A stretch of 64,000 bases of DNA, from positions 1 through 64,000 of the forward strand of contig NZ_JAAITU010000005.1 of assembly GCF_013304385.1 (NCBI RefSeq). Direction: 5' to 3'. Positions within the stretch are counted from its first letter, which is position 1; each line of letters opens with the position of its first letter. The notes below the pieces were generated by a model that was not told the origin of the DNA, did no database searches, and saw only the letters and a list, made by a program, of their open reading frames with translations. The position numbers and the translations under genes were made by a program. This document shows positions 1 through 64,000 of the stretch, piece after piece. Source of the stretch: Blautia glucerasea (lineage in GTDB: Bacteria > Bacillota > Clostridia > Lachnospirales > Lachnospiraceae).

Positions 1-246
1 TACTTATAATGCTACCGTCCTTTCCAGTCAGGATTTTGTGTCTTAATTATGGTGCATATTCCTGCATATTTTTATACATAATCCTTACCACCAGACGCAT
101 CTTATTTTTTGCGGTTTATCGGATGACCCATCTTCTCCTTCACTTCATTGGGCAGAATGCCTGTGATCCGGGCACCATTCCAGGAATCTCCAGATAACCA
201 TATGCTCCATCCAGTTATTTCTCTGAATGATCTTAAGATAGAACAA
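1..246. repeat. Direct repeat copy A, internally deleted
   Basis: Positions 1-154 match 2325-2478 with one visible mismatch (126 against 2450). Positions 159-246 then match 2843-2931 with a few substitutions and one single-base deletion. Copy A is therefore the 2325-2931 segment with about 365 bp removed near position 155. At ~247 the match stops and phage tape-measure sequence begins. The copy may extend left of the window. Confidence 0.9.
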
Positions 247-824
247 TACTGTGCTGAAAGTGGTTTGCAGTGTATTCAAGATCGGCGTGATAAAGGCGAC
301 GATGGCATTCCAGATAGAAGTGATCTTCGTCTGAATAGCTGTCAGTGCTGCGCCGATCAGGATCTGGATCACCTGCCAGATAGTCTCAAACAGATATTTG
401 AACGCATCCAGTGCACTCTTTAATGCGGTAAGAGTCGTAGAGAATACAGACTTCACACCTTCCCAGATGCTGGAGAAGATTCCTTTTACCGCTTCCCGTG
501 CGCCGCTCCAGTTGCCGGAGAACACATTGGAAAAGACATGAACAGACCCAGTAAGGTATCCAGAACGACACCACGGCTACGACCGGTCCGGACAGACCAC
601 CCAGAACCACACCCAGCTTGCTGAACACACCGCTGGCACTTCCCACATGGGTGATGAGAAGCCGAGCCCTTTGCAAGAGAACTGAACCCCCGCATCGTTT
701 TGTTGACATCCTTAAGACTGGACTGCGTTCCCTTGATTGTTTTGTTTACGCCTTCCAGTGCTTTGGAGAGCTTCATGGTATCGCCGCCGATCTTAACGGT
801 GATGCCCTGGATTCTGGATGCCAT
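247..824 (-). pseudogene. Phage tail tape-measure protein, degraded remnant
   Basis: A start codon at 824 follows a good AGGAGG-type site and opens MASRIQGITVKIGGDTMKLS, the usual beginning of a tape-measure protein: an amphipathic repeat of KALEGVNKTIK and SLKDVNKTMR type. The reading continues only by changing frame twice. Near 660 it shifts into a Gly/Val-rich hydrophobic stretch (GVFSKLGVVLGGLSG). Near 520 it shifts into an Ala/Ile-rich helical stretch (REAVKGIFSSIWEGVKS and following). It then runs into copy A of the direct repeat at ~246. Tape-measure proteins usually exceed 600 residues, so most of the gene is missing. No other tail genes are present. This is a prophage scrap and not functional. 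Confidence 0.75.
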
Positions 825-916
825 GCGGATGACCACCTCCTCATTTGGGGTATAAAAGAAGCCCATCTGCATAAAACAGACAGGCAGAAAATAATTTGAA
901 ATTTACAATTCTGTCG

Positions 917-945
917 TTGCTAAGTGGCAGAAAGAGAGTTATACT
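917..945 (+). promoter_or_regulatory. Promoter for the DUF3791-DUF3990 module
   Basis: TTGCTA at 917-922 and TATACT at 940-945 are separated by 17 bp. The first gene starts at 982 behind AAAGGAGG at 966-973. This is the only plus-strand operon in the window and it has its own promoter and ribosome site. Confidence 0.55.
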
Positions 946-981
946 TAAATTGAGAAATTGTACTCAAAGGAGGTATGCTCT

Positions 982-1203
982 ATGAGTGGATATAATATTG
1001 ACGTTGCCGATATGCAGTGCTGGGTCTTTCGGATGGCTCAATCCAAATGGAAAATGTCTCCCAGCGACTGCGCAGAACTGTTTAAGAAATACGACATTCT
1101 CGGATTTATTGCTGATTGCTACGACATTCTTCATTTGAATAGCTACGAATGCGCTTTGCATGATGTTGAAACCCTGCTCAAGAATCGAGGTGTTACTGTA
1201 TGA
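982..1203 (+). CDS. DUF3791 family small protein
   Basis: A 73-residue protein starting MSGYNIDVADMQ, with AAAGGAGG placed 8 bp before the ATG. Its composition and the pattern of hydrophobic residues ending in YDILHLNSYECALHDVETLL fit the DUF3791 family. These are short proteins of unknown function that recur beside DUF3990 genes in Firmicutes. The stop overlaps the next ATG as ATGA, so the two are translationally coupled. From position and size I infer a partner, possibly the antitoxin or specificity subunit, of the downstream ADP-ribosyltransferase-like protein. No catalytic motif is visible. Confidence 0.7.
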   Translation: MSGYNIDVADMQCWVFRMAQSKWKMSPSDCAELFKKYDILGFIADCYDILHLNSYECALHDVETLLKNRGVTV

Positions 1204-1781
1204 TAGGACTTGAAGATGGAATGCTGCTCTACCACGGAAGTTATGTCAGTATTCCTAACATCGACTTAAGCCGCTGTATGGGTGGTCTCGATTTTGGTCG
1301 TGGTTTCTACTTAACCTCATCTTATGAACAAGCATATAACTATGTCCAGCTTTCTGTTCGCAAGGCAAAACACATCGGTGCTGTTCCAAAAGACTTCGAT
1401 CCAGCCGACGGACAAATATCCGTCTACAAATTTCACTATGACCCAAACATTCTCGCTTACTTTTTTCAAGAACCCAGTATCGAATGGCTGCATTTTGTGG
1501 CGGCCAATCGAAAAAAAGACCTCTTTCCACAACTTCTGAAAAAATACAGCGTAATTGATATCATCGGTGGAAAGATCGCCGACGATCAGACAGCCCGTAC
1601 CCTTCAGATTTATATCAGCGGTGAAGGTGCTGGTGAGCCTGGGACTCCAAAAGCAGACAAAGAAACGATTGAAAAGCTTTTACCAAGCCGTCTCAAGGAT
1701 CAATTTTGTTTCAGAACTCAGGATGCCGTCGAGCATCTTGAATTTATAAGGAGTGACCGCTATGGCAACATCAAATTGTGA
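1200..1781 (+). CDS. DUF3990 ADP-ribosyltransferase-like protein
   Basis: A 193-residue protein beginning MIGLEDGMLLYHGSY. DUF3990 belongs to the ADP-ribosyltransferase fold group. The LYHGS strand near residue 10 and GRGFYLTSSYEQA near residues 34-46 look like the His and Tyr parts of an H-Y-E type NAD site. Charged residues in the C-terminal third could supply the Glu, but I cannot place it with certainty. It overlaps the upstream DUF3791 gene by 4 bp and is followed by two small acidic paralogous proteins. A toxin or effector acting on a host or phage target is plausible. The target is unknown. Confidence 0.7.
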   Translation: MIGLEDGMLLYHGSYVSIPNIDLSRCMGGLDFGRGFYLTSSYEQAYNYVQLSVRKAKHIGAVPKDFDPADGQISVYKFHYDPNILAYFFQEPSIEWLHFVAANRKKDLFPQLLKKYSVIDIIGGKIADDQTARTLQIYISGEGAGEPGTPKADKETIEKLLPSRLKDQFCFRTQDAVEHLEFIRSDRYGNIKL

Positions 1782-2022
1782 TAATGCTATAAACTATAAA
1801 TCTACAGATTCTCAAAAGGAATGCTGCGCAGTAATTGCAATGCGCGAAGCTGTAGAAACTCTTGCTGCACGAGAAAAGATTTCTTACGAGGAAGCTCTTC
1901 TTCGTTTCACAAGTTCTCGTGCATATGAAGCCCTCTTTGATTTTGACACAGAGATTTGGAAAGAAGGCTCTGATTATCTGCTGAATCTTTATGACTACTG
2001 CACATCAAAAAAGACTGCATAA
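1762..2022 (+). CDS. Small acidic protein of the DUF3990 module, paralogue 1
   Basis: An 86-residue protein. The ATG at 1762 lies behind AAGGAG and overlaps the end of the DUF3990 gene by 20 bp in another frame. The core RFTSSRAYEALFDFDTEIWK is shared with the next gene (RFVTSPAYKMLSDYSTGLW), so the two are tandem paralogues. Both also share a Cys-containing start (QKECCAVIAMR against QREMCAVLVMR) and an EGSDYL motif. The proteins are acidic and soluble, with no membrane segment. A regulatory or antitoxin role in the module is inferred from size, acidity and position. Confidence 0.65.
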   Translation: MATSNCDNAINYKSTDSQKECCAVIAMREAVETLAAREKISYEEALLRFTSSRAYEALFDFDTEIWKEGSDYLLNLYDYCTSKKTA

Positions 2023-2049
2023 AAAATAAGTACACTAGGAGGTGGTTTT

Positions 2050-2295
2050 ATGAACGGGGTTGCCATCGATGATTCACAACGCGAAATGTGCGCTGTTCTC
2101 GTTATGCGCACTATGCTCACAGACTACTGTGATGATACCAGTGTTTCCTTCAACGACGTATTTTTTCGCTTTGTAACCTCTCCCGCATACAAAATGCTAT
2201 CTGACTATTCCACCGGACTCTGGATGGAGGGGTCCGATTATCTCCGCAACATCTTTGAAGATACCATGAAAACAAACACCTCTCTAAGTTTCTGA
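2050..2295 (+). CDS. Small acidic protein of the DUF3990 module, paralogue 2
   Basis: An 81-residue protein behind TAGGAGGTGG, 27 bp after paralogue 1. It shows the same layout as its neighbour: a Cys-containing N-terminal helix, RFVTSPAYKMLSDY and an EGSDYL motif near the end. The divergence between the two copies suggests an old duplication. The copies could recognise different partners. Direct repeat copy B starts 30 bp downstream, so this gene ends the module. Confidence 0.65.
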   Translation: MNGVAIDDSQREMCAVLVMRTMLTDYCDDTSVSFNDVFFRFVTSPAYKMLSDYSTGLWMEGSDYLRNIFEDTMKTNTSLSF

Positions 2296-2324
2296 TATAT
2301 AGTTCTCCAGTATATCTTTTAACG

Positions 2325-2478
2325 TACTTATAATGCTACCGTCCTTTCCAGTCAGGATTTTGTGTCTTAATTATGGTGCATATTCCTGCATATTTTTATA
2401 CATAATCCTTACCACCAGACGCATCTTATTTTTTGCGGTTTATCGGATGCCCCATCTTCTCCTTCACTTCATTGGGCA
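2325..2478. repeat. Direct repeat copy B
   Basis: Matches positions 1-154 with one visible mismatch. The two copies bracket the tape-measure remnant and the DUF3790s-type module in the same orientation, 2.3 kb apart. The sequence to the right of copy B is the 3' end of the unknown gene 2521-3429, an internal part of which is repeated at 159-246. Confidence 0.9.
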
Positions 2479-2520
2479 CATTGATGAGCCCGAATTGATA
2501 AAACATTACGTAAATGTATG

Positions 2521-3429
2521 TCACTCACCCGGATGTCTCCCAATGTCTTTCAAAATGTCTATCCGCAATGCTTCTTGTTTTGAATTCTCAAATTCTACCA
2601 TACCCATCAGTAATCCTGCTTTATCAGTTTCAAACGTAAATCCTTTATAATCATCTGCCCGATTATTCAATTTTCTGATGTTTCTATTTATTATCCTCAT
2701 CTGCTCAGCTGATCTTTGCGGATTTCTGGTTGAAGTTATTGAGTCCAATGAAATGTATCCTTTGTTCTCAACTTCCAAAAGGATATTTATAGGTCCTTTG
2801 CTGTATAATTCAAAAATATCCTCTTCACTTGTAACTTTGAAAGCCTGTGATCCAGGCACCATTCCAGGAATCTCCAGATAACCAATATGCTCCATCCAGT
2901 TATTTCTCTGAATGATCTTAAGATAGAGCAATTTAAAATAATTCTCTGCTTTTTCAGGATGCGAAATCATGTCCACAAAATAAGTACAATCATCATTTAT
3001 GATACAAAGCAACTGTTTATTGCTTCGATTGTTTTTATTATTCACATTAAGATTTTCACTTAAGTGCAAATGATATAAATGCCAGGTATATCGTAAAAAA
3101 TCCACTTTGCCAGGAGCACTTGTTTGATTGGATAAAAAGGCATTCATATCCATTCCTTCTTCAAAAGCATTCTTGTACTTCTTTAAGACTTCTACTTCTT
3201 TTTCCGAAAGTTCTCCACTGTCAATTTTGGCTTGCAGTTCGTTAGAGTATTCCACTCTTCTTTTCAGCACAGGTATCCTTTTATAAAGATAAGAAAAAAA
3301 ATCAATTATCGTTTTTTCCTGGGCATTTTCATCTGCTCGATATGTAATTCCAACCCGATTATAATACTTCATTATTTCGGACTGAATGTCTTCATGTATC
3401 TTTCTCGCTAACTCAGTTTTAGCACCCAT
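2521..3429 (-). CDS. Hypothetical protein, unrecognised
   Basis: A 302-residue soluble protein starting MGAKTELARKIHEDIQSEIM behind GGAGG. The N-terminal half is charged and helical (KRRVEYSNELQAKI, EKEVEVLKKYKNAF). The C-terminal half is mixed alpha/beta. No signal peptide, membrane segment or catalytic motif was recognised. Part of its C-terminal region, around LKIIQRNNWMEH and EIPGMVPGSQ, is duplicated as DNA at 159-246. It lies among phage and toxin-like remnants and is AT-rich, so it was probably acquired with them. A defence or phage-related role is possible but not supported by any motif. Confidence 0.6.
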   Translation of the reverse strand: MGAKTELARKIHEDIQSEIMKYYNRVGITYRADENAQEKTIIDFFSYLYKRIPVLKRRVEYSNELQAKIDSGELSEKEVEVLKKYKNAFEEGMDMNAFLSNQTSAPGKVDFLRYTWHLYHLHLSENLNVNNKNNRSNKQLLCIINDDCTYFVDMISHPEKAENYFKLLYLKIIQRNNWMEHIGYLEIPGMVPGSQAFKVTSEEDIFELYSKGPINILLEVENKGYISLDSITSTRNPQRSAEQMRIINRNIRKLNNRADDYKGFTFETDKAGLLMGMVEFENSKQEALRIDILKDIGRHPGE

Positions 3430-3503
3430 ACATAATACCTCCAGTTAAAGATTTTCTGCTTCTGAAGCCAGATACATGCTAAATACGCAAGTAAAATCAG
3501 TCA

Positions 3504-4250
3504 TTATTTTTCCGGCATCTTAATCAGTCCAAAACGATTGAAGATTCCATAGATATAGGAGATTCCTCGGATATCTCCCAGTGCTTTGGGTCTGTCCACG
3601 ATCTGACCAATACATCCAATGTTCTTATATGCAAGAAGCACGGAACTCCATGCAAGGCTCTTGCTACTCTTTCTCCTGTCTATCCACAGCTCTTTGGTAA
3701 ACTTATTTCCTCTGCCCTTTTTTAACTGGTAGGCAAATGGCAACCCGGATATCGTTTTGAACTCATATCCCTGGAACGCAACGATACAGTTCCAGAGTGT
3801 TTCCTCGCACGGATTCTTCCTCAAAAGCTTTACAGCTCTGTATCTCCGCTGTCGCTCTGCGCCTACACTGAGCTTTTCCTTTTCCTCTGCCTGAAAGTAC
3901 ACGCCTTTCTCATAAGGAAGATATGAGGTGACCGATGCTTTGGATAGCTGAAGGGCGGCTGCCGTAGAGAGAAGTGCAGTTTTATAATCCTGTGTCTTTC
4001 TATATTCGTCAAATATCCTTTTCAATTTCTCTGCCACCTCAGATTCATACACCCCGGCAGTGATGAGGAGCTTGCGGATCTTGATGGGGTTGAGTGACAG
4101 CTCGTCCGCAATGGCCTGCAAAGTCAGATTATTTCTATAAAGGTGTACCGCAGCGTCCAACTGCTCCTTGAGGTTCTTTTCTGCACTGTATCCCGGCTTG
4201 GCTGGCTTCCTTCCGCCACCGGGTTTTCTCGTTTTCTTCATTTTACTCAT
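3504..4250 (-). CDS. HTH-containing DNA-binding protein
   Basis: A 248-residue protein. I start it at the ATG at 4250 (MSKMKKTRKPGGGRKP) because GGAG lies 5 bp upstream, although the frame stays open further. A basic Gly-rich start is followed by a helix-turn-helix near residues 30-75 (NLTLQAIADELSLNPIKIRK). A second HTH-like stretch lies near residues 100-125 (LSTAAALQLSKASVTSYL). The C-terminal part (YEFKTISGLPFAYQLKKG, KELWIDRRKSSKSL) is of a type common in uncharacterised Lachnospiraceae proteins. Its start overlaps the stop of a truncated VOC gene, giving an accidental or coupled arrangement. The target is unknown. Confidence 0.6.
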   Translation of the reverse strand: MSKMKKTRKPGGGRKPAKPGYSAEKNLKEQLDAAVHLYRNNLTLQAIADELSLNPIKIRKLLITAGVYESEVAEKLKRIFDEYRKTQDYKTALLSTAAALQLSKASVTSYLPYEKGVYFQAEEKEKLSVGAERQRRYRAVKLLRKNPCEETLWNCIVAFQGYEFKTISGLPFAYQLKKGRGNKFTKELWIDRRKSSKSLAWSSVLLAYKNIGCIGQIVDRPKALGDIRGISYIYGIFNRFGLIKMPEK

Positions 4251-4392
4251 GCAGCTCCAGCTTCCAATCCTTACGCTCCAGGCGATAGTTCTCCCTGATG
4301 ACCGCAAAGCCCAGCTTGTTCACGTAGAACTCCTTGGCTACTTCGTAGTCAGATACGATAATTGCGATATGGTGTATTTTAGATAAGTTCAT
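4243..4392 (-). pseudogene. Truncated VOC/glyoxalase-family protein (YaeR/GloA2-like)
   Basis: Only 49 codons remain: MNLSKIHHIAIIVSDYEVAK, then FYVNKLGF and a short tail that stops at 4243-4245. The HHIAIIVSDYE and FY..KLGF motifs match the first beta-alpha-beta unit of the VOC fold in YaeR-type proteins, which are normally about 125-130 residues. The second half with the remaining metal ligands is absent, so it cannot form the normal metal site. The stop overlaps the ATG of the HTH gene, which suggests a deletion fused the two loci. Confidence 0.75.
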
Positions 4393-4458
4393 TTTGTGTC
4401 ACACTCCATTTCTTTTATTTACGTTACAAACTATATAGCAACCATCAAAAATACCATG

Positions 4459-4475
4459 TGAACTCCTGGAGTTCA
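4459..4475. promoter_or_regulatory. 17-bp palindrome upstream of the truncated VOC gene
   Basis: Eight-base arms TGAACTCC and GGAGTTCA flank a single central base. It lies 67 bp upstream of the VOC start. A GA-rich dyad of this kind is typical of MerR-type operators, but no MerR gene is present here. This is probably the orphaned operator of the lost gene. Confidence 0.4.
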
Positions 4476-4571
4476 GTAATTCCTGATTCTTAGATCGTTG
4501 CCTGCTGTGCACCGCGCAGAGGTATGTGATTATTTCGAGCAGCGCTGGGAGGATTGCAATTTCATCCTGTT

Positions 4572-5186
4572 TTACAGACGCTTTCTTGCCTTCATTGCCG
4601 CATAGTACATCAAACCGCCGAGTGCTCCACCTACTGTGTTGTAGAAGATATCTGATAGCTGGAATGTTCCCAAGCGAAGCAATAACTGCAACATCTCAAT
4701 GCTTATCGAGAAGATGAACGCTATCTTCCCGCTTTGCCATAGGATTTTCTTCAAGCTGTTTCCAATCTTTTCTTCGAATGTCCACATCACTACTGCTGAA
4801 AACGGCATCATCATGATCACGTTCTCGATGCACTCCGTTGTCAGCTTCTGTTCGCCGTTCACTGTCTCCCAGATGCCCCAGCCGCCCATAACATCAGATA
4901 AAGGATTCATCCACAGCTGACGGTTTAACAGGGTTCGGAACAGAATAAGTGAAGTCACAAAGGTCAGGAAGAATAGTTTCCGAAAGAACACACTCTCCTT
5001 GAATTTCTGATACCATGTCATCATGGCAATCTTCCAGCCTTTTCCTGCTCCAATAGATTCATAAGCATAAAGATAGAAAAACATTGCGAGGAAGGAAAGA
5101 AGAAGCGAGAATCCAAACGGCTCATAGAGAGCAGTCAGGATGTTTGTGAGGATCTTTCCCAGTAAATCAATCGATTCTTTCATCAT
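4572..5186 (-). CDS. VanZ family membrane protein
   Basis: A 204-residue protein with about five hydrophobic segments. The first is near residues 25-45 (FSLLLSFLAMFFYLYAY). The C-terminal signature EMLQLLLRLGTFQLSDI, followed by YNTVGGALGG, is the conserved VanZ pattern (E..Q...R...D...N..GG..G). The family is named for low-level teicoplanin resistance, but most members are uncharacterised membrane proteins. It is the last gene of the capsule locus and starts 4 bp after the nucleotidyltransferase stop, so the two are co-transcribed. A role in envelope or polysaccharide biology is inferred. Confidence 0.8.
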   Translation of the reverse strand: MMKESIDLLGKILTNILTALYEPFGFSLLLSFLAMFFYLYAYESIGAGKGWKIAMMTWYQKFKESVFFRKLFFLTFVTSLILFRTLLNRQLWMNPLSDVMGGWGIWETVNGEQKLTTECIENVIMMMPFSAVVMWTFEEKIGNSLKKILWQSGKIAFIFSISIEMLQLLLRLGTFQLSDIFYNTVGGALGGLMYYAAMKARKRL

Positions 5187-5189
5187 CGT

Positions 5190-6094
5190 TTATAGGTCAC
5201 TGAACAAATCAGCCTTGTACACGCCGTTCTCCAGCATCTTCTTGAAGCTGTCCTTTACGGCTGCAACATCCTCATGATAGGTCATGCCATACCAGGTATC
5301 ATTGCTCTTCAGAACCTTTACAGACATCTTTCCCTGTTCCAACAACTCACCGATGAAGACTGGAATCAGATACTCCGCTTTCAACGGATTACCCGGTACT
5401 TCTTTCTCGAAGAACTCTTTGAATCCCTCCTCCAGCACGTCCAGAAAATCAGGGGGGGTAAGCCCCACATATTCATGGAAACCAGAGAATTCATATCAAC
5501 AGCTACACCGTCTGCCTCTGCTCCATCTGCAGTCTTTACGATGTTCTTGGTTTCCACAACCTCAGTCAGATTGTTCTGCTCGTCCATTTTGCAGATACCA
5601 CGAGTCACACCACCATTATCGGACAGCGTATTTTTCAGAACAAAACCTGCCATACAGGACTTACCGCCATTCACCAGATACTCATGAACAGCCTTAAAGC
5701 CCTCCTTACCATAGTAATCATCTGCATTAATCACAATAAACGGGGTATCAATCACATTTTTCGCTGCAAGCACAGCCTGACCAGTTCCCCACGGTTTTGT
5801 GCGGCCTTCTGGCAGAGTTCCCGGAATATCGTTGATATCCTGGAAAGCATAGTCCACAGTTACATTATGAGAAGAGCAAATAGAAGCAATACGATCGCCG
5901 ATCACTTCTTTGAACTCCTTCTCGATATCCTTACGGATAATAAATACTACATGGTTGAAGCCTGCTTCGATTGCATCATGGATGGAATAGTCCATAATGA
6001 TATGGTTAGCATCATCAACCGGCTCCAACTGCTTAATTCCCGTTCCAAATCGGCTGCCGATACCAGCTGCCATGATAAGTAATGTTGTGTTCAT
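5190..6094 (-). pseudogene. Sugar-1-phosphate nucleotidyltransferase, frameshifted
   Basis: The N-terminal part starts at 6094 with MNTTLLIMAAGIGSRFGTGI, which has the nucleotide-binding G-x-G-x-R-x-G loop. It runs to about 5460. The C-terminal part (DFLDVLEEGFKEFF to the stop at 5190) is in another frame. The break falls at a run of seven G on the plus strand (5452-5458). Restoring one frame needs one extra base or two fewer. Joined, the product is about 300 residues, normal for a nucleotidyltransferase that makes an activated sugar or alditol for the polysaccharide. The break could be a real mutation, a switchable homopolymer or a sequencing error. Confidence 0.8.
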
Positions 6095-6142
6095 AATTTC
6101 TTCCTCTTTTCTTTATGTTCCAATATGTAAAACGTAAATATC

Positions 6143-7215
6143 TCACCTAATAAATGTCATTAGGTTATCTCGAATTTTTCTAGGCAAGCTAGATTTGATT
6201 CTCCTTAGAAAATTCACAATTATCAAACTAATGGCAAAAACCACTGCAACAACCACTAATGAGCACAATGTATTTTCCTGAAATTCCGTAATAGTAACAT
6301 TCATGCCTACACGTTGCGTTCCCATTTCAGCAATTTTTAATACGATTCTTTTAATTGGCTCATGTACAGCTAAAATTGTAATCGTATTCTGACCGAGAAA
6401 CTGTAGAAATGTATTCCGTGTAACGAACCACTTACATACAAATCCTAGCCATATGGAGCCGATAATTCCGCCTAGCATAAATAATAAATAATTTTTTCCA
6501 TATAAATTACTCCACATCGACACCCCTGGATTCAAATATCCTATTGCTACAGAAAGCAAATAAAGTAGGCTTGTTAAAAAAATCTTCTGCTTAGATGCTA
6601 ATGATATCATTCTTATATCTTGCTCAACGATTCCGCATATATATCCGAAGATGTACCACATTAAACCATTTAAAAATCGCAAAAACCACGATGACAAAAA
6701 GCTTGCTGGCAGCACCAACTTTAGAGCAAACCATAAAACAGAAACAAAACAACATACGAAAACGATCCAAAAAGAATTACTTTTTTTATTGTAAAAAATC
6801 GGATACGCCACAAGTTCCGCAAGATATAGTATAATAAGAAACCATATCGGTCCCATATCAAAATCTCTAAAATGAGATTCAATTACAATCCAGTATATAA
6901 ACAGTAATAATCTAAACAGAATAAACGGCCAAAGAATTGATTTAGTTCGCTTCAGCAAAAATTTCCGAAATGGAATATTCTTTCCAAATTTGTATAATAT
7001 GTAACCTGATAATGCAAAAAACAGTGGCATATGGAATGTATAAAGCCATTGAACTAGAAAACCTTTTGTGTTCACATGACCAATGACCACTAGAATGATT
7101 CCTATACCTTTTAGTACATCAATCCAGTCTGCTCTGCTCTGCTCTGCTCTGCTCTGCTCTGCTCTGCTCTGCTCTGCTCTGCTCTGCTCTCAAGAGTATT
7201 CTCTCCTTTGTACAT
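6143..7215 (-). CDS. Acyltransferase-3 family membrane protein, phase-variable, currently out of frame
   Basis: The body of the protein reads from codon 7129 as DWIDVLKGIGIILVVIGH, the conserved first helix of acyltransferase-3 proteins with the catalytic-type His. About ten membrane helices follow, to the stop at 6143. Immediately before this come 12 copies of a 5-bp unit (7131-7190). The best start is the ATG at 7215, behind AAAGGG that overlaps the end of the flippase gene. A TTG at 7193 also has GGAGAG. With 12 units neither start is in frame: the ATG frame stops at 7111, the TTG frame at 7119, and the acyltransferase frame is closed by TGA at 7190-7192. The ATG needs 11 or 14 units, the TTG 10 or 13. 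It probably O-acetylates the polysaccharide when on. A GTG at 7090 is an unlikely internal start. Confidence 0.85.
7131..7190. repeat. Pentanucleotide tandem repeat (GCTCT)12 in a coding N-terminus
   Basis: Twelve perfect copies of GCTCT on the plus strand (AGAGC on the coding strand) lie between the start codons and the first transmembrane helix of the acyltransferase. In any frame the repeat codes for a soluble tail of Ala, Glu, Gln, Ser and Arg, so copy number can change without harming the protein. Each gain or loss of one unit moves the frame by two or one bases. Confidence 0.97.
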
Positions 7216-7219
7216 CTTG

Positions 7220-8764
7220 TCAATCCCTTTTAAATTTCTTTTCAACTTTATTTATTGCTTGTCTTATCGTCTGTTCTCGAAATACTAACAGCGCACAAAC
7301 ATAAATAACAACACCTATTATTCCGCCAACAAAACACCTACAAAGATCATTGAGCGAATCAAAAAATGGCATGATTCCCGCAATTCCTGCGCACATACAA
7401 GTCATTGCCAAAAATGCCTTTATAAATGTTCTAATTGCTTTTCTATACTTAAATCCATCCATCTTTTTGCACATCTGAATTAAAAGCAGTATTGTACAGA
7501 CCGTCGCTGAAACGGATGTTGCTAGAGCTAACCCCAGATATTCAAATTTCTTTACTAGTAAGATGTTCAACCCAATATTTACAGCAACTGCAATCGTTCC
7601 ATTAATCATTGGTGTCTTTGTGTCCTTCATAGAATAGAAAACTTTATTCAGGACATCTCTAAAAGACGCTCCCACAATACCTAATGCGTAAATTTTTAAG
7701 GCACGGCTTACAAATAAGACTGTATTTTCATTGAATGCTCCACGTCCAAATAAAATTTGTACAATCTCTTTAGAAAACACAAAAATCAACGCGGCTAATG
7801 GAAGTACTAATAATGACACCACATTAATATAAGTTAGGGTAAAGGAATTTTCTTCTGCCTTGTTATTTCTGGCGAACAACTCAGTCATTTTAGGATACAG
7901 GATCGTTGTCAAGCTTAAAATAACGACTTGCGTAACCATATTTGCAACTTCGCTTGAATAGTTCAGTGCAGAGACACTTCCCTCCATCAAACCAGAAGCC
8001 ATTGAACGATCCACAATTGAGTTAAGCTGATTTACACCCGTGCTGATAAATACTGGACCCACCAGTATTAACATTTGCCTGATATTCGTATCTCGAAGAT
8101 CTAAAACACGTCGATGCCTGAAATCAGTTTTTTTCTTTATAAGTACCCTTAAATAAACAAATTGTCCAAAGGATGCTAGAAATAGACCAACTGCAAGAAT
8201 ATATGCGTTTCCTACATAGAATCCGATTGCAATAAAAGCAATTTGAATCAAATTGTAAGGAACATTCATCAAAGAGTTTTGATTGAAATAGCCCTCAATT
8301 TGCAAATACGCATTATATACATATACCAAAATAATGGCAATACATGTAGGCATAATAATCTTTGCAAATTGATTGCATAGGATAAAAGTCTCTCCCTGAA
8401 ATCCGCCTGCAAATAACTTCACAAGCTGCTTTGAAAAAAGAACCCCTAAAATCGTCAAAAAAACAGATAGCAAACAAAAGATATTAAACACATTGTTTGC
8501 GAATCTATCTGCCAGCTCTTTGTTTTTCTTGACTTTTATTTCAGTGTACAGCGGTATAAAACCTGTCGTAACCGCTGTACCAAACACTGTAAATATAATT
8601 GCGGGGATATTTTGAACTGCAACAAAAACATCCGATACATAGCTAGTCCCATAGTAATTAGCCAAAACCATTTCTCGAACAAAGCCCAATCCTTTTGCTA
8701 TGAACGCAGCAAGAATCAACTCAACTACCTTTATTGCAATACTCTTATCCCTTTTTTTTGCCAT
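7220..8764 (-). CDS. MurJ/MviN-type flippase, probable polysaccharide repeat-unit exporter
   Basis: A 514-residue protein starting MAKKRDKSIAIKVVELILAA behind AAAGAGAGG, with about 14 hydrophobic segments. The early motif KGLGFVREMVLANYYGTSYV and the later GRGAFNENTV and FRDVLNKVFYSMKDTKTPM are typical of the MurJ branch of the MOP exporter superfamily. MurJ flips lipid II. Inside a capsule locus with no other Wzx candidate, it most likely flips the undecaprenyl-linked repeat unit. Its start touches the stop of the upstream glycosyltransferase, and its end carries the ribosome site of the phase-variable acyltransferase. Confidence 0.85.
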   Translation of the reverse strand: MAKKRDKSIAIKVVELILAAFIAKGLGFVREMVLANYYGTSYVSDVFVAVQNIPAIIFTVFGTAVTTGFIPLYTEIKVKKNKELADRFANNVFNIFCLLSVFLTILGVLFSKQLVKLFAGGFQGETFILCNQFAKIIMPTCIAIILVYVYNAYLQIEGYFNQNSLMNVPYNLIQIAFIAIGFYVGNAYILAVGLFLASFGQFVYLRVLIKKKTDFRHRRVLDLRDTNIRQMLILVGPVFISTGVNQLNSIVDRSMASGLMEGSVSALNYSSEVANMVTQVVILSLTTILYPKMTELFARNNKAEENSFTLTYINVVSLLVLPLAALIFVFSKEIVQILFGRGAFNENTVLFVSRALKIYALGIVGASFRDVLNKVFYSMKDTKTPMINGTIAVAVNIGLNILLVKKFEYLGLALATSVSATVCTILLLIQMCKKMDGFKYRKAIRTFIKAFLAMTCMCAGIAGIMPFFDSLNDLCRCFVGGIIGVVIYVCALLVFREQTIRQAINKVEKKFKRD

Positions 8765-9750
8765 TAATTGAAACCTCTCTTTACCGCCAGATTAGCTTTC
8801 TTTCTAAGGTAAAAGGCCAATTTGCTGACTGTTATTTTCTTTCGATAGAACCAAGCTACTTTGGCATAGAAATGTAACGTACTACATGTGCCATGTCTTT
8901 TTATAAACTTATAATCCAGTTTATCTTTTTCAATTTCTTTAACAACATCCGGATATATCGCATACGTTTTATCTTTTGAATATATTTTTGCTTTAAAAGA
9001 AATTGGTCTCGAGAAAAGATGAATATACATATATTCTTCTCTCTTCACATTTGTCCCGTCTAAATAATTTCTAATAATCTTGCCATTTTCCCAAGTAAAT
9101 ACCTGTCTGTTATTCTTATATCCATCTTCCTCCGGCAAATACAACAAATAAAAGCTCGTTGTAAATCTATCCAGGTGAGCAAAATTGGTTTCTTTATAAT
9201 ACGGTATTTCCAGTGCATCGTATATTTCGCAAATACCAACCTCATCAAAAAATTTTCCATCACCGGATGTGAATACATCCTTATAATTCGGAGCATTTTC
9301 CACTTGATTTCGATATCGTTGGTTAACCTCCGGTGTATTTCGGTAAATCACAGAATGTCCCTGAAATCCAATTTTATCGTATTTTTCAAGTATCTCATCA
9401 GTTATGAACGCTCTTATATCTCCAAAAATCAGGTCCATATCGCAATGGCCCCAGTAGTCATATGTTTTTAATTCATCACTAAATATTTCTCCATATGCAG
9501 GGCGAAAATCACACAATTTCCATGGTTTACTAATTACTATAGGAAAATCAAAATTATTCTGTATTCTTTCTTTTATACTGTCATAGGTGCAGTAATGTAC
9601 TTTTACATTATTAGGGTAGTTATACTCTGTCCTGTCATCAGTAAGTAAAATCCAATCAATCGTTTCATTTGCTGCACATGAAAGCAGCCACATCTTAAAC
9701 CCAGCCGAAAGTTTTCCAAAATACGGAACCAAATAAGCTATTGATTTCAT
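8764..9750 (-). CDS. DUF6625-type putative glycosyltransferase
   Basis: A 328-residue protein starting MKSIAYLVPYFGKLSAGFKM. The DMDLIFGD motif near residue 105 is a DxD-type nucleotide-sugar and metal site. The sequence matches the uncharacterised family of capsule-locus proteins usually labelled DUF6625 or putative glycosyltransferase. It overlaps the upstream GT2 gene by 4 bp and abuts the flippase gene, so it belongs to the same transcript. The sugar it transfers cannot be read from the sequence. Confidence 0.7.
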   Translation of the reverse strand: MKSIAYLVPYFGKLSAGFKMWLLSCAANETIDWILLTDDRTEYNYPNNVKVHYCTYDSIKERIQNNFDFPIVISKPWKLCDFRPAYGEIFSDELKTYDYWGHCDMDLIFGDIRAFITDEILEKYDKIGFQGHSVIYRNTPEVNQRYRNQVENAPNYKDVFTSGDGKFFDEVGICEIYDALEIPYYKETNFAHLDRFTTSFYLLYLPEEDGYKNNRQVFTWENGKIIRNYLDGTNVKREEYMYIHLFSRPISFKAKIYSKDKTYAIYPDVVKEIEKDKLDYKFIKRHGTCSTLHFYAKVAWFYRKKITVSKLAFYLRKKANLAVKRGFN

Positions 9751-10652
9751 CTATTCAATCCTTTCTTAACTGCCAACACATATCCAATCGGATATCCACA
9801 AGTGACAAGCACCTTTCTATATATTCCATCAATTGAAGAAATTGCTTCCTTATATTTCCGGCCAATTCTAATATTATCTCGGCTATATCCAATATATGCT
9901 TTGACAAACGCTTTGGGATATTTCCCAAAATAGTCCATTGCCTCATTGATATAAAAACGCCATAAATAGATTGTTTCTCTTGCACGTCCCGTACTTTGTT
10001 TAATCACAGAATTTTCTTGATCGTGATAATAGGCTCTTATGTTCTCATCAATATAACGAGTCTTGTACTTTCGTGCCATTCTCCACCAGACAACCGATTC
10101 TGGGTAGAATTTGAGTTTTTCATTTGGTTCTGGAAATGGAAGTTCCTTCATTACATCGGTGCGAACAATATTCCATTTTTCAAAGCAAAGCCTCTGTACA
10201 AAATAAGCATCCAGATCATTACTGTCAAACATATGCTGCGGATAAGATCCAATCGGTGTTCCATCTTCAGCATTATAGCATTTTGCAATAACGCCCTTAT
10301 ATTGATTCCTTTCCCCTTCAGGTATTGATTCCCATGTATTGATAAAAACCTCTAGTGCATTTGCCTTGAAAGAATCATCTGAATCTGCAATTAAAAACAG
10401 CTCCGATGTAGTTTCCTGCAGTGCCCTGTTTATTGCCGAATGCTTTCCTGCATTTTCTTGGTAAATATATATAATTTTGAAATCTGCTTCTTTTTCAAAT
10501 TCTACCACAAGACTTTTAGTATCATCTGTTGACCCATCATCTACAATTATCCAAATAAAATCCCGGAATGTCTGTCTCTTCAAGCTTTCAAATACACGAG
10601 GTAAAGATTTTCTTCTGTTATATGTCGGTGTAAAGACCGTTATTCGCTCCAT
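9747..10652 (-). CDS. Family 2 glycosyltransferase
   Basis: The start is placed at the ATG at 10652 (MERITVFTPTYNRRKSLPRV) because GGAGG lies 5 bp upstream. The upstream in-frame ATGs lie inside the polymerase gene. The GT-A fold is clear: TPTYNR near residue 7, IVDDGSTDDT near residue 40 and ADSDDSF near residue 95 with the DxD. At 301 residues the length is normal. It should add one sugar to the lipid-linked repeat unit on the inner face of the membrane. It overlaps the Wzy-like gene by 35 bp. Confidence 0.88.
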   Translation of the reverse strand: MERITVFTPTYNRRKSLPRVFESLKRQTFRDFIWIIVDDGSTDDTKSLVVEFEKEADFKIIYIYQENAGKHSAINRALQETTSELFLIADSDDSFKANALEVFINTWESIPEGERNQYKGVIAKCYNAEDGTPIGSYPQHMFDSNDLDAYFVQRLCFEKWNIVRTDVMKELPFPEPNEKLKFYPESVVWWRMARKYKTRYIDENIRAYYHDQENSVIKQSTGRARETIYLWRFYINEAMDYFGKYPKAFVKAYIGYSRDNIRIGRKYKEAISSIDGIYRKVLVTCGYPIGYVLAVKKGLNR

Positions 10653-11790
10653 TTTCTCCTCCATCACTTTCAGCATTTCTCGTCGTCATACCTGCTATCG
10701 ACATTATTAGATATATTAGAATCCAAATATCTGTGCTACCAGCTCCAAAAAGGTGATTGAAATAACATTCAAAAAATATATAGCACATCATCACAAATAA
10801 CATTCTACTAACTGAAGCGGCTTTCATATAAATATATGTAAATACTATAGATCCAAGAATTCCACATTCTAAATATATCTTAACCAAATCATTATGCAAA
10901 TTTCTATTAGAAAAATTTGAGCCGTGTAGTGCATTTAAATATTTTGTTAAATATGTTGTAACAGATCCTAATCCATATTTGATTTGGCCAGAATTGATTA
11001 CCGCCTCTATCCTTGAGGATCTAGTAAGAGTAATCTCATTTAAAGTAACATGAAAAGTTTGATAAAACCACGCTTCCAATGTGTCATTGAGCATTAAGCA
11101 CGTCAGTACTGGAAGGAGAACAAAAACTACAGTTGTTACGATCACAATTTTTTTATTCACAGCTTTTTTTATAACAATCCATTTTGAGAATATAAAAAAA
11201 ACTATGGCCGCCAGCATGCTTATTCTTTTAAAGCTTAAGATGCAAAGAATTAGAGAAATTATAGCATTTTTCCTTTTTCCCATATAAAGATAAAAGCATT
11301 CAAATATTAGAAAAACAAATGCCAGTTCACTTTCAAACGGGCTATACGAATTTGCAAAAGAAATGCTTTTTAAATTTGCAAGTGTGAGTTGCCCTGCAAA
11401 ATTCTTTAAAAAAACTATAACATACAGTACAAATAAGTAGTTTAAAATTGTTTCTATATCTTGTTCTTCAGAAATCTGCGAATATACAATTATAAAAATC
11501 AGCGGAGTATAGTAGTATACTGCTTCATTAATTGCATATGAATTAAATCCATTTATCATTTGCAATATTGCTGTTATCGCAAACAAAAATGTAATTCCGC
11601 CAAAGACTAATAAATATTCTTTTCCTATTCCTCTTAATCTACGTTTTTCATATAGACCGCTTCCTAAAAAATAAATTGCCGAAAAGCACCACGCCATTGC
11701 ATATTTCAAATTTCCGAAATCAAATGCATATGCAATCATCACAAACAAAAAGAAACAATCTACCTGCCGAAGTTTTCTTATTTGTAACAT
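10618..11790 (-). CDS. Wzy-like polysaccharide polymerase
   Basis: About 390 residues and ten or more hydrophobic segments. A large external loop near residues 260-310 ends in NLHNDLVKIYLECGILGSIV, the pattern seen in O-antigen/teichuronic polymerases (HN...Y.E.G..G). ATGs at 11796 and 11790 are both possible; AGGGGTG is better spaced for 11790. Very AT-rich compared with the glycosyltransferase genes at 17-20 kb. Wzy proteins diverge strongly, so the assignment rests on topology, the loop motif and position in the locus beside a flippase and Wzz. Confidence 0.75.
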   Translation of the reverse strand: MLQIRKLRQVDCFFLFVMIAYAFDFGNLKYAMAWCFSAIYFLGSGLYEKRRLRGIGKEYLLVFGGITFLFAITAILQMINGFNSYAINEAVYYYTPLIFIIVYSQISEEQDIETILNYLFVLYVIVFLKNFAGQLTLANLKSISFANSYSPFESELAFVFLIFECFYLYMGKRKNAIISLILCILSFKRISMLAAIVFFIFSKWIVIKKAVNKKIVIVTTVVFVLLPVLTCLMLNDTLEAWFYQTFHVTLNEITLTRSSRIEAVINSGQIKYGLGSVTTYLTKYLNALHGSNFSNRNLHNDLVKIYLECGILGSIVFTYIYMKAASVSRMLFVMMCYIFFECYFNHLFGAGSTDIWILIYLIMSIAGMTTRNAESDGGENGANNGLYTDI

Positions 11791-11797
11791 ACACATT

Positions 11798-12982
11798 TCA
11801 CCCCTTTATTTTTCTTAAAGTTGCCATCAATCCACCCTTGTAAGCAATTCCCTTTATGGATTCCAACAGTCTATCTTTAGAGGTGACTTTTATATACTTC
11901 TGAATGTGCTCATCCATTTCGTGTTCATCCAAATCCGTGTAGAAGGCTGCTCTATCCTTGTGCGGAATTGCGGAATTGCGAACCATTATTCCATCTAGTG
12001 CTACTGCCTTTTCTGCATCTACTTGGAATATCTCATACGCAGCGGCAATCTCTTTCAGGAGTTTGTTTCCCTTATCTGTATGAACCAAAAGATTCGTATA
12101 TCCTTTATCATCATCCTTTTTCCCTAACAATTCTCCCATGTGCCAACAGTCAAATACTGTATAATCACTGACTCGATTTAGCTGCTTAAATTTACAAGTA
12201 TAGCAAGACGGCCGGGATGCAATCTCCGAAAAGAAACTTTTTAGCATATAGTCAACTCTCGCACTGCCTGTATATTTTTTCCCATTCTTAAATCTAAGCA
12301 TCATTGTGCCACTATGATAGCCATATGTCTTGTTTCTAAAATTGATTTCCATTATCTTTGAATTATACTTCTTGATTTGAAAATCTATATATTTCTCCCA
12401 TAGTTTAGGTGATGGTGTTCCATGACATACCAAATCCACTGTTATTAAATTCTCATAGTCTTTTTTCAGAAATTCCTTCAATCCATAGACCTGACAAGTA
12501 GTACCAATAAAGCAAACCCATCGTCCTTTTTTTAATTCATCCTGAATTTTTGTATATGTATCTCCCAAATAACTTTGGACGTACTTTGATCCTCTCGTTT
12601 TTGAAAATTCCACATCATCCTTAGTAAATTCTCTATGAACGACATTCCAATTATCGTCATAACTTGCAGTCCAAACACTGCCACCTTTGCTAAAGAACCA
12701 TTGAGCAAGAGGCGTAGAAAAGCCACCTGATGTACTTTGCATAAGATCATTTTGATTTTTTGTGCGAATCACATAGGCTGCCGGTATTTTTTTTTCAATC
12801 GTCTTATAATTCAAGATCGGACATACTTTTTCGCACAAACCACAGTTTACGCATTGCTTTTTATCAACGATTGGATATAAAAAGCCCTCTTTATCCGGCT
12901 GCATTGAAATACATTTTTTAGGGCAAATATTAAAGCAAGCCGTACAGCCACAGCATTTTACTTTATCTGTAATCTCGATCAC
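11798..12982 (-). CDS. Coenzyme F420 hydrogenase/dehydrogenase beta-subunit-like iron-sulfur protein
   Basis: A 394-residue protein starting MIEITDKVKCCGCTACFNIC. Two 4Fe-4S ferredoxin motifs occupy residues 10-55 (CCGCTACFNICPKKC and CVNCGLCEKVCP). The F420-hydrogenase beta N- and C-terminal domains follow, with TTCQVYGLK and VCHGTPSPKLWEKY. Proteins of this kind often sit beside polysaccharide pyruvyltransferases in capsule clusters, as here, and their reaction is not established. A redox or ketal-forming role on a sugar is inferred. It follows the broken acyltransferase by 5 bp. Confidence 0.8.
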   Translation of the reverse strand: MIEITDKVKCCGCTACFNICPKKCISMQPDKEGFLYPIVDKKQCVNCGLCEKVCPILNYKTIEKKIPAAYVIRTKNQNDLMQSTSGGFSTPLAQWFFSKGGSVWTASYDDNWNVVHREFTKDDVEFSKTRGSKYVQSYLGDTYTKIQDELKKGRWVCFIGTTCQVYGLKEFLKKDYENLITVDLVCHGTPSPKLWEKYIDFQIKKYNSKIMEINFRNKTYGYHSGTMMLRFKNGKKYTGSARVDYMLKSFFSEIASRPSCYTCKFKQLNRVSDYTVFDCWHMGELLGKKDDDKGYTNLLVHTDKGNKLLKEIAAAYEIFQVDAEKAVALDGIMVRNSAIPHKDRAAFYTDLDEHEMDEHIQKYIKVTSKDRLLESIKGIAYKGGLMATLRKIKG

Positions 12983-12986
12983 TCTT

Positions 12987-14020
12987 TTATCTCTCCGCTT
13001 TCTTTAGTCTTCTAAAATAAATATCAATCACTCTCTTAGCAATTAAAGCAAAAACAATTGTTAATACAATGGTCAAAAGCAACACTACACCGTAAGCAAC
13101 ATTTCTATTATTGATTCGATCTGCAATTCCCAATTTTTCAACGACACGGAATATCATCATATGAGAAAGATATACTTCCAAACTCACCTGACTTAATGTC
13201 TTTGTAACACTGTTTCCTAACAATTTCATCGGCTGAGATATAGCAAACATCACCCACATTGCAAACAGGATGCTTGTTTTCACCGTAAAAAAAGAGAGAA
13301 CTCATTTGCTGGAATCAAATACCATGTCATTGTTATAACAGCTGTTGCCAGCAGTACCACAAATGTAGGGATTCTACTTACTTTTTCTTGGATATAATCT
13401 TTATATAGATATATAACTCCCCCAATTACGAAGTACACCGACAAAAACAAAAAGTTAGCACCATCTGTTTTACCTACAGACTTGTAGTAATTACAACAGC
13501 ACCAATTTAAAACGAAACAAATAATCACCGTGAACCATGCTCTCTTTTTTGTGAAAAGCAAGAAAACATAGAACGGAAACATAAAATAGAAAGCAAAAAT
13601 CACACCAAGTGTCCAACCAACACCGATCACTGACATATCATGTGAAGGCATCAAATTAAAGGCCATTGTAAGTGAAGCAAAAACATCTCTCCATAAAACT
13701 GTTTTTATACTAAACAATGTGTCAATGCATACCAGCAATGCAAAAAATGGGAGATTTTTTGCAAAACGACGGATATAAAACTTTTCCAAATTTACTTTTC
13801 CACTTTTGAATCTCTCATAATATCCGCAACACATTCCAAATCCACTCAATATCAGAAATAACTTTACAAAATGTGTCATGCTACCGATAACATTGGTAGC
13901 GATTTCTGATGTAAGAGGATGTCCCATATTAGATGACACGTGCATAGCAACGATACCAAAAGCAGCAATAACTTTTAGCCCATCTAAATTTTCAAATCTA
14001 TTATTACTGCTTATCACCAT
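12987..14020 (-). pseudogene. Acyltransferase-3 family protein, frameshifted
   Basis: The N-terminal part starts at 14020 behind AAGGAG. It shows NLDGLKVIAAFGIVAMHVSS, the first helix with the conserved His, and continues to a premature stop at 13280. The C-terminal part (FAMWVMFAISQPMKLL to RRLKKAER) continues in another frame to 12987. The break is at a run of seven A on the plus strand (about 13287-13293). One extra base or two fewer would join the parts into about 345 residues. It is the second acyltransferase of the locus interrupted at a short repeat. Mutation, reversible slippage and sequencing error cannot be told apart here. Confidence 0.8.
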
Positions 14021-14035
14021 AAACAATTTCTCCTT

Positions 14036-15205
14036 TTAAGCACGCTCTTTAATTTCACGCAAAATAGTGTTGAGGTATTCATCTGTTACCAGCTTAAGGT
14101 TTTTATATTTTTCCCCTACAACTATATAATCAATATCATTTTTTACAACACCGGATAAGTCCATTCCATTTTTATAACGCCGACTTTCTAGACCAAAATT
14201 CACACACAGAGTATCTATGCGAGAGTTTTTTGAAAAACTGGAATTTTCAGCATATCTATTAAATACCACAAACTGCTTTTCATTAAGAATAGAAAATGCT
14301 GTCCCGTGGAAAGAATCTGTGCAGACATACTCTGCGTTTCGCAGAAGATTCAGAAATCTCGCTGGACTCACATCATACGGAGCAAAGTCTCCAAAATTTT
14401 CATCTTCTTCTACATACTGATCCATGTGTCGCAATGCAACGACTTTCATGTCCTTGTCATGAGCTAATTTCTTTACTGCATTGCGATATTCCTGTGTAGC
14501 ACCAAGGAAGTATGCAAAAATATATGGCTCATTGATTTCTCTCTTATTAGGAATTCTCTCCAGCCATTCATTTTTACTCAAAAAGAAAATAGGATCTAAA
14601 ATCGTAGGAACATCTCGACCAGTCAGTTCCTTGACAATCTCACTTCCTCGATTTTCACGCATACTAATGTATTCGATGCGGTTCAAATACTGTATCGTTC
14701 TTTTCTTTTGATACCACGGAATTTCCTTTACTCCAAAACTAGAAGCAATTGAAATTTTTAGCGTGTCGTCCGGAACAAACATCAAATTGTAATAATTCGT
14801 CGGCAATCCTGCTGGACTCCAAAGTTGATCACTACCTGTTATAACCGCCGAATATTTCTTTCCACCCTCGCGTAATGCCGCATAGCCGATATACTCATCG
14901 GAGAAATCCTTAAAAGCCCATTTTTTGAATCCGGCAAAGGCTTTCATACGAACTTCATTATTTTTTGCATACTCAGGATGCTTTTTTAGACTAAGTTTTC
15001 TCTGAATTCCTTCATATCTGCTATTAAACCAAACTGCATTAAAAAGGCGCGGCACATCTTTCAGTGCTTCTGTCACAGTCTTCTTTCTAGTATATCGAAT
15101 CAACTCATACTCAATATTCTGATTTTCCAAATAACTAACAGTTGCATATGCTTGCAATATGCCTCCGTAATTTTCATGCATATATTTTATGCATACTCCA
15201 ACCAT
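14036..15205 (-). CDS. Polysaccharide pyruvyltransferase family protein
   Basis: A 389-residue protein; the ATG at 15205 (MVGVCIKYMHENYGGILQAY) has GGAGAGG 7 bp upstream. GGILQAYA at the start, ITGSDQLWSP near residue 120 and CTDSFHGTAFSILN near residue 300 are the family's three landmarks. These enzymes attach pyruvate ketals to sugars, using phosphoenolpyruvate, or act as related transferases. It sits next to the F420-hydrogenase-like gene, a pairing common in gut Firmicute capsule loci. The product would add negative charge to the polymer. Confidence 0.85.
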   Translation of the reverse strand: MVGVCIKYMHENYGGILQAYATVSYLENQNIEYELIRYTRKKTVTEALKDVPRLFNAVWFNSRYEGIQRKLSLKKHPEYAKNNEVRMKAFAGFKKWAFKDFSDEYIGYAALREGGKKYSAVITGSDQLWSPAGLPTNYYNLMFVPDDTLKISIASSFGVKEIPWYQKKRTIQYLNRIEYISMRENRGSEIVKELTGRDVPTILDPIFFLSKNEWLERIPNKREINEPYIFAYFLGATQEYRNAVKKLAHDKDMKVVALRHMDQYVEEDENFGDFAPYDVSPARFLNLLRNAEYVCTDSFHGTAFSILNEKQFVVFNRYAENSSFSKNSRIDTLCVNFGLESRRYKNGMDLSGVVKNDIDYIVVGEKYKNLKLVTDEYLNTILREIKERA

Positions 15206-15232
15206 TGTAACCTCTCCTCTATGCTGCACATC

Positions 15233-16548
15233 CTACTTTTTCAGCAGTTCCTCATATATTGCCTGATACTTCTCGTTTTTTTCCTGCCAAGTGTATTTTT
15301 CTGCTTTCTTTCGTGCGTTTTTTCCACGTCTTGTTACTTCATCAGGATTAGCAATACATTCAAGAATTGCCTTTTTCAAGTTCTCAATGTATTCTTCTTT
15401 CGAATTTCCTTCATAAAGCCAACCGGTGTTTTCATCAAAAAGAGTTGCTCCACCAAACTTATTAATGGTGATAACCGGAATACCTTTTGACATTGCCTCC
15501 AGTAAGACCGTGCCTGTCGTCTCTCGAATGCTCGGCATAATAAATACATCCGCACCTGCATATTCCTTTTCCATTTCCATATAGGGAATGGAACCCATGC
15601 AGTGCACATGCTTAGACAAGTTCAGGTCATCCTTACAGCGTTTACGTAGATGCTCAAGCTCCGGGCCATCGCCTATAACCCTAACCTGATATCTAGTTTC
15701 CTGCGGAATTCTCATCAATGCATCAAAAAGGAAATCCAAACCCTTTCGATATATCATTCTTCCGGCAACCAGAAAAACGCATTCTTCATTTCTGCCCTTT
15801 TCTTTGAAAGTATCTTTAATATCATTTATATCTACCGCAACCTCAGTCACTGGCTCGTCACTTACATTGTAATTCTTCATTCATTTTTTCCTTTTCTGTC
15901 CAGTTCACTAATTCGTCCGGTCTTAATCCGTTATCAAAGACTAATTCATACGGACATTTTAGTTCTGTCCCCCCCCACAAGGAATTCTTGAGTCTCTTTA
16001 TTTGCAAACATAATATAGTCGCAGCGATTTAGTTTACCAGTGATTCTCAGCTTAAAACGATACCAGCGATTTATCCCTGAGCGAACGACTTCAATGATTT
16101 CATGTCCCTTTGCGTAATCTTTTAACCCATTAGGCAAAGACTCTCCTCCACCAAGTGGCCCACAGACGAATTTAATATTTGCTATCTTTCCATAGTCTCC
16201 AATTGCACGGAACTCAATCGGCGTAATCTGATGAATAACGTCAATTTTCTGATCCGCACAGATTTTCTTTGCAAGAGGAAGTACCCGTCTATTCCACACA
16301 TTAAGTCTTCCAGAATACATAAATCCCTTGAAGATTTTCTTGTAAAAATTCGGGATGTCAACATAATAAAACTTTATATTTCCAAGTGGGTGACTCTGCA
16401 AATATTTTTCGACTGGTTCACGTTGCTCTTCTTTTGTGATCACATAAACTTTATTTGTTTTTGAACTCTCATAAGGAACACACCAACCGATTTTATCTTC
16501 GCTTCCAGCAAAAGGGTTACATGAATAAGCTATATACAGGATATTCAT
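15233..16548 (-). pseudogene. Family 4 glycosyltransferase with two frameshifts
   Basis: The N-terminal domain starts at 16548 (MNILYIAYSCNPFAGSEDKI), overlapping the radical SAM stop as TGATG, and contains CGPLGGGESLPNG. It leaves frame at eight G on the coding strand (plus-strand C run 15969-15976); seven G would restore it. The middle segment (CPYELVFDNGLRPDELVNW) then breaks again at ATGAATGAAG near 15876. That looks like a 4-bp ATGA duplication, since removing one ATGA joins EKM to KNYNVSDEP. The C-terminal domain carries VAGRMIYRKGLDFLFDAL and SIRETTGTVLLEAMSKG, the UDP-sugar site of GT4. Two separate lesions make a true inactivation more likely than error. Confidence 0.85.
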
Positions 16549-17738
16549 CACTTCGTCTCCATCTGCTGTGCTGCAATATCAGCATCCACGATTTCCTCGC
16601 CGGTCTTATGCTTCAGCTGCTCCTTAGAAGCTTCACTCAGACCGTTGTTGATCACGCAGTTCATATCGCAGGTGCTGCACTTATCCAGATCCTCTTTAGT
16701 AACTTTGCCGTCGCGGTAATCACGGCAAATCTTCAGCTCATACATGCTGTACGGATGCTTGGTGAACAGTGCCTTGAACTTGTGTACCAGAACCCAAGTA
16801 GCAGGCTTCCAGATATACTTGTGCATAGCCGGACTTACACTACCGATCATCCAGCAGTCACGGTCGCAGCAGCGGACCTTTGCACGAACTTTCTCTGCTT
16901 CAGGGCTGTTCCACAGCTCATCCCAAGTCTGATTGTTCAGGTTACCCATGACCTCTTTATCCTTGGTGCCATTGCAAGGCATAACATCGCCATACGGGTC
17001 GATGAAGAAGGTATCAAAGCTCATGTCGCAAGGCAGCAGACGCTTCTGGCCGTAGATGTAGTTGATCAGACCGTGGTTAAAATATGCACGGAACCACTTT
17101 TTCGGGCTGTTGCTGCGGAGCAGTTCGTTGACCAGATTTTCAAAGTTCTTTGCGACCATCGGACGGTCGTGGATGATGTTCTTAGCCTCAACGAAATAGA
17201 AGCTATTGTGCAGAGAAGCAGTTGCGAACTCCATGCCCATCTCGTCAGAGATCTTATACAGAGGAACCAGGTCAGGAGCATTTTTGTCCTGAACGGTCAT
17301 GCCAAATCCAACATCCTTCATGCCCATCTCTCGCAATTTCTTCAGCGTGCCATAACCACGCTGATAGCCGTTCTGCAGACCACGGATCTCGTTGTTGGTC
17401 TGCTCCAGACCCTCGATAGAGATACGAATACCGATCTGCGGGAATTCCTTGCACAGATCAACAATACGGTCAGTGAAGAAACCGTTTGTGGAAATAACAA
17501 TACGGTCAGACTTCTTGTACAGCTCACGCACGATATCTTTCAGGTCAGTACGGATGAACGGCTCGCCGCCGGTGATGTTGGTGAAGTACATCTTCGGCAA
17601 CTTCTTGATGGTCTCAATGCTGATTTCTTCTTCCGGCTTGGAAGGTGCCTTATAACGGTTGCACATAGAGCAACGAGCGTTGCAGCGATAAGTGACGATG
17701 ACCGTACCATTCAGTTTCTTTTCGCTATTGTTAGACAT
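16548..17738 (-). CDS. Radical SAM/SPASM protein
   Basis: A 396-residue protein starting MSNNSEKKLNGTVIVTYRCN. The CNARCSMC motif near residue 19 is the CxxxCxxC cluster site. ITGGEP near residue 55 is the SAM-binding GGE motif. A Cys-rich C-terminal region (PCNGTKD, CCDRDCWM, CSTCDMNC) fits an auxiliary SPASM cluster. SPASM proteins modify peptides, sugars or proteins. No precursor peptide is visible here, so a sugar epimerisation, dehydration or similar step on the polysaccharide is more likely. Base composition is clearly more GC-rich than the genes at 6-16 kb. Confidence 0.88.
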   Translation of the reverse strand: MSNNSEKKLNGTVIVTYRCNARCSMCNRYKAPSKPEEEISIETIKKLPKMYFTNITGGEPFIRTDLKDIVRELYKKSDRIVISTNGFFTDRIVDLCKEFPQIGIRISIEGLEQTNNEIRGLQNGYQRGYGTLKKLREMGMKDVGFGMTVQDKNAPDLVPLYKISDEMGMEFATASLHNSFYFVEAKNIIHDRPMVAKNFENLVNELLRSNSPKKWFRAYFNHGLINYIYGQKRLLPCDMSFDTFFIDPYGDVMPCNGTKDKEVMGNLNNQTWDELWNSPEAEKVRAKVRCCDRDCWMIGSVSPAMHKYIWKPATWVLVHKFKALFTKHPYSMYELKICRDYRDGKVTKEDLDKCSTCDMNCVINNGLSEASKEQLKHKTGEEIVDADIAAQQMETK

Positions 17739-17761
17739 TTTTAATACCTCTATCTCTCTTT

Positions 17762-18964
17762 TTATCTATAAACTTTCATAATTTTCTCGTAATACTCATC
17801 AATGGTATCGAAGCTGATGTCCTTACAGTTCGCACTGTACTCCGCACACAGCTTCTTATCACCCCAGAGCTTTTCTATCTTTTCTTTCAAATCTTTCCCG
17901 TTACCACTCTCAAACAACTCGCCGGTCTTACCAACCTGAATCAGCTCCGGGATACCACCGATATTCGCTCCCAGCACCGGCGTGCCGTACATCTGGGATT
18001 CCATCACGGAGAACGGGCAGTTCTCATACCACTCAGAAGGGTAAATGGAGAACCGTGCCTCACGGATCAGCTTCTCCAGTGCCTCGCCTTTCTGGAAGCC
18101 GACGTTTTTGATGTTCTTAATACCATTTACTGTCTCTTCCAGCGGGCCAGTACCGGCGAAAATGAACTGTACATCCGGCAGTTCTTTACAGACCTTGATG
18201 AGCGTGCCGATCCCCTTCTCCTCCGAGAAGCGGCCGAAGTAAAGGACGTAGTCCTTCTTTTCCGTTTCCTTCCACTCCACCTTATCGATGAAGTTGTGCA
18301 TTGCCACGGTTTTTGTTGCAAACAGAGGATTGCTGTCCATCTTGCTCTTCATGAACTCAGAGCAGCAGATCATGGTATCAATGTACTTGTAGGTACCCTT
18401 CCACTTCCAGAACTCTGCTTCCATCATGCCGATGGCAGATTTCGCCGTGGAGCCGTGGATGCACTTGCCTTTCATGCAATTCACGAAATGGCCGCCCAGG
18501 CACTTCTCACAGTTCTGGTGGGTGTTGGGATTGTTCAGCATGTGGTTTGGGCAGACCAGCTGGTAGTCATGTGCCGTGAAGATGATCTTACAATCTCTTC
18601 CGGTCTCCTTGCGCCACTTCACGATTTCCAGAATGATGGAAGGTGTCAGCTGGTAGTTAAAATTGTTCAGGTGACAGACATCCGGCTTAAAGTCGTCCAG
18701 CACTTTCCGCAGCTGCACCCGCGCTTCCTTGCTGTAGATGGTCTTGATGGGGTAAGTCAGCTTGCTCAGTTTGCTGCCGCCGTGGAAGTCCATATCAGAT
18801 GTATAAGCATTGACCCGGTTGCCCACGCAGCGGCCTTCATGTTCCATACCGAAGTACTGAACCTGATGTCCGTGCTGCTCTAGCGCCTCACCCAATTTGA
18901 ATATGTACGTCTCGCTGCCGCCATTGGGATATAAAAATTTATTTATCATCAAACTTCTCATCAT
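17762..18964 (-). CDS. Family 4 glycosyltransferase
   Basis: A 400-residue GT-B enzyme starting MMRSLMINKFLYPNGGSETY. The start overlaps the upstream stop as ATGA and has AGGAGA. The N-domain holds KFLYPNGGSETYIF. A Cys-rich insertion near residues 140-170 (CPNHMLNNPNTHQNCEKC) is seen in a subset of GT4 enzymes. The C-domain has LYFGRFSEEKGIGTLI and PFSVMESQMYGTPVLG, the EX7E-type nucleotide-sugar site. It probably transfers an alpha-linked sugar to the growing lipid-linked oligosaccharide. Confidence 0.88.
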   Translation of the reverse strand: MMRSLMINKFLYPNGGSETYIFKLGEALEQHGHQVQYFGMEHEGRCVGNRVNAYTSDMDFHGGSKLSKLTYPIKTIYSKEARVQLRKVLDDFKPDVCHLNNFNYQLTPSIILEIVKWRKETGRDCKIIFTAHDYQLVCPNHMLNNPNTHQNCEKCLGGHFVNCMKGKCIHGSTAKSAIGMMEAEFWKWKGTYKYIDTMICCSEFMKSKMDSNPLFATKTVAMHNFIDKVEWKETEKKDYVLYFGRFSEEKGIGTLIKVCKELPDVQFIFAGTGPLEETVNGIKNIKNVGFQKGEALEKLIREARFSIYPSEWYENCPFSVMESQMYGTPVLGANIGGIPELIQVGKTGELFESGNGKDLKEKIEKLWGDKKLCAEYSANCKDISFDTIDEYYEKIMKVYR

Positions 18965-20091
18965 GTTCTCCTGTATAGCTTCATCGTTTCTTCTGCAACA
19001 TCATCCCAGTTGTATTTCCCACAGATAAAGTCTGCTGCCTGTTCTTTATACTTCTTGATCTTTTCAGGATGATCGCAGGCATCTTGCAGCTTTTCCCTGA
19101 GAGCATTCACATCGGATTTCCTGAAGATCAGTGCCTTATCTTCCACTACTTCTGCACATTCCGGAATATCGGAAACCAGACAGCAATTCCCATAGCTCAT
19201 TGCTTCCAGCAGGCTCAGGGGCATGCCTTCCAGATCTGAAGGCAATGTGTAAATGTAGGCATTACTATATAATTCTTCCAGCATCTGGCCCTGCACAAAT
19301 CCGGTAAAAAGGATTCTTCCATCTTCTTTGGCAAGATCTTCCATCTCCTTCATGAAAGAATCCGTATCACTGGAGCCACCGGCAATCACCAGTTTTTTAT
19401 CTGTGTGAACATGCTTGAATGCTTCGATCAGATATCGGATTCCTTTTTCCGGTACCAGGCGACCCAGGAATAAGATGTAAGAATCCTTTGTCAGTCCATA
19501 TTTGGCTGTAATATGCTCCGCTGCTTTCAGTTCCGGAGGATTCACACCGTTAGGTATGAATCGAGTGGTTCTGCCATATGTATCACTGAAATAATCCTGA
19601 ACACTTTTGCTCAGGACAATTATTTCATCTGCATATTTTACCGCATTTCTTTCACCCTGCCGGATGAATCTGGATCCAAAACCAGACTTCCATTTCTCAC
19701 GCTGCCAGTCGATCCCGTGAATGGTAACTATGACTCTTTTGCCAAACAACTTGGGCAGCCATGCGAAAAAGGCCGGCCCCTCAGCATGGATATGCACCAC
19801 ATCATATTTTCCCAGTGCACAAAATAGAGCAGCAAAGAAAGAAGAACTTACGGCCGCAAGCCCTTTCTGTTCGATCGTAGGAACATATTTCTGGCAGATC
19901 CCCTGATATTCCCTTTGATCCGTATTGTCATATTCTGCCCCACTGACGTGATGCCCTGACCTGTTGTAGCATGTTACCTGACATCCCATGCGAGCCATCC
20001 GGGTACATAGCTCTTTTACCACGATCTCGATACCGCCCTCTCTGGACCACCGTTTGTGGCCAAATACAGCCAATCTTAAGTTCTTTTCCAT
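18961..20091 (-). CDS. Family 4 glycosyltransferase
   Basis: A 376-residue GT-B enzyme starting MEKNLRLAVFGHKRWSREGG behind GGAG. The Gly-rich N-terminal loop (WSREGGIEIVVKEL) binds the acceptor side. HIHAEGPAFFAWLP and TIHGIDWQREKW resemble rhamnosyl- or galactosyl-type GT4 enzymes. The C-domain has FLGRLVPEKGIRYLIEAF and LEGMPLSLLEAMSYGN with the catalytic Glu pair. It follows the priming transferase by 41 bp and probably adds the second sugar of the repeat unit. The exact sugar is not readable. Confidence 0.88.
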   Translation of the reverse strand: MEKNLRLAVFGHKRWSREGGIEIVVKELCTRMARMGCQVTCYNRSGHHVSGAEYDNTDQREYQGICQKYVPTIEQKGLAAVSSSFFAALFCALGKYDVVHIHAEGPAFFAWLPKLFGKRVIVTIHGIDWQREKWKSGFGSRFIRQGERNAVKYADEIIVLSKSVQDYFSDTYGRTTRFIPNGVNPPELKAAEHITAKYGLTKDSYILFLGRLVPEKGIRYLIEAFKHVHTDKKLVIAGGSSDTDSFMKEMEDLAKEDGRILFTGFVQGQMLEELYSNAYIYTLPSDLEGMPLSLLEAMSYGNCCLVSDIPECAEVVEDKALIFRKSDVNALREKLQDACDHPEKIKKYKEQAADFICGKYNWDDVAEETMKLYRRT

Positions 20092-20132
20092 TGCTTTTCT
20101 CCATAATACAGTCCATTTAAAATGGCTGAAGC

Positions 20133-21584
20133 TTAGACAGCTCCCTTTTTATCAAAAACCACTAACAATGTTTCAAGTAAGATCTTGATATCCATTCCAA
20201 AGTTCCAGTTCTCAATATATTCTTTATCAAGCCTTACAACCTCTTCAAAATCGGTAATCGTGCTGCGTCCTTTCACCTGCCACATGCCGGTTATCCCTGG
20301 CTTAATGGCCAGTCTTGCACGATGGTGAAGCTCATATAAGTTTGTCTCGGAAATAAGTGGCGGACGTGTCCCCACAATAGACATATCTCCTTTTAATACA
20401 TTGAAAAACTGCGGAAACTCATCAATGCTTGTTTTCCGGATGAATTCTCCGATGCCTGTCTTATGAGTTCCATCGGGCAAGATCTTATTTCCAATGACCC
20501 GTGGATCGAAATCCAGTTTAAACATCTTTCCATCACCTAGTTTATTATCTTTCATCAGTTCCGCTTTATGTTCTTCCGCATCCATGTACATACTGCGGAA
20601 TTTGTACATCTTGAAACGTTTTCCATTCTTTCCTACACGCTCTTGGGCAAAGAAAATGGGGCCGGGGGATGCTATATAGATGGCAGGTGCAAGGAATATA
20701 AATAAGATCCCTGTAACCAGACATCCAACCAAGCCACCTACAATATCCATCAGACGTTTCAGCATAAGCTCCTGGGTAGATGCATAATTAATACTGGTGG
20801 TTAAGACTGTATAATCTCCGATCCTTTCCACGAACTGTTTCTTGCCTGGTACGCTCTGTACCTTTACCAGGTTCAGATGTACAGTCACACCTGTTTCTGT
20901 GAATTGCCGGATCAGCTCTTTGGGATAAGGCACCGTGCCGGAGGTTGCAATCAGTACTTCATCGATCCATTGCTTACATACAAATTCGGCAGCATTCGCC
21001 ATGTCCGTAACCACTTCCACACCGCCTATATGTTGACCTGTCATCTCCTTATCAATGACAGCGATACCGGCGATCTTATATCTGCCATAATTATGTGTTA
21101 TCATGTTCTCTACTACTGTATTAGCCACATCTTCAGAAACCACCAGCAATAAAGAGCAATCCCCATCCTCTTTCATTTTTTTACGTAGATGGCGTTTCCA
21201 GAGCACTCTTATCAGGTACGTAAGCAATATGTATATTATGATAGTCAGCACTAACGCAAGTCTGGAATAAAAATGGCTCCGCTGTAACATGAACAGATAT
21301 ACTAAAGAAAGTGCCCCGATCGTCACCCCTTGGCGCGCCGTTAAAACAAATCCCCTGTAAAAATCTTGTTTCAGAACATTTTTCATTGTATTTGCTTCAA
21401 ACATTACCAGCAGATCTGCCATTTCGATAAATACTGCCATATTTCTGTAATTAAAATTTGTATATGGATTGATCCCATATCCACTAAACGCATACGCCAA
21501 TATAAATGCTATCTGCAAACAGATCAAATCTAAAATAATAAAGTCCAGATGCTTTATCCATCCTTCAGAATCTTTTCTATACAT
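20133..21584 (-). CDS. Polyprenyl glycosylphosphotransferase (priming sugar transferase)
   Basis: A 483-residue protein with about four N-terminal membrane helices, a middle CoA-binding-like domain (residues 130-260) and a C-terminal bacterial sugar transferase domain. A fifth helix begins near residue 275. The C-terminal domain shows FFAQERVGKNGKRFKMYKFR, RKTSIDEFPQFFNVLKGDMS and VGTRPPL, the membrane-proximal catalytic signature. It loads the first sugar phosphate onto undecaprenyl phosphate and so starts repeat-unit synthesis. This is the core enzyme that defines the locus as Wzy-dependent. Confidence 0.93.
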   Translation of the reverse strand: MYRKDSEGWIKHLDFIILDLICLQIAFILAYAFSGYGINPYTNFNYRNMAVFIEMADLLVMFEANTMKNVLKQDFYRGFVLTARQGVTIGALSLVYLFMLQRSHFYSRLALVLTIIIYILLTYLIRVLWKRHLRKKMKEDGDCSLLLVVSEDVANTVVENMITHNYGRYKIAGIAVIDKEMTGQHIGGVEVVTDMANAAEFVCKQWIDEVLIATSGTVPYPKELIRQFTETGVTVHLNLVKVQSVPGKKQFVERIGDYTVLTTSINYASTQELMLKRLMDIVGGLVGCLVTGILFIFLAPAIYIASPGPIFFAQERVGKNGKRFKMYKFRSMYMDAEEHKAELMKDNKLGDGKMFKLDFDPRVIGNKILPDGTHKTGIGEFIRKTSIDEFPQFFNVLKGDMSIVGTRPPLISETNLYELHHRARLAIKPGITGMWQVKGRSTITDFEEVVRLDKEYIENWNFGMDIKILLETLLVVFDKKGAV

Positions 21585-21676
21585 GTATTTTTCTTTTTCC
21601 TTCTATTTTTCAAAACGTATATTGGTGGTAACATAATGGTCTGAGATTACCTCTGTAATTCTGAGGGTACTGCTAT

Positions 21677-21745
21677 AATAAGCCAGCGTTCCCCTGCGTG
21701 GTTGGGGAACTTGCTAAAGCTTTTTTGCCAAATAGCCGGCTTATT
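21677..21745. other. Nested inverted repeats between the secreted-protein and priming-transferase genes
   Basis: Outer arms AATAAGCC (21677-21684) and GGCTTATT (21738-21745) enclose an inner hairpin GTTCCCC (21688-21694) with GGGGAAC (21704-21710). The outer right arm contains the stop codon of the secreted-protein gene. There is no clean U run on the minus strand after the stem, so this is a processing site, attenuator or RNA element and not a standard terminator. Confidence 0.5.
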
Positions 21746-22319
21746 TTACAGTAACTCTAATAGATTTCTTTACTGTCCTGTAATTCTTTGCTCTAACAGT
21801 AACTGTTATACGATAAACACCTTTTCTGGTGCCCTTAGCCACAGTGATCTTGCCATATTTGTTGACTTTGATCCTGGAGCTGTTGGTTTTGTACGTAACC
21901 CTTCCGGTCTTCTTAGTTACTTTAACCACCTGGCTTGTAGCTTTATTTCTGTTGTACCTTACTGTAATATTCGACTTGGATACAGATACTTTCTGTTTCT
22001 TCAGTTTGATCTTGTAAGTAAGCTTTTGAACGTATCCGGCATATTTTCCTTTACCTTTTATAGTAACGGTATAGGTACCGGCATTTTTCACTTTCTTTGC
22101 TTGTACAGTGTAGTACTTCTTATTAAGCGTTTTGCCATTAAGGTCTTTTACAACTACAGATGGTTTATGAGTCTTGCCATCATATACCACTGCAGACTGC
22201 TTCAGAGAAGCCTTAAAGGATTGTTTTGTCGGTGATTCTTTTGCGGATACCGATACTGATACACAAAGAACCATCAATAAAGAAGCAAAAATAAGGGCGA
22301 TTCTTTTAGAAAGTTTCAT
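21741..22319 (-). CDS. Secreted basic protein with Ig-like/MBG-type repeats
   Basis: A 192-residue protein; the start at 22319 (MKLSKRIALIFASLLMVLCV) gives a classic signal peptide with cleavage after SVSA. The first module (VVYDGKTHKPSVVVKD, GTYTVTIKGKGKYAGY) resembles MBG/Ig-like domains. The second (GRVTYKTNSSRIKVNKYGKI, GVYRITVTVRAKNYRTVKKS) resembles a Big_2-type domain. The mature protein is extremely rich in Lys and Arg. It has no sortase motif and no anchor. Set between the BY-kinase and the priming transferase, it may bind the acidic polymer or the wall; that is inference. Confidence 0.7.
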   Translation of the reverse strand: MKLSKRIALIFASLLMVLCVSVSVSAKESPTKQSFKASLKQSAVVYDGKTHKPSVVVKDLNGKTLNKKYYTVQAKKVKNAGTYTVTIKGKGKYAGYVQKLTYKIKLKKQKVSVSKSNITVRYNRNKATSQVVKVTKKTGRVTYKTNSSRIKVNKYGKITVAKGTRKGVYRITVTVRAKNYRTVKKSIRVTVK

Positions 22320-22484
22320 GTTTCTCACTCCTTTTGTTGCATGTATCAATAAACAGAAGCTTCCACGCACCTTCCATTTATCCAAGATTCAGTGACGTCT
22401 GTGCGCCATTCCGGTATAGCTTTGTGCTTCCGGATCCATATGATATATCATCGGATGCACGCTTATCTTCCTGCGTCGCAAAGC

Positions 22485-23225
22485 TTATTTGCCTGCATCC
22501 GGTTTTTCTTCTTTTCCATAGCCATAACCATATCCATATTTCTTTCCATATTTCCCATAATACTTGCTGTAATATTTGCCATAGGCACGGCTATGTACTT
22601 CTGCACGATTCAGTACGGTTCCAAGCAGTTTACAGTTGACTTGCTCCAATTCAAATAAGGATTGCTTGATCATACCCTTTGGGGTAACTCCGGCACGTAT
22701 GACAAGTACTGCTCCATCACACATGGAAGCGATCAGTGCACTGTCAGATACACTGCCAAGAGGTGGTGTATCAATTATGACAAAACGGTAATTCTCTGCC
22801 AGGGTATTCAGAAGATCCCGGAAACGACTGTCCTCCAGTAAGGCAGACGGGCTTTCCAGAAGCTGTGTGCACGGCACCAGATATCCATTGGCTACGTTGG
22901 TCTGATAGACTACTTCATCGTATTCTGCCATGCCGGATAAGTAATGATTCAGGCCTCGCACATCCTCCTTGTATTCGATCTGGAGGCGCTTCCTCATCAC
23001 GGATTTTCGCAGGTCAGCGTCTACCAGCACAGTAGGAAACCCGGCCTCAGCCAGCATCTTCCACAGGTAGGAAGATACCGTGCTTTTGCCCTCATTTGGC
23101 AGACAGCTTGTCAACAGGATCTTTCGTGTATTCTTGCCACAGAATTTAATATTGATACGCAAACGGTTCATTGCCTCTTCTACTGCATATGGCAATTCAG
23201 GAAGGGTGATCGTCAGCTGCTTCAT
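22485..23225 (-). CDS. cpsD: BY-type tyrosine kinase of the EPS system
   Basis: A 246-residue cytosolic ATPase starting MKQLTITLPELPYAVEEAMN and overlapping the Wzz gene by 4 bp. Walker A is LPNEGKSTVSS near residue 41, Walker A' VLVDADLRKS near residue 65 and Walker B VIIDTPPLGS near residue 150. The C-terminus is a tyrosine cluster (KYYSKYYGKYGKKYGYGY), the autophosphorylation tail. With the separate Wzz protein it forms the split CpsC/CpsD pair of Firmicutes and controls polymer length and export. The phosphatase encoded at 25202-25978 should reverse its phosphorylation. Confidence 0.92.
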   Translation of the reverse strand: MKQLTITLPELPYAVEEAMNRLRINIKFCGKNTRKILLTSCLPNEGKSTVSSYLWKMLAEAGFPTVLVDADLRKSVMRKRLQIEYKEDVRGLNHYLSGMAEYDEVVYQTNVANGYLVPCTQLLESPSALLEDSRFRDLLNTLAENYRFVIIDTPPLGSVSDSALIASMCDGAVLVIRAGVTPKGMIKQSLFELEQVNCKLLGTVLNRAEVHSRAYGKYYSKYYGKYGKKYGYGYGYGKEEKPDAGK

Positions 23226-23962
23226 CTTCTATGTCCTCTCTTTCCGGAATGTACCTCTTCTTCAAAATCAACCACCTGCTCGCTATCCGGAATCGTGGTA
23301 AGCGGTACCAGGCCAAAATATTTCTCCATATCTTCTGCAGTATGTATGGTATCATCCATAAGATACTGTGCCGCCAGAATCCCTGCCATAATAAAAAGCC
23401 CCAGAAGTGCACCGATCATTGTATACTTTTTGTAGCTTGGACCTGCCTTATAATCTGCCATCTTGGCATGCTGGGCTATATTCGGTGCCAGTGTGCTCAT
23501 AGTCTCCGGAAGATAGGATACTGCCACTTCTGCCATTGCTTCTGCCAGATTCATAGAAAGCTGCGGGTCTGTAGTGGTTGCTGTGATCTGAAGAATACGT
23601 GTATCAGCCGGATTGCTTAGGGAATACAGTCCTTTCAGATTATCCGGTGTCATATCCAGGTGCAGCTTATCAATAACCAGATTCAATACCGGATAGCTGA
23701 GCATCAGTTCTTCATAATCTGCGGTAAGGGATGTACCCAGATTCAGGTCACTTAGATTAACCACTGAGTCATCGGATGCAGATACTACGTATAATTTTGA
23801 TGTGGAATCGTAGGTAGGTTCAATGAAGAAAAAAGCATATGCATTCAGCAGCACCGCACCTGCCAGCAGGCAGAGAAGCAGGTAATACCACTTATCCAGC
23901 AGCTTGCTTGCCAGATCCAGAAGATCGATCTCCATCTCCTCGTTTGTTTGATTCTGATTCAT
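23222..23962 (-). CDS. cpsC: Wzz/CpsC chain-length determinant, BY-kinase activator
   Basis: A 246-residue protein starting MNQNQTNEEMEIDLLDLASK. One membrane helix lies near residues 32-53 (YYLLLCLLAGAVLLNAYAFF) and a second near residues 180-202 (TMIGALLGLFIMAGILAAQY), with an extracytoplasmic Wzz domain between. The tail after the second helix (DDTIHTAEDMEKYFGLVPLT) is the part that activates the kinase. Operon order and the 4-bp overlap with cpsD agree. Confidence 0.9.
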   Translation of the reverse strand: MNQNQTNEEMEIDLLDLASKLLDKWYYLLLCLLAGAVLLNAYAFFFIEPTYDSTSKLYVVSASDDSVVNLSDLNLGTSLTADYEELMLSYPVLNLVIDKLHLDMTPDNLKGLYSLSNPADTRILQITATTTDPQLSMNLAEAMAEVAVSYLPETMSTLAPNIAQHAKMADYKAGPSYKKYTMIGALLGLFIMAGILAAQYLMDDTIHTAEDMEKYFGLVPLTTIPDSEQVVDFEEEVHSGKRGHRR

Positions 23963-24047
23963 TTTCCTTTCTCCTTGTACTGTTTTCTTATTAATAGTTA
24001 TTCAAAGCATATTGGAAAGCATCTTTTGTCCTGTTTCTTACAAGAAT

Positions 24048-25055
24048 CTATTTCTGCTTCTCATAAAATAAGGTCAGGATCACCTGTTCCAGACTGTTTT
24101 CATCCGGCACAAAGGTCTGCCAATCGCTGTCATCCACGCCATATTTCCCATCAATGGACAGCCTTCCAACCTCCCTGCCATCTGTCAAAAGAAGAGACAG
24201 GCGACTGAACTTTTTGGCGTTGATATTCGTGGTCATGTAATCTTCCAGAACATGATACATCTGAAGCGGGAAGGTATTGTCTTCCTTGCACTTCTGCTGG
24301 AATGCTGTCTTGAAGCCATCCTCATACTGTGTCTGCCGCGCCATACGATTCTGATTGGTATCATCATCCTTCATCGTCATCCTGCCACGAATAAAATGCT
24401 CTGCCTGAGATCCAGTCAAAGTAACGGTTTCTCCTTTTTTCAGGCTGTCATCCACACCGGTGAAATCATCCTGGATAGTAACAGTAACACCGCCTACCAG
24501 ATCGTTCACTGTCTGGATCGCTCCCATATTTACCATGGCATAATAGTCGATCCTGGCTCCACTCAGAAGAGTGGACACTGCCTGAACTGTATTCTCTGCC
24601 CTGGTAATATGATCCAGGCTCATGGCGTGTGCCAGTGAAATCTGCATATCATCTGTACTGATGTAGCTCCCATCATCCTCCAGACTCTGAACTGGTGTGA
24701 TCGTATTTCGATCTATCGTTAACATCTGGCACTGATCGGTACTTCGATCCCGTACCAACAGGATCAGTACATCACACTGACCGCTGCCATCATATTCACT
24801 GATCTGTTCCACTTTTCCCGGATCATCGATACCGGCAAAAAGATAGGTCTCCAGATTTCCTCTTGGCACATACGCAGTACCCTGATAGAGGATCTTATTA
24901 TCCTCATTCTTCTGAACGGTATTCTTCAGGGACTGCCTGTCTGCCATGCCAAGGATGCAGGATATGATAGCGAATCCTGCTGCAAGTATAGCAATAAATA
25001 TCCCAATCTTCGCATATATACGCTTGATTTCTGATTTTTTTCTGTATCTGGTCAT
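24048..25055 (-). CDS. LytR-CpsA-Psr (LCP) family ligase
   Basis: A 335-residue protein with one N-terminal membrane helix (IAILAAGFAIISCILG near residues 18-35) and an external LCP domain. The conserved Arg and Asp cluster is visible as VRDRSTDQCQMLTIDRNT near residue 105. RIDYYAMVNMGAIQTVNDLV and GVTVTI follow, then HFIRGRMTMKDDDTNQNRMARQTQ, the family's R-x-R...D..R..RQ block. LCP proteins transfer undecaprenyl-linked polymers to peptidoglycan. It probably attaches this capsule to the wall. Confidence 0.88.
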   Translation of the reverse strand: MTRYRKKSEIKRIYAKIGIFIAILAAGFAIISCILGMADRQSLKNTVQKNEDNKILYQGTAYVPRGNLETYLFAGIDDPGKVEQISEYDGSGQCDVLILLVRDRSTDQCQMLTIDRNTITPVQSLEDDGSYISTDDMQISLAHAMSLDHITRAENTVQAVSTLLSGARIDYYAMVNMGAIQTVNDLVGGVTVTIQDDFTGVDDSLKKGETVTLTGSQAEHFIRGRMTMKDDDTNQNRMARQTQYEDGFKTAFQQKCKEDNTFPLQMYHVLEDYMTTNINAKKFSRLSLLLTDGREVGRLSIDGKYGVDDSDWQTFVPDENSLEQVILTLFYEKQK

Positions 25056-25086
25056 ACTGTTCCTTTTCTAAACTTCTTCAGGCAGA

Positions 25087-25209
25087 TCACTTCATCATCT
25101 CTTTCAGCATAGCGGGACCGCCTGCCGGATGGGTGGCTTCACAATACATAAGTGCTGCCAAAATGATAAATAATATCACGCTGAATGTGATACATACTTT
25201 TTTAGACAT
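25087..25209 (-). CDS. Forty-residue single-helix membrane peptide
   Basis: The ATG at 25209 lies behind GGAGGAGTAAT, which is also the 3' end of the phosphatase gene, so the two overlap by 8 bp. The product is MSKKVCITFSVILFIILAAL followed by a short tail ending ATHPAGGPAMLKEMMK. It has one transmembrane helix and a short Pro/Gly-rich outside end. I know of no family. Its coupling to the phosphatase and LCP genes suggests a small regulator or assembly subunit of the EPS machine. Confidence 0.6.
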   Translation of the reverse strand: MSKKVCITFSVILFIILAALMYCEATHPAGGPAMLKEMMK

Positions 25210-25978
25210 TATTACTCCTCCGTTTTTTTTCTGAATATCCTGCTGCTTTCGTGGGCACCGTCTGCCCATTGTCAAACAATAATTCATATCCCTGCCGGTC
25301 AATCTTCTCCAGAAGCTGTATGCCCTTTTTCTTTTGGATCATATCTCTGCCAGCCTTTAAATTCGGTACCCGGTGATGGGCTCCATGGCAGTCGCTGCCA
25401 AGAACATGGGCAGTGCCCTCTTCCAGCATTTTCAGGAAGAAATGTCGATATCTCCAGTTTGTCAGGCATTCTGCATTAAGCTGTACATAAACCGGAAGTT
25501 CCAGTAACTGGCAGATGTACTTCTTGTTGCCTGGCATCCGGATGAAACGGTCAAGATGTGCGATCATGATCCGTAAATGACGATTCTGGATTAAGCCGGA
25601 AACTTCTTCAATAATGTGTTCATTCCATGGGACAAAGGGCATCTCAAGCAGCAGAAGATCTGTGCCTTCTATGGTGAGTCTGCAGATCTCTTCTGATCTG
25701 CTGATACCATTAAAGAATGCTACTTCACTGCCAGTCAGAATCTGTGGATAGTCTGTCCATCCACGCTCTGCTGTGGCTTTGCAAAGAGCATCATAGGCCT
25801 GTTGTCTAAGTTGAAGAAAAGTGTCAATCCTGTCCTGTGTGGCACAAAAGTGCGGTGTTGCTATCATAATGTCTGTCTGTTGTGCCCTGATCTGCTCCAG
25901 CATTGCCATGGATGTATCCAGATCCCTGGATCCATCATCGATCCCCGGAAGTATGTGTGAATGAAAGTCAATAATCAT
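25202..25978 (-). CDS. cpsB: PHP-type tyrosine phosphatase (CpsB/CapC/YwqE)
   Basis: A 258-residue protein. The ATG at 25978 (MIIDFHSHILPGIDDGSRDL) has GGAG upstream; the longer open frame is not needed. DFHSHILPGIDDG is the PHP metal site. ATPHF near residue 43, GSEVAF, IAHLDRF and GSDCHGAHHR near residue 215 supply the remaining His, Asp and Glu ligands. It dephosphorylates the BY-kinase tyrosine tail and so tunes polymer synthesis. It is the first gene after the long leader. Confidence 0.92.
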   Translation of the reverse strand: MIIDFHSHILPGIDDGSRDLDTSMAMLEQIRAQQTDIMIATPHFCATQDRIDTFLQLRQQAYDALCKATAERGWTDYPQILTGSEVAFFNGISRSEEICRLTIEGTDLLLLEMPFVPWNEHIIEEVSGLIQNRHLRIMIAHLDRFIRMPGNKKYICQLLELPVYVQLNAECLTNWRYRHFFLKMLEEGTAHVLGSDCHGAHHRVPNLKAGRDMIQKKKGIQLLEKIDRQGYELLFDNGQTVPTKAAGYSEKKRRSNNV

Positions 25979-26125
25979 ATTCTTTTCTCCAAAACCCGAT
26001 ATACAAAGAACTACGCTGCATGATACTGTACAAAACCAGCCAATACCGTATAAAATGCATATTCCGCTTAAACTGTGCACTCGTTCCAAATCAACGGATC
26101 AATGTTCCGGAATAAACTGATTAAA

Positions 26126-26193
26126 TGGTCTGGATAAGTATGTGTCAGCAGAACAACTCTTTGTTCTGCTTGATTATCCATAAAGCACGACCA
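26126..26193 (-). ncRNA. Long hairpin in the capsule-operon leader
   Basis: Three nested perfect helices: TGGTC/GACCA (26126-26130, 26189-26193), TGGATAA/TTATCCA (26131-26137, 26174-26180) and AGCAGAACAA/TTGTTCTGCT (26147-26156, 26161-26170). It lies inside the ~415 nt untranslated leader predicted from the promoter at 26403-26431. Such a stem is well suited to an attenuator or antiterminator recruitment site. It matches no riboswitch class I recognise. Confidence 0.5.
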
Positions 26194-26299
26194 GAAACAG
26201 TGTCAATGGGGCATTTATGCCGGCTTTAGCCCTTGCCATTGATACTGATGATGGGGGTGCTACTGATCAGCTAATGGCGGAAAGCAGATCAGATTGAAC

Positions 26300-26350
26300 C
26301 GGAATCAATGTTCAGCTTGTAGCGGAATCCACGCTCAGATGAGCCGGAAT
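26300..26350. repeat. Three CGGAAT repeats at 22-23 bp spacing, possible IS21-like end
   Basis: CGGAAT occurs at 26300-26305, 26323-26328 and 26345-26350, each followed by a similar CA-rich spacer. A further TTCCGGAATAAAC is at ~26105. Short repeats at this spacing are typical of IS21-family terminal repeats, but no transposase is present. It falls in the capsule leader, so protein-binding sites are an alternative. Confidence 0.3.
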
Positions 26351-26376
26351 TTGCACGTATAAAACGGCATGATACA

Positions 26377-26466
26377 AGTACATCATGTACTAAATCTCGT
26401 GTAATATAAATTTCTTCTCAAAATTTGTCAAGAGTGCAAACCTGCTTATCTTGATATATATCAAGA
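26377..26466 (-). promoter_or_regulatory. Capsule operon promoter with two flanking palindromes
   Basis: On the minus strand TTGACA (26431-26426) and TATATT (26408-26403) are 17 bp apart, a near-perfect housekeeping promoter. Downstream of the -10 lies AGTACAT-C-ATGTACT (26377-26391), covering the first transcribed bases. Upstream of the -35 lies the perfect 18-bp palindrome at 26449-26466 (TCTTGATATATATCAAGA). Both look like operators. The first gene starts at 25978, so the leader is about 415 nt. The rest of 25979-26470 holds the hairpin and repeats listed separately. Confidence 0.7.
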
Positions 26467-26473
26467 GTTCCAT

Positions 26474-26526
26474 AAAAAAAATCCGATTCTTGTGATTACT
26501 CACAAGTTTATCGGCTTTTTTTGCTT
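26474..26526 (-). terminator. Intrinsic terminator, likely bidirectional
   Basis: CTTGTGA and TCACAAG form a tight hairpin. They are extended by ATCCGAT opposite ATCGG and flanked by A7/T7 runs on both sides. It ends transcription from the RhuM gene before the capsule promoter. Confidence 0.8.
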
Positions 26527-26709
26527 ATATTGTTTGGGATGTGTGGGGCAATGAAGTCAATTGTAAATTTTCTACGGTGCGATTGACTTCGTTGTATGAA
26601 AAGACCGCAGAGCCGATTTTACACTGCTACCGCCTGCCACCGTTTCGACCTGGTATCCGGTCATTATACACCGGAAATTCCAGACCACTAATTCTGATGA
26701 TGTTCTCAC

Positions 26710-26742
26710 TGTTTTTTATCTGTTTTTTATCTGTTTTTTATC
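26710..26742. repeat. 11-bp tandem repeat covering the RhuM stop codon
   Basis: Three perfect copies of TGTTTTTTATC and a partial fourth. The stop codon of the RhuM gene is within the repeat, so unit gain or loss would alter only the last few residues (Lys, Gln, Asn, Arg). Confidence 0.85.
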
Positions 26743-27720
26743 TGTTTTTTTCTCCAACATTTTTATTGAATTCAGGTAATCTTCTTCCACCGTGCTGAGT
26801 GTTCGTGCTTTATATTTTTTATACTCGTCCGTTGCTTTATCAACAGCCTGTTTGTGCGATATACTTCCGTTTTCCTGTAAAAGCTGTTCCCCGCTCATTG
26901 TCAGAATCCGATCCAGATGCTCTGCCCAGTCCCTCATTGTCATAGCCTGTTCCCGTTCTGCCTGACGTTCTGCAAAATCAAGATATCCCGATACCAGCTG
27001 TCCCATTGCACGTAATTCTTTTTCAAATAAATAATTCTTTGCAACTACAGCTTCTTTTAATGTTGGTTGATTTCCTTTAAAAGTAGTAAGTCCCATAAAT
27101 TCTTTTTCTGCATCTGCTCTGTTATAGATTACTTCTGCTGCAGTTTGTCCATGAATTGCGTAGTGAATTTTATTTTGCACTTTTTTGAAAAATGCAATGG
27201 ATATTTCCGCTTTCGGATCATAATCTATGCTCGTTGCATAAATTTCCAGAACCTGGCGATAAAATACTTTCTCGGATGCACGAATATCACGGATTCTCTC
27301 TAGCAATTCCTTGAAATATCCACCGCCACCTAGATTTTTCAAACGATCATCATCAAGTGCAAAACCTTTTCTCATGTATTCTTTTAAAATCCCAGCTGCC
27401 CAGATTCTGAACTGTGTTCCTCGTTTTGATTTTACACGATAGCCAACAGAAATAATAACATCAAGATTGTAATAATCTACATTGTAAACTTTTCCATCAG
27501 TAGCAGTTGTTGCAAATTTTGCAACAACTGAATCCCGCTGCAATTCACCTTCTGTAAATATATTTTTTATATGTCTGGAAATGGTTGATTTATCTCTCTG
27601 AAACAATTCTGCCATCTGATCAATAGACAACCAGACTGTATCACCATCAAAAGTAGTTTCAACTTTCGTCAGACCATCCTCTGTCGTATAAATAATCATA
27701 TCTGCTTTTTCTTTGTCCAT
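26716..27720 (-). CDS. rhuM: RhuM family protein, paralogue 1
   Basis: A 334-residue protein starting MDKEKADMIIYTTEDGLTKV. The RhuM core is clear: TVWLSIDQMAELFQRDKSTI near residue 30, a winged-helix-like DNA-binding part, then the block NVDYYNLDVIISVGYRVKSK. The C-terminal helical part has GLTTFKGNQPTLKEAVVAKN and AMTMRDWAEHLDRILTMSGE. RhuM proteins are widespread on genomic islands and beside restriction systems. Their biochemical role is unknown. A second RhuM lies 540 bp upstream. No partner gene is fused or overlapping. Confidence 0.88.
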   Translation of the reverse strand: MDKEKADMIIYTTEDGLTKVETTFDGDTVWLSIDQMAELFQRDKSTISRHIKNIFTEGELQRDSVVAKFATTATDGKVYNVDYYNLDVIISVGYRVKSKRGTQFRIWAAGILKEYMRKGFALDDDRLKNLGGGGYFKELLERIRDIRASEKVFYRQVLEIYATSIDYDPKAEISIAFFKKVQNKIHYAIHGQTAAEVIYNRADAEKEFMGLTTFKGNQPTLKEAVVAKNYLFEKELRAMGQLVSGYLDFAERQAEREQAMTMRDWAEHLDRILTMSGEQLLQENGSISHKQAVDKATDEYKKYKARTLSTVEEDYLNSIKMLEKKTDKKQIKNR

Positions 27721-27783
27721 AAATTAATTTTCCTCCAAAATCAGATACATTATCAACGTGAACGAGTCACTCTAGCGAAATCA

Positions 27784-27990
27784 TCATTCCTCATCTTTAC
27801 CATCCTTAATACGGTAGTAATCATCCATATCCACGCTGAGTTTTACCTTAGCATCTGGTTTTCGTTTGCTCAAGAGGCACACAGTTTCCACATGGCACGA
27901 CACGTCCTGATTGATGTCAGTTTTCGGGAACCGATCCAGACTAATATAGAGTGTTGCAAAATATCTCCGTTTGTTTGCGGAAACATATCA
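27784..27990 (-). pseudogene. C-terminal scrap resembling RlmD-type RNA methyltransferase
   Basis: One frame gives a tail with CHVETVCLLSKRKPDAKVKL and then VDMDDYYRIKDGKDEE to the stop at 27784-27786. In the neighbouring frame just upstream VDMFPQT can be read. VDMFP-x-T followed by HVE-x-V-x-LL is the usual C-terminal end of RlmD-type uracil methyltransferases. No start, SAM domain or catalytic region is present. The sequence differs from the intact copy at 33218-34378. The remaining bases up to 28263 hold another short open stretch ending TDEVEAMAVLR at 28127, which I cannot assign. Confidence 0.5.
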
Positions 27991-28263
27991 ACAAATTCTG
28001 TAGCAAAAAAGTATTAATACAACTCGCTATCCATATCACAACCTGAACCTCGCCTGTTCACGGAAAAAGTTCAACTTTTTTATTCGTTTCTACTATTATA
28101 GTGATTCAAACATAAAAGTCAAATTTAACGAAGAACTGCCATCGCCTCCACCTCGTCTGTTCTTCGTACAGAGAACAGGTCAACAGCTATTTTTCGCCCC
28201 GACTGATGGCTCAACTTCCATGCACTCGACCTTGGAAAACTGAAAATTTTAATGGCAATACTG

Positions 28264-29310
28264 CTACTTCTTCGCGTTCTCTTCCAGTTCCAGCATGTAC
28301 TTATCAAAATCAGACATAAATAATCTGTCCTGAATGACACGATATTTTTCAAATTCGGTTTCAGCTTTTGCCTTGGCAATCTCAGCAGTGATTTTGCCTG
28401 CATCCTGAAGAACCTCTCTGTCATCAGCCATCAAGAATAGATCCAGTCGCTTTGACCAATCCTCCATCGTCATTGGAATATGACGTTCTGCCCGGTCCTC
28501 TGCCAAATCCAGATAAGCAGATACAATACGCTCCAGTGAACGCATTTCTTTCTCTGAAAGATAATTCTTCGCAACGCTCACATCACTTTTTACGATCTTT
28601 CCTTCCGGTGCTGACGCCCAAGTGGTTAATCCCATATGTGGCTTATCAGCATCTGCTCGCTCGTAAATCAACTCTGCTGCTGTATGTCCATGAACTGCAT
28701 AATGCATCTTGTTTTGAACCTTTGCAAAGAACTGCTTTGTTGTTTTTGCTGTCCGATCATAATCAAGAGCTGTGGCATAGATATCGGTTATCTTCTGGTA
28801 AAATCTACGCTCAGACAAACGAATCTCACGAATCTGCTCAAGCAAACGGTCGAAGTATTCTACTGTAAGCACAGATCCACCATTTTTCAGGCGTTCATCA
28901 TCCATGACCCAGCCTTTGATTGTGTAATCCTTCACTATGCCATTGGCCCATTTGCGAAACTGCACTGCTCGCTCATTATTTACCTTGAATCCAACAGCAA
29001 TAATCATTTGAAGATTATAATGCTTTGTATCACGAGTCACCTGACGGGAACCTTCGGTTTGAACTATTCGGAAATTCCGAATAGTTGCAGACTCTTCTAA
29101 TTCACTATCAGCGTAAATCTTTTTAATATGTTCATTTATCGTTGGCAAACCAACGTCATACAATGTGGCCATCATCTTCTGTGTCAGCCATATATTCTCA
29201 TCCTCATAGCGCATCTCAATGCTGTCTTGCTGATCACCGATAGATGCAACATAAGTCAGGTATTCCGCTGCGCTTGAGCGGATGGTTATCTCATCTTTTT
29301 TCTTTGCCAA
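28264..29310 (-). CDS. rhuM: RhuM family protein, paralogue 2, downstream of mcrC
   Basis: A 348-residue protein starting MAKKKDEITIRSSAAEYLTY. NIWLTQKMMATLYDVGLPTI near residue 45 is the RhuM winged-helix region. TKHYNLQMIIAVGFKVNNER and WVMDDERLKNGGS follow. The C-terminal part (GLTTWASAPEGKIVKSDVSV, PMTMEDWSKRLDLFL) parallels paralogue 1. It begins 14 bp after the mcrC stop, so it is probably in the mcrBC transcript. This suggests an accessory role in the restriction system. Confidence 0.88.
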   Translation of the reverse strand: MAKKKDEITIRSSAAEYLTYVASIGDQQDSIEMRYEDENIWLTQKMMATLYDVGLPTINEHIKKIYADSELEESATIRNFRIVQTEGSRQVTRDTKHYNLQMIIAVGFKVNNERAVQFRKWANGIVKDYTIKGWVMDDERLKNGGSVLTVEYFDRLLEQIREIRLSERRFYQKITDIYATALDYDRTAKTTKQFFAKVQNKMHYAVHGHTAAELIYERADADKPHMGLTTWASAPEGKIVKSDVSVAKNYLSEKEMRSLERIVSAYLDLAEDRAERHIPMTMEDWSKRLDLFLMADDREVLQDAGKITAEIAKAKAETEFEKYRVIQDRLFMSDFDKYMLELEENAKK

Positions 29311-29324
29311 ATGAAGCGCCTCCT

Positions 29325-30362
29325 TTATACCTCAAAATGCGTTTTCGCTATTGTGTTTAGCTGCTCAACTATTTCCGCAAACGGTTTATTCAAGTCTAAA
29401 GTACTGACCGTGATCTGATTTCCACTCATTTGATAAACATTATTCGGATATATTTCTTCATCTGTCTTTGCATACAGTAACATCCCGGAAACCTTGTGGT
29501 CCTTATCTTTCAGTTCATACTCCTTGTTCTTCACGTAAGTAAAGATCTGATAAAGGTTGCCTGAATGAAGTGTATGTTTGTCAAACTGTACCTGAGTGCT
29601 GTGCTCATAATATTTTGCATCGATGATAAGAACTCTATCACCCCGCTGGAGCATAATATCGCTCTGCATCACCGGAAGCATAGCATTTTCTTCATTGTCC
29701 AACTGCCATGGAATCTGTGATGCATTTGCAACTATCTGGTTTTTAAATTCTTTCCTGTAGTATTCCAAGATAAATTTCTCATATAATCTACACATTCTCT
29801 GTTCATCCAGAAAATCCATCAACTTTTTGCGTCCATCTGATTGCGTTTGCAGCAGGCCCTTTACTACCAGGTAACATATCGAAATTAACATACGATAGGT
29901 CTGGTTGTTTCGATTGTACTGAACATTCCAATTTACCGTGTGCAAATCAATGAAATCCACTTCACCGAAGTATACCATTAGCTTTCTTAGACTCTTCTTA
30001 CGCTGCTTCGATATATTTGAACACAGGAGTAGTTCAACTGTAGATTTTATAATCCGATTCATGATACTGTTAACCGAGAACTCATCATATGTGCAGATCA
30101 ACTGTTTTCGCATCATTGACTGTGTCTTGATGGACTCTGCAATATCAATCTTTTCTCGCAAAGAAGATAGAGCCTCCATCTGCGGAATGTATTCTTTACC
30201 AAGTCCGCGTTTTAGCTGAAGGGCAATACCTTTTTCTAAAATAGCCGCCATCAGCTCAGCAGTATTATGAAATTGTTCTGTGGCTATGTTCTTATAGCCC
30301 TGCTCATTCAATACCTGAAAAGCATAGGACAGCATATAATAGACGTTTTGTATTGGTATCAC
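29325..30362 (-). CDS. mcrC: McrC-type nuclease subunit of a modification-dependent restriction system
   Basis: A 345-residue protein starting MIPIQNVYYMLSYAFQVLNE, the usual McrC opening. A PD-(D/E)xK nuclease core lies near residues 235-258: MQSDIMLQRGDRVLIIDAKY, with the Asp and the D-x-K pair. McrC binds the McrB hexamer and cuts DNA after the ATPase translocates. It overlaps the mcrB stop by 4 bp. No residue loss is visible, so the pair should be active. Confidence 0.9.
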   Translation of the reverse strand: MIPIQNVYYMLSYAFQVLNEQGYKNIATEQFHNTAELMAAILEKGIALQLKRGLGKEYIPQMEALSSLREKIDIAESIKTQSMMRKQLICTYDEFSVNSIMNRIIKSTVELLLCSNISKQRKKSLRKLMVYFGEVDFIDLHTVNWNVQYNRNNQTYRMLISICYLVVKGLLQTQSDGRKKLMDFLDEQRMCRLYEKFILEYYRKEFKNQIVANASQIPWQLDNEENAMLPVMQSDIMLQRGDRVLIIDAKYYEHSTQVQFDKHTLHSGNLYQIFTYVKNKEYELKDKDHKVSGMLLYAKTDEEIYPNNVYQMSGNQITVSTLDLNKPFAEIVEQLNTIAKTHFEV

Positions 30363-32845
30363 TTAATCGCACTCCTTAGATTTTCACTCCAATCTTTCAC
30401 CTTCATAGGTTCATCAAACCAGTATTCTTTCAACAGCGGTATTAGCTCATATTCCACGACACCATAAAGCCAATCATCGTTGATTGTGTCTGGCTGTAAA
30501 TTACAAAAGTAGCTGTGTCCAATGCAGAATCCTTCACCTAAAGACTCATCAGAAGCAATCACTCTGTTCAAATTTTCTACGCAACTAATCAACTTGTTGA
30601 ATTTCTCATTGTCTAATGCCATGCGATACTCTCGGAAACCCGGAGTCTCGAAACCAGGCTTGATATCAAAGAAAGCAAATCTTCTACGAAGTGCATAATC
30701 CAACATAGCAAGGCTTCTGTCTGCGGTATTCATCATACCGATGATATAGACATTCTTCGGAACCGCAAATTTCTCATCGGAATATAGAAGCTGCAGCGCA
30801 TTTCCACGTTTATCATTTTCAATCAGCATAAATAGCTCACCGAAGATCTTACTCAGATTTCCACGATTGATTTCATCTATAATAAAGAAATACTCGTTAT
30901 CACTGTCTATCTCAGCCTTCTTACAGAAGTTATAGAATGCACCTTTCTTCAGTTCAAATCCTGTAGCAGATGGACGAAAACCCATAATGAAATCTTCATA
31001 GGAATAACTCTGATGGAACTGCACCATCATCACACGCTCTACATCTTTTACACCCATCATTGAATATGCCAAGCGCTTAGCAGCATAAGTTTTTCCCACC
31101 CCTGGAGCGCCCTGCAAAATAATGTTTTTCTTGTTTCTAAGCAGGCCAACTAATCTGGAATAGTCTTCTTCAGACATATAGACATCATCTAGGAAATTCT
31201 CCGCTGTGTACTCTGGATAGGTAACTTCCTGCTCGTCGTCAACTATATCATCGTCTTCAAATAAGTCTTTGATTTCCTGCACAAAATCACTATATGGAGT
31301 AATATCAGTCAAAGTTTTCTGCGGTGCCTGATGGTTAATTGTCCAATTCCCCTTATTGGTCCAGTTAACTTTTCTGACATTTGAATACTCATCTGCACGA
31401 TCAGCATCGTATTCGTAGTCGGACTCAACGATTCCTTTACCAAGAATGCCATTGTTGCCTTTCTTCACAAATACAACATCGCCAACCTTTATATCATGAA
31501 CGAACTGCCATGTAGCATGAGCTGAATTCTTATAAGAGCTACTATCGCCATATTCCTGCTTCATCTGCTGCTTCATTTCATCTTTAGAGCTGAATACTCC
31601 AAGATCTCCAATTTCTCCCCAGCCCAACAGCATATAGCCATTCTTATAGCACTCTTCCCATTTATCAGCACCCTGTCCTGGAGCATAAAGCCAATAACGA
31701 ACAGTATCGATATCATTGTCTGCAAGAGCATCACTATCATTCGTTTTATTACTCTTTGCATCAGAGACGCCTTTTTTGAAAATATCCGATGCCATCTCCG
31801 CTGTTATTTCCACTGTCTTACCTGCTTCGGTAAGTGTCCACACGCCTCTTACGCTCTTATCGATGTATCCTGCTCCGGCAAGATAATTTCTTGCAAAAGC
31901 AACTTCATTTTCAAATTTGTTAACCTTCGTTTTGCCTCTTGTTTCGTTTATCACCTCATCCGACAGATGCTCGTTTTCAATGATTTTCTTTCTTGCCTCT
32001 ACTGGTGTCGCAGATCCTCCCAGATCACGTAGTGCCTGTAATAATGGCATAAACCATTTGAGAAATTCTGCTTTAGAAGTCTTTTTTCCTTTTTCAATAG
32101 ACTTCTCTTGATTTACTTGCTCAGAGACAATCCATGCCGTATAGGATAAATCCGGGAAGCTCTTGTATTCATATTGACCTGCATCCAGAACTTTCTCGCA
32201 CAAATCCTTTATTTCAAGATAATCTGCTGCATACGGAACTTTCTTCAGCTTCTTCTCAGCGGCCACAACAAATTCGCCCGGCATATTCTGGGCATCAGAT
32301 ATAAACCAGCGATTTCTGGAATCCAGGTTGATAAATGAATAAGGACGCATCCAATACAGGCCCATCGTAATATTCCATCGAATGCAAAGCTGATCATGTA
32401 CCATATCATAAACTTCTGAAAATTTCCGGCGGTTATCTGCTGTGTCATTATCGGCAAGTACAAGAGAAGTCTCAAACAAACTCCACAGATTATCAATATC
32501 ATCTGCTTTTCTATCATCCTTAAATCCATAGAATGTCGCTTTCAGATTATTGAGAACCGGAATTCCATCAAAATTGCTCGGCACCGTTGCAGAAATTTCG
32601 AACTCTGACGCAATCCCATTAAGAATAGCGATTCTATTAGCATTTGTGATTCCCTTATTAAAGGTTCCAAAGATAGTAAATGGATCGATGTCAATAATCT
32701 CATCGCCACTTTCAAGCTTAGGAACGCTCATTCCTGCCATGTTATACACCGCATATAGTTTCTTAATTAATGCCTTTCTGTCAGCTTTGAAAGGCAGGAG
32801 TTTCGTTGCAAACTCCGTGTAAAAATTTGTCCAATCATATTGCAT
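30359..32845 (-). CDS. mcrB: McrB-like AAA+ restriction protein with Mrr_N and EVE-type domains
   Basis: An 828-residue protein starting MQYDWTNFYTEFATKLLPFK behind GAGGAGGG. Residues 1-240 are a specific N-terminal domain. Residues ~265-350 (FMPLLQALRDLGGSATPVEA, WTLTEAGK) match an Mrr_N winged helix. Residues ~383-510 (RYWLYAPGQGADKWEECYKN, KVGDVVFVKKG) match an EVE-like modified-base reader. The AAA+ motor follows: GAPGVGKTYA near residue 595, IIDEINRGNLSKIFGELF and NTADRSLAMLDYALRRRFAF. It should recognise modified cytosine or another modified base in invading DNA and drive McrC cleavage. Confidence 0.9.
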   Translation of the reverse strand: MQYDWTNFYTEFATKLLPFKADRKALIKKLYAVYNMAGMSVPKLESGDEIIDIDPFTIFGTFNKGITNANRIAILNGIASEFEISATVPSNFDGIPVLNNLKATFYGFKDDRKADDIDNLWSLFETSLVLADNDTADNRRKFSEVYDMVHDQLCIRWNITMGLYWMRPYSFINLDSRNRWFISDAQNMPGEFVVAAEKKLKKVPYAADYLEIKDLCEKVLDAGQYEYKSFPDLSYTAWIVSEQVNQEKSIEKGKKTSKAEFLKWFMPLLQALRDLGGSATPVEARKKIIENEHLSDEVINETRGKTKVNKFENEVAFARNYLAGAGYIDKSVRGVWTLTEAGKTVEITAEMASDIFKKGVSDAKSNKTNDSDALADNDIDTVRYWLYAPGQGADKWEECYKNGYMLLGWGEIGDLGVFSSKDEMKQQMKQEYGDSSSYKNSAHATWQFVHDIKVGDVVFVKKGNNGILGKGIVESDYEYDADRADEYSNVRKVNWTNKGNWTINHQAPQKTLTDITPYSDFVQEIKDLFEDDDIVDDEQEVTYPEYTAENFLDDVYMSEEDYSRLVGLLRNKKNIILQGAPGVGKTYAAKRLAYSMMGVKDVERVMMVQFHQSYSYEDFIMGFRPSATGFELKKGAFYNFCKKAEIDSDNEYFFIIDEINRGNLSKIFGELFMLIENDKRGNALQLLYSDEKFAVPKNVYIIGMMNTADRSLAMLDYALRRRFAFFDIKPGFETPGFREYRMALDNEKFNKLISCVENLNRVIASDESLGEGFCIGHSYFCNLQPDTINDDWLYGVVEYELIPLLKEYWFDEPMKVKDWSENLRSAIK

Positions 32846-33068
32846 TAGTTATCCCTCCTCCAGAAACAGCTTCAGAGAATTGTACACACTCCTTTTCTGC
32901 ATCTGTCTTTGTGCTTGAGCTTCCACAGTTCAGCACAGTTTTTTGTTCAGTTCCCCATTGCTTCATCATGCACCACATATTCTTCTTAATGCTGACGTAT
33001 ATATATTGCTGATTCACGACTAAATGCTCACGTTTCCCAAACTTTAATAGATATTTTATTTCATCCAC
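32835..33068 (-). CDS. Small hypothetical protein upstream of mcrB, possibly truncated
   Basis: A 77-residue open frame starting MDEIKYLLKFGKREHLVVNQ. The opening resembles the start of longer uncharacterised phage or island proteins, so it may be a truncated copy. Its last codons encode SGGGITNAI, and the same bases supply the mcrB ribosome site, giving an 11-bp overlap. This supports translation ahead of mcrB. No function is assigned. Confidence 0.4.
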   Translation of the reverse strand: MDEIKYLLKFGKREHLVVNQQYIYVSIKKNMWCMMKQWGTEQKTVLNCGSSSTKTDAEKECVQFSEAVSGGGITNAI

Positions 33069-33155
33069 TAATCACTCACTCTTTCCATAACATCTAATCC
33101 ACAGTCTAAACCCTCTAACCATTTTCACCGTGGATATGTTTCAACATAAGAAATA

Positions 33156-33195
33156 CGGACTTTCATGAGCTATTACCTAATCTCAAAAAAGTCCG
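33156..33195 (-). terminator. Stem-loop after rlmD, weak terminator
   Basis: CGGACTTT (33156-33163) pairs with AAAGTCCG (33188-33195), 23 bp after the rlmD stop. The tract after it on the minus strand is only moderately U-rich. Confidence 0.35.
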
Positions 33196-33217
33196 AAAAT
33201 ACGCTACTTTTCAGCAC

Positions 33218-34378
33218 TTATTTATCTTTCCTTGACAGCAAACAGACCACTTCCACATGCTCGGTAAAACAAAACATCTCTACTGGCTGGATTTTCCTGA
33301 CAGCATAACCTTTCCGGGTAAGGTATCCCAGATCACGGGCCAGAGTTTCCGGGTTACAGGAAATGTATACCACCCGGTCAGGGTTTAATTTCACAAGGGA
33401 GCTTAGAAATTTCTGGTCACTTCCTGCACGAGGCGGATCCATAAACACAACCTGGGCGGTCTGTCCGGAAGCAGCCATTGCTTCCATATATTCCCCTGCA
33501 TCTCCTTCGCAGAAGCGTACATTGGAACTTTTATTCTCTTTTGCATTGATCCTGGCGTCTTTTACTGCATCCTTATTCAGTTCAACTCCTGTTACCCTTC
33601 CTGCTTTTTTCGCTGCGATCAGGCTGATGGTGCCAATGCCGCAATAGGCATCGATCACACTTTCTTTTCCTGTCAGGTCTGCATATTCCACAGCTTTCTC
33701 ATACAGGATCTCCGTCTGCTTTGGATTTACCTGATAAAAAGACCTGGGGGAAATACGGAAGGTACAGCCACAAAGGCTATCCTTAATATAACCCTTTCCG
33801 TAAAGCACAATATCACGGTCTCCAAGAACCATACTTGTATTTCTGTCATTTACATTCAAAACGATTGTTGTGATTTCAGGATGTGCCTTTTTCAGTGCTT
33901 TCACAAAATTATTCTTTGACGGAAAAACCGGTGAAACAGTTACAAGAACCACCATGATCTCTTTACTGGTAAAACCTCTGCGTACCAGTACATGACGTAA
34001 AAGTCCATATCCGGTATCTTCATCATAGGTCTTGATCTTAAAGGATTTCAGCATGCCACGGATGGTACGGATGATCTCCTGGCTTTTCTCATCCTCGATC
34101 AGGCACTGGTCAATAGATACAACCCGATGGGATCTGGGCTCATATATACCGGAAATAATATTTCCTTTCCGGTCACGGTCAAAAACTGCATGTACTTTAT
34201 TCCGATAAAAATATGGATTCTTCATCCCTATGATCTTCTGCACTTTTCCATATTTTCCCAGCAATTCCTGTACCTGCTTCTGTTTTTTGGCAAGCTGCTT
34301 CTCATAGGGTACGCCCTGATATCTGCATCCTCCGCATTTTTTTGCATATGCACAGCTTAATACTTTTTCTTCGCTCAT
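33218..34378 (-). CDS. rlmD: 23S rRNA (uracil-C5)-methyltransferase, RlmD/RumA type
   Basis: A 386-residue protein; the ATG at 34378 (MSEEKVLSCAYAKKCGGCRY) has GGAGG. The N-terminal CAYAKKCGGC with a later Cys binds a 4Fe-4S cluster. SAM-site residues are VIDAYCGIGTISLIAAK near residue 240. The motif FMDPPRAGSDQKFL and the catalytic YISCNPETLARDL near residue 345 define the family. There is no TRAM domain at the N-terminus, as in short Firmicute forms. The C-terminus FTEHVEVVCLLSRK is the type of tail duplicated as a scrap near 27.8 kb. Confidence 0.9.
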   Translation of the reverse strand: MSEEKVLSCAYAKKCGGCRYQGVPYEKQLAKKQKQVQELLGKYGKVQKIIGMKNPYFYRNKVHAVFDRDRKGNIISGIYEPRSHRVVSIDQCLIEDEKSQEIIRTIRGMLKSFKIKTYDEDTGYGLLRHVLVRRGFTSKEIMVVLVTVSPVFPSKNNFVKALKKAHPEITTIVLNVNDRNTSMVLGDRDIVLYGKGYIKDSLCGCTFRISPRSFYQVNPKQTEILYEKAVEYADLTGKESVIDAYCGIGTISLIAAKKAGRVTGVELNKDAVKDARINAKENKSSNVRFCEGDAGEYMEAMAASGQTAQVVFMDPPRAGSDQKFLSSLVKLNPDRVVYISCNPETLARDLGYLTRKGYAVRKIQPVEMFCFTEHVEVVCLLSRKDK

Positions 34379-34442
34379 TTTTCCTCCAAAAAGCATTGCA
34401 GACTTTTATAAAAACTCCACAATGATTCTAATATTTCGATCA

Positions 34443-35108
34443 TTATATTTTCTCGATAGTATTCCGCAGCTTCTGCATCTTTTCATCCAAAGCTGCCACT
34501 TCCTCCGAATAATCCCTCAGTTCCTTGGCTGCCTTTTCTGCACCAGATACATTTTTCTTGTACATTAACTGGTACTCCAGCACAGACCAGAAATCCATGG
34601 CAACAGTACGGATCTGTATTTCCACCCGTTTTGTCTCAGATTCTTCATTGAAATAAATAGGGATATCCACAATCAGGTGAAGACTCATATACCCGTTTTT
34701 CTTTGGCTTTTCAATATAATCCTTCTCTTTGATAACTTTGATATCTTGCTGCTTTTTCAGGATCTGTGCCACTTCATATACATCATCAAGAAAAAGACAG
34801 ACGATCCTTACACCGATCAGATCGTTCAGCTTTTTTCTTGCAGTCTGCAGATCTGTATCCAGTCCCTTCCTCACAAGCTTGGCATATATGCTTTCCGGCT
34901 TTTTGATCCTTCCGGTAATACTTTTCATAACCTCTCTCTGATATTTCATGGAAAGCTGTTCATCAATGATCTTTGCCTTGGCTTCTACAATACCGATAGC
35001 ATACTGTCCCTGCAGATAGAACTGATCCTTCTGCATGTCTTTGTATATTTTCCTGATTTCTGCTGCTTCTTTTTCCCCGATTATATTCTTATCTTCTTTA
35101 TTCCCCAT
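34443..35108 (-). CDS. Small alarmone synthetase, (p)ppGpp synthetase
   Basis: A 221-residue protein; the ATG at 35108 (MGNKEDKNIIGEKEAAEIRK) follows AAGGAG. The synthetase domain alone is present: IKKPESIYAKLVRKG near residue 80, NDLIGVRIVCLFLDDVYEVA near residue 105, KPKKNGYMSLHLIVDIP near residue 140 and VEIQIRTVAMDFWSVLEYQL. There is no HD hydrolase and no TGS/ACT region. It makes (p)ppGpp from ATP and GTP/GDP and is of the RelQ/RelP size class. A TAACTGTTCAGTA motif lies just upstream at 35139-35151. Confidence 0.9.
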   Translation of the reverse strand: MGNKEDKNIIGEKEAAEIRKIYKDMQKDQFYLQGQYAIGIVEAKAKIIDEQLSMKYQREVMKSITGRIKKPESIYAKLVRKGLDTDLQTARKKLNDLIGVRIVCLFLDDVYEVAQILKKQQDIKVIKEKDYIEKPKKNGYMSLHLIVDIPIYFNEESETKRVEIQIRTVAMDFWSVLEYQLMYKKNVSGAEKAAKELRDYSEEVAALDEKMQKLRNTIEKI

Positions 35109-35286
35109 AAACGATACACTCCTTGATCCAATCCTACATAACTGTTCAGTATCATCACAGTTACTTTCTACTGAATAGTTACAATAATACAATAAATTTT
35201 CCTCAATGCCAATGATAAATGATGAAATAATACAGGATCCTTGTGCTTATTATCCATATGTTTCTGTAAAATCCTGGTAAAATCAT

Positions 35287-35348
35287 AAAAATGCCACATT
35301 CCTTATTACTGAAGAACTCTTTTCAGTATTAAGAAGATGTGGCATTTA
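35287..35348 (-). terminator. Long two-part hairpin after the PAP2 gene
   Basis: Outer arms AAATGCCACAT and ATGTGGCATTT and inner arms CTTATTACTGA and TCAGTATTAAG (one mismatch) form a near-continuous stem. A T-rich tract follows on the minus strand. It lies 52 bp after the PAP2 stop and ends that transcript. Nothing else was seen in 35183-35400. Confidence 0.75.
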
Positions 35349-35400
35349 TACATTTCATCCGGAGGTAGCTTTGCAGGAGTTTTTTACAACATTTACTGGT

Positions 35401-35949
35401 TTATACAGTTTGCTTTTTATGATCGCAAAAGCGACTTACCATCCATACTGCCAGCGCTGAAGCAAGCAGGCCTATCAAGAAGCCGGCCAGTACATCTGTA
35501 GGATAATGAACTCCCAGATACAGCCTTGAAAAGGCGATCATACAGGCCAGGACCAGGGCCGGGATCCCGTATTTCTTTGGCAAAAGCCTGAAATACACAA
35601 AAGCACTTGCAAATGAAGCGCAGGTATGCCCTGATGGAAAAGACCAGTCTATTGGCTTGGTGACAATTGGGATCAACGCACTGTATGTATCATATGGTCT
35701 GACTCTTGCAACCATATTTTTCAGACATACATTAGTGATCAGCGCTCCGATCACAAGGGCAATTGCTGCTGCCGCGCCTGCTTTCCTGGTTTTCTTCATG
35801 ATCAGCAGGACAACTGCCAGAAGGATCCAGAACCATCCTCCGTCTCCCAGAAATGTGATGGCTCTCCAGAATCCATTCATCCATTCTTTTCGGATATGCT
35901 CCTGGATATATAAAAGAATAGAGATATCTGCATTTTGAATTATATTCAT
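35401..35949 (-). CDS. PAP2-family membrane phosphatase
   Basis: A 182-residue protein starting MNIIQNADISILLYIQEHIR with about five helices. The three phosphatase motifs are present: KNMVARVRP near residue 80, PSGHTCASF near residue 106 and SRLYLGVHYPTD near residue 145. It hydrolyses a lipid phosphate such as undecaprenyl pyrophosphate or phosphatidate at the membrane. The length is usual for the BcrC/YodM-type group. The capsule cycle needs undecaprenyl phosphate recycling, but a direct link is inference. Confidence 0.88.
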   Translation of the reverse strand: MNIIQNADISILLYIQEHIRKEWMNGFWRAITFLGDGGWFWILLAVVLLIMKKTRKAGAAAAIALVIGALITNVCLKNMVARVRPYDTYSALIPIVTKPIDWSFPSGHTCASFASAFVYFRLLPKKYGIPALVLACMIAFSRLYLGVHYPTDVLAGFLIGLLASALAVWMVSRFCDHKKQTV

Positions 35950-36054
35950 TTTTCTGACCCTTTCTTTTCTTAGTACGCAAAAAGAATATCAGAAAACAGA
36001 TTACACTATTTATCCCAAAATGTAAAGCTTGTAAAACAGCATTGCCGGATTTCA

Positions 36055-36233
36055 AGTCGAGCAGCCGCGAGACTTGGCGCGTGATTCTGGTCAGCGTAAG
36101 CTGACATATTCTTTACAGAATCACTGCGCATCCTCGCGGAGCGTTTATCTCAGTCGGAGATTGGACTCCCACTGAGACGAACTTGCTGTTACTCACCACC
36201 TGAAAGAGGTGGGAGTCTTCTCGACTGAGATAA
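36055..36233. ncRNA. Highly structured intergenic element, candidate ncRNA or miniature mobile element
   Basis: Domain 1: CCGCGAG/CTCGCGG (36065-36071, 36133-36139) encloses GCGC-GTGATTCTG opposite CAGAATCAC-T-GCGC (36077-36089, 36116-36129), capped by GTCAGC-GTAA-GCTGAC (36090-36105). Domain 2: perfect 12-bp arms TTATCTCAGTCG and CGACTGAGATAA (36145-36156, 36222-36233) enclose GACTCCC/GGGAGTC and CCACCT-GAAAG-AGGTGG, which overlap and exclude each other. AGTCGAG (36055-36061) can also pair with CTCGACT (36220-36226), closing the whole element. Strand is not decidable. The rest of 35950-36259 holds nothing else. Confidence 0.55.
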
Positions 36234-36259
36234 AATCATCTTTTCACGAATAAAACCTT

Positions 36260-37039
36260 TTAAAACAGCATTTCACGGATTGCTTCATTGATCATATGTT
36301 TGTGAAGGGCACCATCTTTATCCTTATCCGGGATTTCCAAAAGCACAGCACCAGGAATATGCTTTGCCAGATATTCTCCATATTCGTAAGGATGGCACAG
36401 ATCATTCCTGCAGGCCAGAATGGTAACAGGAACCTGGATATTCTTCAGCACCTCCACATTAGGAATAGGCGTCTTATCCGGCAGGATCTGATATTTCTGC
36501 CAGTATTTAACACAGGCTTTATCTTCAAAAGGAGAAGTAAATGCATTGCAGGTATAAGCAGACGGCTCCTTTACGATCTGCCACCCTTCGGTGGTATAAA
36601 ACCGCTCAATGCCTCCCTCCTGCAAACAGGCTCCCAGATCATAATACGCTTTCTGAACCTTATCTGACATAGGATGATCTGTCCATGCATTCCGGATCAG
36701 AAGAAGCTTTTCGACCTTCTGGGGATATCTTACAGCTAGATTCAGACATACTGCAGCTCCCATAGAGATTCCTGCAAAGTACGCCTTTTTAATTTCCAGT
36801 CTGTCCATTAAATCACACACATCATCAGCAAGATGATCAAAGTCAAATTTCTCCCAGCAGGCTTCACTTTCACCGTGGCCCTGCTGGTTCAGATTGATCA
36901 GACTTACCCCTTCAAGCGGCTCATAGGTAGACTGGATCTGCTTTACGCTTCCTCCCATGCCATGCAGAAATATGAAGGGTATCCCTTCACCACTGATCTC
37001 ATATTCCAGGTGAAGACCATGATTTATCCATTTATACAT
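36260..37039 (-). CDS. Alpha/beta hydrolase
   Basis: A 259-residue protein; the ATG at 37039 (MYKWINHGLHLEYEISGEGI) has GGAGGAG. IFLHGMGGSVKQIQSTYEPL is the oxyanion loop region. FAGISMGAAVCLNLA near residue 90 carries the nucleophile Ser. RNDLCHPYEYGE near residue 215 gives the acid, and a final His lies near LHKHM. It overlaps the isomerase gene by 8 bp and ends the Gfo/Idh operon. It may hydrolyse an ester or lactone intermediate of the pathway. The substrate is not identifiable. Confidence 0.85.
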   Translation of the reverse strand: MYKWINHGLHLEYEISGEGIPFIFLHGMGGSVKQIQSTYEPLEGVSLINLNQQGHGESEACWEKFDFDHLADDVCDLMDRLEIKKAYFAGISMGAAVCLNLAVRYPQKVEKLLLIRNAWTDHPMSDKVQKAYYDLGACLQEGGIERFYTTEGWQIVKEPSAYTCNAFTSPFEDKACVKYWQKYQILPDKTPIPNVEVLKNIQVPVTILACRNDLCHPYEYGEYLAKHIPGAVLLEIPDKDKDGALHKHMINEAIREMLF

Positions 37040-37865
37040 TAAGAATCTCCTCCAGGAACTTTTTGCTTGCCGGTATCTGTTCTTCTGAAAGACCATGCAT
37101 GATCAGTGCACCTTCATATCCTGTCTTTTTCAGAAGATCAATATACAGTCTGAAATCAAGATCTCCCTGTCCGGCAGCTACGAACTCTGTGTTTCCTTTA
37201 AAGGAAATATCTTTTGCATGTGCCAAAACAATATCCCTTCCAAGGATCTCAAAACCTTCCTTCAGAACCTTTTCCATGTCTGCTGCATCACCGTCATGGA
37301 ACAGGTTTGCACCATCCATAATGATCTTGATCCGGTCACTGCCGGAAGCATCCATATATTTTCTTGCGATCTCAGGAGAACAGATAATATTACTTGCCTC
37401 TGTTTCCACACCAAGGATCACATCGTTATCATCTGCATATTTTAAAATGGTCTCTGTGGTTCTCATCAGATCGTCCCAGGAAGACTGCTTGGTATTGTCC
37501 TCATGCCATTTCCATTTGCTTTCTTTATTCTTGGATCCAGTGCAAAGTGTAACAATGGGAATACCCAGATATCTGGCGATCTGACACTGAAGCTTAAACT
37601 GGTCACAGCCTTTTTTTCGCGCCTCTTCGTCCGGATCGATCATATTAAAGGTACCGGAAAGTGCATCCAGACGGATGTTATATTTTGCAGTAAGTGTACG
37701 GATCTCTTCCAGTTTGGTTTCTGCCACATGCTCCGGCAGGGAAGGAAGGCCTGCATTGGAAAGATTGAACTGAGTATGTGTAATGCCATTTGCAGTCATT
37801 CTTCTGTATGTTTCTTCCAGATCACCGATCTCATAAGTTCTGGAAAAAATACCGATTTCTTTCAT
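37032..37865 (-). CDS. Sugar phosphate isomerase/epimerase-type TIM barrel
   Basis: A 277-residue protein starting MKEIGIFSRTYEIGDLEETY. It belongs to the AP-endonuclease-2-like TIM-barrel family (IolE/IolI, hydroxypyruvate isomerase relatives). Likely metal ligands are LGVETEASN with Glu near residue 150, IIMDGANLFHDGD with Asp and His near residues 180-190, and LAHAKDI near residue 213. It sits between the Gfo/Idh dehydrogenase and the hydrolase, with a 2-bp gap upstream. A polyol or sugar-acid epimerisation is the likely reaction. Confidence 0.85.
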   Translation of the reverse strand: MKEIGIFSRTYEIGDLEETYRRMTANGITHTQFNLSNAGLPSLPEHVAETKLEEIRTLTAKYNIRLDALSGTFNMIDPDEEARKKGCDQFKLQCQIARYLGIPIVTLCTGSKNKESKWKWHEDNTKQSSWDDLMRTTETILKYADDNDVILGVETEASNIICSPEIARKYMDASGSDRIKIIMDGANLFHDGDAADMEKVLKEGFEILGRDIVLAHAKDISFKGNTEFVAAGQGDLDFRLYIDLLKKTGYEGALIMHGLSEEQIPASKKFLEEILNV

Positions 37866-37867
37866 GA

Positions 37868-38956
37868 TCATAATCCTCCCTTAACGTCTTTTAATGCGAT
37901 CCATTTTCCCCCCTGCTGTACAGACTGATAGGTTGCAATCAATGCACGCATCACCATCATTCCATCATCTGCAGTTGCCCCTGTACATGGTGTGCCGTTT
38001 AAGATACTGTCTGCAAAGCCTTCCAGCTCTCTTCTGTAAAACTGGCCGTCATATGCTGCAGGTGTGGAAGAAACATTGGTTTCTTTATCATAGCATTCTA
38101 CAATAGAAGAACGGAATTCCCATGGATTAAAGGTCTTAGCATAGACTGTTCCGCCTGTACCGTAAATCTCACAACCTTCATGCCACTGCTGTGCAATTGC
38201 AATGGTAAGATCTAAGGTTCCAATGGCGCCACTGGCAAAATTACAGTCGATCAGCCAGGAATGAACCTTTTCTTTATGTACATATCTTGCGGAAACGCAG
38301 TCAATATCCCCCATAAAATAAAGAGCTGTATCAAACAGATGGCTTCCATGTCCCAGAAGGTAATAATGATCCAGCACTGCCTTTGGATTGCCTGCCGGTT
38401 TCTTCATTGCATCACTGGAATACAAAACAGGCATCACGTTATCTGTAAGGGTATAACGGCCTACACTGTCACAATACCAGCCTTTATATGTTGTGATCTC
38501 GCCCATTTTTTCTTCTTTAAATTTCTTGGCATACTGAAGGCCTTCATCATAGCGCTTCATATGACCCACCTGAAGGAACAGCCCTCTCTCCTCGGCCATT
38601 TCTTTTAATTCCTGGCATTCTTCAATGGAAACTCCCATGGGCTTTTCCACAAAAACATGCTTTCCTGCAAGAATCGCCTGTTTTGCACATGGTACGTGAA
38701 ACTGATCCCCAATACCAATGATCACTGCATCGATCTCCGGATCTGCCAGCATTTTGCTGTAATCGTCATATACCTTTTTAGGGGAATAAATAGCAGCCAT
38801 TTTTTCACGAAGCTCTGCTGCCACATCACAAATTGCTTCCAACTGAATGTTATGTGCTTTCGTACATCCGATCAGATGGGCAGCCTGACAGATGATTCCA
38901 CAGCCAAGTACACCAACCTTTAAACAACGCTCATCTTTTTTCACATTTGTTTTCAT
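37868..38956 (-). CDS. Gfo/Idh/MocA family NAD(P)-dependent oxidoreductase
   Basis: A 362-residue protein starting MKTNVKKDERCLKVGVLGCG. The Rossmann fold is GVLGCGIICQAAHLIG near residue 14. The EKP motif (KHVFVEKPMGVSIEECQEL) lies near residue 100. The C-terminal sheet domain follows, including DHYYLLGHGSHLFDTALYFM near residue 200 with the catalytic-type His. It oxidises or reduces a sugar or polyol. It is first in a three-gene operon behind the promoter at 39028-39056 with repeated putative operators. Confidence 0.9.
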   Translation of the reverse strand: MKTNVKKDERCLKVGVLGCGIICQAAHLIGCTKAHNIQLEAICDVAAELREKMAAIYSPKKVYDDYSKMLADPEIDAVIIGIGDQFHVPCAKQAILAGKHVFVEKPMGVSIEECQELKEMAEERGLFLQVGHMKRYDEGLQYAKKFKEEKMGEITTYKGWYCDSVGRYTLTDNVMPVLYSSDAMKKPAGNPKAVLDHYYLLGHGSHLFDTALYFMGDIDCVSARYVHKEKVHSWLIDCNFASGAIGTLDLTIAIAQQWHEGCEIYGTGGTVYAKTFNPWEFRSSIVECYDKETNVSSTPAAYDGQFYRRELEGFADSILNGTPCTGATADDGMMVMRALIATYQSVQQGGKWIALKDVKGGL

Positions 38957-39027
38957 TGTATCATAACTCCTGTCCTGTTTATTTTTTACTGTCCATTAAA
39001 GGGGTTCGGATTCTTTTTGACAGGTTC

Positions 39028-39083
39028 ATTGTATGATTTTTGCATGCGTATTTCAAGCATATATTATGCGTGTTTATGCGTGT
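39028..39083 (-). promoter_or_regulatory. Promoter of the Gfo/Idh operon with tandem 10-bp operator repeats
   Basis: On the minus strand TTGAAA (39056-39051) and TACAAT (39033-39028) are 17 bp apart. Just upstream, the plus-strand sequence TTATGCGTGT occurs twice in perfect tandem (39064-39073 and 39074-39083). A related TGCATGCGTA lies inside the spacer (39041-39050). Helically phased 10-bp repeats are what a DeoR-type oligomer binds, and the DeoR gene ends 14 bp away. Confidence 0.7.
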
Positions 39084-39096
39084 TTCATTCCTCCAC

Positions 39097-39858
39097 TCAT
39101 ATGATTTTATTTAAATATCTTTTTTTCATCTCTTCTGGAACCCTTCTGGAACATACAAGATGGGTGATTCTTTCCAGCGGACATACGATGTAATTTGCTT
39201 CTTTATCCAGCTTTGAATTATCACAAAGTACATTCAGTTCCCTGCAGTTTTCTGCCAGATACTTCTTTACCGGAGCTTCATCTTCATAAGGATAGGGTAC
39301 AGATACCCCTCTTTTAGCATCTACAGCATAAGCTCCCAGAAAACATTGATCAAAATGATAGTCCTTCAACTGAGAAAGCACCAGTTCCCCCACCGTTGTC
39401 TGGGAACCTTTATTGTAGTGGCCTCCAAGAAAAGTAACATCTGCATTTGGACGTTTCCGCAATTCCTCTGCAACAGGAAAGCTGTTGGTCACTACCCGAA
39501 GCCGGATGGATACAGGAAGAAGCGATACAAACAAGGTATTGGTAGTCCCACCGTCAATGGCGATCAGTTCGCCCGGGTGCACCAGCTCTACAGCCTTCCT
39601 TGCCACCAGATACTTTTCATCCTTTTCCACATTTTTTCTGGCATCAATGCCTGGTGCCGGCCGTTTCCAGGGAACAGCCCCTCCGTATACCCTTTTCAGG
39701 ATCCCCTGCTCTTCCAGTTCAGAAAGATCCCGTCGTATGGTATCATGGGAACAGCCAAATACCCTGGTAAGTTCCTCTACATTTACTTTGCCGGATGCAT
39801 ACAAAATATTCAGGATCTGCTGATGTCGTTCCTCTTTTAGCATTGCACTTTGCGCCAT
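39097..39858 (-). CDS. DeoR family transcriptional regulator
   Basis: A 253-residue protein starting MAQSAMLKEERHQQILNILY at 39858. The winged helix (VNVEELTRVFGCSHDTIRRD, LEEQGILKRVYGGAV) occupies residues 22-70. The sugar-sensor domain has IAIDGGTTNTLFVSLLP near residue 100 and FLGAYAVDAKRGVSVPY near residue 170. A phosphorylated sugar or sugar-acid is the usual effector. It starts 2 bp after the ASKHA gene stop and lies directly upstream of the Gfo/Idh promoter with its repeats, so it very likely controls that operon and perhaps the LanC-like operon. Confidence 0.88.
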   Translation of the reverse strand: MAQSAMLKEERHQQILNILYASGKVNVEELTRVFGCSHDTIRRDLSELEEQGILKRVYGGAVPWKRPAPGIDARKNVEKDEKYLVARKAVELVHPGELIAIDGGTTNTLFVSLLPVSIRLRVVTNSFPVAEELRKRPNADVTFLGGHYNKGSQTTVGELVLSQLKDYHFDQCFLGAYAVDAKRGVSVPYPYEDEAPVKKYLAENCRELNVLCDNSKLDKEANYIVCPLERITHLVCSRRVPEEMKKRYLNKII

Positions 39859-39860
39859 TT

Positions 39861-41483
39861 TCACAGTTCCTTTCCTGATTGTTTTTCTATTGCCTGCCGT
39901 TTCTTAAGCTGTTCCATAACTGTAGGAAAACGCTGATAATCAGTATGTGGAAGAGCCTGTGCTGCCACCATCATATTTAAGAAATCATCCACAGCTGCAA
40001 ACTGGATATAAACCATTTCCTCTATGATCCTATCTATATCTGCCAGACATGACCTCTCTAGCAGAAGCTTTTGTGCCCCTTCCAGAGATGAATTGCCTGC
40101 ATTAATGATCCTGTTCCGATCCATATCCGGATACATACCAATTGCAATGGCAGATTCTTTTGATACATGCTTTCCAAAGGCTCCTGCCACATAGAAATTT
40201 GCAGCCTGGTCCATGGTAATGCCGGATTCCCGCAGCATGATCTCCACCATAGTATGGGCTGCTGCTTTTGTACGGATAAATTCCTGAATATCTTTCTGAT
40301 AAAAGAAAAGCCCAGGTGCATATTCCACTGCCAGCATTCCCTCTTTTTCCTGGATCCTGCTGTTTTTCTCTGGAACAAGATTTCCCCGGATATCCACCCA
40401 GCCGCAAAGAAACATCTCAGCCAGCAGATCAATGATCCCGGATCCACAGATCCCTTCCGGCTTCCCTTCTCCGATCACATGACAGTAGATCTGTCCTTTT
40501 TCAATATGTACCCTGTCCACTGCACCTTTGGATGCACGCATGCCTGTTTTTACAACACCGCCTTCCAAAGCCGGTCCGGCTGCTCCTGCACCACATAAAA
40601 GAAACTCCTGGTTCCCGATCACCAGCTCCCCATTTGTACCTATATCAAAAAAGATATTGATATCTTTGGACTTATATATTTCTGTAGCGATCATCCCACT
40701 GATAATATCTCCTCCCAGATAGTTGGATTTGGAAGGATAACAGTACACATAGCCTTTTACAGGAATTCCCAGCTCCTCACCTTTTAAGAAGCCAGGCTGG
40801 TCAGCCCGCAAGGCATGAGGTGTGTAAAATACACAAAACGGATCCATGCCCAGCAGAAAATGAATCATAGTTGTATTTCCTGCAATCACCATGGATATGC
40901 AGTCCTGCATCTGTACCCCACTGCTTTGCTCAAGTTCCTTCATACATTCTTTTAACGAAGCAATGGTTTCCTGCCGTATTTCTTCCAGTTTATCCGGAGC
41001 ATCCTTGCAATAAAAAATCCTGGAAAGGATATCTGTTCCAAAGCGGATTTGCCGGTTATAACAGCTTACTTCTCTAATACACTCTCCGGTTGTACAATCT
41101 ATCAGCCGCATCACCACTGTGGTACTGCCAAGATCTGCTGCCAGTCCATAGTGCCTGTGACTGGTATCACCTTTTTCCAGTTCTGCAATCACCCACCCTT
41201 CTCCATCCCAGGATAAGGAGGCAGTAAGCTTATATTCTGCATCCTCGCATAATGGGTATAGTTTCCTTAAAATCTTTAAAGGCATGTAGGCCTCTGTTCC
41301 CAGCTGCTTCAGACCATCCAGTATTCTTTTTTGATCTGACCGGTTTTCTTCTTCTGTGGGAAGGGGTAATTCCAGATATATTTTCTTTGAAATTCCATCC
41401 ATATATAATAATTCTTCGAAAAGAGAACTATTGTTCTCTCTTCCTCTCTTTCTTTCGTTTTTCTGTATCATACCACAATCCAT
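39861..41483 (-). CDS. ASKHA-domain (DUF4445) protein, corrinoid-activator-like
   Basis: About 540 residues. The ASKHA ATPase parts are visible: GLAADLGSTTVVMRLID near residue 112, IFFDIGTNGELVIG near residue 280 and LCGAGAAGPALEGGVVKTGM near residue 298. Relatives reductively reactivate corrinoid proteins of methyltransferase systems and usually carry an N-terminal 2Fe-2S domain. No Cys cluster is present here, and no corrinoid protein or methyltransferase is encoded nearby. The start is uncertain: the ATG at 41483 has a weak site, and 41402 (MDGISKKIYLELPLP) is an alternative. GAGAAC-AATA-GTTCTC lies between the two. Confidence 0.8.
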   Translation of the reverse strand: MDCGMIQKNERKRGRENNSSLFEELLYMDGISKKIYLELPLPTEEENRSDQKRILDGLKQLGTEAYMPLKILRKLYPLCEDAEYKLTASLSWDGEGWVIAELEKGDTSHRHYGLAADLGSTTVVMRLIDCTTGECIREVSCYNRQIRFGTDILSRIFYCKDAPDKLEEIRQETIASLKECMKELEQSSGVQMQDCISMVIAGNTTMIHFLLGMDPFCVFYTPHALRADQPGFLKGEELGIPVKGYVYCYPSKSNYLGGDIISGMIATEIYKSKDINIFFDIGTNGELVIGNQEFLLCGAGAAGPALEGGVVKTGMRASKGAVDRVHIEKGQIYCHVIGEGKPEGICGSGIIDLLAEMFLCGWVDIRGNLVPEKNSRIQEKEGMLAVEYAPGLFFYQKDIQEFIRTKAAAHTMVEIMLRESGITMDQAANFYVAGAFGKHVSKESAIAIGMYPDMDRNRIINAGNSSLEGAQKLLLERSCLADIDRIIEEMVYIQFAAVDDFLNMMVAAQALPHTDYQRFPTVMEQLKKRQAIEKQSGKEL

Positions 41484-41603
41484 TCCATAGAAAAAGAGCC
41501 TGCAATTCTTTTGTCTTCAGAACCACAAACCCTTTTTAACCTTTTATCTTTCTTTATAACTGTTCAGCATTTTATATCCTTGCAGCTGCAGGTTGCTAAA
41601 TCG

Positions 41604-42929
41604 TTATTTTTCTTCTCTTTTATCAGGAAAGGGATCATCCAGAAAACGTGCAACATGAAACTCCCCTTTTTCTGCCTGGTAAAGCTGTAATAAAGCCAAA
41701 CCAATACCTGCTGCACCGTCAAAGCATCCGATAGGAGTACTTTTCTTACCAGGAGCGATCCTGTCAAGGGCAAAGCTCCATTTCGCCTGATCTGTTCCAT
41801 CCACAGATTCAAAAATGCCATGCTCTGCCAGCTCTTCCCCGCATTTTTCTGCCTGTTTCAGATATTTCTCATCTCCAAAGGCAGCCCAAAGCCCAAGATA
41901 CATATTCAGGATCCCAGCTGTACCGCAGCACAGATTATAAGTATTCCAGTAGCCTTCTGACCGGATCCTTGGAGCACCTACAGCCTCCAGTCCTTTTACA
42001 AGACTTTCCAGTTTCTCTTTATATTTAAGATCACCGGTAGCTTCATACATCTTGTAATAGTAACGTACTGTACCTGCTGGTCCGTGGCAGTACCCCAGGT
42101 AGAACAGATTTTTCCTGTCCGGAAGCCCGTGAGGAAGCAGCTTGCCGTTTCCTTTTTTCACTGCAACAGAATCCATGAATTCTGTAATTCCTTTGTTACC
42201 TTCCAGATATTTAGGATCATTCCCTGCTTCATACAGTTTCATAAGAACAAAGCCAATGCCTGCTGTACCCATTGGGAAATTGGGGTCAATATAATTATCA
42301 TCTGCCCCAAAATAGGAAGGATCTACTCCCGGATACCAGCATCCGCTCTTATCCTCTCTTCTTTGTTCCAACAGGTTTTCTCCTGCCAGAAGTGCAAATT
42401 CCTTCCACTTTGGATTCTTATATACCCTTGCTGCATAAATAAGAAACAGGATGGTGCCTCCATCTCCTACGATTCCAGGAAATGTAGACCAGGTATAACC
42501 TTTCCCATTTTTGCCAGTTCTGGCATCTTCCTGCATTTTGGAAATAATGGAAGCGACCGTATCAGCGTATATCTTTTTTCCTGTTACCAGATACAGCCTG
42601 GTAAGTGCAAAGCCAGCTCCGCTCCAACCGCTTGAGAAAGCATATTTTGAAAAGTTACGCTTCAGCTCAGGTTCGTTCTCCCAACGGTATTTCAGAAAAA
42701 AACCTGCCTCTTTTGCTTCATCAAGATATGTACTGTCTTTTGTCACATCGTAAAGTCCCAGAAGAAAACACAGGATCCCGGAAGCGCCTGCATACATGCA
42801 GATCTCATCATAATAGATAGGTCTTCCTTTGGCTACATCCTCAAGAGACCAGAAGATGCCTTCCGGTCCCTTTCTTTTTCTGGTATTGATAAAATTCATA
42901 GTCCTTTTAGCAATTTCCAGATAGTCCAT
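41604..42929 (-). CDS. Stand-alone LanC-like protein
   Basis: A 441-residue protein starting MDYLEIAKRTMNFINTRKRK (ATG at 42929, after GGAG). Seven GxxG-type turns mark the alpha-toroid: YAGASGI (~47), SGWSGAG (~100), VGDGGT (~154), MGTAGIG (~220), CHGPAGT (281), CCGTAGI (334) and CFDGAAG (402). Zinc ligands of lanthionine cyclases fit Cys281 and Cys334. The usual following His appears as Cys335. No lanthipeptide precursor, LanB/LanM or protease is nearby. It is co-transcribed with an ABC importer and a CysK-like enzyme, so it may act on a small thiol or a dehydroamino acid; this is inference. Confidence 0.75.
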   Translation of the reverse strand: MDYLEIAKRTMNFINTRKRKGPEGIFWSLEDVAKGRPIYYDEICMYAGASGILCFLLGLYDVTKDSTYLDEAKEAGFFLKYRWENEPELKRNFSKYAFSSGWSGAGFALTRLYLVTGKKIYADTVASIISKMQEDARTGKNGKGYTWSTFPGIVGDGGTILFLIYAARVYKNPKWKEFALLAGENLLEQRREDKSGCWYPGVDPSYFGADDNYIDPNFPMGTAGIGFVLMKLYEAGNDPKYLEGNKGITEFMDSVAVKKGNGKLLPHGLPDRKNLFYLGYCHGPAGTVRYYYKMYEATGDLKYKEKLESLVKGLEAVGAPRIRSEGYWNTYNLCCGTAGILNMYLGLWAAFGDEKYLKQAEKCGEELAEHGIFESVDGTDQAKWSFALDRIAPGKKSTPIGCFDGAAGIGLALLQLYQAEKGEFHVARFLDDPFPDKREEK

Positions 42930-42937
42930 AGTTATGA

Positions 42938-43990
42938 TCACTCCTGTGCAAATTTCCCGGTTTCCACGTTATAAGTAGTTGTTTCCGGAACACCATCAAG
43001 CACCGGGAAAGCCTTTTCTTCAAATTCTTTCTCATCCAGATCCTTATTCAGATCACCGGTAGCCTGCAGATCTGTAAATGCATTTTTGAAAGTATCTCTT
43101 GCTGCTGTTACACCTGGATTGAAATCCAGTCCTTTGATAATGCCTGCATTTGTTTCCACATCACCGGATACATATCCTCCTTCGATCTGGATCTTTGCCG
43201 CTTCTTCCGGATTTGCACTTGCAAAGGCTGCGCCTTTCTGTACAGCTCTTGCAAAGGCTGCTGCCCCCTCCGGATTATTCTTGATCATATCCTGAGTTAC
43301 AAGAGCCATGCAGCAGTATTCATCTTTGAATTTCTCATCTGTACCAGTGTCAAGAAGTTTTGTTACATCATAATTGGCTTCAATCATGGTTCCCATTGGC
43401 TCATGAACACCAATTGCATCTACAGCTCCATTGTCCAAAGCCATTGCAAGATCACTCATTGCATAAGCCACAAAATTCACATCTGCATCAGCACCATTTA
43501 CAACAAATCCCAGATCTGCCAGTTTTCTTTTTACTTCCAATGTACTGGAGTCTGAAAGACTTGGAACACCGATCTTTTTTCCCTTCAGGTCTTCCAAGGA
43601 ACTGATCCCTGAATCTGCCTTTGCATAAAACTTGGTGCAGCCTTTGTGTACACCTGTTACAAAGGAAACAGCAAGACCGTTGGAAATAGGAGTGATAAAG
43701 TTGCAGGCCAAGCCAAATGCAGCATCGATTTTTCCCGCAGTGATCAGGTCTACTGTCTCAGAGGAAGCAGCCACTGTTACTTCACATTTCTGTCCGATGG
43801 CTTCCAGCTCTTCCTCGAAATATCCGTTCTCAGCAGCTACCTGCATAGCAACACCACACACTGTATCTTTGCTTACCTGGATACGTACCACTTTCGTATC
43901 ATCTGCCTGACAGATCACAGTTCCTGCTGCAAGCATTGCTGCAACTGTAACAGCTGCTGTGATTTTTTTCAGTAATCCTTTTTTTCTCAT
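42938..43990 (-). CDS. Substrate-binding protein of a sulfonate/nitrate/taurine-type ABC importer
   Basis: A 350-residue protein; the ATG at 43990 (MRKKGLLKKITAAVTVAAML) opens a signal peptide. There is no clear lipobox, only a Cys in VICQADD near the cleavage site. The type II binding fold shows SSETVDLITAGKIDAAFGLA, SSLEDLKGKKIGVPSLSDSS and DNGAVDAIGVHEPMG, the NMT1/SsuA-like pattern. It precedes the LanC-like gene by 8 bp. The ligand is probably a small anionic or sulfur compound, judged from the family and the CysK neighbour. Confidence 0.85.
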   Translation of the reverse strand: MRKKGLLKKITAAVTVAAMLAAGTVICQADDTKVVRIQVSKDTVCGVAMQVAAENGYFEEELEAIGQKCEVTVAASSETVDLITAGKIDAAFGLACNFITPISNGLAVSFVTGVHKGCTKFYAKADSGISSLEDLKGKKIGVPSLSDSSTLEVKRKLADLGFVVNGADADVNFVAYAMSDLAMALDNGAVDAIGVHEPMGTMIEANYDVTKLLDTGTDEKFKDEYCCMALVTQDMIKNNPEGAAAFARAVQKGAAFASANPEEAAKIQIEGGYVSGDVETNAGIIKGLDFNPGVTAARDTFKNAFTDLQATGDLNKDLDEKEFEEKAFPVLDGVPETTTYNVETGKFAQE

Positions 43991-44072
43991 AATCTTTTTC
44001 TCCTCATGTATATAATAATTTTCTGTAACTATGTGACCATTTAATGCTTTTTTGCAAACTGCTGCCTTATCT

Positions 44073-44852
44073 TTATAAATAGTAATCCGGATCCTGTAAA
44101 TTTCCTGCAAAATTAAGGATCTCCAGGATTTCTTTTCTGTAATTCATAAACACATCCTGTCCACGTTTTCTTGGTCTGGACAAATCGATATTGATCACCT
44201 GCTCTACTTTTGCAGGTCTTGCTGACATTACCACTACTTGATCGGACAGATAAATGGCCTCGTCCACATCATGGGTTACCATGATCATGGTCATATTATG
44301 TTTTTTCCAGAGATCCATGATCATGTCCTGCATATTCATTCTTGTAAAAGCATCAAGAGCTCCCAAAGGTTCGTCCAGGAGAAGCACCTTGGGATGCCCG
44401 ACCAGTGCCCTGGCAAGTGCTGCTCTCTGACACATTCCTCCTGAGAGCTGGTGTGGATAGGATTTTGCAAAATCCTTCAAGCCTACCAGTTCCAGGAACT
44501 GATCCACATCTTCTTTCTTTTCTTTATATTCCCCTCTGGCTTTCAGGCCAAATGCCACATTATTACGTATATTCAGCCAGGGAAAAAGATTGGCCTGCTG
44601 AAATGCATAGCCTCTGTCTGCTCCTGCCTTTGTGATCTTCTCTCCATCCAGGTAAATCCCGCCCCGGTCAGGAAGATTCAGGCCTGCGATGGCTCTTAAC
44701 AGCGTGGTTTTTCCGCATCCGGAAGGACCGATCAAAGACACAAAGCTTCCCGGCTTTACAGTAAAGCTAAGATCGTTTAGTGCCACCACTTCTGAGCCGT
44801 CCGGATTTATAAATTTCTTCTGTACGTTATCAATCCTGATCTGGCCTACCAT
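44073..44852 (-). CDS. ABC importer ATPase (SsuB/TauB type)
   Basis: A 259-residue protein; the ATG at 44852 (MVGQIRIDNVQKKFINPDGS) has GGAG 7 bp upstream within the end of the permease gene. Walker A is IGPSGCGKTTLLRAI near residue 42, the signature LSGGMCQRAALARALV near residue 135, Walker B VLLLDEPLGALD near residue 158 and the H-loop MVTHDVDEA near residue 192. It energises the importer formed with the adjacent permease and binding protein. Confidence 0.92.
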   Translation of the reverse strand: MVGQIRIDNVQKKFINPDGSEVVALNDLSFTVKPGSFVSLIGPSGCGKTTLLRAIAGLNLPDRGGIYLDGEKITKAGADRGYAFQQANLFPWLNIRNNVAFGLKARGEYKEKKEDVDQFLELVGLKDFAKSYPHQLSGGMCQRAALARALVGHPKVLLLDEPLGALDAFTRMNMQDMIMDLWKKHNMTMIMVTHDVDEAIYLSDQVVVMSARPAKVEQVINIDLSRPRKRGQDVFMNYRKEILEILNFAGNLQDPDYYL

Positions 44853-45796
44853 TTGATCACTCCTCTCTGCCATACCAAAACCTGGTCTTTGATTTTAAAT
44901 ACAAGGGTGATCACCATTGTACAGATCACTGCGATCAGGATCAGCCCTGCATAAACATTTGCATAAAGCATCATGCTTTTTTCCCAGTTCAGATACCAGC
45001 CAAGTCCTGCGTCAGCGCCTAACAGTTCAGCGGTTACAAGGGTAACAAAAGCGCTGCAGGTTGCATAAAAGATTCCAAGGAAAATGCTTGGCATTGCTGC
45101 CGGAACTGCTACCTTAAAGATCCTGTTCAATTTGCCAGATCCAAGGGTAGAAGCCACTTCAAAGTAAGAATTATTAACATTCTGGATACCGCTGCTGGTC
45201 ATCAATGTTATTGGAAACCATACTGCCAGTGCAACCATGAATACGGATGCTGAATAAGTAGTTGTAAACAGTGACAATACCAGGGGCGACCAGGAGGTAG
45301 GTGGAATAGGCCCTACAAACTTCATAAACGGAGAGATCCAATAGCTTGCTTTTTTGTTGAATCCGATCAGGATACCTGTAAGGAATCCCAGGATCCCGCC
45401 TGCCAGAAATCCGCGAAGCAGAAGCTGTCCGGATGCCAGAATACATTGGATCAATAATTCATAATCAGTACCAAAAACGCCAAACACCCTGTCCAGACAA
45501 GGGAAAAACAATACCGGAAGTAATGCATATTTGGATGTGATCAGATTTATCACTGTGATCAGTACTGCTGTTCCTGCAATAAGGGGAGCCTTGTAGCTTA
45601 TCCTTTCATCCAGCTTTGCGCTGATAAATGAAGCAATAAACAAGATTCCGTAAACAACAGCCAGAAGTCCCAGAAAATACAGGAAATATGGGTGGTCTGC
45701 CGGTGGCTGCAATTCTGAATCCGATATTACAAGATCTGTAACTGCTCCCAGAGCCAGACCTGCAAACGGCAGAGTTTTTATTAATGTTTTATTCAT
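44846..45796 (-). CDS. ABC importer permease (SsuC/TauC type)
   Basis: A 316-residue protein with about six helices plus an N-terminal hydrophobic pair. The EAA-like loop is FEVASTLGSGKLNRIFKVAV near residue 215, followed by PAAMPSIFLGIFYATCSAFV. GFLTGILIGFNKKASYWISP is the usual central segment. It forms the membrane channel of the importer. The gene overlaps the ATPase start by 7 bp and follows the CysK-like gene by 72 bp. Confidence 0.9.
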   Translation of the reverse strand: MNKTLIKTLPFAGLALGAVTDLVISDSELQPPADHPYFLYFLGLLAVVYGILFIASFISAKLDERISYKAPLIAGTAVLITVINLITSKYALLPVLFFPCLDRVFGVFGTDYELLIQCILASGQLLLRGFLAGGILGFLTGILIGFNKKASYWISPFMKFVGPIPPTSWSPLVLSLFTTTYSASVFMVALAVWFPITLMTSSGIQNVNNSYFEVASTLGSGKLNRIFKVAVPAAMPSIFLGIFYATCSAFVTLVTAELLGADAGLGWYLNWEKSMMLYANVYAGLILIAVICTMVITLVFKIKDQVLVWQRGVIKW

Positions 45797-45868
45797 ACGT
45801 GTTCTTCCTTTTCCTGTTACGTAATGATTAATTCTCTTATATGATGATCAATTCTCTTACGCAATGCT

Positions 45869-46858
45869 TCAGTCTTCTTTGTACATATTTGTGGAGAGGT
45901 ATTTAAACGCATTATCTGCCAGGATCACTACTATATTTTTCCCTTCTGCTTCAGGTCTTTTTGCTACTTCAGTAGCGGCTTTTACTGCAGCTGCTGCAGA
46001 CTGTCCTAGAAAGATCCCGTCTGTTTTTACAAGCTTTCTGCCGGTTGCATAAGCATCTTCTGCAATAATATCAAGACACTCATCATAAGGCAGATGTTCC
46101 GGCGAAAAAAAAACCGGAATTTTGTCTGTTGGTACATCATCAAATGCCAGCACGCCGTCAATAGTATTTGCTTCCGGATGATCTAATGATTTTCTGGACT
46201 GTTTTGCTGGCTGCGCACCAATGATCTTTACATTCGGATTTTTTTCCTTAAAATATCTTGAAAGGCCTGCCAAAGTACCACCTGTACCAACAAGAGCTAC
46301 CACATAGTCTACCTTTCCGTCTGTATCTGCCCAAATCTCCGGTCCTGTGGTTTTATAATGTGCTTCCGGGTTGTCTTCATTTGTTCCCTGGTCGATGTAG
46401 AAATAGCCATGTTCTTTTGCATAGGCATTCATCACAACAGACAGTTTTCCCATTGTAAGGCCTCCACTTTTCAGCATTTCCAGAAATCCAGGTACATCTC
46501 CGGCCTGAAGCAGATTCACTCCATAGGCTTTCAGAATCAGGGTACGTTCTATAGATACTCCCGGCTGGATCACTACAGAATATTCATATCCTCTAGCATT
46601 GGCAAAGGCTGCTGTAGCGATCCCTGTATTGCCGCTGGTAAAGTCAAGGATCTTACCGCCAGGCTTCAACCTTCCGTCCTTTTCTGCCTCCAGGATCATA
46701 TTTAATGCTGCTCTGTCCTTAACGCTTCCGGATGGGTTAAAGTATTCCAGCTTTCCAAGAAGATGGGCTTTCAGCCCAAGGCTTTTCTCATAATTCTTTA
46801 ATTCTACAAGCGGTGTATGTCCAACTAATTCTGTGATTGACTGATGTATATTTGCCAT
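45869..46858 (-). CDS. Cysteine synthase-family PLP enzyme
   Basis: A 329-residue fold-type II PLP protein starting MANIHQSITELVGHTPLVEL. The PLP lysine lies in FNPSGSVKDRAALNM near residue 48. The substrate loop is TSGNTGIATAAFA near residue 75, and the phosphate site GTGGTLAGLSRYFKE near residue 185. CysK makes cysteine from O-acetylserine and sulfide, and relatives do other beta-replacements. As first gene of an importer and LanC-like operon, it may use an imported sulfur source or make a cysteine-type thioether rather than serve bulk cysteine synthesis. Confidence 0.85.
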   Translation of the reverse strand: MANIHQSITELVGHTPLVELKNYEKSLGLKAHLLGKLEYFNPSGSVKDRAALNMILEAEKDGRLKPGGKILDFTSGNTGIATAAFANARGYEYSVVIQPGVSIERTLILKAYGVNLLQAGDVPGFLEMLKSGGLTMGKLSVVMNAYAKEHGYFYIDQGTNEDNPEAHYKTTGPEIWADTDGKVDYVVALVGTGGTLAGLSRYFKEKNPNVKIIGAQPAKQSRKSLDHPEANTIDGVLAFDDVPTDKIPVFFSPEHLPYDECLDIIAEDAYATGRKLVKTDGIFLGQSAAAAVKAATEVAKRPEAEGKNIVVILADNAFKYLSTNMYKED

Positions 46859-47002
46859 GTTTCTTTCCTCTTTTATGATTTCTTTTTTTAGTTCTTTCTT
46901 TTACTGTTGATTTGCTTTTTGCTCTTGTTTTGGTTTGCTTGTTTCAAGTGTGTTCTTATATTTCCTAGTTTTTTGATATGTTTTATATGTTTTATGTTGC
47001 TT

Positions 47003-47050
47003 ATTATATCAAACTTTTCCGGATTGTCCAATATATTCCATTTATTGTCC
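47003..47050 (-). promoter_or_regulatory. Promoter of the CysK-importer-LanC operon with a repeated box
   Basis: On the minus strand TTGGAC (47031-47026) and TATAAT (47008-47003) are 17 bp apart, an excellent promoter. The plus-strand box ATTGTCC occurs at 47023-47029, over the -35, and again at 47044-47050, 21 bp away. Two boxes two helical turns apart suggest a regulator site. The rest of 46859-47203 is AT-rich, with a ~145 nt leader and the trpS terminator. Confidence 0.7.
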
Positions 47051-47099
47051 GTTATAGTTTTTTTCTATTTCAATAATACCAAATGTATAATAAACGCAA

Positions 47100-47140
47100 A
47101 TCAGGGTATGTACGGCTTTTCTCACCATACATACCCTGAT
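47100..47140 (-). terminator. trpS terminator
   Basis: ATCAGGGTATGTA (47100-47112) pairs perfectly with TACATACCCTGAT (47128-47140), followed by a modest T-rich tract on the minus strand. It separates trpS from the CysK operon promoter. Confidence 0.7.
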
Positions 47141-47203
47141 ATTCTTTATGTATCCTTACTTACACAATTGCTGAATCACATTTTCCATCAAATCTTCCGC
47201 CTT

Positions 47204-48250
47204 TTAATTCGCAAAATAATCAATCTGCATTGCATGGCGGACATCCTGCATAGTTTTGGCAGCTGCTTTTCTCGCTTCCTCGCTGCCCTTTTTCAGGATC
47301 TCATATACCTCCGGTATCCTCTGCTCCCAGGCCTTTCTGCGCTCTCTGATCGGTGCCAGTTCAGCCTGTACTACATTGTTCAGGAATTTCTTCACCTTTA
47401 CATCTCCAAGCCCGCCTCTCTGATAATGAGCTTTCAACTCATCCAAACAGCTGTATTCTGGCAAAAATTCCTGGAAATGCTCCGGTCTGCAGAATGCATC
47501 CAGATAGATAAATACTGGATTTCCCTCAACCTTACCCGGATCCTGCACCCGAAGGTGATTCGGATCAGTAAACATAGACATGATCTTCTTCTTGATCTCT
47601 TCCGGCTCATCTGAAAGATAAATACAGTTCCCAAGAGATTTACTCATCTTAGCCTTTCCGTCAATACCCGGAAGTCTGAGGCATGCTGCATTATCCGGAA
47701 GGATGATCTCCGGCTCTGTCAGGGTCTCTCCGTATACAGTGTTAAACTTATGCACGATCTCCTTACACTGCTCCAGCATTGGAAGCTGATCCTCGCCTAC
47801 CGGAACTGTAGTAGCATGAAATGCCGTAATATCTGCAGTCTGACTTACCGGATATGCCAGGAAACCTGCTGGAATGCTTGTCTCAAAATCACGCATTTTG
47901 ATCTCTGCTTTTACGGTAGGATTCCGCTGCAGTCTGGATACAGTTACAAGATTCATATAATAAAAGGTAAGCTCTGCCAGCTCCGGAATGGTAGACTGTA
48001 TAAAGATGGTGGATTTCTCTGGATCAAGCCCGCATGCCAGATAATCAAGTGCTACCTGGATAATATTCTGCCGTACCTTTTCCGGATGCTCTGCATTGTC
48101 TGTCAACGCCTGCGCATCTGCGATCATAATATATACTTTATCATAATCTCCTGAATTCTGAAGGGCAACTCTCCCTCTAAGTGAGCCTACATAATGTCCT
48201 ACATGAAGTCTGCCTGTAGGTCTGTCTCCTGTTAAAATGATCTTTTCCAT
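47204..48250 (-). CDS. trpS: Tryptophanyl-tRNA synthetase
   Basis: A 348-residue class I synthetase; the start at 48250 gives [20 protein letters not shown], so the HIGH-type motif reads HVGH. The KMSKS loop is [16 protein letters not shown] near residue 205. [20 protein letters not shown] and [20 protein letters not shown] are typical of TrpS. It charges tRNA-Trp. The trp genes lie 13 kb away in this window. I see no T-box in the 36 bp upstream. Confidence 0.93.
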
Positions 48251-48337
48251 TTGTCCTGTCTCCAATCCTCTTATTTGTCTTTTCTCACCAATCATCTGCA
48301 AGTACCATAGCCGAAAATCTTTGTCCTCAGCCTTATT

Positions 48338-49432
48338 TTATTCCTGTATCAGGTATACTTCTGTGTAGTACACACCCTTGCTTTCCCCTTCTGCATGGCT
48401 TCCTACATAAATATCAATGCAATTCTCCTTGATCGCACCGCCGCAGTCTTCTGCCACATATACCTGCCCGTCGATCACAACCTTGGAGCCATATGGGATC
48501 TGGGTAGGATCCACAGCAATGGTACGGTTGGTCACTGCAGTAACACCGGTAGATGTGATCCCATTGGACCATGGACCACAGCAGATACTGCATGGACAAT
48601 AATGTGTGATACGAAAAGTGCCAAGAGACTTCAGGGATGCATCTGCTGATACGGAAATAGGAGTGCCTACCTGTACGCCATCTGCGGCGGCACCGCTGCC
48701 ATTGACAGATGTCACACCGTCAACAGCCTCAGCAAAAACTCCTTCTCCTGCACTTTTGTGGATGCTTCCTGCCTGGATGTCTCCGTTCGAAGTAGAAGTA
48801 TCTGCTTTTGCCGTAAGGCTTTCATCCTCATAACCTTCCAGCACATTGGTAGGTATATATCCTGTACTGGATGTGCCTTCCTCATTTTCAAAAATGATCC
48901 GGCTCCAGATCCCATCTACAATGCCGGTTCTGGTGAGCTGATCCTCTTCCAGGACTTCACCTGTCACTTCGCCGTCTTTTCTTCCCGGAAAATCAAGAAC
49001 GTCACAATCCATGGCAACAGTAACCGTGTCATTCACATCTTCCAGTGCTGTGCCCTGGCCAAGCTGTATATCTGAAACAAAGCCACTGATCTGTTCTCCT
49101 GTATCGGATGTGTATTCTACCTTGCTCCAGCCATTATCACATACTGCAACCCGTTCCAGCTCTGTACCAAAGACAGCCGTATCAAGCACATCTCCTGTCT
49201 CTCCTGGCTTGGAATGTATCTGGGCACTCTTGGATGTAATATATAAATCCTCTGCATCCGCCAGCGCTGTCACAGTGCCTCCTGCCCCGTCATCCAATAA
49301 AAAGCGCTGCAGTGCTTTATCTTCCTGTTTGTATTTATCAACAATCCCATCATAATCCAGTACCTGAGCTGAAACAGGGATGGGTGTTAAAAGAGCTGTA
49401 CATAAGCCAGCCAGAAATATTTTTCTTTTCAT
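48338..49432 (-). CDS. Secreted SH3/3D-domain protein
   Basis: A 364-residue protein; the ATG at 49432 (MKRKIFLAGLCTALLTPIPV) gives a signal peptide ending VSAQ. Two SH3-like modules occupy about residues 65-125 (QIHSKPGETGDVLDTAVFGT) and 135-205 (VLEEDQLTRTGIVDGIWSRI). A C-terminal 3D domain has RITHYCPCSICCGPWSNGIT, TIAVDPTQIPYGSKVVIDG, and DCGGAIKENCIDIYVGSHAE with three catalytic Asp. The 3D fold is shared with MltA-type and Rpf/YuiC-type lytic enzymes, so it probably remodels peptidoglycan during growth or sporulation. Confidence 0.85.
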   Translation of the reverse strand: MKRKIFLAGLCTALLTPIPVSAQVLDYDGIVDKYKQEDKALQRFLLDDGAGGTVTALADAEDLYITSKSAQIHSKPGETGDVLDTAVFGTELERVAVCDNGWSKVEYTSDTGEQISGFVSDIQLGQGTALEDVNDTVTVAMDCDVLDFPGRKDGEVTGEVLEEDQLTRTGIVDGIWSRIIFENEEGTSSTGYIPTNVLEGYEDESLTAKADTSTSNGDIQAGSIHKSAGEGVFAEAVDGVTSVNGSGAAADGVQVGTPISVSADASLKSLGTFRITHYCPCSICCGPWSNGITSTGVTAVTNRTIAVDPTQIPYGSKVVIDGQVYVAEDCGGAIKENCIDIYVGSHAEGESKGVYYTEVYLIQE

Positions 49433-49554
49433 GGTCAGTCTCCTCTCTGTCAAGAAACCCATAAGCTTGTCTTCTGTCCCTACTCTGCCTTATCATAGCA
49501 CAGAACAGTGTCTCATTCAATTTTCTGACCCATGTTCACAGAATTTTTATAAAA

Positions 49555-50757
49555 TCAGCTGCTTTCTCCATCATTTTCCAGAACCTGAATGGCCCTCTGA
49601 AGCTGATTATCCTCTTCATGGCTGTAATCACTTTTGTTCAAAAGATTGGAATCCAGCTTCTCTTCTACATCCGGGGTGATCCCTGTCTTATGGATATTAT
49701 TGCCTTTTGGGGTATAATATTTGGAAACTGTAAGCTTCACTGCACTTCCATCCGAAAGAGTACGTATGGACTGTACGATCCCCTTTCCATAGGTAGTAGT
49801 ACCCACAATTGTTCCGATCCCGTAATCCTTAACTGCCCCTGCAAAAATCTCGGACGCACTGGCGCTGTTTTCATTAACCAGCACTGCCAGGGGGATATCA
49901 AGGGCATTTTTCCCGTCACAGGTTTCTTCTTCCCTGTTTCCGTTTTTATCCTCAGTATAAACGATCAGGCCTTCCGGAAGGATCTGCCTTAAGATATCAC
50001 AGACAGAATCCAGCAGTCCCCCTGGATTATCCCGAAGATCTACGATCATCTTCTCCATACCCTGATCCTTCAGATCCTTAAATGCGGTTGTATATTGTTC
50101 CTCAGTAACCCCTTTAAATTCTGTGATCCGGATATATCCAATCTTAGGCTCCAGCATCTCATGAAAAACAGATGGCAGTTCCACATCTGTAATAGGGACT
50201 GTAATGGTAAGAGGCTCATCTGCATTTTCTCTATGCACCGTAAGGATAACATTCTTGGCATCGCTGTCCCTGATCATAGATGCCACTTCAGAAACAGAGC
50301 TTTCTGTAATATCCTGTCCGTCAACAGCACTGACCACATCCCCTTCCTTAAGACCTGCTGCTTCGCCTGGTCCTCCCTCATAGCACTGAACGATCTGCAC
50401 GCCTCCTTCTTTATTCTCCTGCATCACAACGCCGATCCCTACATAGGACCCCTGAGAACTGGTATTTTCCTCCTGATATTCCTTTGCTGTATAGTATCTG
50501 GAATAAGGATCCCCAAGGCCATAGATCAATCCTGCATACAGCCCTTCTGCCAGTTCGTCTTCATCTTTATCCTCAAGATAATAAGTATCGATCAGTTCTT
50601 CCAGGTACTCCAGCTTCTGGACCCTGGCACTATCAGAAAGCACTGTCCCATCTGCTGGTACCTGTGCATATTTGTATCCTGCATATCCTCCTGCTGCCAC
50701 TGCAACTGTAAAAGCTGTACCAAAGGCTGCACCTTTCCAGAAATTATTATCTGCCAT
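49555..50757 (-). CDS. S41-family C-terminal processing protease with PDZ domain
   Basis: A 400-residue protein starting MADNNFWKGAAFGTAFTVAV, with a single N-terminal anchor. The PDZ domain (GGPGEAAGLKEGDVVSAVDG) is near residues 120-190. The protease core is VDLRDNPGGLLDSVCDILRQ, VLVNENSASASEIFAGAVKD with the nucleophile Ser near residue 303, and GKGIVQSIRTL with the catalytic Lys. A substrate-capping region lies at the C-terminus. It probably degrades or activates envelope proteins. It follows ftsX in the same direction, a common Firmicute order. Confidence 0.92.
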   Translation of the reverse strand: MADNNFWKGAAFGTAFTVAVAAGGYAGYKYAQVPADGTVLSDSARVQKLEYLEELIDTYYLEDKDEDELAEGLYAGLIYGLGDPYSRYYTAKEYQEENTSSQGSYVGIGVVMQENKEGGVQIVQCYEGGPGEAAGLKEGDVVSAVDGQDITESSVSEVASMIRDSDAKNVILTVHRENADEPLTITVPITDVELPSVFHEMLEPKIGYIRITEFKGVTEEQYTTAFKDLKDQGMEKMIVDLRDNPGGLLDSVCDILRQILPEGLIVYTEDKNGNREEETCDGKNALDIPLAVLVNENSASASEIFAGAVKDYGIGTIVGTTTYGKGIVQSIRTLSDGSAVKLTVSKYYTPKGNNIHKTGITPDVEEKLDSNLLNKSDYSHEEDNQLQRAIQVLENDGESS

Positions 50758-50814
50758 CATTCCTCCTGCAAAAGAGGGATTGACGCATCTGCATCAATCC
50801 CACATTCTAATACC

Positions 50815-51720
50815 TTATACTTTCAAATGCTTTCTGGTTGTCCAGAAGCTTCCCAAAAGACCGATCCCGATCCCCAGTGCCAGACCGATAGGCAGAAGTG
50901 TCATGTAGATCCTGCCTACTGGTATGAACTCAACCACGCCCATAAGTACATTAAACCTGGTCAGTACATAAGTAACTGCACTATTATAAGCAAAATACAG
51001 GATCACAAGGGGAATAGCCGCTCCGATCACTCCAAGCACCATACCTTCCAGAAGGAACGGTGCACGTACAAAAGCATCTGTGGCTCCGATATATTTCATG
51101 ATCCCGATCTCATCCTTACGCACAGTTATACCTACGGACACTGTATTGCTGATCAAAAATACAGAGATCAGAAGAAGGATCACAATGATCACAATGGAAA
51201 TACCGGATACCAGCTTGTTAATGGAACCAAGCGTCTTGGCTGCCTGCTCAGACTGACTGACCTCTCTTACGTGATCCAAAGTCTGGATATACGCTACGAT
51301 CACTGCCTGTTTGGAAATGTCCTTCAGATATACCTGGTAGTTGGAGGAATTCACCAACGGATTGTCATCCTTAAATCCGTCAGCTACATCTGTATCTCCA
51401 AAATATTCTTTCTTCATCTTTTCCCAGGCATCATCTGCAGACTCATACTGGATCTGTGCTACTTCAGGACGTTCCTGGATCAACGCACCGATCTGCTGGA
51501 TCTGCTCATCCGTAGTCCCTTCATCAAAAAATACTGTGATAGGAACCTCCTCTTCCACCTTATGTGCAATATTATTCACATTATTCACAATAGAATAAAA
51601 AACGCCAAACAATAGTATACAGGCGGACATGGTAAGAACTGATGCAATGGAAAACATCATATTTCTTTTAATATTTTTTACACCCTGCTTCAGGGTATAC
51701 CAGATCGTACTAGGCCTCAT
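50815..51720 (-). CDS. ftsX: FtsX, permease-like cell-division protein
   Basis: A 301-residue protein; the ATG at 51720 (MRPSTIWYTLKQGVKNIKRN) lies within the ftsE end. One N-terminal helix (MFSIASVLTMSACILLFGVF) is followed by an external domain of about 120 residues and three C-terminal helices. With FtsE it forms a complex that activates peptidoglycan hydrolases at the division site or lateral wall. The 11-bp overlap with ftsE ensures coupled synthesis. Confidence 0.93.
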   Translation of the reverse strand: MRPSTIWYTLKQGVKNIKRNMMFSIASVLTMSACILLFGVFYSIVNNVNNIAHKVEEEVPITVFFDEGTTDEQIQQIGALIQERPEVAQIQYESADDAWEKMKKEYFGDTDVADGFKDDNPLVNSSNYQVYLKDISKQAVIVAYIQTLDHVREVSQSEQAAKTLGSINKLVSGISIVIIVILLLISVFLISNTVSVGITVRKDEIGIMKYIGATDAFVRAPFLLEGMVLGVIGAAIPLVILYFAYNSAVTYVLTRFNVLMGVVEFIPVGRIYMTLLPIGLALGIGIGLLGSFWTTRKHLKV

Positions 51721-52393
51721 GATATTCTCCCTCTTTCTCGTCACTGATGATCACGCCATTATGCATGGTAACTACCCTTTTCTTCATGGCATTGACGATC
51801 TCTTTGTTGTGGGTAACTACCAGTACGGTTGTGCCTCTCTCATTGATCTCTTCCAGAAGCTTCATGATCTCCTCAGAGGTCTTAGGGTCAAGATTACCGG
51901 TTGGCTCATCTGCCAGGAGAATATCCGGACGGTTTACGATCGCTCTTGCAAGAGCCACTCTCTGCTGCTCTCCGCCGGACAGTTCGTCTGGAAATGCCTT
52001 ATATTTCCCTGCAAGCCCTACCTCCTGCAAAACCTCCGGCACTCTTTTACGGATCACTCTGGTAGGACGGTTGATCACACGCTGTGCAAAAGCAACATTC
52101 TCATAAACATCCCTGTCCTTTAAAAGACGGAAATCCTGGAACACAACTCCCAGCTTCCTGCGGTATTTGGCTACTCTGCGGTGCTTCATCCCTTCCAGAC
52201 GTTCTCCGCTTACAATGATCTCACCTGAAGTAGAATCCAGTTCCTTCAGTAAAAGTTTGATCAGTGTGGACTTCCCGGAGCCGCTGCTCCCTACCACAAA
52301 TACAAATTCCCCTTTATCAACATGCAGGTTGGCATGATTCACAGCCGGAAGACCCTGCCCATAAGACTTGGTTACATCCATTAAATCGATCAT
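51710..52393 (-). CDS. ftsE: FtsE, cell-division ATPase
   Basis: A 227-residue ABC ATPase starting MIDLMDVTKSYGQGLPAVNH. Walker A is VGSSGSGKSTLIKLLL near residue 34, the signature LSGGEQQRVALARAIV near residue 138, Walker B ILLADEPTGNLDPKTSEEI near residue 160 and the H-loop VVTHNKEI near residue 195. The DEPTGNLDP form is the FtsE hallmark. It couples ATP hydrolysis to cell-wall hydrolase activation through FtsX. Confidence 0.94.
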   Translation of the reverse strand: MIDLMDVTKSYGQGLPAVNHANLHVDKGEFVFVVGSSGSGKSTLIKLLLKELDSTSGEIIVSGERLEGMKHRRVAKYRRKLGVVFQDFRLLKDRDVYENVAFAQRVINRPTRVIRKRVPEVLQEVGLAGKYKAFPDELSGGEQQRVALARAIVNRPDILLADEPTGNLDPKTSEEIMKLLEEINERGTTVLVVTHNKEIVNAMKKRVVTMHNGVIISDEKEGEYHEA

Positions 52394-52531
52394 AATGGTC
52401 TCCTTTGTTATGCGTAACTTTTATGTAACATTATTGTAATATATCTTTTATTAAATTGCAACTGCTATTTTCCGGTAATTTATTATACATGCACCCTTTT
52501 CCAAAAGCAAGGCATTTCACAGCTTCTACAT

Positions 52532-52557
52532 AAAAAAGCACCCGGTTTTCCGAGTGC
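52532..52557 (-). terminator. hicAB terminator
   Basis: GCACCCGG-TTTT-CCGAGTGC (one mismatch) is followed on the minus strand by six T, 11 bp after the hicB stop. Confidence 0.8.
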
Positions 52558-52567
52558 CTTCTTCTTA

Positions 52568-52972
52568 TTATTTTCGGCCAGCTCCTACTTTTTCCATCAG
52601 TGCATCCTGTAATACCTGAGAAAAATTCAACCCCATACTTGTTGCTGATTCATTCAGCCACTCTGGAATCGTAAGAGTTTTCTTCACAGCCCTGTTGTTA
52701 TGGAGCTTGCGATATTCAAGTGTATCACATGCAACGTAATTAATAAATTCCTTTCCTTCCAATGTGATATCGTCTTGTACTGACGGTTCAGGAATTGCCT
52801 TTCCTTCTCTCTCATAATCATATAAAGTAAATGCCAATGCATCCTCTGCCATAATCAATGCATCTTTCATATCATCGCCACATGTATAGCAGCTTTCCAA
52901 ATCCGGAAAGTTCACTGAAAATCGTCCGCTCTCCTCCGGTGTAAATACAGCCGGATATGCATATTTTGCCAT
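52568..52972 (-). CDS. hicB: HicB-family antitoxin
   Basis: A 134-residue protein starting MAKYAYPAVFTPEESGRFSV. The N-terminal partial RNase-H-like domain is VNFPDLESCYTCGDDMKDAL, followed by EDALAFTLYDYEREGKAIPE. The C-terminal segment (VKKTLTIPEWLNESATSMGL, FSQVLQDALMEKVG) is a ribbon-helix-helix type DNA-binding tail. It neutralises the HicA toxin encoded 55 bp upstream and should repress their shared promoter. Confidence 0.92.
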   Translation of the reverse strand: MAKYAYPAVFTPEESGRFSVNFPDLESCYTCGDDMKDALIMAEDALAFTLYDYEREGKAIPEPSVQDDITLEGKEFINYVACDTLEYRKLHNNRAVKKTLTIPEWLNESATSMGLNFSQVLQDALMEKVGAGRK

Positions 52973-53027
52973 GTTGCACCTCCCAATCTTTCCTGTGCTA
53001 TTCTTTTATATTTTGCTATGCCAGGTC

Positions 53028-53213
53028 TTATTTAATCCCCGCATCCCTTAATATTCTGTTTGCTGTGCCAGTTGGTATTTCTTTTCCGCCATGTCGTGGG
53101 ATCATGAATGTTTTGCCTGTTATCTCACTATACCACTTGTCATGTTCTTTACCATGCTCTGCCAAGTGGCAGTGGTTCTTCTTTAACAATTTGATTGGCT
53201 CTGATGTTTTCAT
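53028..53213 (-). CDS. hicA: HicA-family mRNA interferase toxin
   Basis: A 61-residue protein starting MKTSEPIKLLKKNHCHLAEH, with the dsRBD-like fold and the catalytic His in MIPRHGGKEIPTGTANRI near residue 40. HicA cleaves mRNA and stops growth when HicB is lost. The toxin gene comes first, as in classic hicAB. Size and motif are complete. Confidence 0.92.
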   Translation of the reverse strand: MKTSEPIKLLKKNHCHLAEHGKEHDKWYSEITGKTFMIPRHGGKEIPTGTANRILRDAGIK

Positions 53214-53236
53214 CTTTTTTCTCCTTCCATAGTTAT

Positions 53237-53290
53237 ATTATAGCACGTATTTACACGTGCGCCAATATGATTCACACATATTTACACGTA
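53237..53290 (-). promoter_or_regulatory. hicAB promoter with an operator in the spacer
   Basis: On the minus strand TTGGCG (53265-53260) and TATAAT (53242-53237) are 17 bp apart. The spacer is filled by GCACGTATTTACACGTGC (53243-53260), an almost perfect dyad. A half-match ATTTACACGTAT lies just upstream near 53280-53291. HicB binding here would block RNA polymerase. Confidence 0.75.
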
Positions 53291-53330
53291 TTTTTTTAAG
53301 AAGTACATAAGGAAGACATCAAAGTGCCAT

Positions 53331-53366
53331 AAAAAAATTGTCTACCGCTGAAAAAACGGTAGACAA
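53331..53366 (-). terminator. Terminator of the CdaR-like gene
   Basis: TTGTCTACCG (53338-53347) pairs perfectly with CGGTAGACAA (53357-53366) and is followed on the minus strand by seven T. Confidence 0.88.
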
Positions 53367-53413
53367 GTGGTATTTCCTTCTGAAAATTACTGAAAGCCAC
53401 ATAAATGCCGGCA

Positions 53414-54502
53414 TTAGTACTCCAGCGTTTCCATGTATTTCATATATCTTACAACCATAAGAGCAATCTTAAAGGTAATGGCATCTTCAAATACACGAAG
53501 ATCCAGTCCTGTACTCTTCTGCAGCTTATCCAGTCGGTATACAAGAGTATTCCTGTGGATATAAAGCTGTCTGGATGTTTCTGACACATTCAGGCTGTTC
53601 TCAAAGAATTTATCAATGGTAGTCAGTGTCTCTTCATCAAAATCATCCGGTGACTTACCGCCAAAGATCTCCTTAATGAACATCTTGCACAGTGGAATCG
53701 GGAGCTGATAGATCAGACGTCCGATACCCAGAGAGCTGTATGCGATAACATCCTTCTCCGGGAAGAAAATCTTACCTACATCCAAAGCCATACGTGCTTC
53801 CTTGTAGGATCGTGACACTTCCTTAAGCTCCTTCACAATGGTACCGTATGCAACATGTACTCCGTCTTCTCTGGAAAGTCCAAGTGTGTCCAGGATCGTC
53901 TGGGCCAGCTTATCCATAGTCTCATAGCCTTCGCCCTCTTCCAGTTCCTTTACAATGATCACACTCTTCTCATCTACGGCCGTGATAAAATCTTTGCTCT
54001 TACCACCAAAAATACTCTTAATGCTCTCTACAGAACTATGCTCTCTCTCCTGTGGAAGTTCGATCAGCATAACCACGCGGCGCACATCAGCATCGATGTG
54101 AAGCTTCTTGGCACGATTGTAAATATCTACAAGAAGAAGATTATCAAGAAGAAGATTCTTGATAAAACTGTCTTTGTCAAAACGCTCCTTATAAGCTACG
54201 ATCAGACTCTGAAGCTGAAATGCTGCCAGCTTCCCGACCATATACGTATCCTCGTCCTCTCCATGAGCTACAAGGATATACTCCAGCTGATAGTCATCAT
54301 TCACTTTGAAATACTGATAACCTCTCACAAGCTGACTCTCTGCCGGCGAATCAACAAATGCCTGAACATCCCCTGCCTGGATCTCGAAATCAGTACATGT
54401 GGATGCAAGTGTCTTGCCATCTGTATCCATCACACAAAACTGTGTCCTGGATATCTCTTTAAGTCCCTCGAGGGTATTCTGTAATACCTGGCTTGATATC
54501 AT
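53414..54502 (-). CDS. CdaR/PucR-family transcriptional regulator
   Basis: A 362-residue protein starting MISSQVLQNTLEGLKEISRT at 54502. The N-terminal sensor domain covers residues 1-110. A GGDEF-like middle region (VVMLIELPQEREHSSVESIK, VHVAYGTIVKELKEVSRSYK) lies near residues 135-250. The C-terminal HTH is LNVSETSRQLYIHRNTLVYR near residue 305, the PucR/CdaR signature. Relatives control sugar-acid or purine use. The gene stands alone with its own terminator. No target is evident. Confidence 0.88.
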   Translation of the reverse strand: MISSQVLQNTLEGLKEISRTQFCVMDTDGKTLASTCTDFEIQAGDVQAFVDSPAESQLVRGYQYFKVNDDYQLEYILVAHGEDEDTYMVGKLAAFQLQSLIVAYKERFDKDSFIKNLLLDNLLLVDIYNRAKKLHIDADVRRVVMLIELPQEREHSSVESIKSIFGGKSKDFITAVDEKSVIIVKELEEGEGYETMDKLAQTILDTLGLSREDGVHVAYGTIVKELKEVSRSYKEARMALDVGKIFFPEKDVIAYSSLGIGRLIYQLPIPLCKMFIKEIFGGKSPDDFDEETLTTIDKFFENSLNVSETSRQLYIHRNTLVYRLDKLQKSTGLDLRVFEDAITFKIALMVVRYMKYMETLEY

Positions 54503-54611
54503 TCTATTCAATCCCTTCTCATGTAAAAGTGTTTTAAGTTATTTTAATACAAAATAACCAAAAAAGAAAGAGGAAATCAGAAAAAATTTACAAATTTTTA
54601 TTCAAAACTTC

Positions 54612-55493
54612 TCACTTTTTCTCTATAAAACCTTCCCCATGTACTTCCCGTACATCACATACGATCACAAAAGCATCTGGGTCTATCATATCCACTTTTT
54701 CTTTTAATGTAACGATTTCCTTTTTATTGACTACGCAAAACAGCATCAGCTTGTCCTGTCCGGAATACATTCCTACTCCTTTCAGGCCGGTAACACCGCG
54801 ATCCATTTCATTGATGATCATATGGGAAACCTGATCCGCTTTCTCTGTGATAATATAAGCTCCCTTTGAAAATTTCAAACCTTCGATCATGCCATCCGTC
54901 ACTTTTGTAACAAGATAAACTGCAATAATAGCATAAAGAGCCTTGTATACGCCAAAAACATACATGCCCACCACAACTACCAGGCCATCAATAAACTGCA
55001 TGATCTGGGCAATAGAATAATGCTTAAGCTTCCGCTGGATCAGGGCAGCCATCATATCTGTTCCGCCGGTAGTCCCCTGTCCAAGGAAAACAAGTCCAAT
55101 GCCTACTCCCTGAATCACACCACCATATACCGCAGCAAGCAGAAGATCATTTCCCGCCAGGTTAAAGTCAGGAATACAGCCTGGCAGCACCGCCAACCAG
55201 AAAGAAAGACACAACTCTCCTACCAGTGCTTTTTTTACAAACTGAAAGCCTCCGATCCTCATTCCTAAAAAGAACAGCGGAATGTTTAATGCCATGTTAG
55301 TGATCCATAAGGGAATTCCGCCAGGAACAAGGCTTTCTGTCCACTCTTTGACAATGATGGCTACTCCTGAAAAACCACCTGTAACCATTCCTGCCTTATC
55401 AAACGCAGATATTACAGCAACTGCCATCAGGCAGGTACCTACAATGATCAGCAGATAATCCATATATTTGAGTTTTTTCCCCCAAGGACTCAT
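54612..55493 (-). CDS. YitT-family membrane protein (DUF161/DUF2179)
   Basis: A 293-residue protein; the ATG at 55493 (MSPWGKKLKYMDYLLIIVGT) is best spaced from GGAGG. Five to six helices hold the paired YitT motifs (AVISAFDKAGMVTGGFSGVA, GQGTTGGTDMMAALIQRKLK). The cytosolic C-terminal DUF2179 domain follows (GAYIITEKADQVSHMIINEM, VCDVREVHGEGF). The family is of unknown transport function. It follows the VWA gene directly and probably shares its transcript. Confidence 0.88.
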   Translation of the reverse strand: MSPWGKKLKYMDYLLIIVGTCLMAVAVISAFDKAGMVTGGFSGVAIIVKEWTESLVPGGIPLWITNMALNIPLFFLGMRIGGFQFVKKALVGELCLSFWLAVLPGCIPDFNLAGNDLLLAAVYGGVIQGVGIGLVFLGQGTTGGTDMMAALIQRKLKHYSIAQIMQFIDGLVVVVGMYVFGVYKALYAIIAVYLVTKVTDGMIEGLKFSKGAYIITEKADQVSHMIINEMDRGVTGLKGVGMYSGQDKLMLFCVVNKKEIVTLKEKVDMIDPDAFVIVCDVREVHGEGFIEKK

Positions 55494-55495
55494 CT

Positions 55496-57340
55496 TCATT
55501 CCTCCAATTCCAATTGTTTTGTGAGATAGCGGCCTACAATTCTGGAAAAATCAGTAATATCCCGGATATAAGCAAAATCCTTACCAAAGATCTTCTTTTC
55601 TGTAGCCAGATCCTTCTCTTCGCCTGCAAATACTCCCAGCACGCTCACCCCTGCGTTTCTCAGCCTGCGGACTTCCCCGGCAGTATCATTCACTGCATAT
55701 TGTCCCATATACGGCTTAGGATTCTTTGCATTTGGACGGTTTACAATTACATCATAAGGTCGTCCATCGCTTAAAATGATCATAATCTTTTTTTCTTCCC
55801 TACGGCCCAAAAGCCCATAACCGGCTGCTTTAATGGCCAATCCATCCCTGTTGTTGGAAGATGTTACATAATTGAATATATTTTCACTTGCACTGTCAGG
55901 GTCATCATACTCCCGCAGCCTGTGTAAAATCGTATAGTCCCAGAATGTACAATAGCTCATCACACGGTGAGGGATCTTCACATTTCCCAGTGCTTTACTG
56001 ATCATATATGCCTGTAATGCCACATGGCCCTGCCGATTCATCTGGGAACCACTGGCATCGATCAGTACATCTACAACAAAATCCGTTTGATCCCCCTGTT
56101 GCTCTTTTTTGAAAAGAAGTGCATCCCTGCTTCTGCCGATCCTCCATAATCTGGCAGGCAGGATCTGCCCCCTGTCAGACAGGATCTCCTGGTTTTCACT
56201 TCGCAAAATCAAGGATTTACGCAGCATTTCTGTAAGCTGGGCAACATTCCTCTTTACAACTCTGTGTTTATCATGATACAGCCACACATTTTTGTTTTTC
56301 AGGCGTACTGCATATTCGTACTGATAATTCCGCATAACCGGATTTTTCAGGATCCCTTCTGTAAAATACAGACTGCAGTCTCCGTGGATCCCTTTGCACA
56401 TCAACTGGTTTATTTTCTTTTCTTCATTTTCTTTCAGATAAGTTTTCCCAAAATTAAGTTCCACATACCTGTGAGCCTTTTCCAATGCTTCAGGAGGAAG
56501 GATTTTGATCTTATGCCTGGTCTGTCTTTGCTCTTCCATTTCCTCGGTAACCTGGGAATCCTCCATTCCGGCTATCTGATCAGCCAGCTGCTGTGCATAG
56601 TCTTCCAGGCTTTCCTCATAAAGTTCTTCATCAAGAAGGTCTTTCCAGTCAAACTCTGACAGTTCCTCCATTGTGACAGCCATCACCTGTTCAAAACTGC
56701 CCTTTTCTTTTTCAAAGTCAGGCTCACATGCCTTATTGTATAACCGGTCAATAGCAAATGCCAATGCTTCTGTATCTTGGGAATTGCCTGCTTCCTTCAC
56801 CAGATCCATGTACTTTTTCATGGAGGAAAGCACTGGTGCTTCTTTTTTGTGCTCCAGCCTGTCCAGCCTTTTTCTCAGAACCATAAGCCTGAGCATTTCC
56901 GGGATATTTTCAGTACCCGGGATCACCAGATACTCCTGATCAAGGATATCCAGGATAGCCTCTCTTTGCATATTTCGAATACCTGGACGTTCCAGGCAGA
57001 TTCTGTCTCCAATGGCTTCCTCTATACAAAGCTGTGCCATTTTCGTAAGAAGCTGTTCATCTGCCCCAAAATACAGCTTCTTCAGCAGATAAAGCCCCAG
57101 ATATTTTTTATCATAAAATTTTGCAAGTGCTCCCTGCTTGATCCCATCATAAAGGGCCAGCGGTCTGGAACGCCTGTATAAAGAAATATCCGGCTTCATT
57201 TCCTGGGCATAGTCACCACTGACTGTCCATAAAAGATTCCGGATACGGTTCTCCATTTCCAGCTGGATCTCAGAACCCTCCCCTTCAGAAAAGCCTGAGA
57301 TCTCATTTGTATGTTCAATCCTTGACGGATGCTTATTCAT
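55496..57340 (-). CDS. VWA-domain protein, partner of the MoxR ATPase
   Basis: About 614 residues starting MNKHPSRIEHTNEISGFSEG (57340). A long helical N-terminal region with an acidic stretch (MEELSEFDWKDLLDEELYEE) is followed by a C-terminal VWA domain. Its MIDAS motif is LIDASGSQMNRQGHVALQAY near residue 420, with TSSNNRDGLAIKAAGYGL and ILSDGRPYDVIV after it. It resembles NorD/CobT-like chaperone partners. Together with the overlapping MoxR ATPase it probably inserts metals or remodels a client protein. No client is visible nearby. Confidence 0.85.
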   Translation of the reverse strand: MNKHPSRIEHTNEISGFSEGEGSEIQLEMENRIRNLLWTVSGDYAQEMKPDISLYRRSRPLALYDGIKQGALAKFYDKKYLGLYLLKKLYFGADEQLLTKMAQLCIEEAIGDRICLERPGIRNMQREAILDILDQEYLVIPGTENIPEMLRLMVLRKRLDRLEHKKEAPVLSSMKKYMDLVKEAGNSQDTEALAFAIDRLYNKACEPDFEKEKGSFEQVMAVTMEELSEFDWKDLLDEELYEESLEDYAQQLADQIAGMEDSQVTEEMEEQRQTRHKIKILPPEALEKAHRYVELNFGKTYLKENEEKKINQLMCKGIHGDCSLYFTEGILKNPVMRNYQYEYAVRLKNKNVWLYHDKHRVVKRNVAQLTEMLRKSLILRSENQEILSDRGQILPARLWRIGRSRDALLFKKEQQGDQTDFVVDVLIDASGSQMNRQGHVALQAYMISKALGNVKIPHRVMSYCTFWDYTILHRLREYDDPDSASENIFNYVTSSNNRDGLAIKAAGYGLLGRREEKKIMIILSDGRPYDVIVNRPNAKNPKPYMGQYAVNDTAGEVRRLRNAGVSVLGVFAGEEKDLATEKKIFGKDFAYIRDITDFSRIVGRYLTKQLELEE

Positions 57341-58250
57341 AAACATCTTCCTTTGTCCAGTCCCTGGGGATCCTGGTATTTACAACATCCTCTACGATCT
57401 CTTTTTCAAAAATGTCAAATGTTTTATTTACGATTCCCATCTGCACAGCCTGCCATGGAGAAAGTCCGGTTTTTATGATCTTCACTGCTCCCAAAAGGCC
57501 TCGCAAATCCAGTGACTTGGTAGAAATCTCACTGTTGGCAGTTTTCAGCTGAAGATCAAGAAAAAGACCGATAAACTGGTCTACAGCTGCCTTCTTTGCA
57601 TCCGGGAACATTTCCCTGAAAATAAATCCTAGGGTTTCCTCATTCTGGGGAGGCATATCGATCACCATAAATCTGGAAACCAGGGCTTCATTTAATTCTC
57701 TGGTACCTGCATATCCGTAATTCATGGTTCCAATAAATCTGGCTGCCGGATGAAGATCAATCTTATCGTACCCTGGCACATCAATGGATCTTCGGTAATC
57801 CAGAGTAGCATGCAGCACGGAAACAGCATCATTTTTCGCCATATTGATCTCATCCAGGATACCAAAGCCCCCATGCTGGGCACACCGGTAAATACTGCCC
57901 TTCCGAAGTTTTACCTGATTGTCCTCAAAAGTATCTGTACCGATCAGATCTCCGCTGTTGGTATTCACATGAAAAGATACATTGTAGATCGGTCTGCCGA
58001 AAATATAGGCAAGATTCTCTGCCAGTATATTTTTACCAGTAGCCTTAGGCCCTGTGAGAAGAAGATTTTCCCCCTGGAGAAGGGCAGCCATGGCCATTTC
58101 CAAGGTTTCTTTTCCATAGAAATGGATTGCAGGCTGCTGCACACGCCCAACAGCATCTGCAGCAACCGTGTATTCTTTTCTGAATTCCAAAATCTCTTTG
58201 ATCAGGTCTTCGGAAACAGCCTGTTCTCTTAAAAAATCAAATTCATTCAT
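57333..58250 (-). CDS. MoxR-family AAA+ ATPase
   Basis: A 305-residue protein; the ATG at 58250 (MNEFDFLREQAVSEDLIKEI) is used because the longer form starts with TTG. Walker A is LLTGPKATGKNILAENLAY near residue 70, with Asn in place of the usual Thr/Ser. Walker B is GFGILDEINMAKND near residue 125. Sensor 1 is FIGTMNYGYAGTRELNEALV near residue 170, with an arginine finger in SRFMVIDMPP. It overlaps the VWA gene, the standard MoxR-VWA pair. Confidence 0.88.
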   Translation of the reverse strand: MNEFDFLREQAVSEDLIKEILEFRKEYTVAADAVGRVQQPAIHFYGKETLEMAMAALLQGENLLLTGPKATGKNILAENLAYIFGRPIYNVSFHVNTNSGDLIGTDTFEDNQVKLRKGSIYRCAQHGGFGILDEINMAKNDAVSVLHATLDYRRSIDVPGYDKIDLHPAARFIGTMNYGYAGTRELNEALVSRFMVIDMPPQNEETLGFIFREMFPDAKKAAVDQFIGLFLDLQLKTANSEISTKSLDLRGLLGAVKIIKTGLSPWQAVQMGIVNKTFDIFEKEIVEDVVNTRIPRDWTKEDVYE

Positions 58251-58277
58251 ATAAGTATCCAACCTTTTGCTCCCGGA

Positions 58278-60392
58278 TCAGACTTCAAAAATAAGGTCTC
58301 CGTAAGAAGGCATTGGCCACATCTCTTTATCTACGATCATTTCCAATTCATCAACCGGCTTCCGTAATTCGTCCATCGCAGGTACGATCTTTTCCCTAAA
58401 GAAAACAGCCCGTTCCCGTCCTTCCGGGTAAGACTCTACCTGGGAAACCAGCTTGCCTAACTTATTCATGGCACTGTTGGTTGTTTTTAAAAGCTTGCTG
58501 GTCTTTTTCAGAAGATCTGCCTGTACGCTTACGTCTGTGATCCCTGCTGCCTTTACAGAATTAATGGAATCAGCAAGCACCGTCGTATACCTGATCACTG
58601 CCGGGATGATCTGTTTGGTAACAATATCGATCATGGTCTTGGCCTCGATATTAATCGCTTTAGCATAAATCTCATACTGGATCTCTGCACGGGATTCCAG
58701 CTCTGTTCTGGTAAATACCCGGAAATTCTCAAACAGCTTTATGGATTTCTCTGTAGTCAGTGCAGGAATGGCATCTACCATGGACGGAAGGATAGGAAGG
58801 CCTCTTCGTTTTGCTTCTGCTTCCCATTCCGGTGCATAGCCATTGCCGCTAAATACGATCCTCTGGTGGTCAGTAGCGTATTCTTTGATCAAATCATGCA
58901 CTGCAAGTTCTAAATCTTCTGCAGATTCCAGTCTATCACATGCCTCTTTAAAAGCCTCAGCTGCAATAGTATTCAATACAACATTGCAGGAGGAAATCGA
59001 ATCTCTGGAACCAACCATACGAAACTCAAACTTGTTACCTGTAAATGCAAAAGGTGAAGTACGGTTCCTGTCTGTTGCATCCTTCATGAAGTCCGGAAGT
59101 GTACTTACACCGGTATTCATCTTTTCCCCGCTCTTACTGTGGGTAGCAGTTCCTGTACTGATCAGCTGATCCAGCACATCCTCAAGCTGTTCTCCAAGGA
59201 AAACAGAAATCACTGCCGGCGGAGCCTCATGGCCGCCAAGTCTCTGGTCATTTCCCACATCTGCTGCTGACTCCCGAAGAAGATCTGCATGCTCATCAAC
59301 TGCTTTCAGAATACAGGTAAGTACAAGAAGGAACTGAACATTCTCATGAGGAGTTTTGCCTGGATCCAGCAGATTGATCCCGTCATCGGTAGTCAAAGAC
59401 CAGTTATTATGCTTTCCGGAACCATTCACGCCTGCAAATGGTTTCTCATGGAGAAGACAGCGCATCCCCTGACGGCTTGCCACTTTTTTCAGGATACGCA
59501 TCATGATCTGGTTATGATCTGCCGCAATATTTACAGGCGCATAAATAGGTGCAAGCTCATGCTGTGCAGGAGCAACTTCATTATGCTGTGTCTTAGCAGA
59601 AACGCCCAGCTTCCAGCATTCTTCATTTACTTCTTTCATATAAGCAGATACTCTCTGGCGGATGGTTCCCAGATAATGGTCATCCATCTCCTGGCCTTTC
59701 GGAGGCATGGCACCAAATAAAGTCCTGCCTGTATAAACAAGATCCTTTCTCTGTTTAAACTTTTCTTTATCGATCAGAAAATACTCCTGCTCTGCACCTA
59801 CAGAGGGAGTCACCTTCTTAGATGTATGATTACCGAAAAGACGGATCAGACGCAGTGCCTGTGTATTCACTGCCTCCATGGAACGAAGAAGAGGAGTCTT
59901 CTGGTCAAGTGCCTCTCCTGTATAGGAGCAGAAAGCGGTAGGGATACATAAGGTACCGCCTGCTGCATCATGGCGTACAAAAGCCGGTGAGGTACAGTCC
60001 CATGTAGTGTAGCCTCTTGCTTCAAAGGTAGCTCTAAGACCTCCGGATGGAAAAGAAGAGGCATCTGGTTCTCCTTTGATCAGTTCTTTACCGGAAAAGC
60101 TCATCAGCACCTTACCATTCTCCATAGGTGCTGTAATAAATGCATCATGCTTCTCTGCGGTTACACCTGTCAGTGGCTGGAACCAGTGGCTGTAATGGGT
60201 TGCCCCTTTCTCGATAGCCCACTCCTTCATCTCATGTGCTACCACATCAGCCACTTCCATAGACAGCTCTTTGCCTTCTTCTATGGTCTTTTTCAGTTCC
60301 TTATAAACCTTCTTGGGCAGTCTCTCCTGCATAACGGAATCATTAAATACATCACATCCAAAAATATCCGTCACTTTCACAAAATCTTCCAT
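58278..60392 (-). CDS. glnN: Glutamine synthetase type III
   Basis: A 704-residue protein starting [25 protein letters not shown] hallmarks are the length (~700), [20 protein letters not shown] near residue 80, [20 protein letters not shown] near residue 213 and [20 protein letters not shown] near residue 270. Further ones are [20 protein letters not shown] near residue 315 and the ATP site [20 protein letters not shown] near residue 445. It makes glutamine from glutamate, ammonia and ATP. It sits alone between the MoxR operon and a lipid kinase, with a dyad motif at 60456-60468 upstream. Confidence 0.95.
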
Positions 60393-60455
60393 TAATTAAT
60401 AATCTCCTCTCCACTAATCACACATTTCTGTCTATGGGTATTTCACAGTTGTCCG

Positions 60456-60468
60456 TAACTGTTCAGTA
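60456..60468. repeat. TAACTGTTCAGTA motif upstream of glnN
   Basis: The same 13-base near-dyad occurs at 35139-35151 upstream of the alarmone synthetase, with a degenerate second copy at 35169-35182. A shorter form lies at ~41557-41567 upstream of the ASKHA gene. All are in 5' regions of minus-strand genes. Confidence 0.45.
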
Positions 60469-60484
60469 CCCTTTTCTCAGATCC

Positions 60485-61387
60485 TCAAGAATTCTTGGAA
60501 CCTGTCAGATATAGGTTCAATGCTCTGTGCAGATTCCGGATCTCAACCTCCTTGTGATCTCCGCCGTATTCCCCGTCCAGCGTCCATGCCACAGCCTCAT
60601 CTGACTGAATCCGGATCCTGCTTGTCTTAAAGGTATAGATCAGGTCTGAATTATCCTTACCGGACATCAGTCCTGCAATGATCTCCTGCATATCCATCGG
60701 ATTCTTAGGCGTGGTGATCAAGGTCACCTCAAACAGGCCGTCATTCATATCCACATTTTTTCCGGTCAGATTCTTAAATCCTCCAACGGATCTGGAATTG
60801 GTGATCATCCCATACATAAAATCATCTTCAAAGATTTCATCCTCTGTTGTTACTTTCATATGGTAAGACTGAATATCAAACAGACGTTTGACCCCCTCCA
60901 GCAGATATGCCAGATGTCCCAGAATATTCTTCAGATCCTGGTCAGTCTCATAGGCCACATCCGTAAAAAGTCCAAATGCGGCAATATAAGTAAATGTCTG
61001 TTTATTAAACTTCCCGATATCACAGCGGTACACATTCTCTTCCATGATCATCTCTGCTGCAGCTACCATATTTTTGGGAATAAACAGGCTTCCTGCAAAA
61101 TCATTGGTGCTTCCTGCCGGAATATATCCTACCGGAACCTTGCTTCCTGTCTCAACCAGTCCTGCAACCACCTCATCCAGTGTGCCATCGCCGCCGCTGC
61201 ATACCACAAGATCCACCTTGTCTGCATACTTCCTGGTCATTTCATATGCATCTTTGGGATATTGTGTGGCACGGATGACCACTTCATAACCACCCTTGTT
61301 AAAAATATCCACAATATCCATTAAAGCGGTTTTGATCTTGCCTTTTCCGGCTTTTGGATTAAATACAAAAAAAAGTTTCTTCTCCAA
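60485..61387 (-). CDS. Diacylglycerol/lipid kinase (YegS/DgkB family)
   Basis: A 300-residue protein starting MEKKLFFVFNPKAGKGKIKT. NPKAGKG near residue 10, VVCSGGDGTLDEVVAGLVE near residue 60 and GYIPAGSTNDFAGSLFIPKN near residue 88 are the nucleotide-binding motifs. The C-terminal beta-sandwich ends TLDGEYGGDHKEVEIRN. It phosphorylates diacylglycerol or a related lipid, feeding phospholipid recycling that lipoteichoic acid synthesis requires. The promoter lies in the trp terminator region. Confidence 0.9.
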   Translation of the reverse strand: MEKKLFFVFNPKAGKGKIKTALMDIVDIFNKGGYEVVIRATQYPKDAYEMTRKYADKVDLVVCSGGDGTLDEVVAGLVETGSKVPVGYIPAGSTNDFAGSLFIPKNMVAAAEMIMEENVYRCDIGKFNKQTFTYIAAFGLFTDVAYETDQDLKNILGHLAYLLEGVKRLFDIQSYHMKVTTEDEIFEDDFMYGMITNSRSVGGFKNLTGKNVDMNDGLFEVTLITTPKNPMDMQEIIAGLMSGKDNSDLIYTFKTSRIRIQSDEAVAWTLDGEYGGDHKEVEIRNLHRALNLYLTGSKNS

Positions 61388-61428
61388 GTTCAGGCCCTCT
61401 TTTTACATATTTTCTACATATTCATGTT

Positions 61429-61459
61429 ATAATATAAAAAAAAGAGGGAAAAAAGTCAA
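61429..61459 (-). promoter_or_regulatory. Promoter of the lipid kinase, overlapping the trp terminator
   Basis: TTGACT (61459-61454 on the minus strand) and TATATT (61436-61431) are 17 bp apart; TATTAT at 61434-61429 is a shifted alternative. The -35 lies in the loop of the terminator at 61438-61478. Confidence 0.5.
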
Positions 61460-61478
61460 TCTTTTTGCCCTCTTTTTT
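61438..61478 (-). terminator. trp operon terminator
   Basis: AAAAAAGAGGG (61438-61448) pairs with CCCTCTTTTTT (61468-61478), giving a U-rich tail on the minus strand 16 bp after the trpA stop. The stem is symmetrical enough to act in both directions. Confidence 0.8.
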
Positions 61479-61493
61479 GCTTTGCCGGATCTG

Positions 61494-62273
61494 CTATACG
61501 TTACGTACAGCATCCTTCATAGATTTCACATACTCCTTTACGTAAGGCACACAATCCTTTCCATACCTGGCACACAGCTTGACGATAGCAGAACCTACGA
61601 TCGCCCCGTCGGACTGTTCTGCCATTTTAGCTGCCTGCTGCGGTGTACTGATTCCAAAGCCTACCGCACAGGGAATCTGTTTTTCTGCTTTTACCAGATG
61701 CACCATTGCCCCGATATCTGTGGTAATCTGGCTTCTAGTACCGGTTACTCCAAGAGAAGACACACAGTATACAAAACCTTCCGCCTCTTTTGCGATCATT
61801 GCGATCCTTTCGTGGGAAGTAGGTGCGATCAGGGAGATCAAATCTATTCCATATGCTTTGCACACGCTGTCAAATTCTTCCTTTTCTTCAAATGGTACAT
61901 CCGGAAGGATCAGTCCGTCCATTCCGACTTCAGACGCTTTTTTGATAAATCTTTCAGTTCCATAGGAAAAAACCACATTTGCATAAGTCATAAACACCAT
62001 AGGGATCCTGGTTTTCTTACGAATCCGAACCACCATATCAAAAACCTTGTCTGTTGTTACGCCTCCGCCTAATGCTCTTACATTGGCAGCCTGAATCACA
62101 GGCCCTTCTGCTGTTGGATCGGAAAATGGGATCCCAAGCTCGATCAAATCTGCCCCTGCCTCTTCCATTGCATATACGATCTGCTCTGTTACATCAAGGG
62201 ATGGATCCCCGCAGGTAACAAAGGGAATAAATGCTTTTCCTTTACCAAATGCTGCTGCTATATTCTTATTCAT
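61494..62273 (-). CDS. trpA: Tryptophan synthase alpha chain
   Basis: A 259-residue TIM barrel; the ATG at 62273 ([20 protein letters not shown]) overlaps trpB by 8 bp behind GGGAGG. Catalytic Glu lies in [19 protein letters not shown] near residue 48, and the Asp in [14 protein letters not shown] near residue 128. [20 protein letters not shown] and VGSAIVKL form the phosphate site. It releases indole from indole-glycerol phosphate. The last gene of the trp operon here. Confidence 0.95.
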
Positions 62274-63450
62274 GGATATCCTCCCCTCTGTATCTGGCAA
62301 TTGCTGCACAATCCTTATCTCCACGTCCTGAAATCGTGATCACTACACACTGGTCTTTTCTCATGTCCGGTACGATCTTTCTTGCATAGGCCACTGCATG
62401 GGCACTTTCAATGGCGGGGATGATGCCCTCGATCCTTGAAAGATATTCAAAAGCATCCACTGCTTCATCATCTGTTACAGGTACATACTGTGCTCTTCCT
62501 GTATCATACAGGTGGGCATGCTCAGGTCCGATCCCCGGATAATCCAATCCAGCGGAAATGGAATACACCGGAGCGATCTGTCCATATTCATCCTGGCAGA
62601 AATATGACTTCATTCCATGGAAGATCCCCAGTTTTCCTGTTGCAATGGTAGCTGCAGTCTCTGCAGTATGGATGCCCCGGCCTGCTGCCTCGCAGCCGAT
62701 CAGCTGTACTTCCTTATCTTCAATAAAATGGTAAAAGGTACCGATTGCATTGGAGCCGCCGCCTACGCAGGCAAGAACAGCATCCGGAAGCTTTCCTTCC
62801 TTTTCCAGCATCTGCTCCTTAATTTCTTTGGAGATCACAGCCTGGAAATCACGTACAATGGTAGGGAAAGGATGGGGTCCCATTACAGAGCCAAGTACAT
62901 AATGGGTATCTGCGATCCGGTTCGTCCACTCTCTCATGGTTTCAGAAACTGCATCCTTTAAGGTTGCTGTGCCGGAAGTTACAGGATGTACCTTTGCTCC
63001 CAGAAGCTTCATTTTGTATACATTTAATGCCTGTCTTTTGGTATCTTCCTCCCCCATGAAGACTTCACATTCCATCCCCATCAAGGCGGCTGCAGTAGCT
63101 GTGGCCACTCCATGCTGCCCTGCACCTGTTTCTGCGATCACACGGGTTTTTCCCATTTTCTTTGCAAGAAGCACCTGCCCCAGCACATTGTTGATCTTGT
63201 GGGCTCCTGTATGGTTCAGATCCTCTCTTTTCAGATAAACCTTTGCACCACCCAGATCTTCTGTCATATGTGCTGCATAATAAAGTCTGGATGGACGGCC
63301 TGCATATTCATTAAAAAGCTCTGTTAATTCCCTGTTAAATTCCGGGTCATTCTTGTAATGCTCATAGGCCTCTTCCAGCTCCAGTACTGCATTCATCAGT
63401 GTTTCCGGAATGTACTGGCCTCCATGTATTCCAAATCTGCCTTTAGACAT
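62266..63450 (-). CDS. trpB: Tryptophan synthase beta chain
   Basis: A 394-residue PLP enzyme starting [20 protein letters not shown]. The PLP lysine lies in [20 protein letters not shown] near residue 84, with [18 protein letters not shown] near residue 107. The phosphate site is [10 protein letters not shown] near residue 228. [20 protein letters not shown] and the final SGRGDKD are classic TrpB1. It joins indole and serine to give tryptophan. Confidence 0.96.
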
Positions 63451-63492
63451 ATTTCTTATCCTCCTGCTTGTATTTCAAAAGTTTTTGCCATT

Positions 63493-63999
63493 TTATAGCT
63501 TTCTCACCAGTTCTACTGCCTGTCTGATCTTTTCAGGATCTTTTTTTCCATTTGTTTCCACACTGCTGCTAAGATCCACAGCCCAGGGGCTTAAGTAATG
63601 CACAGCTTTTTCCAGGTTATCCACTCCAAGTCCTCCTGCAAGAAAATAAGGTCTGGAAATCCCCCCTGCCAGCATCCAGTCAAAGGTTTTCCCAGTGCCT
63701 CCGCTGCCCTGATCCAGAAGGATATAATCTGCGATGCTTGCTTTTTCCTTGGCAATATCTTCTTCCGTTTTTACAGAAAAAGCTTTGATCACCTTTTTTC
63801 CTGTTTCATCCTGCAGCTGCTGGATATAGGCTTCCTCTTCCTGTCCGTGAAGCTGTGCCATCTGGATCACCTTCTGATCTAAAAGGTCAGCCACCAGCAC
63901 AAATGGTGCATTTACAAACACTCCAACTGCACAGATAGAAGGATCCAGCTGACGAATCAGCTTCTTTAACTCATCAGAAGTAATCGATCTTCTGCTTTT
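63493..63999 (-). CDS. trpF: Phosphoribosylanthranilate isomerase, 5' end beyond the window
   Basis: The frame is open from the window edge to the stop at 63493, about 168 codons. The visible part begins KSRRSITSDELKKLIRQLDP and continues VGVFVNAPFVLVADLLDQKV. QMAQLHGQEEEAYIQQLQ holds the Q-L-H-G motif. IADYILLDQGSGGTGKTFDW carries the catalytic Asp and phosphate loop, and FLAGGLGVDNLEKAV and VDLSSSVETNGKKDPEKI finish the barrel. The catalytic Cys near the N-terminus is outside the window. The gene leads into trpB across a 42-bp gap. Confidence 0.93.
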   Translation of the reverse strand, partial: KSRRSITSDELKKLIRQLDPSICAVGVFVNAPFVLVADLLDQKVIQMAQLHGQEEEAYIQQLQDETGKKVIKAFSVKTEEDIAKEKASIADYILLDQGSGGTGKTFDWMLAGGISRPYFLAGGLGVDNLEKAVHYLSPWAVDLSSSVETNGKKDPEKIRQAVELVRKL

Positions 64000-64000
64000 A

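Follow-up and report, generated by a model that had tools for sequence, protein, structure and literature searches.

The insertion sequences IS608 and ISDra2 insert strand-specifically, as single strands, on the 3' side of a short target in the lagging-strand template; they encode TnpA, and their folded ends carry short, subterminal hairpins with a guide tetranucleotide located 5' of the hairpin (PMC6006769, PMC8266576). The palindrome-associated transposable elements (PATEs) of the archaeon Haloquadratum walsbyi encode no transposase, produce no target duplication, retain a short targeting oligonucleotide, and bear palindromes near their ends; they are described as having no terminal inverted repeats, also occur as end-only versions of about 50 to 60 bp that arise by core deletion, and are mobile in genomes with little intact TnpA, with many of them matching IS605 ends (PMC3119063). 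REPs and REPINs, which are gene-less palindromic repeats found mostly between genes and characterized by a GTAG/GTGG foot and inverted doublets, are presumed to owe their spread to a transposase acting in trans (PMC3116915, PMC6006769).

The locus studied here lies in a 64,000-nucleotide stretch of the Blautia glucerasea genome (contig NZ_JAAITU010000005.1, positions 1 to 64,000; hereafter the window), where a 179-bp element (Table 1), reaching slightly wider at its left limit than the 36055-36233 given in an earlier note made from the letters of this DNA, is situated between two minus-strand genes, an alpha/beta-hydrolase gene (at its stop end) and a PAP2-family gene. That note had reported no coding gene, and this holds: the element is intergenic and has no protein-coding content, the sole open reading frame that reaches it (107 aa; 35732-36055) overlapping the PAP2 gene and extending 5 nt into the element. 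When the genome to which the window belongs (G000, 175 contigs) was searched at the DNA level, 13 near full-length copies with 95 to 100% identity were recovered at unrelated loci, along with many partial copies. When copies were read with their flanks, they shared the limits TTCAAG...CTCGACTGAG, outside of which the DNA was unrelated; hence, the genome-wide copy count that the note had proposed speaks for mobility. About twelve copies in this genome are end-only, with the first 11 to 14 bases joined to the last 45 to 50, and the slight differences among their junctions are what core deletions arising separately would produce. Two further forms occur in this genome: a second subfamily of about 40 copies, which has the same architecture and is ~78% identical over the right half, and a third form whose end resembles a terminator. 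Three copies of the second subfamily (L358, L375, and L355; G000:C85, C175, and C43) comprise domain 1 alone and share an identical last base (GGCTATATC); these perhaps represent a mobile domain-1-only form. An imperfect 20-bp direct repeat flanks the copy in the window (36024-36043, AAAGCTTGTAAAACAGCATT; 36253-36272, AAACCTTTTAAAACAGCATT), with its right copy lying at the end of the hydrolase gene. Neither this repeat nor the direct repeat TAAAACAGCATT around the copy in the window is a target duplication, as they do not abut the element.

The folding potential of the element far exceeded chance on both strands: the whole element gave z values of -8.9 as minus-strand DNA and -7.8 as plus-strand RNA, and the stretch 36055-36200 gave -6.9 and -7.9 on the two strands, with none of 200 shuffles reaching the respective value in any of these cases. 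All of the helices named in the earlier note are present, including the hairpin with the GTAA tetraloop and the two mutually exclusive stems (GTGGGAGTC/GACTCCCAC versus AGGTGG/CCACCT, options A and B of the P4 domain). The 12-bp terminal arms that it had described exist as 13-bp outer arms of P4 (Table 1). In the fold of the minus strand as single-stranded DNA, the ends are paired by AGTCGAG/CTCGACT, leaving TTTAT and TTGAA unpaired outside.

Table 1. Coordinates of the element and its parts in the window
Feature	Position	Strand	Basis or remark
Complete element	36051-36229	+ (strand reading P1 to P4)	13 near full-length copies with the same limits; three empty sites
Putative transposing strand	left end 36229, right end 36051	-	
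AGTCGAG, left arm of terminal stem	36055-36061	+	Pairs with 36220-36226; closes whole-element fold
CTCGACT, right arm of terminal stem	36220-36226	+	Sequence and whole-element folds
P1	36053-36076	+	CAAGTC 36053-36058/GACTTG 36071-36076; covarying helix 1 in family alignments
P1 alternative	CCGCGAG 36065-36071/CTCGCGG 36133-36139	+	Seen in folds
Domain of GCGC clamp, P2, P3, and bulge	36077-36129	+	Helices 3 and 4 of alignment
GCGC clamp	36077-36080/36126-36129	+	Extends P2
P2, 9-bp stem	36081-36089/36116-36124	+	
P3 hairpin GTCAGC-GTAA-GCTGAC	36090-36105	+	GTAA loop; sits on P2
Bulge ATATTCTTTA	36106-36115	+	
Conserved core ATCCTCGCGGAGCG	36130-36143	+	With preceding TGCGC, most conserved stretch of superfamily
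Internal TTTAT	36144-36148	+	Complementary to host ATAAA 36230-36234; candidate guide for target choice
P4 domain	36144-36234	+	Folds; same pairing options in relatives
P4 outer arms, 13 bp	36144-36156/36222-36234	+	
P4 local hairpin	36148-36154/36171-36177	+	
P4 option A	GACTCCCAC 36164-36172 with GTGGGAGTC 36209-36217	+	Mutually exclusive with option B
P4 option B	CCACCT 36196-36201 with AGGTGG 36207-36212	+	AGGTGG is part of GTGGGAGTC
Host target TTTAT (ATAAA on plus)	36230-36234	-	ATAAA right junction at two empty sites; 5 nt coding in the third

The element belongs to a superfamily defined by covarying stems around a near-invariant core (ATCCTCGCGGAGCG). In a contig scan with the 19-mer TGCGCATCCTCGCGGAGCG, the organisms among the matches listed were Lachnospiraceae or close kin, with a few high-GC chance matches, and the matches listed parse to a single architecture (P1 palindrome, GCGC, P2 with P3 and the bulge, TGCGC-ATCCTCGCGGAGCG, and P4), in which the P4 hairpin is simple in some members and extended in others. 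When 25 diverse members were aligned, 88% of the cells paired, with 132 both-side changes versus 39 in shuffles. For 101 distinct model matches, in an alignment that was fitted to the derived model and hence leans toward it, 93% of the cells pair, with 719 both-side changes versus 197 and a covariation score of 0.67 versus 0.18 when shuffled; helices 3 and 4 are paired in 95% and 92% of the cells, respectively, with many compensatory changes. Model matches were found in 68 of the 392 sampled genomes of the order, 59 of which are Lachnospiraceae going by the organism names of the matches. To judge from these sequences, the element is scattered over gut Lachnospiraceae and rare outside them. Phage and plasmid collections yielded no match to the element, and a core scan of viral contigs gave two chance-like matches only.

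Strong covariation around a near-invariant core, together with the terminator-like hairpin in which certain copies end (class C; see below), would suit a structured RNA gene or a cis-regulatory RNA (riboswitch, attenuator, or extended terminator) of which the copies are passengers, and an ncRNA or riboswitch-like device had been among the suggestions of the earlier note. We consider this improbable. No Rfam match was obtained at gathering and permissive thresholds alike, dozens of near-identical copies are dispersed over unrelated loci, and the orientation of the copies tracks replication rather than the neighboring genes (see below). Furthermore, wobble pairs outside P1 amount to 66 G-T versus 56 A-C cells, and neither strand shows a clear sign of RNA-type selection there; the wobble excess of P1 (58 G-T versus 13 A-C) is confined to a few outer pairs. 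The covariation that the note had named as the mark of an RNA gene is indeed strong, but it lies between mobile subfamilies, which argues for selection on the folded nucleic acid that moves and not for an RNA gene.

A search with the joined flanks of the copies in 64 genomes of the genus recovered three empty sites in relatives, which resolve the insertion as having occurred beside a retained 5-bp host sequence without target duplication. Two of these, in G046, read ...CTG-ATAAA-CCTC and ...ATC-ATAAA-TGAC, where G000 has element-ATAAA-CCTC and element-ATAAA-TGGC. The third concerns a copy in G000 (L012, 2020-2211) that interrupts an alpha-L-rhamnosidase-like gene (identified by its domain); the gene is uninterrupted in G044, with five other bases at the matching place, and removal of 179 bp with ATAAA kept restores the frame (K-F-I-D-F-G versus R-L-V-D-F-G in G044). 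Thus, the stretch 36051-36229 was inserted, ATAAA is host DNA, and nothing was duplicated, which sets the element apart from classical MITEs, with their target-site duplication. A first reading of the boundary, with TTCAA as the target, was rejected because the empty sites retain ATAAA and not TTCAA. The 5 bases after the element vary among copies (e.g., ATACA, ATAAC, and ATGAA), with the CTGAG end of the element itself remaining constant; subfamily 2 ends in ATATA, and variants are present there too.

The orientation of the copies was found to follow replication. In a relative with a complete genome (G009; 3.59-Mb chromosome contig), the model recovered 101 hits; among the 72 of these that were listed, the minus strand carries 42 of the 44 situated before 1.795 Mb, and the plus strand 27 of the 28 beyond it, i.e., 69 of the 72 listed copies follow the replichore (Fisher p = 2e-16), with the GC skew, sampled in 20-kb stretches, flipping sign between 1.64 and 1.76 Mb. 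Gene direction is not the explanation of this bias, since 13 of the 15 copies that are not flanked by two leading-strand genes still follow the replichore. By a noisier measure, 54 of 66 copies in G000 follow the GC skew of their flanks, and the copy in the window likewise follows its flanking skew (-0.15 to -0.19). The strand on which TTTAT comes first is the lagging-strand template. The polarity derived from the strand bias is the same as that derived from the empty sites for an insertion of the IS200/IS605 type, and the two lines of evidence are independent.

The explanation that we consider likely is that of a mobile DNA element that is non-autonomous and transposes in the form of folded single-stranded DNA. 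This agrees with one suggestion of the earlier note, a miniature element of the IS200/IS605 kind, for which the many near-identical copies, the retained TTTAT without duplication, and the lagging-strand orientation all speak. On the minus strand, the host TTTAT is followed by the left end (P4 domain), and the right end (P1 domain) finishes with ...CGACTTGAA. The single-stranded element is predicted to fold into a closed multi-arm structure, with the terminal stem joining its ends; an HUH-type (IS200/IS605-like, Y1) transposase supplied in trans would cut both ends, possibly giving a circular intermediate, and insertion would take place 3' of a TTTAT-like sequence exposed on the lagging-strand template. 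The two P4 stems that exclude one another may be alternative states, with the outer P4 stem pairing TTTAT with its internal complement during target recognition. The sequence just after the core switches together with the target between subfamilies: TTTAT is replaced in subfamily 2 by TATAT at the same position, with ATATA at the end of the element. The internal pentamer complements the target in both of these subfamilies, yet it lies within a long stem and is not a tetranucleotide 5' of a hairpin; a canonical guide of the latter kind was not identified 5' of either end hairpin of the element. The internal complementarity probably helps target choice. TTTAA occurs in other subfamilies, where it was seen as element sequence only, without empty sites.

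Copies in which P4 begins with TTTT, designated class C, have a TTTTT...AAAAA terminal hairpin (L073, L078, L065, L056, and L088-L191). The 45 bases beyond their right end form a strong fold in 68% of 50 cases, versus 10% of shuffles and 24% upstream; the corresponding region of the TTTAT copies shows a weaker excess (32% versus 8% and 12%). On the transposing strand, class C copies are situated immediately 3' of a hairpin that bears a T-tract, i.e., behind terminator-like sites, which suggests that terminator T-tracts are the target of this class. Such a placement, together with the lagging-strand bias, could also result from RNA-mediated insertion by a reverse transcriptase like those of group IIC introns, a route that would favor both terminators and a single-stranded lagging-strand template. 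We hold this to be very improbable. Group II introns are marked by a GUGYG 5' end, an AY 3' end, and domain V; the ends of the element, read directly, are not GTGYG...AY, no Rfam hit was obtained, a catalytic intron core would not fit in the element, the target is a simple one of 5 nt, and the lack of wobble asymmetry outside P1 noted above applies here as well. Class C copies also occur in head-to-tail tandems with a spacing of ~134 bp (L165, about 6859-7000; L187, 2837-2971).

A transposase gene with matching ends (TnpB, RAYT, or Y1) was not found in the loci searched. Y1 genes are present in G000, and its own TnpA/TnpB elements were considered as parents and rejected, as their ends differ. 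No Y1 gene was adjacent to an intact element or bordered by its ends in the surroundings of the core matches or in the fetched Y1 loci; the nearest, and only, neighboring Y1-type gene among the core-bearing loci is a RAYT ~3 kb from the copy in L123. Searching the Y1 loci with the model recovered, besides one weak match, only the truncated copy that was known before, and the Y1 loci fetched from copy-rich genomes had no adjacent element beyond one weak match. No correlation was seen between the presence of Y1 genes and copy number: a single Y1 fragment is present in G009 (101 hits), and none in G045. In G383, which has at least 8 well-matching copies, no Y1 hit was obtained. IS605-type tnpA/tnpB elements of G000 are broken by contig ends at two places (L029, end of G000:C32; L064, end of G000:C87), and full mobile elements may therefore be missing from the draft assembly.

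The GGTGGGAG hairpin and its upstream CTCCCAC partner resemble 3' ends located behind tnpB genes (e.g., AAGTGGCGGGAGC, L403), which would be in keeping with a remnant of a TnpB (IS605/IS1341) element in which P4 is an omega-RNA scaffold plus right end that guides TnpB in trans; the earlier note had likewise mentioned an omega-RNA-like end. This appears extremely unlikely, as the ends of the element have no homolog at the ends of the TnpB elements in 30 fetched loci of the genus, the one longer match (L389) proved to be a truncated copy that stands apart, on the far side of another gene, PF07282 had no match in G000, no tnpB was found beside the copies, and members with a simple P4 are entirely without the hairpin. 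Mobilization of a REP/REPIN-like repeat by a domesticated RAYT (TnpA-REP) would account for a palindromic, mostly intergenic, multicopy repeat that is moved in trans, and RAYT-type proteins do occur in some carriers (L123 and L431). Here too we see only a slim chance, given that a RAYT-sized Y1 protein is missing in most of the carriers examined, the RAYT of G369 has another repeat at its flanks, and the element has no GTAG/GTGG foot; RAYT was accordingly rejected as the partner. A less remote, though still unlikely, alternative is that the mobilizing enzyme of the superfamily lies outside the recognized Y1 transposases and reads the single strand by its fold and near-invariant core. Single-strand transposition would then have a new class, one whose target is chosen through pairing by the folded element itself and of which one branch homes to the T-tracts of terminators.

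Returning to the favored explanation of a non-autonomous element moving as folded single-stranded DNA, a comparison with the known systems places it as an unusually elaborate, new variety of the PATE/REP-like kind. It shares with IS608 and ISDra2 the retained short target, the strand-specific insertion into the lagging-strand template, and folded ends, but encodes no TnpA, and no Y1 TnpA-encoding element was found to have its ends in common; thus, it works like a non-autonomous member of the IS200/IS605 group, and we hold back formal membership because no matching TnpA was found. It resembles the PATEs in all of the features listed at the outset except that it has a 7-bp terminal stem (AGTCGAG/CTCGACT), lacks a matching IS, shows a conserved arrangement of multiple helices around a near-invariant core, and is bacterial rather than archaeal. 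Its fold is far larger and more elaborate than those of REPs and REPINs, and it has no inverted doublet, no REPtron, and no flanked RAYT gene. No earlier account of the family was found in the open-access literature searched, with PATEs and REPs being nearest.

The family, which reaches 60 to 100 hits per genome in common gut bacteria and has no Rfam entry, offers a natural record of insertion into the lagging-strand template and a large single-stranded DNA fold whose stems covary around a near-invariant core. It also makes it possible to test whether target pairing is specific to the subfamily, the sequences concerned being TTTAT, TATAT, and possibly TTTAA or a T-tract. Its insertions are found by promoters (pta), by terminators, and in genes; hence, they may shape gene ends. 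The copy at L008 (1501-1684; G000:C109:102754-102937) has a TATAAT-like box on one side and, on the other, the start of a gene whose product resembles phosphate acetyltransferase (pta) at its beginning, so that it would be in the leader of this gene; the G046 copy at the same pta-like site carries a 29-bp internal tandem duplication (L062 and L239). In another locus (L431), a RAYT-type Y1 gene is flanked on both sides (1120-1200 and 2255-2340) by a different palindromic repeat (CTCTCCTTTGGGGACGGGG...), making it a candidate REPtron of the Lachnospiraceae.
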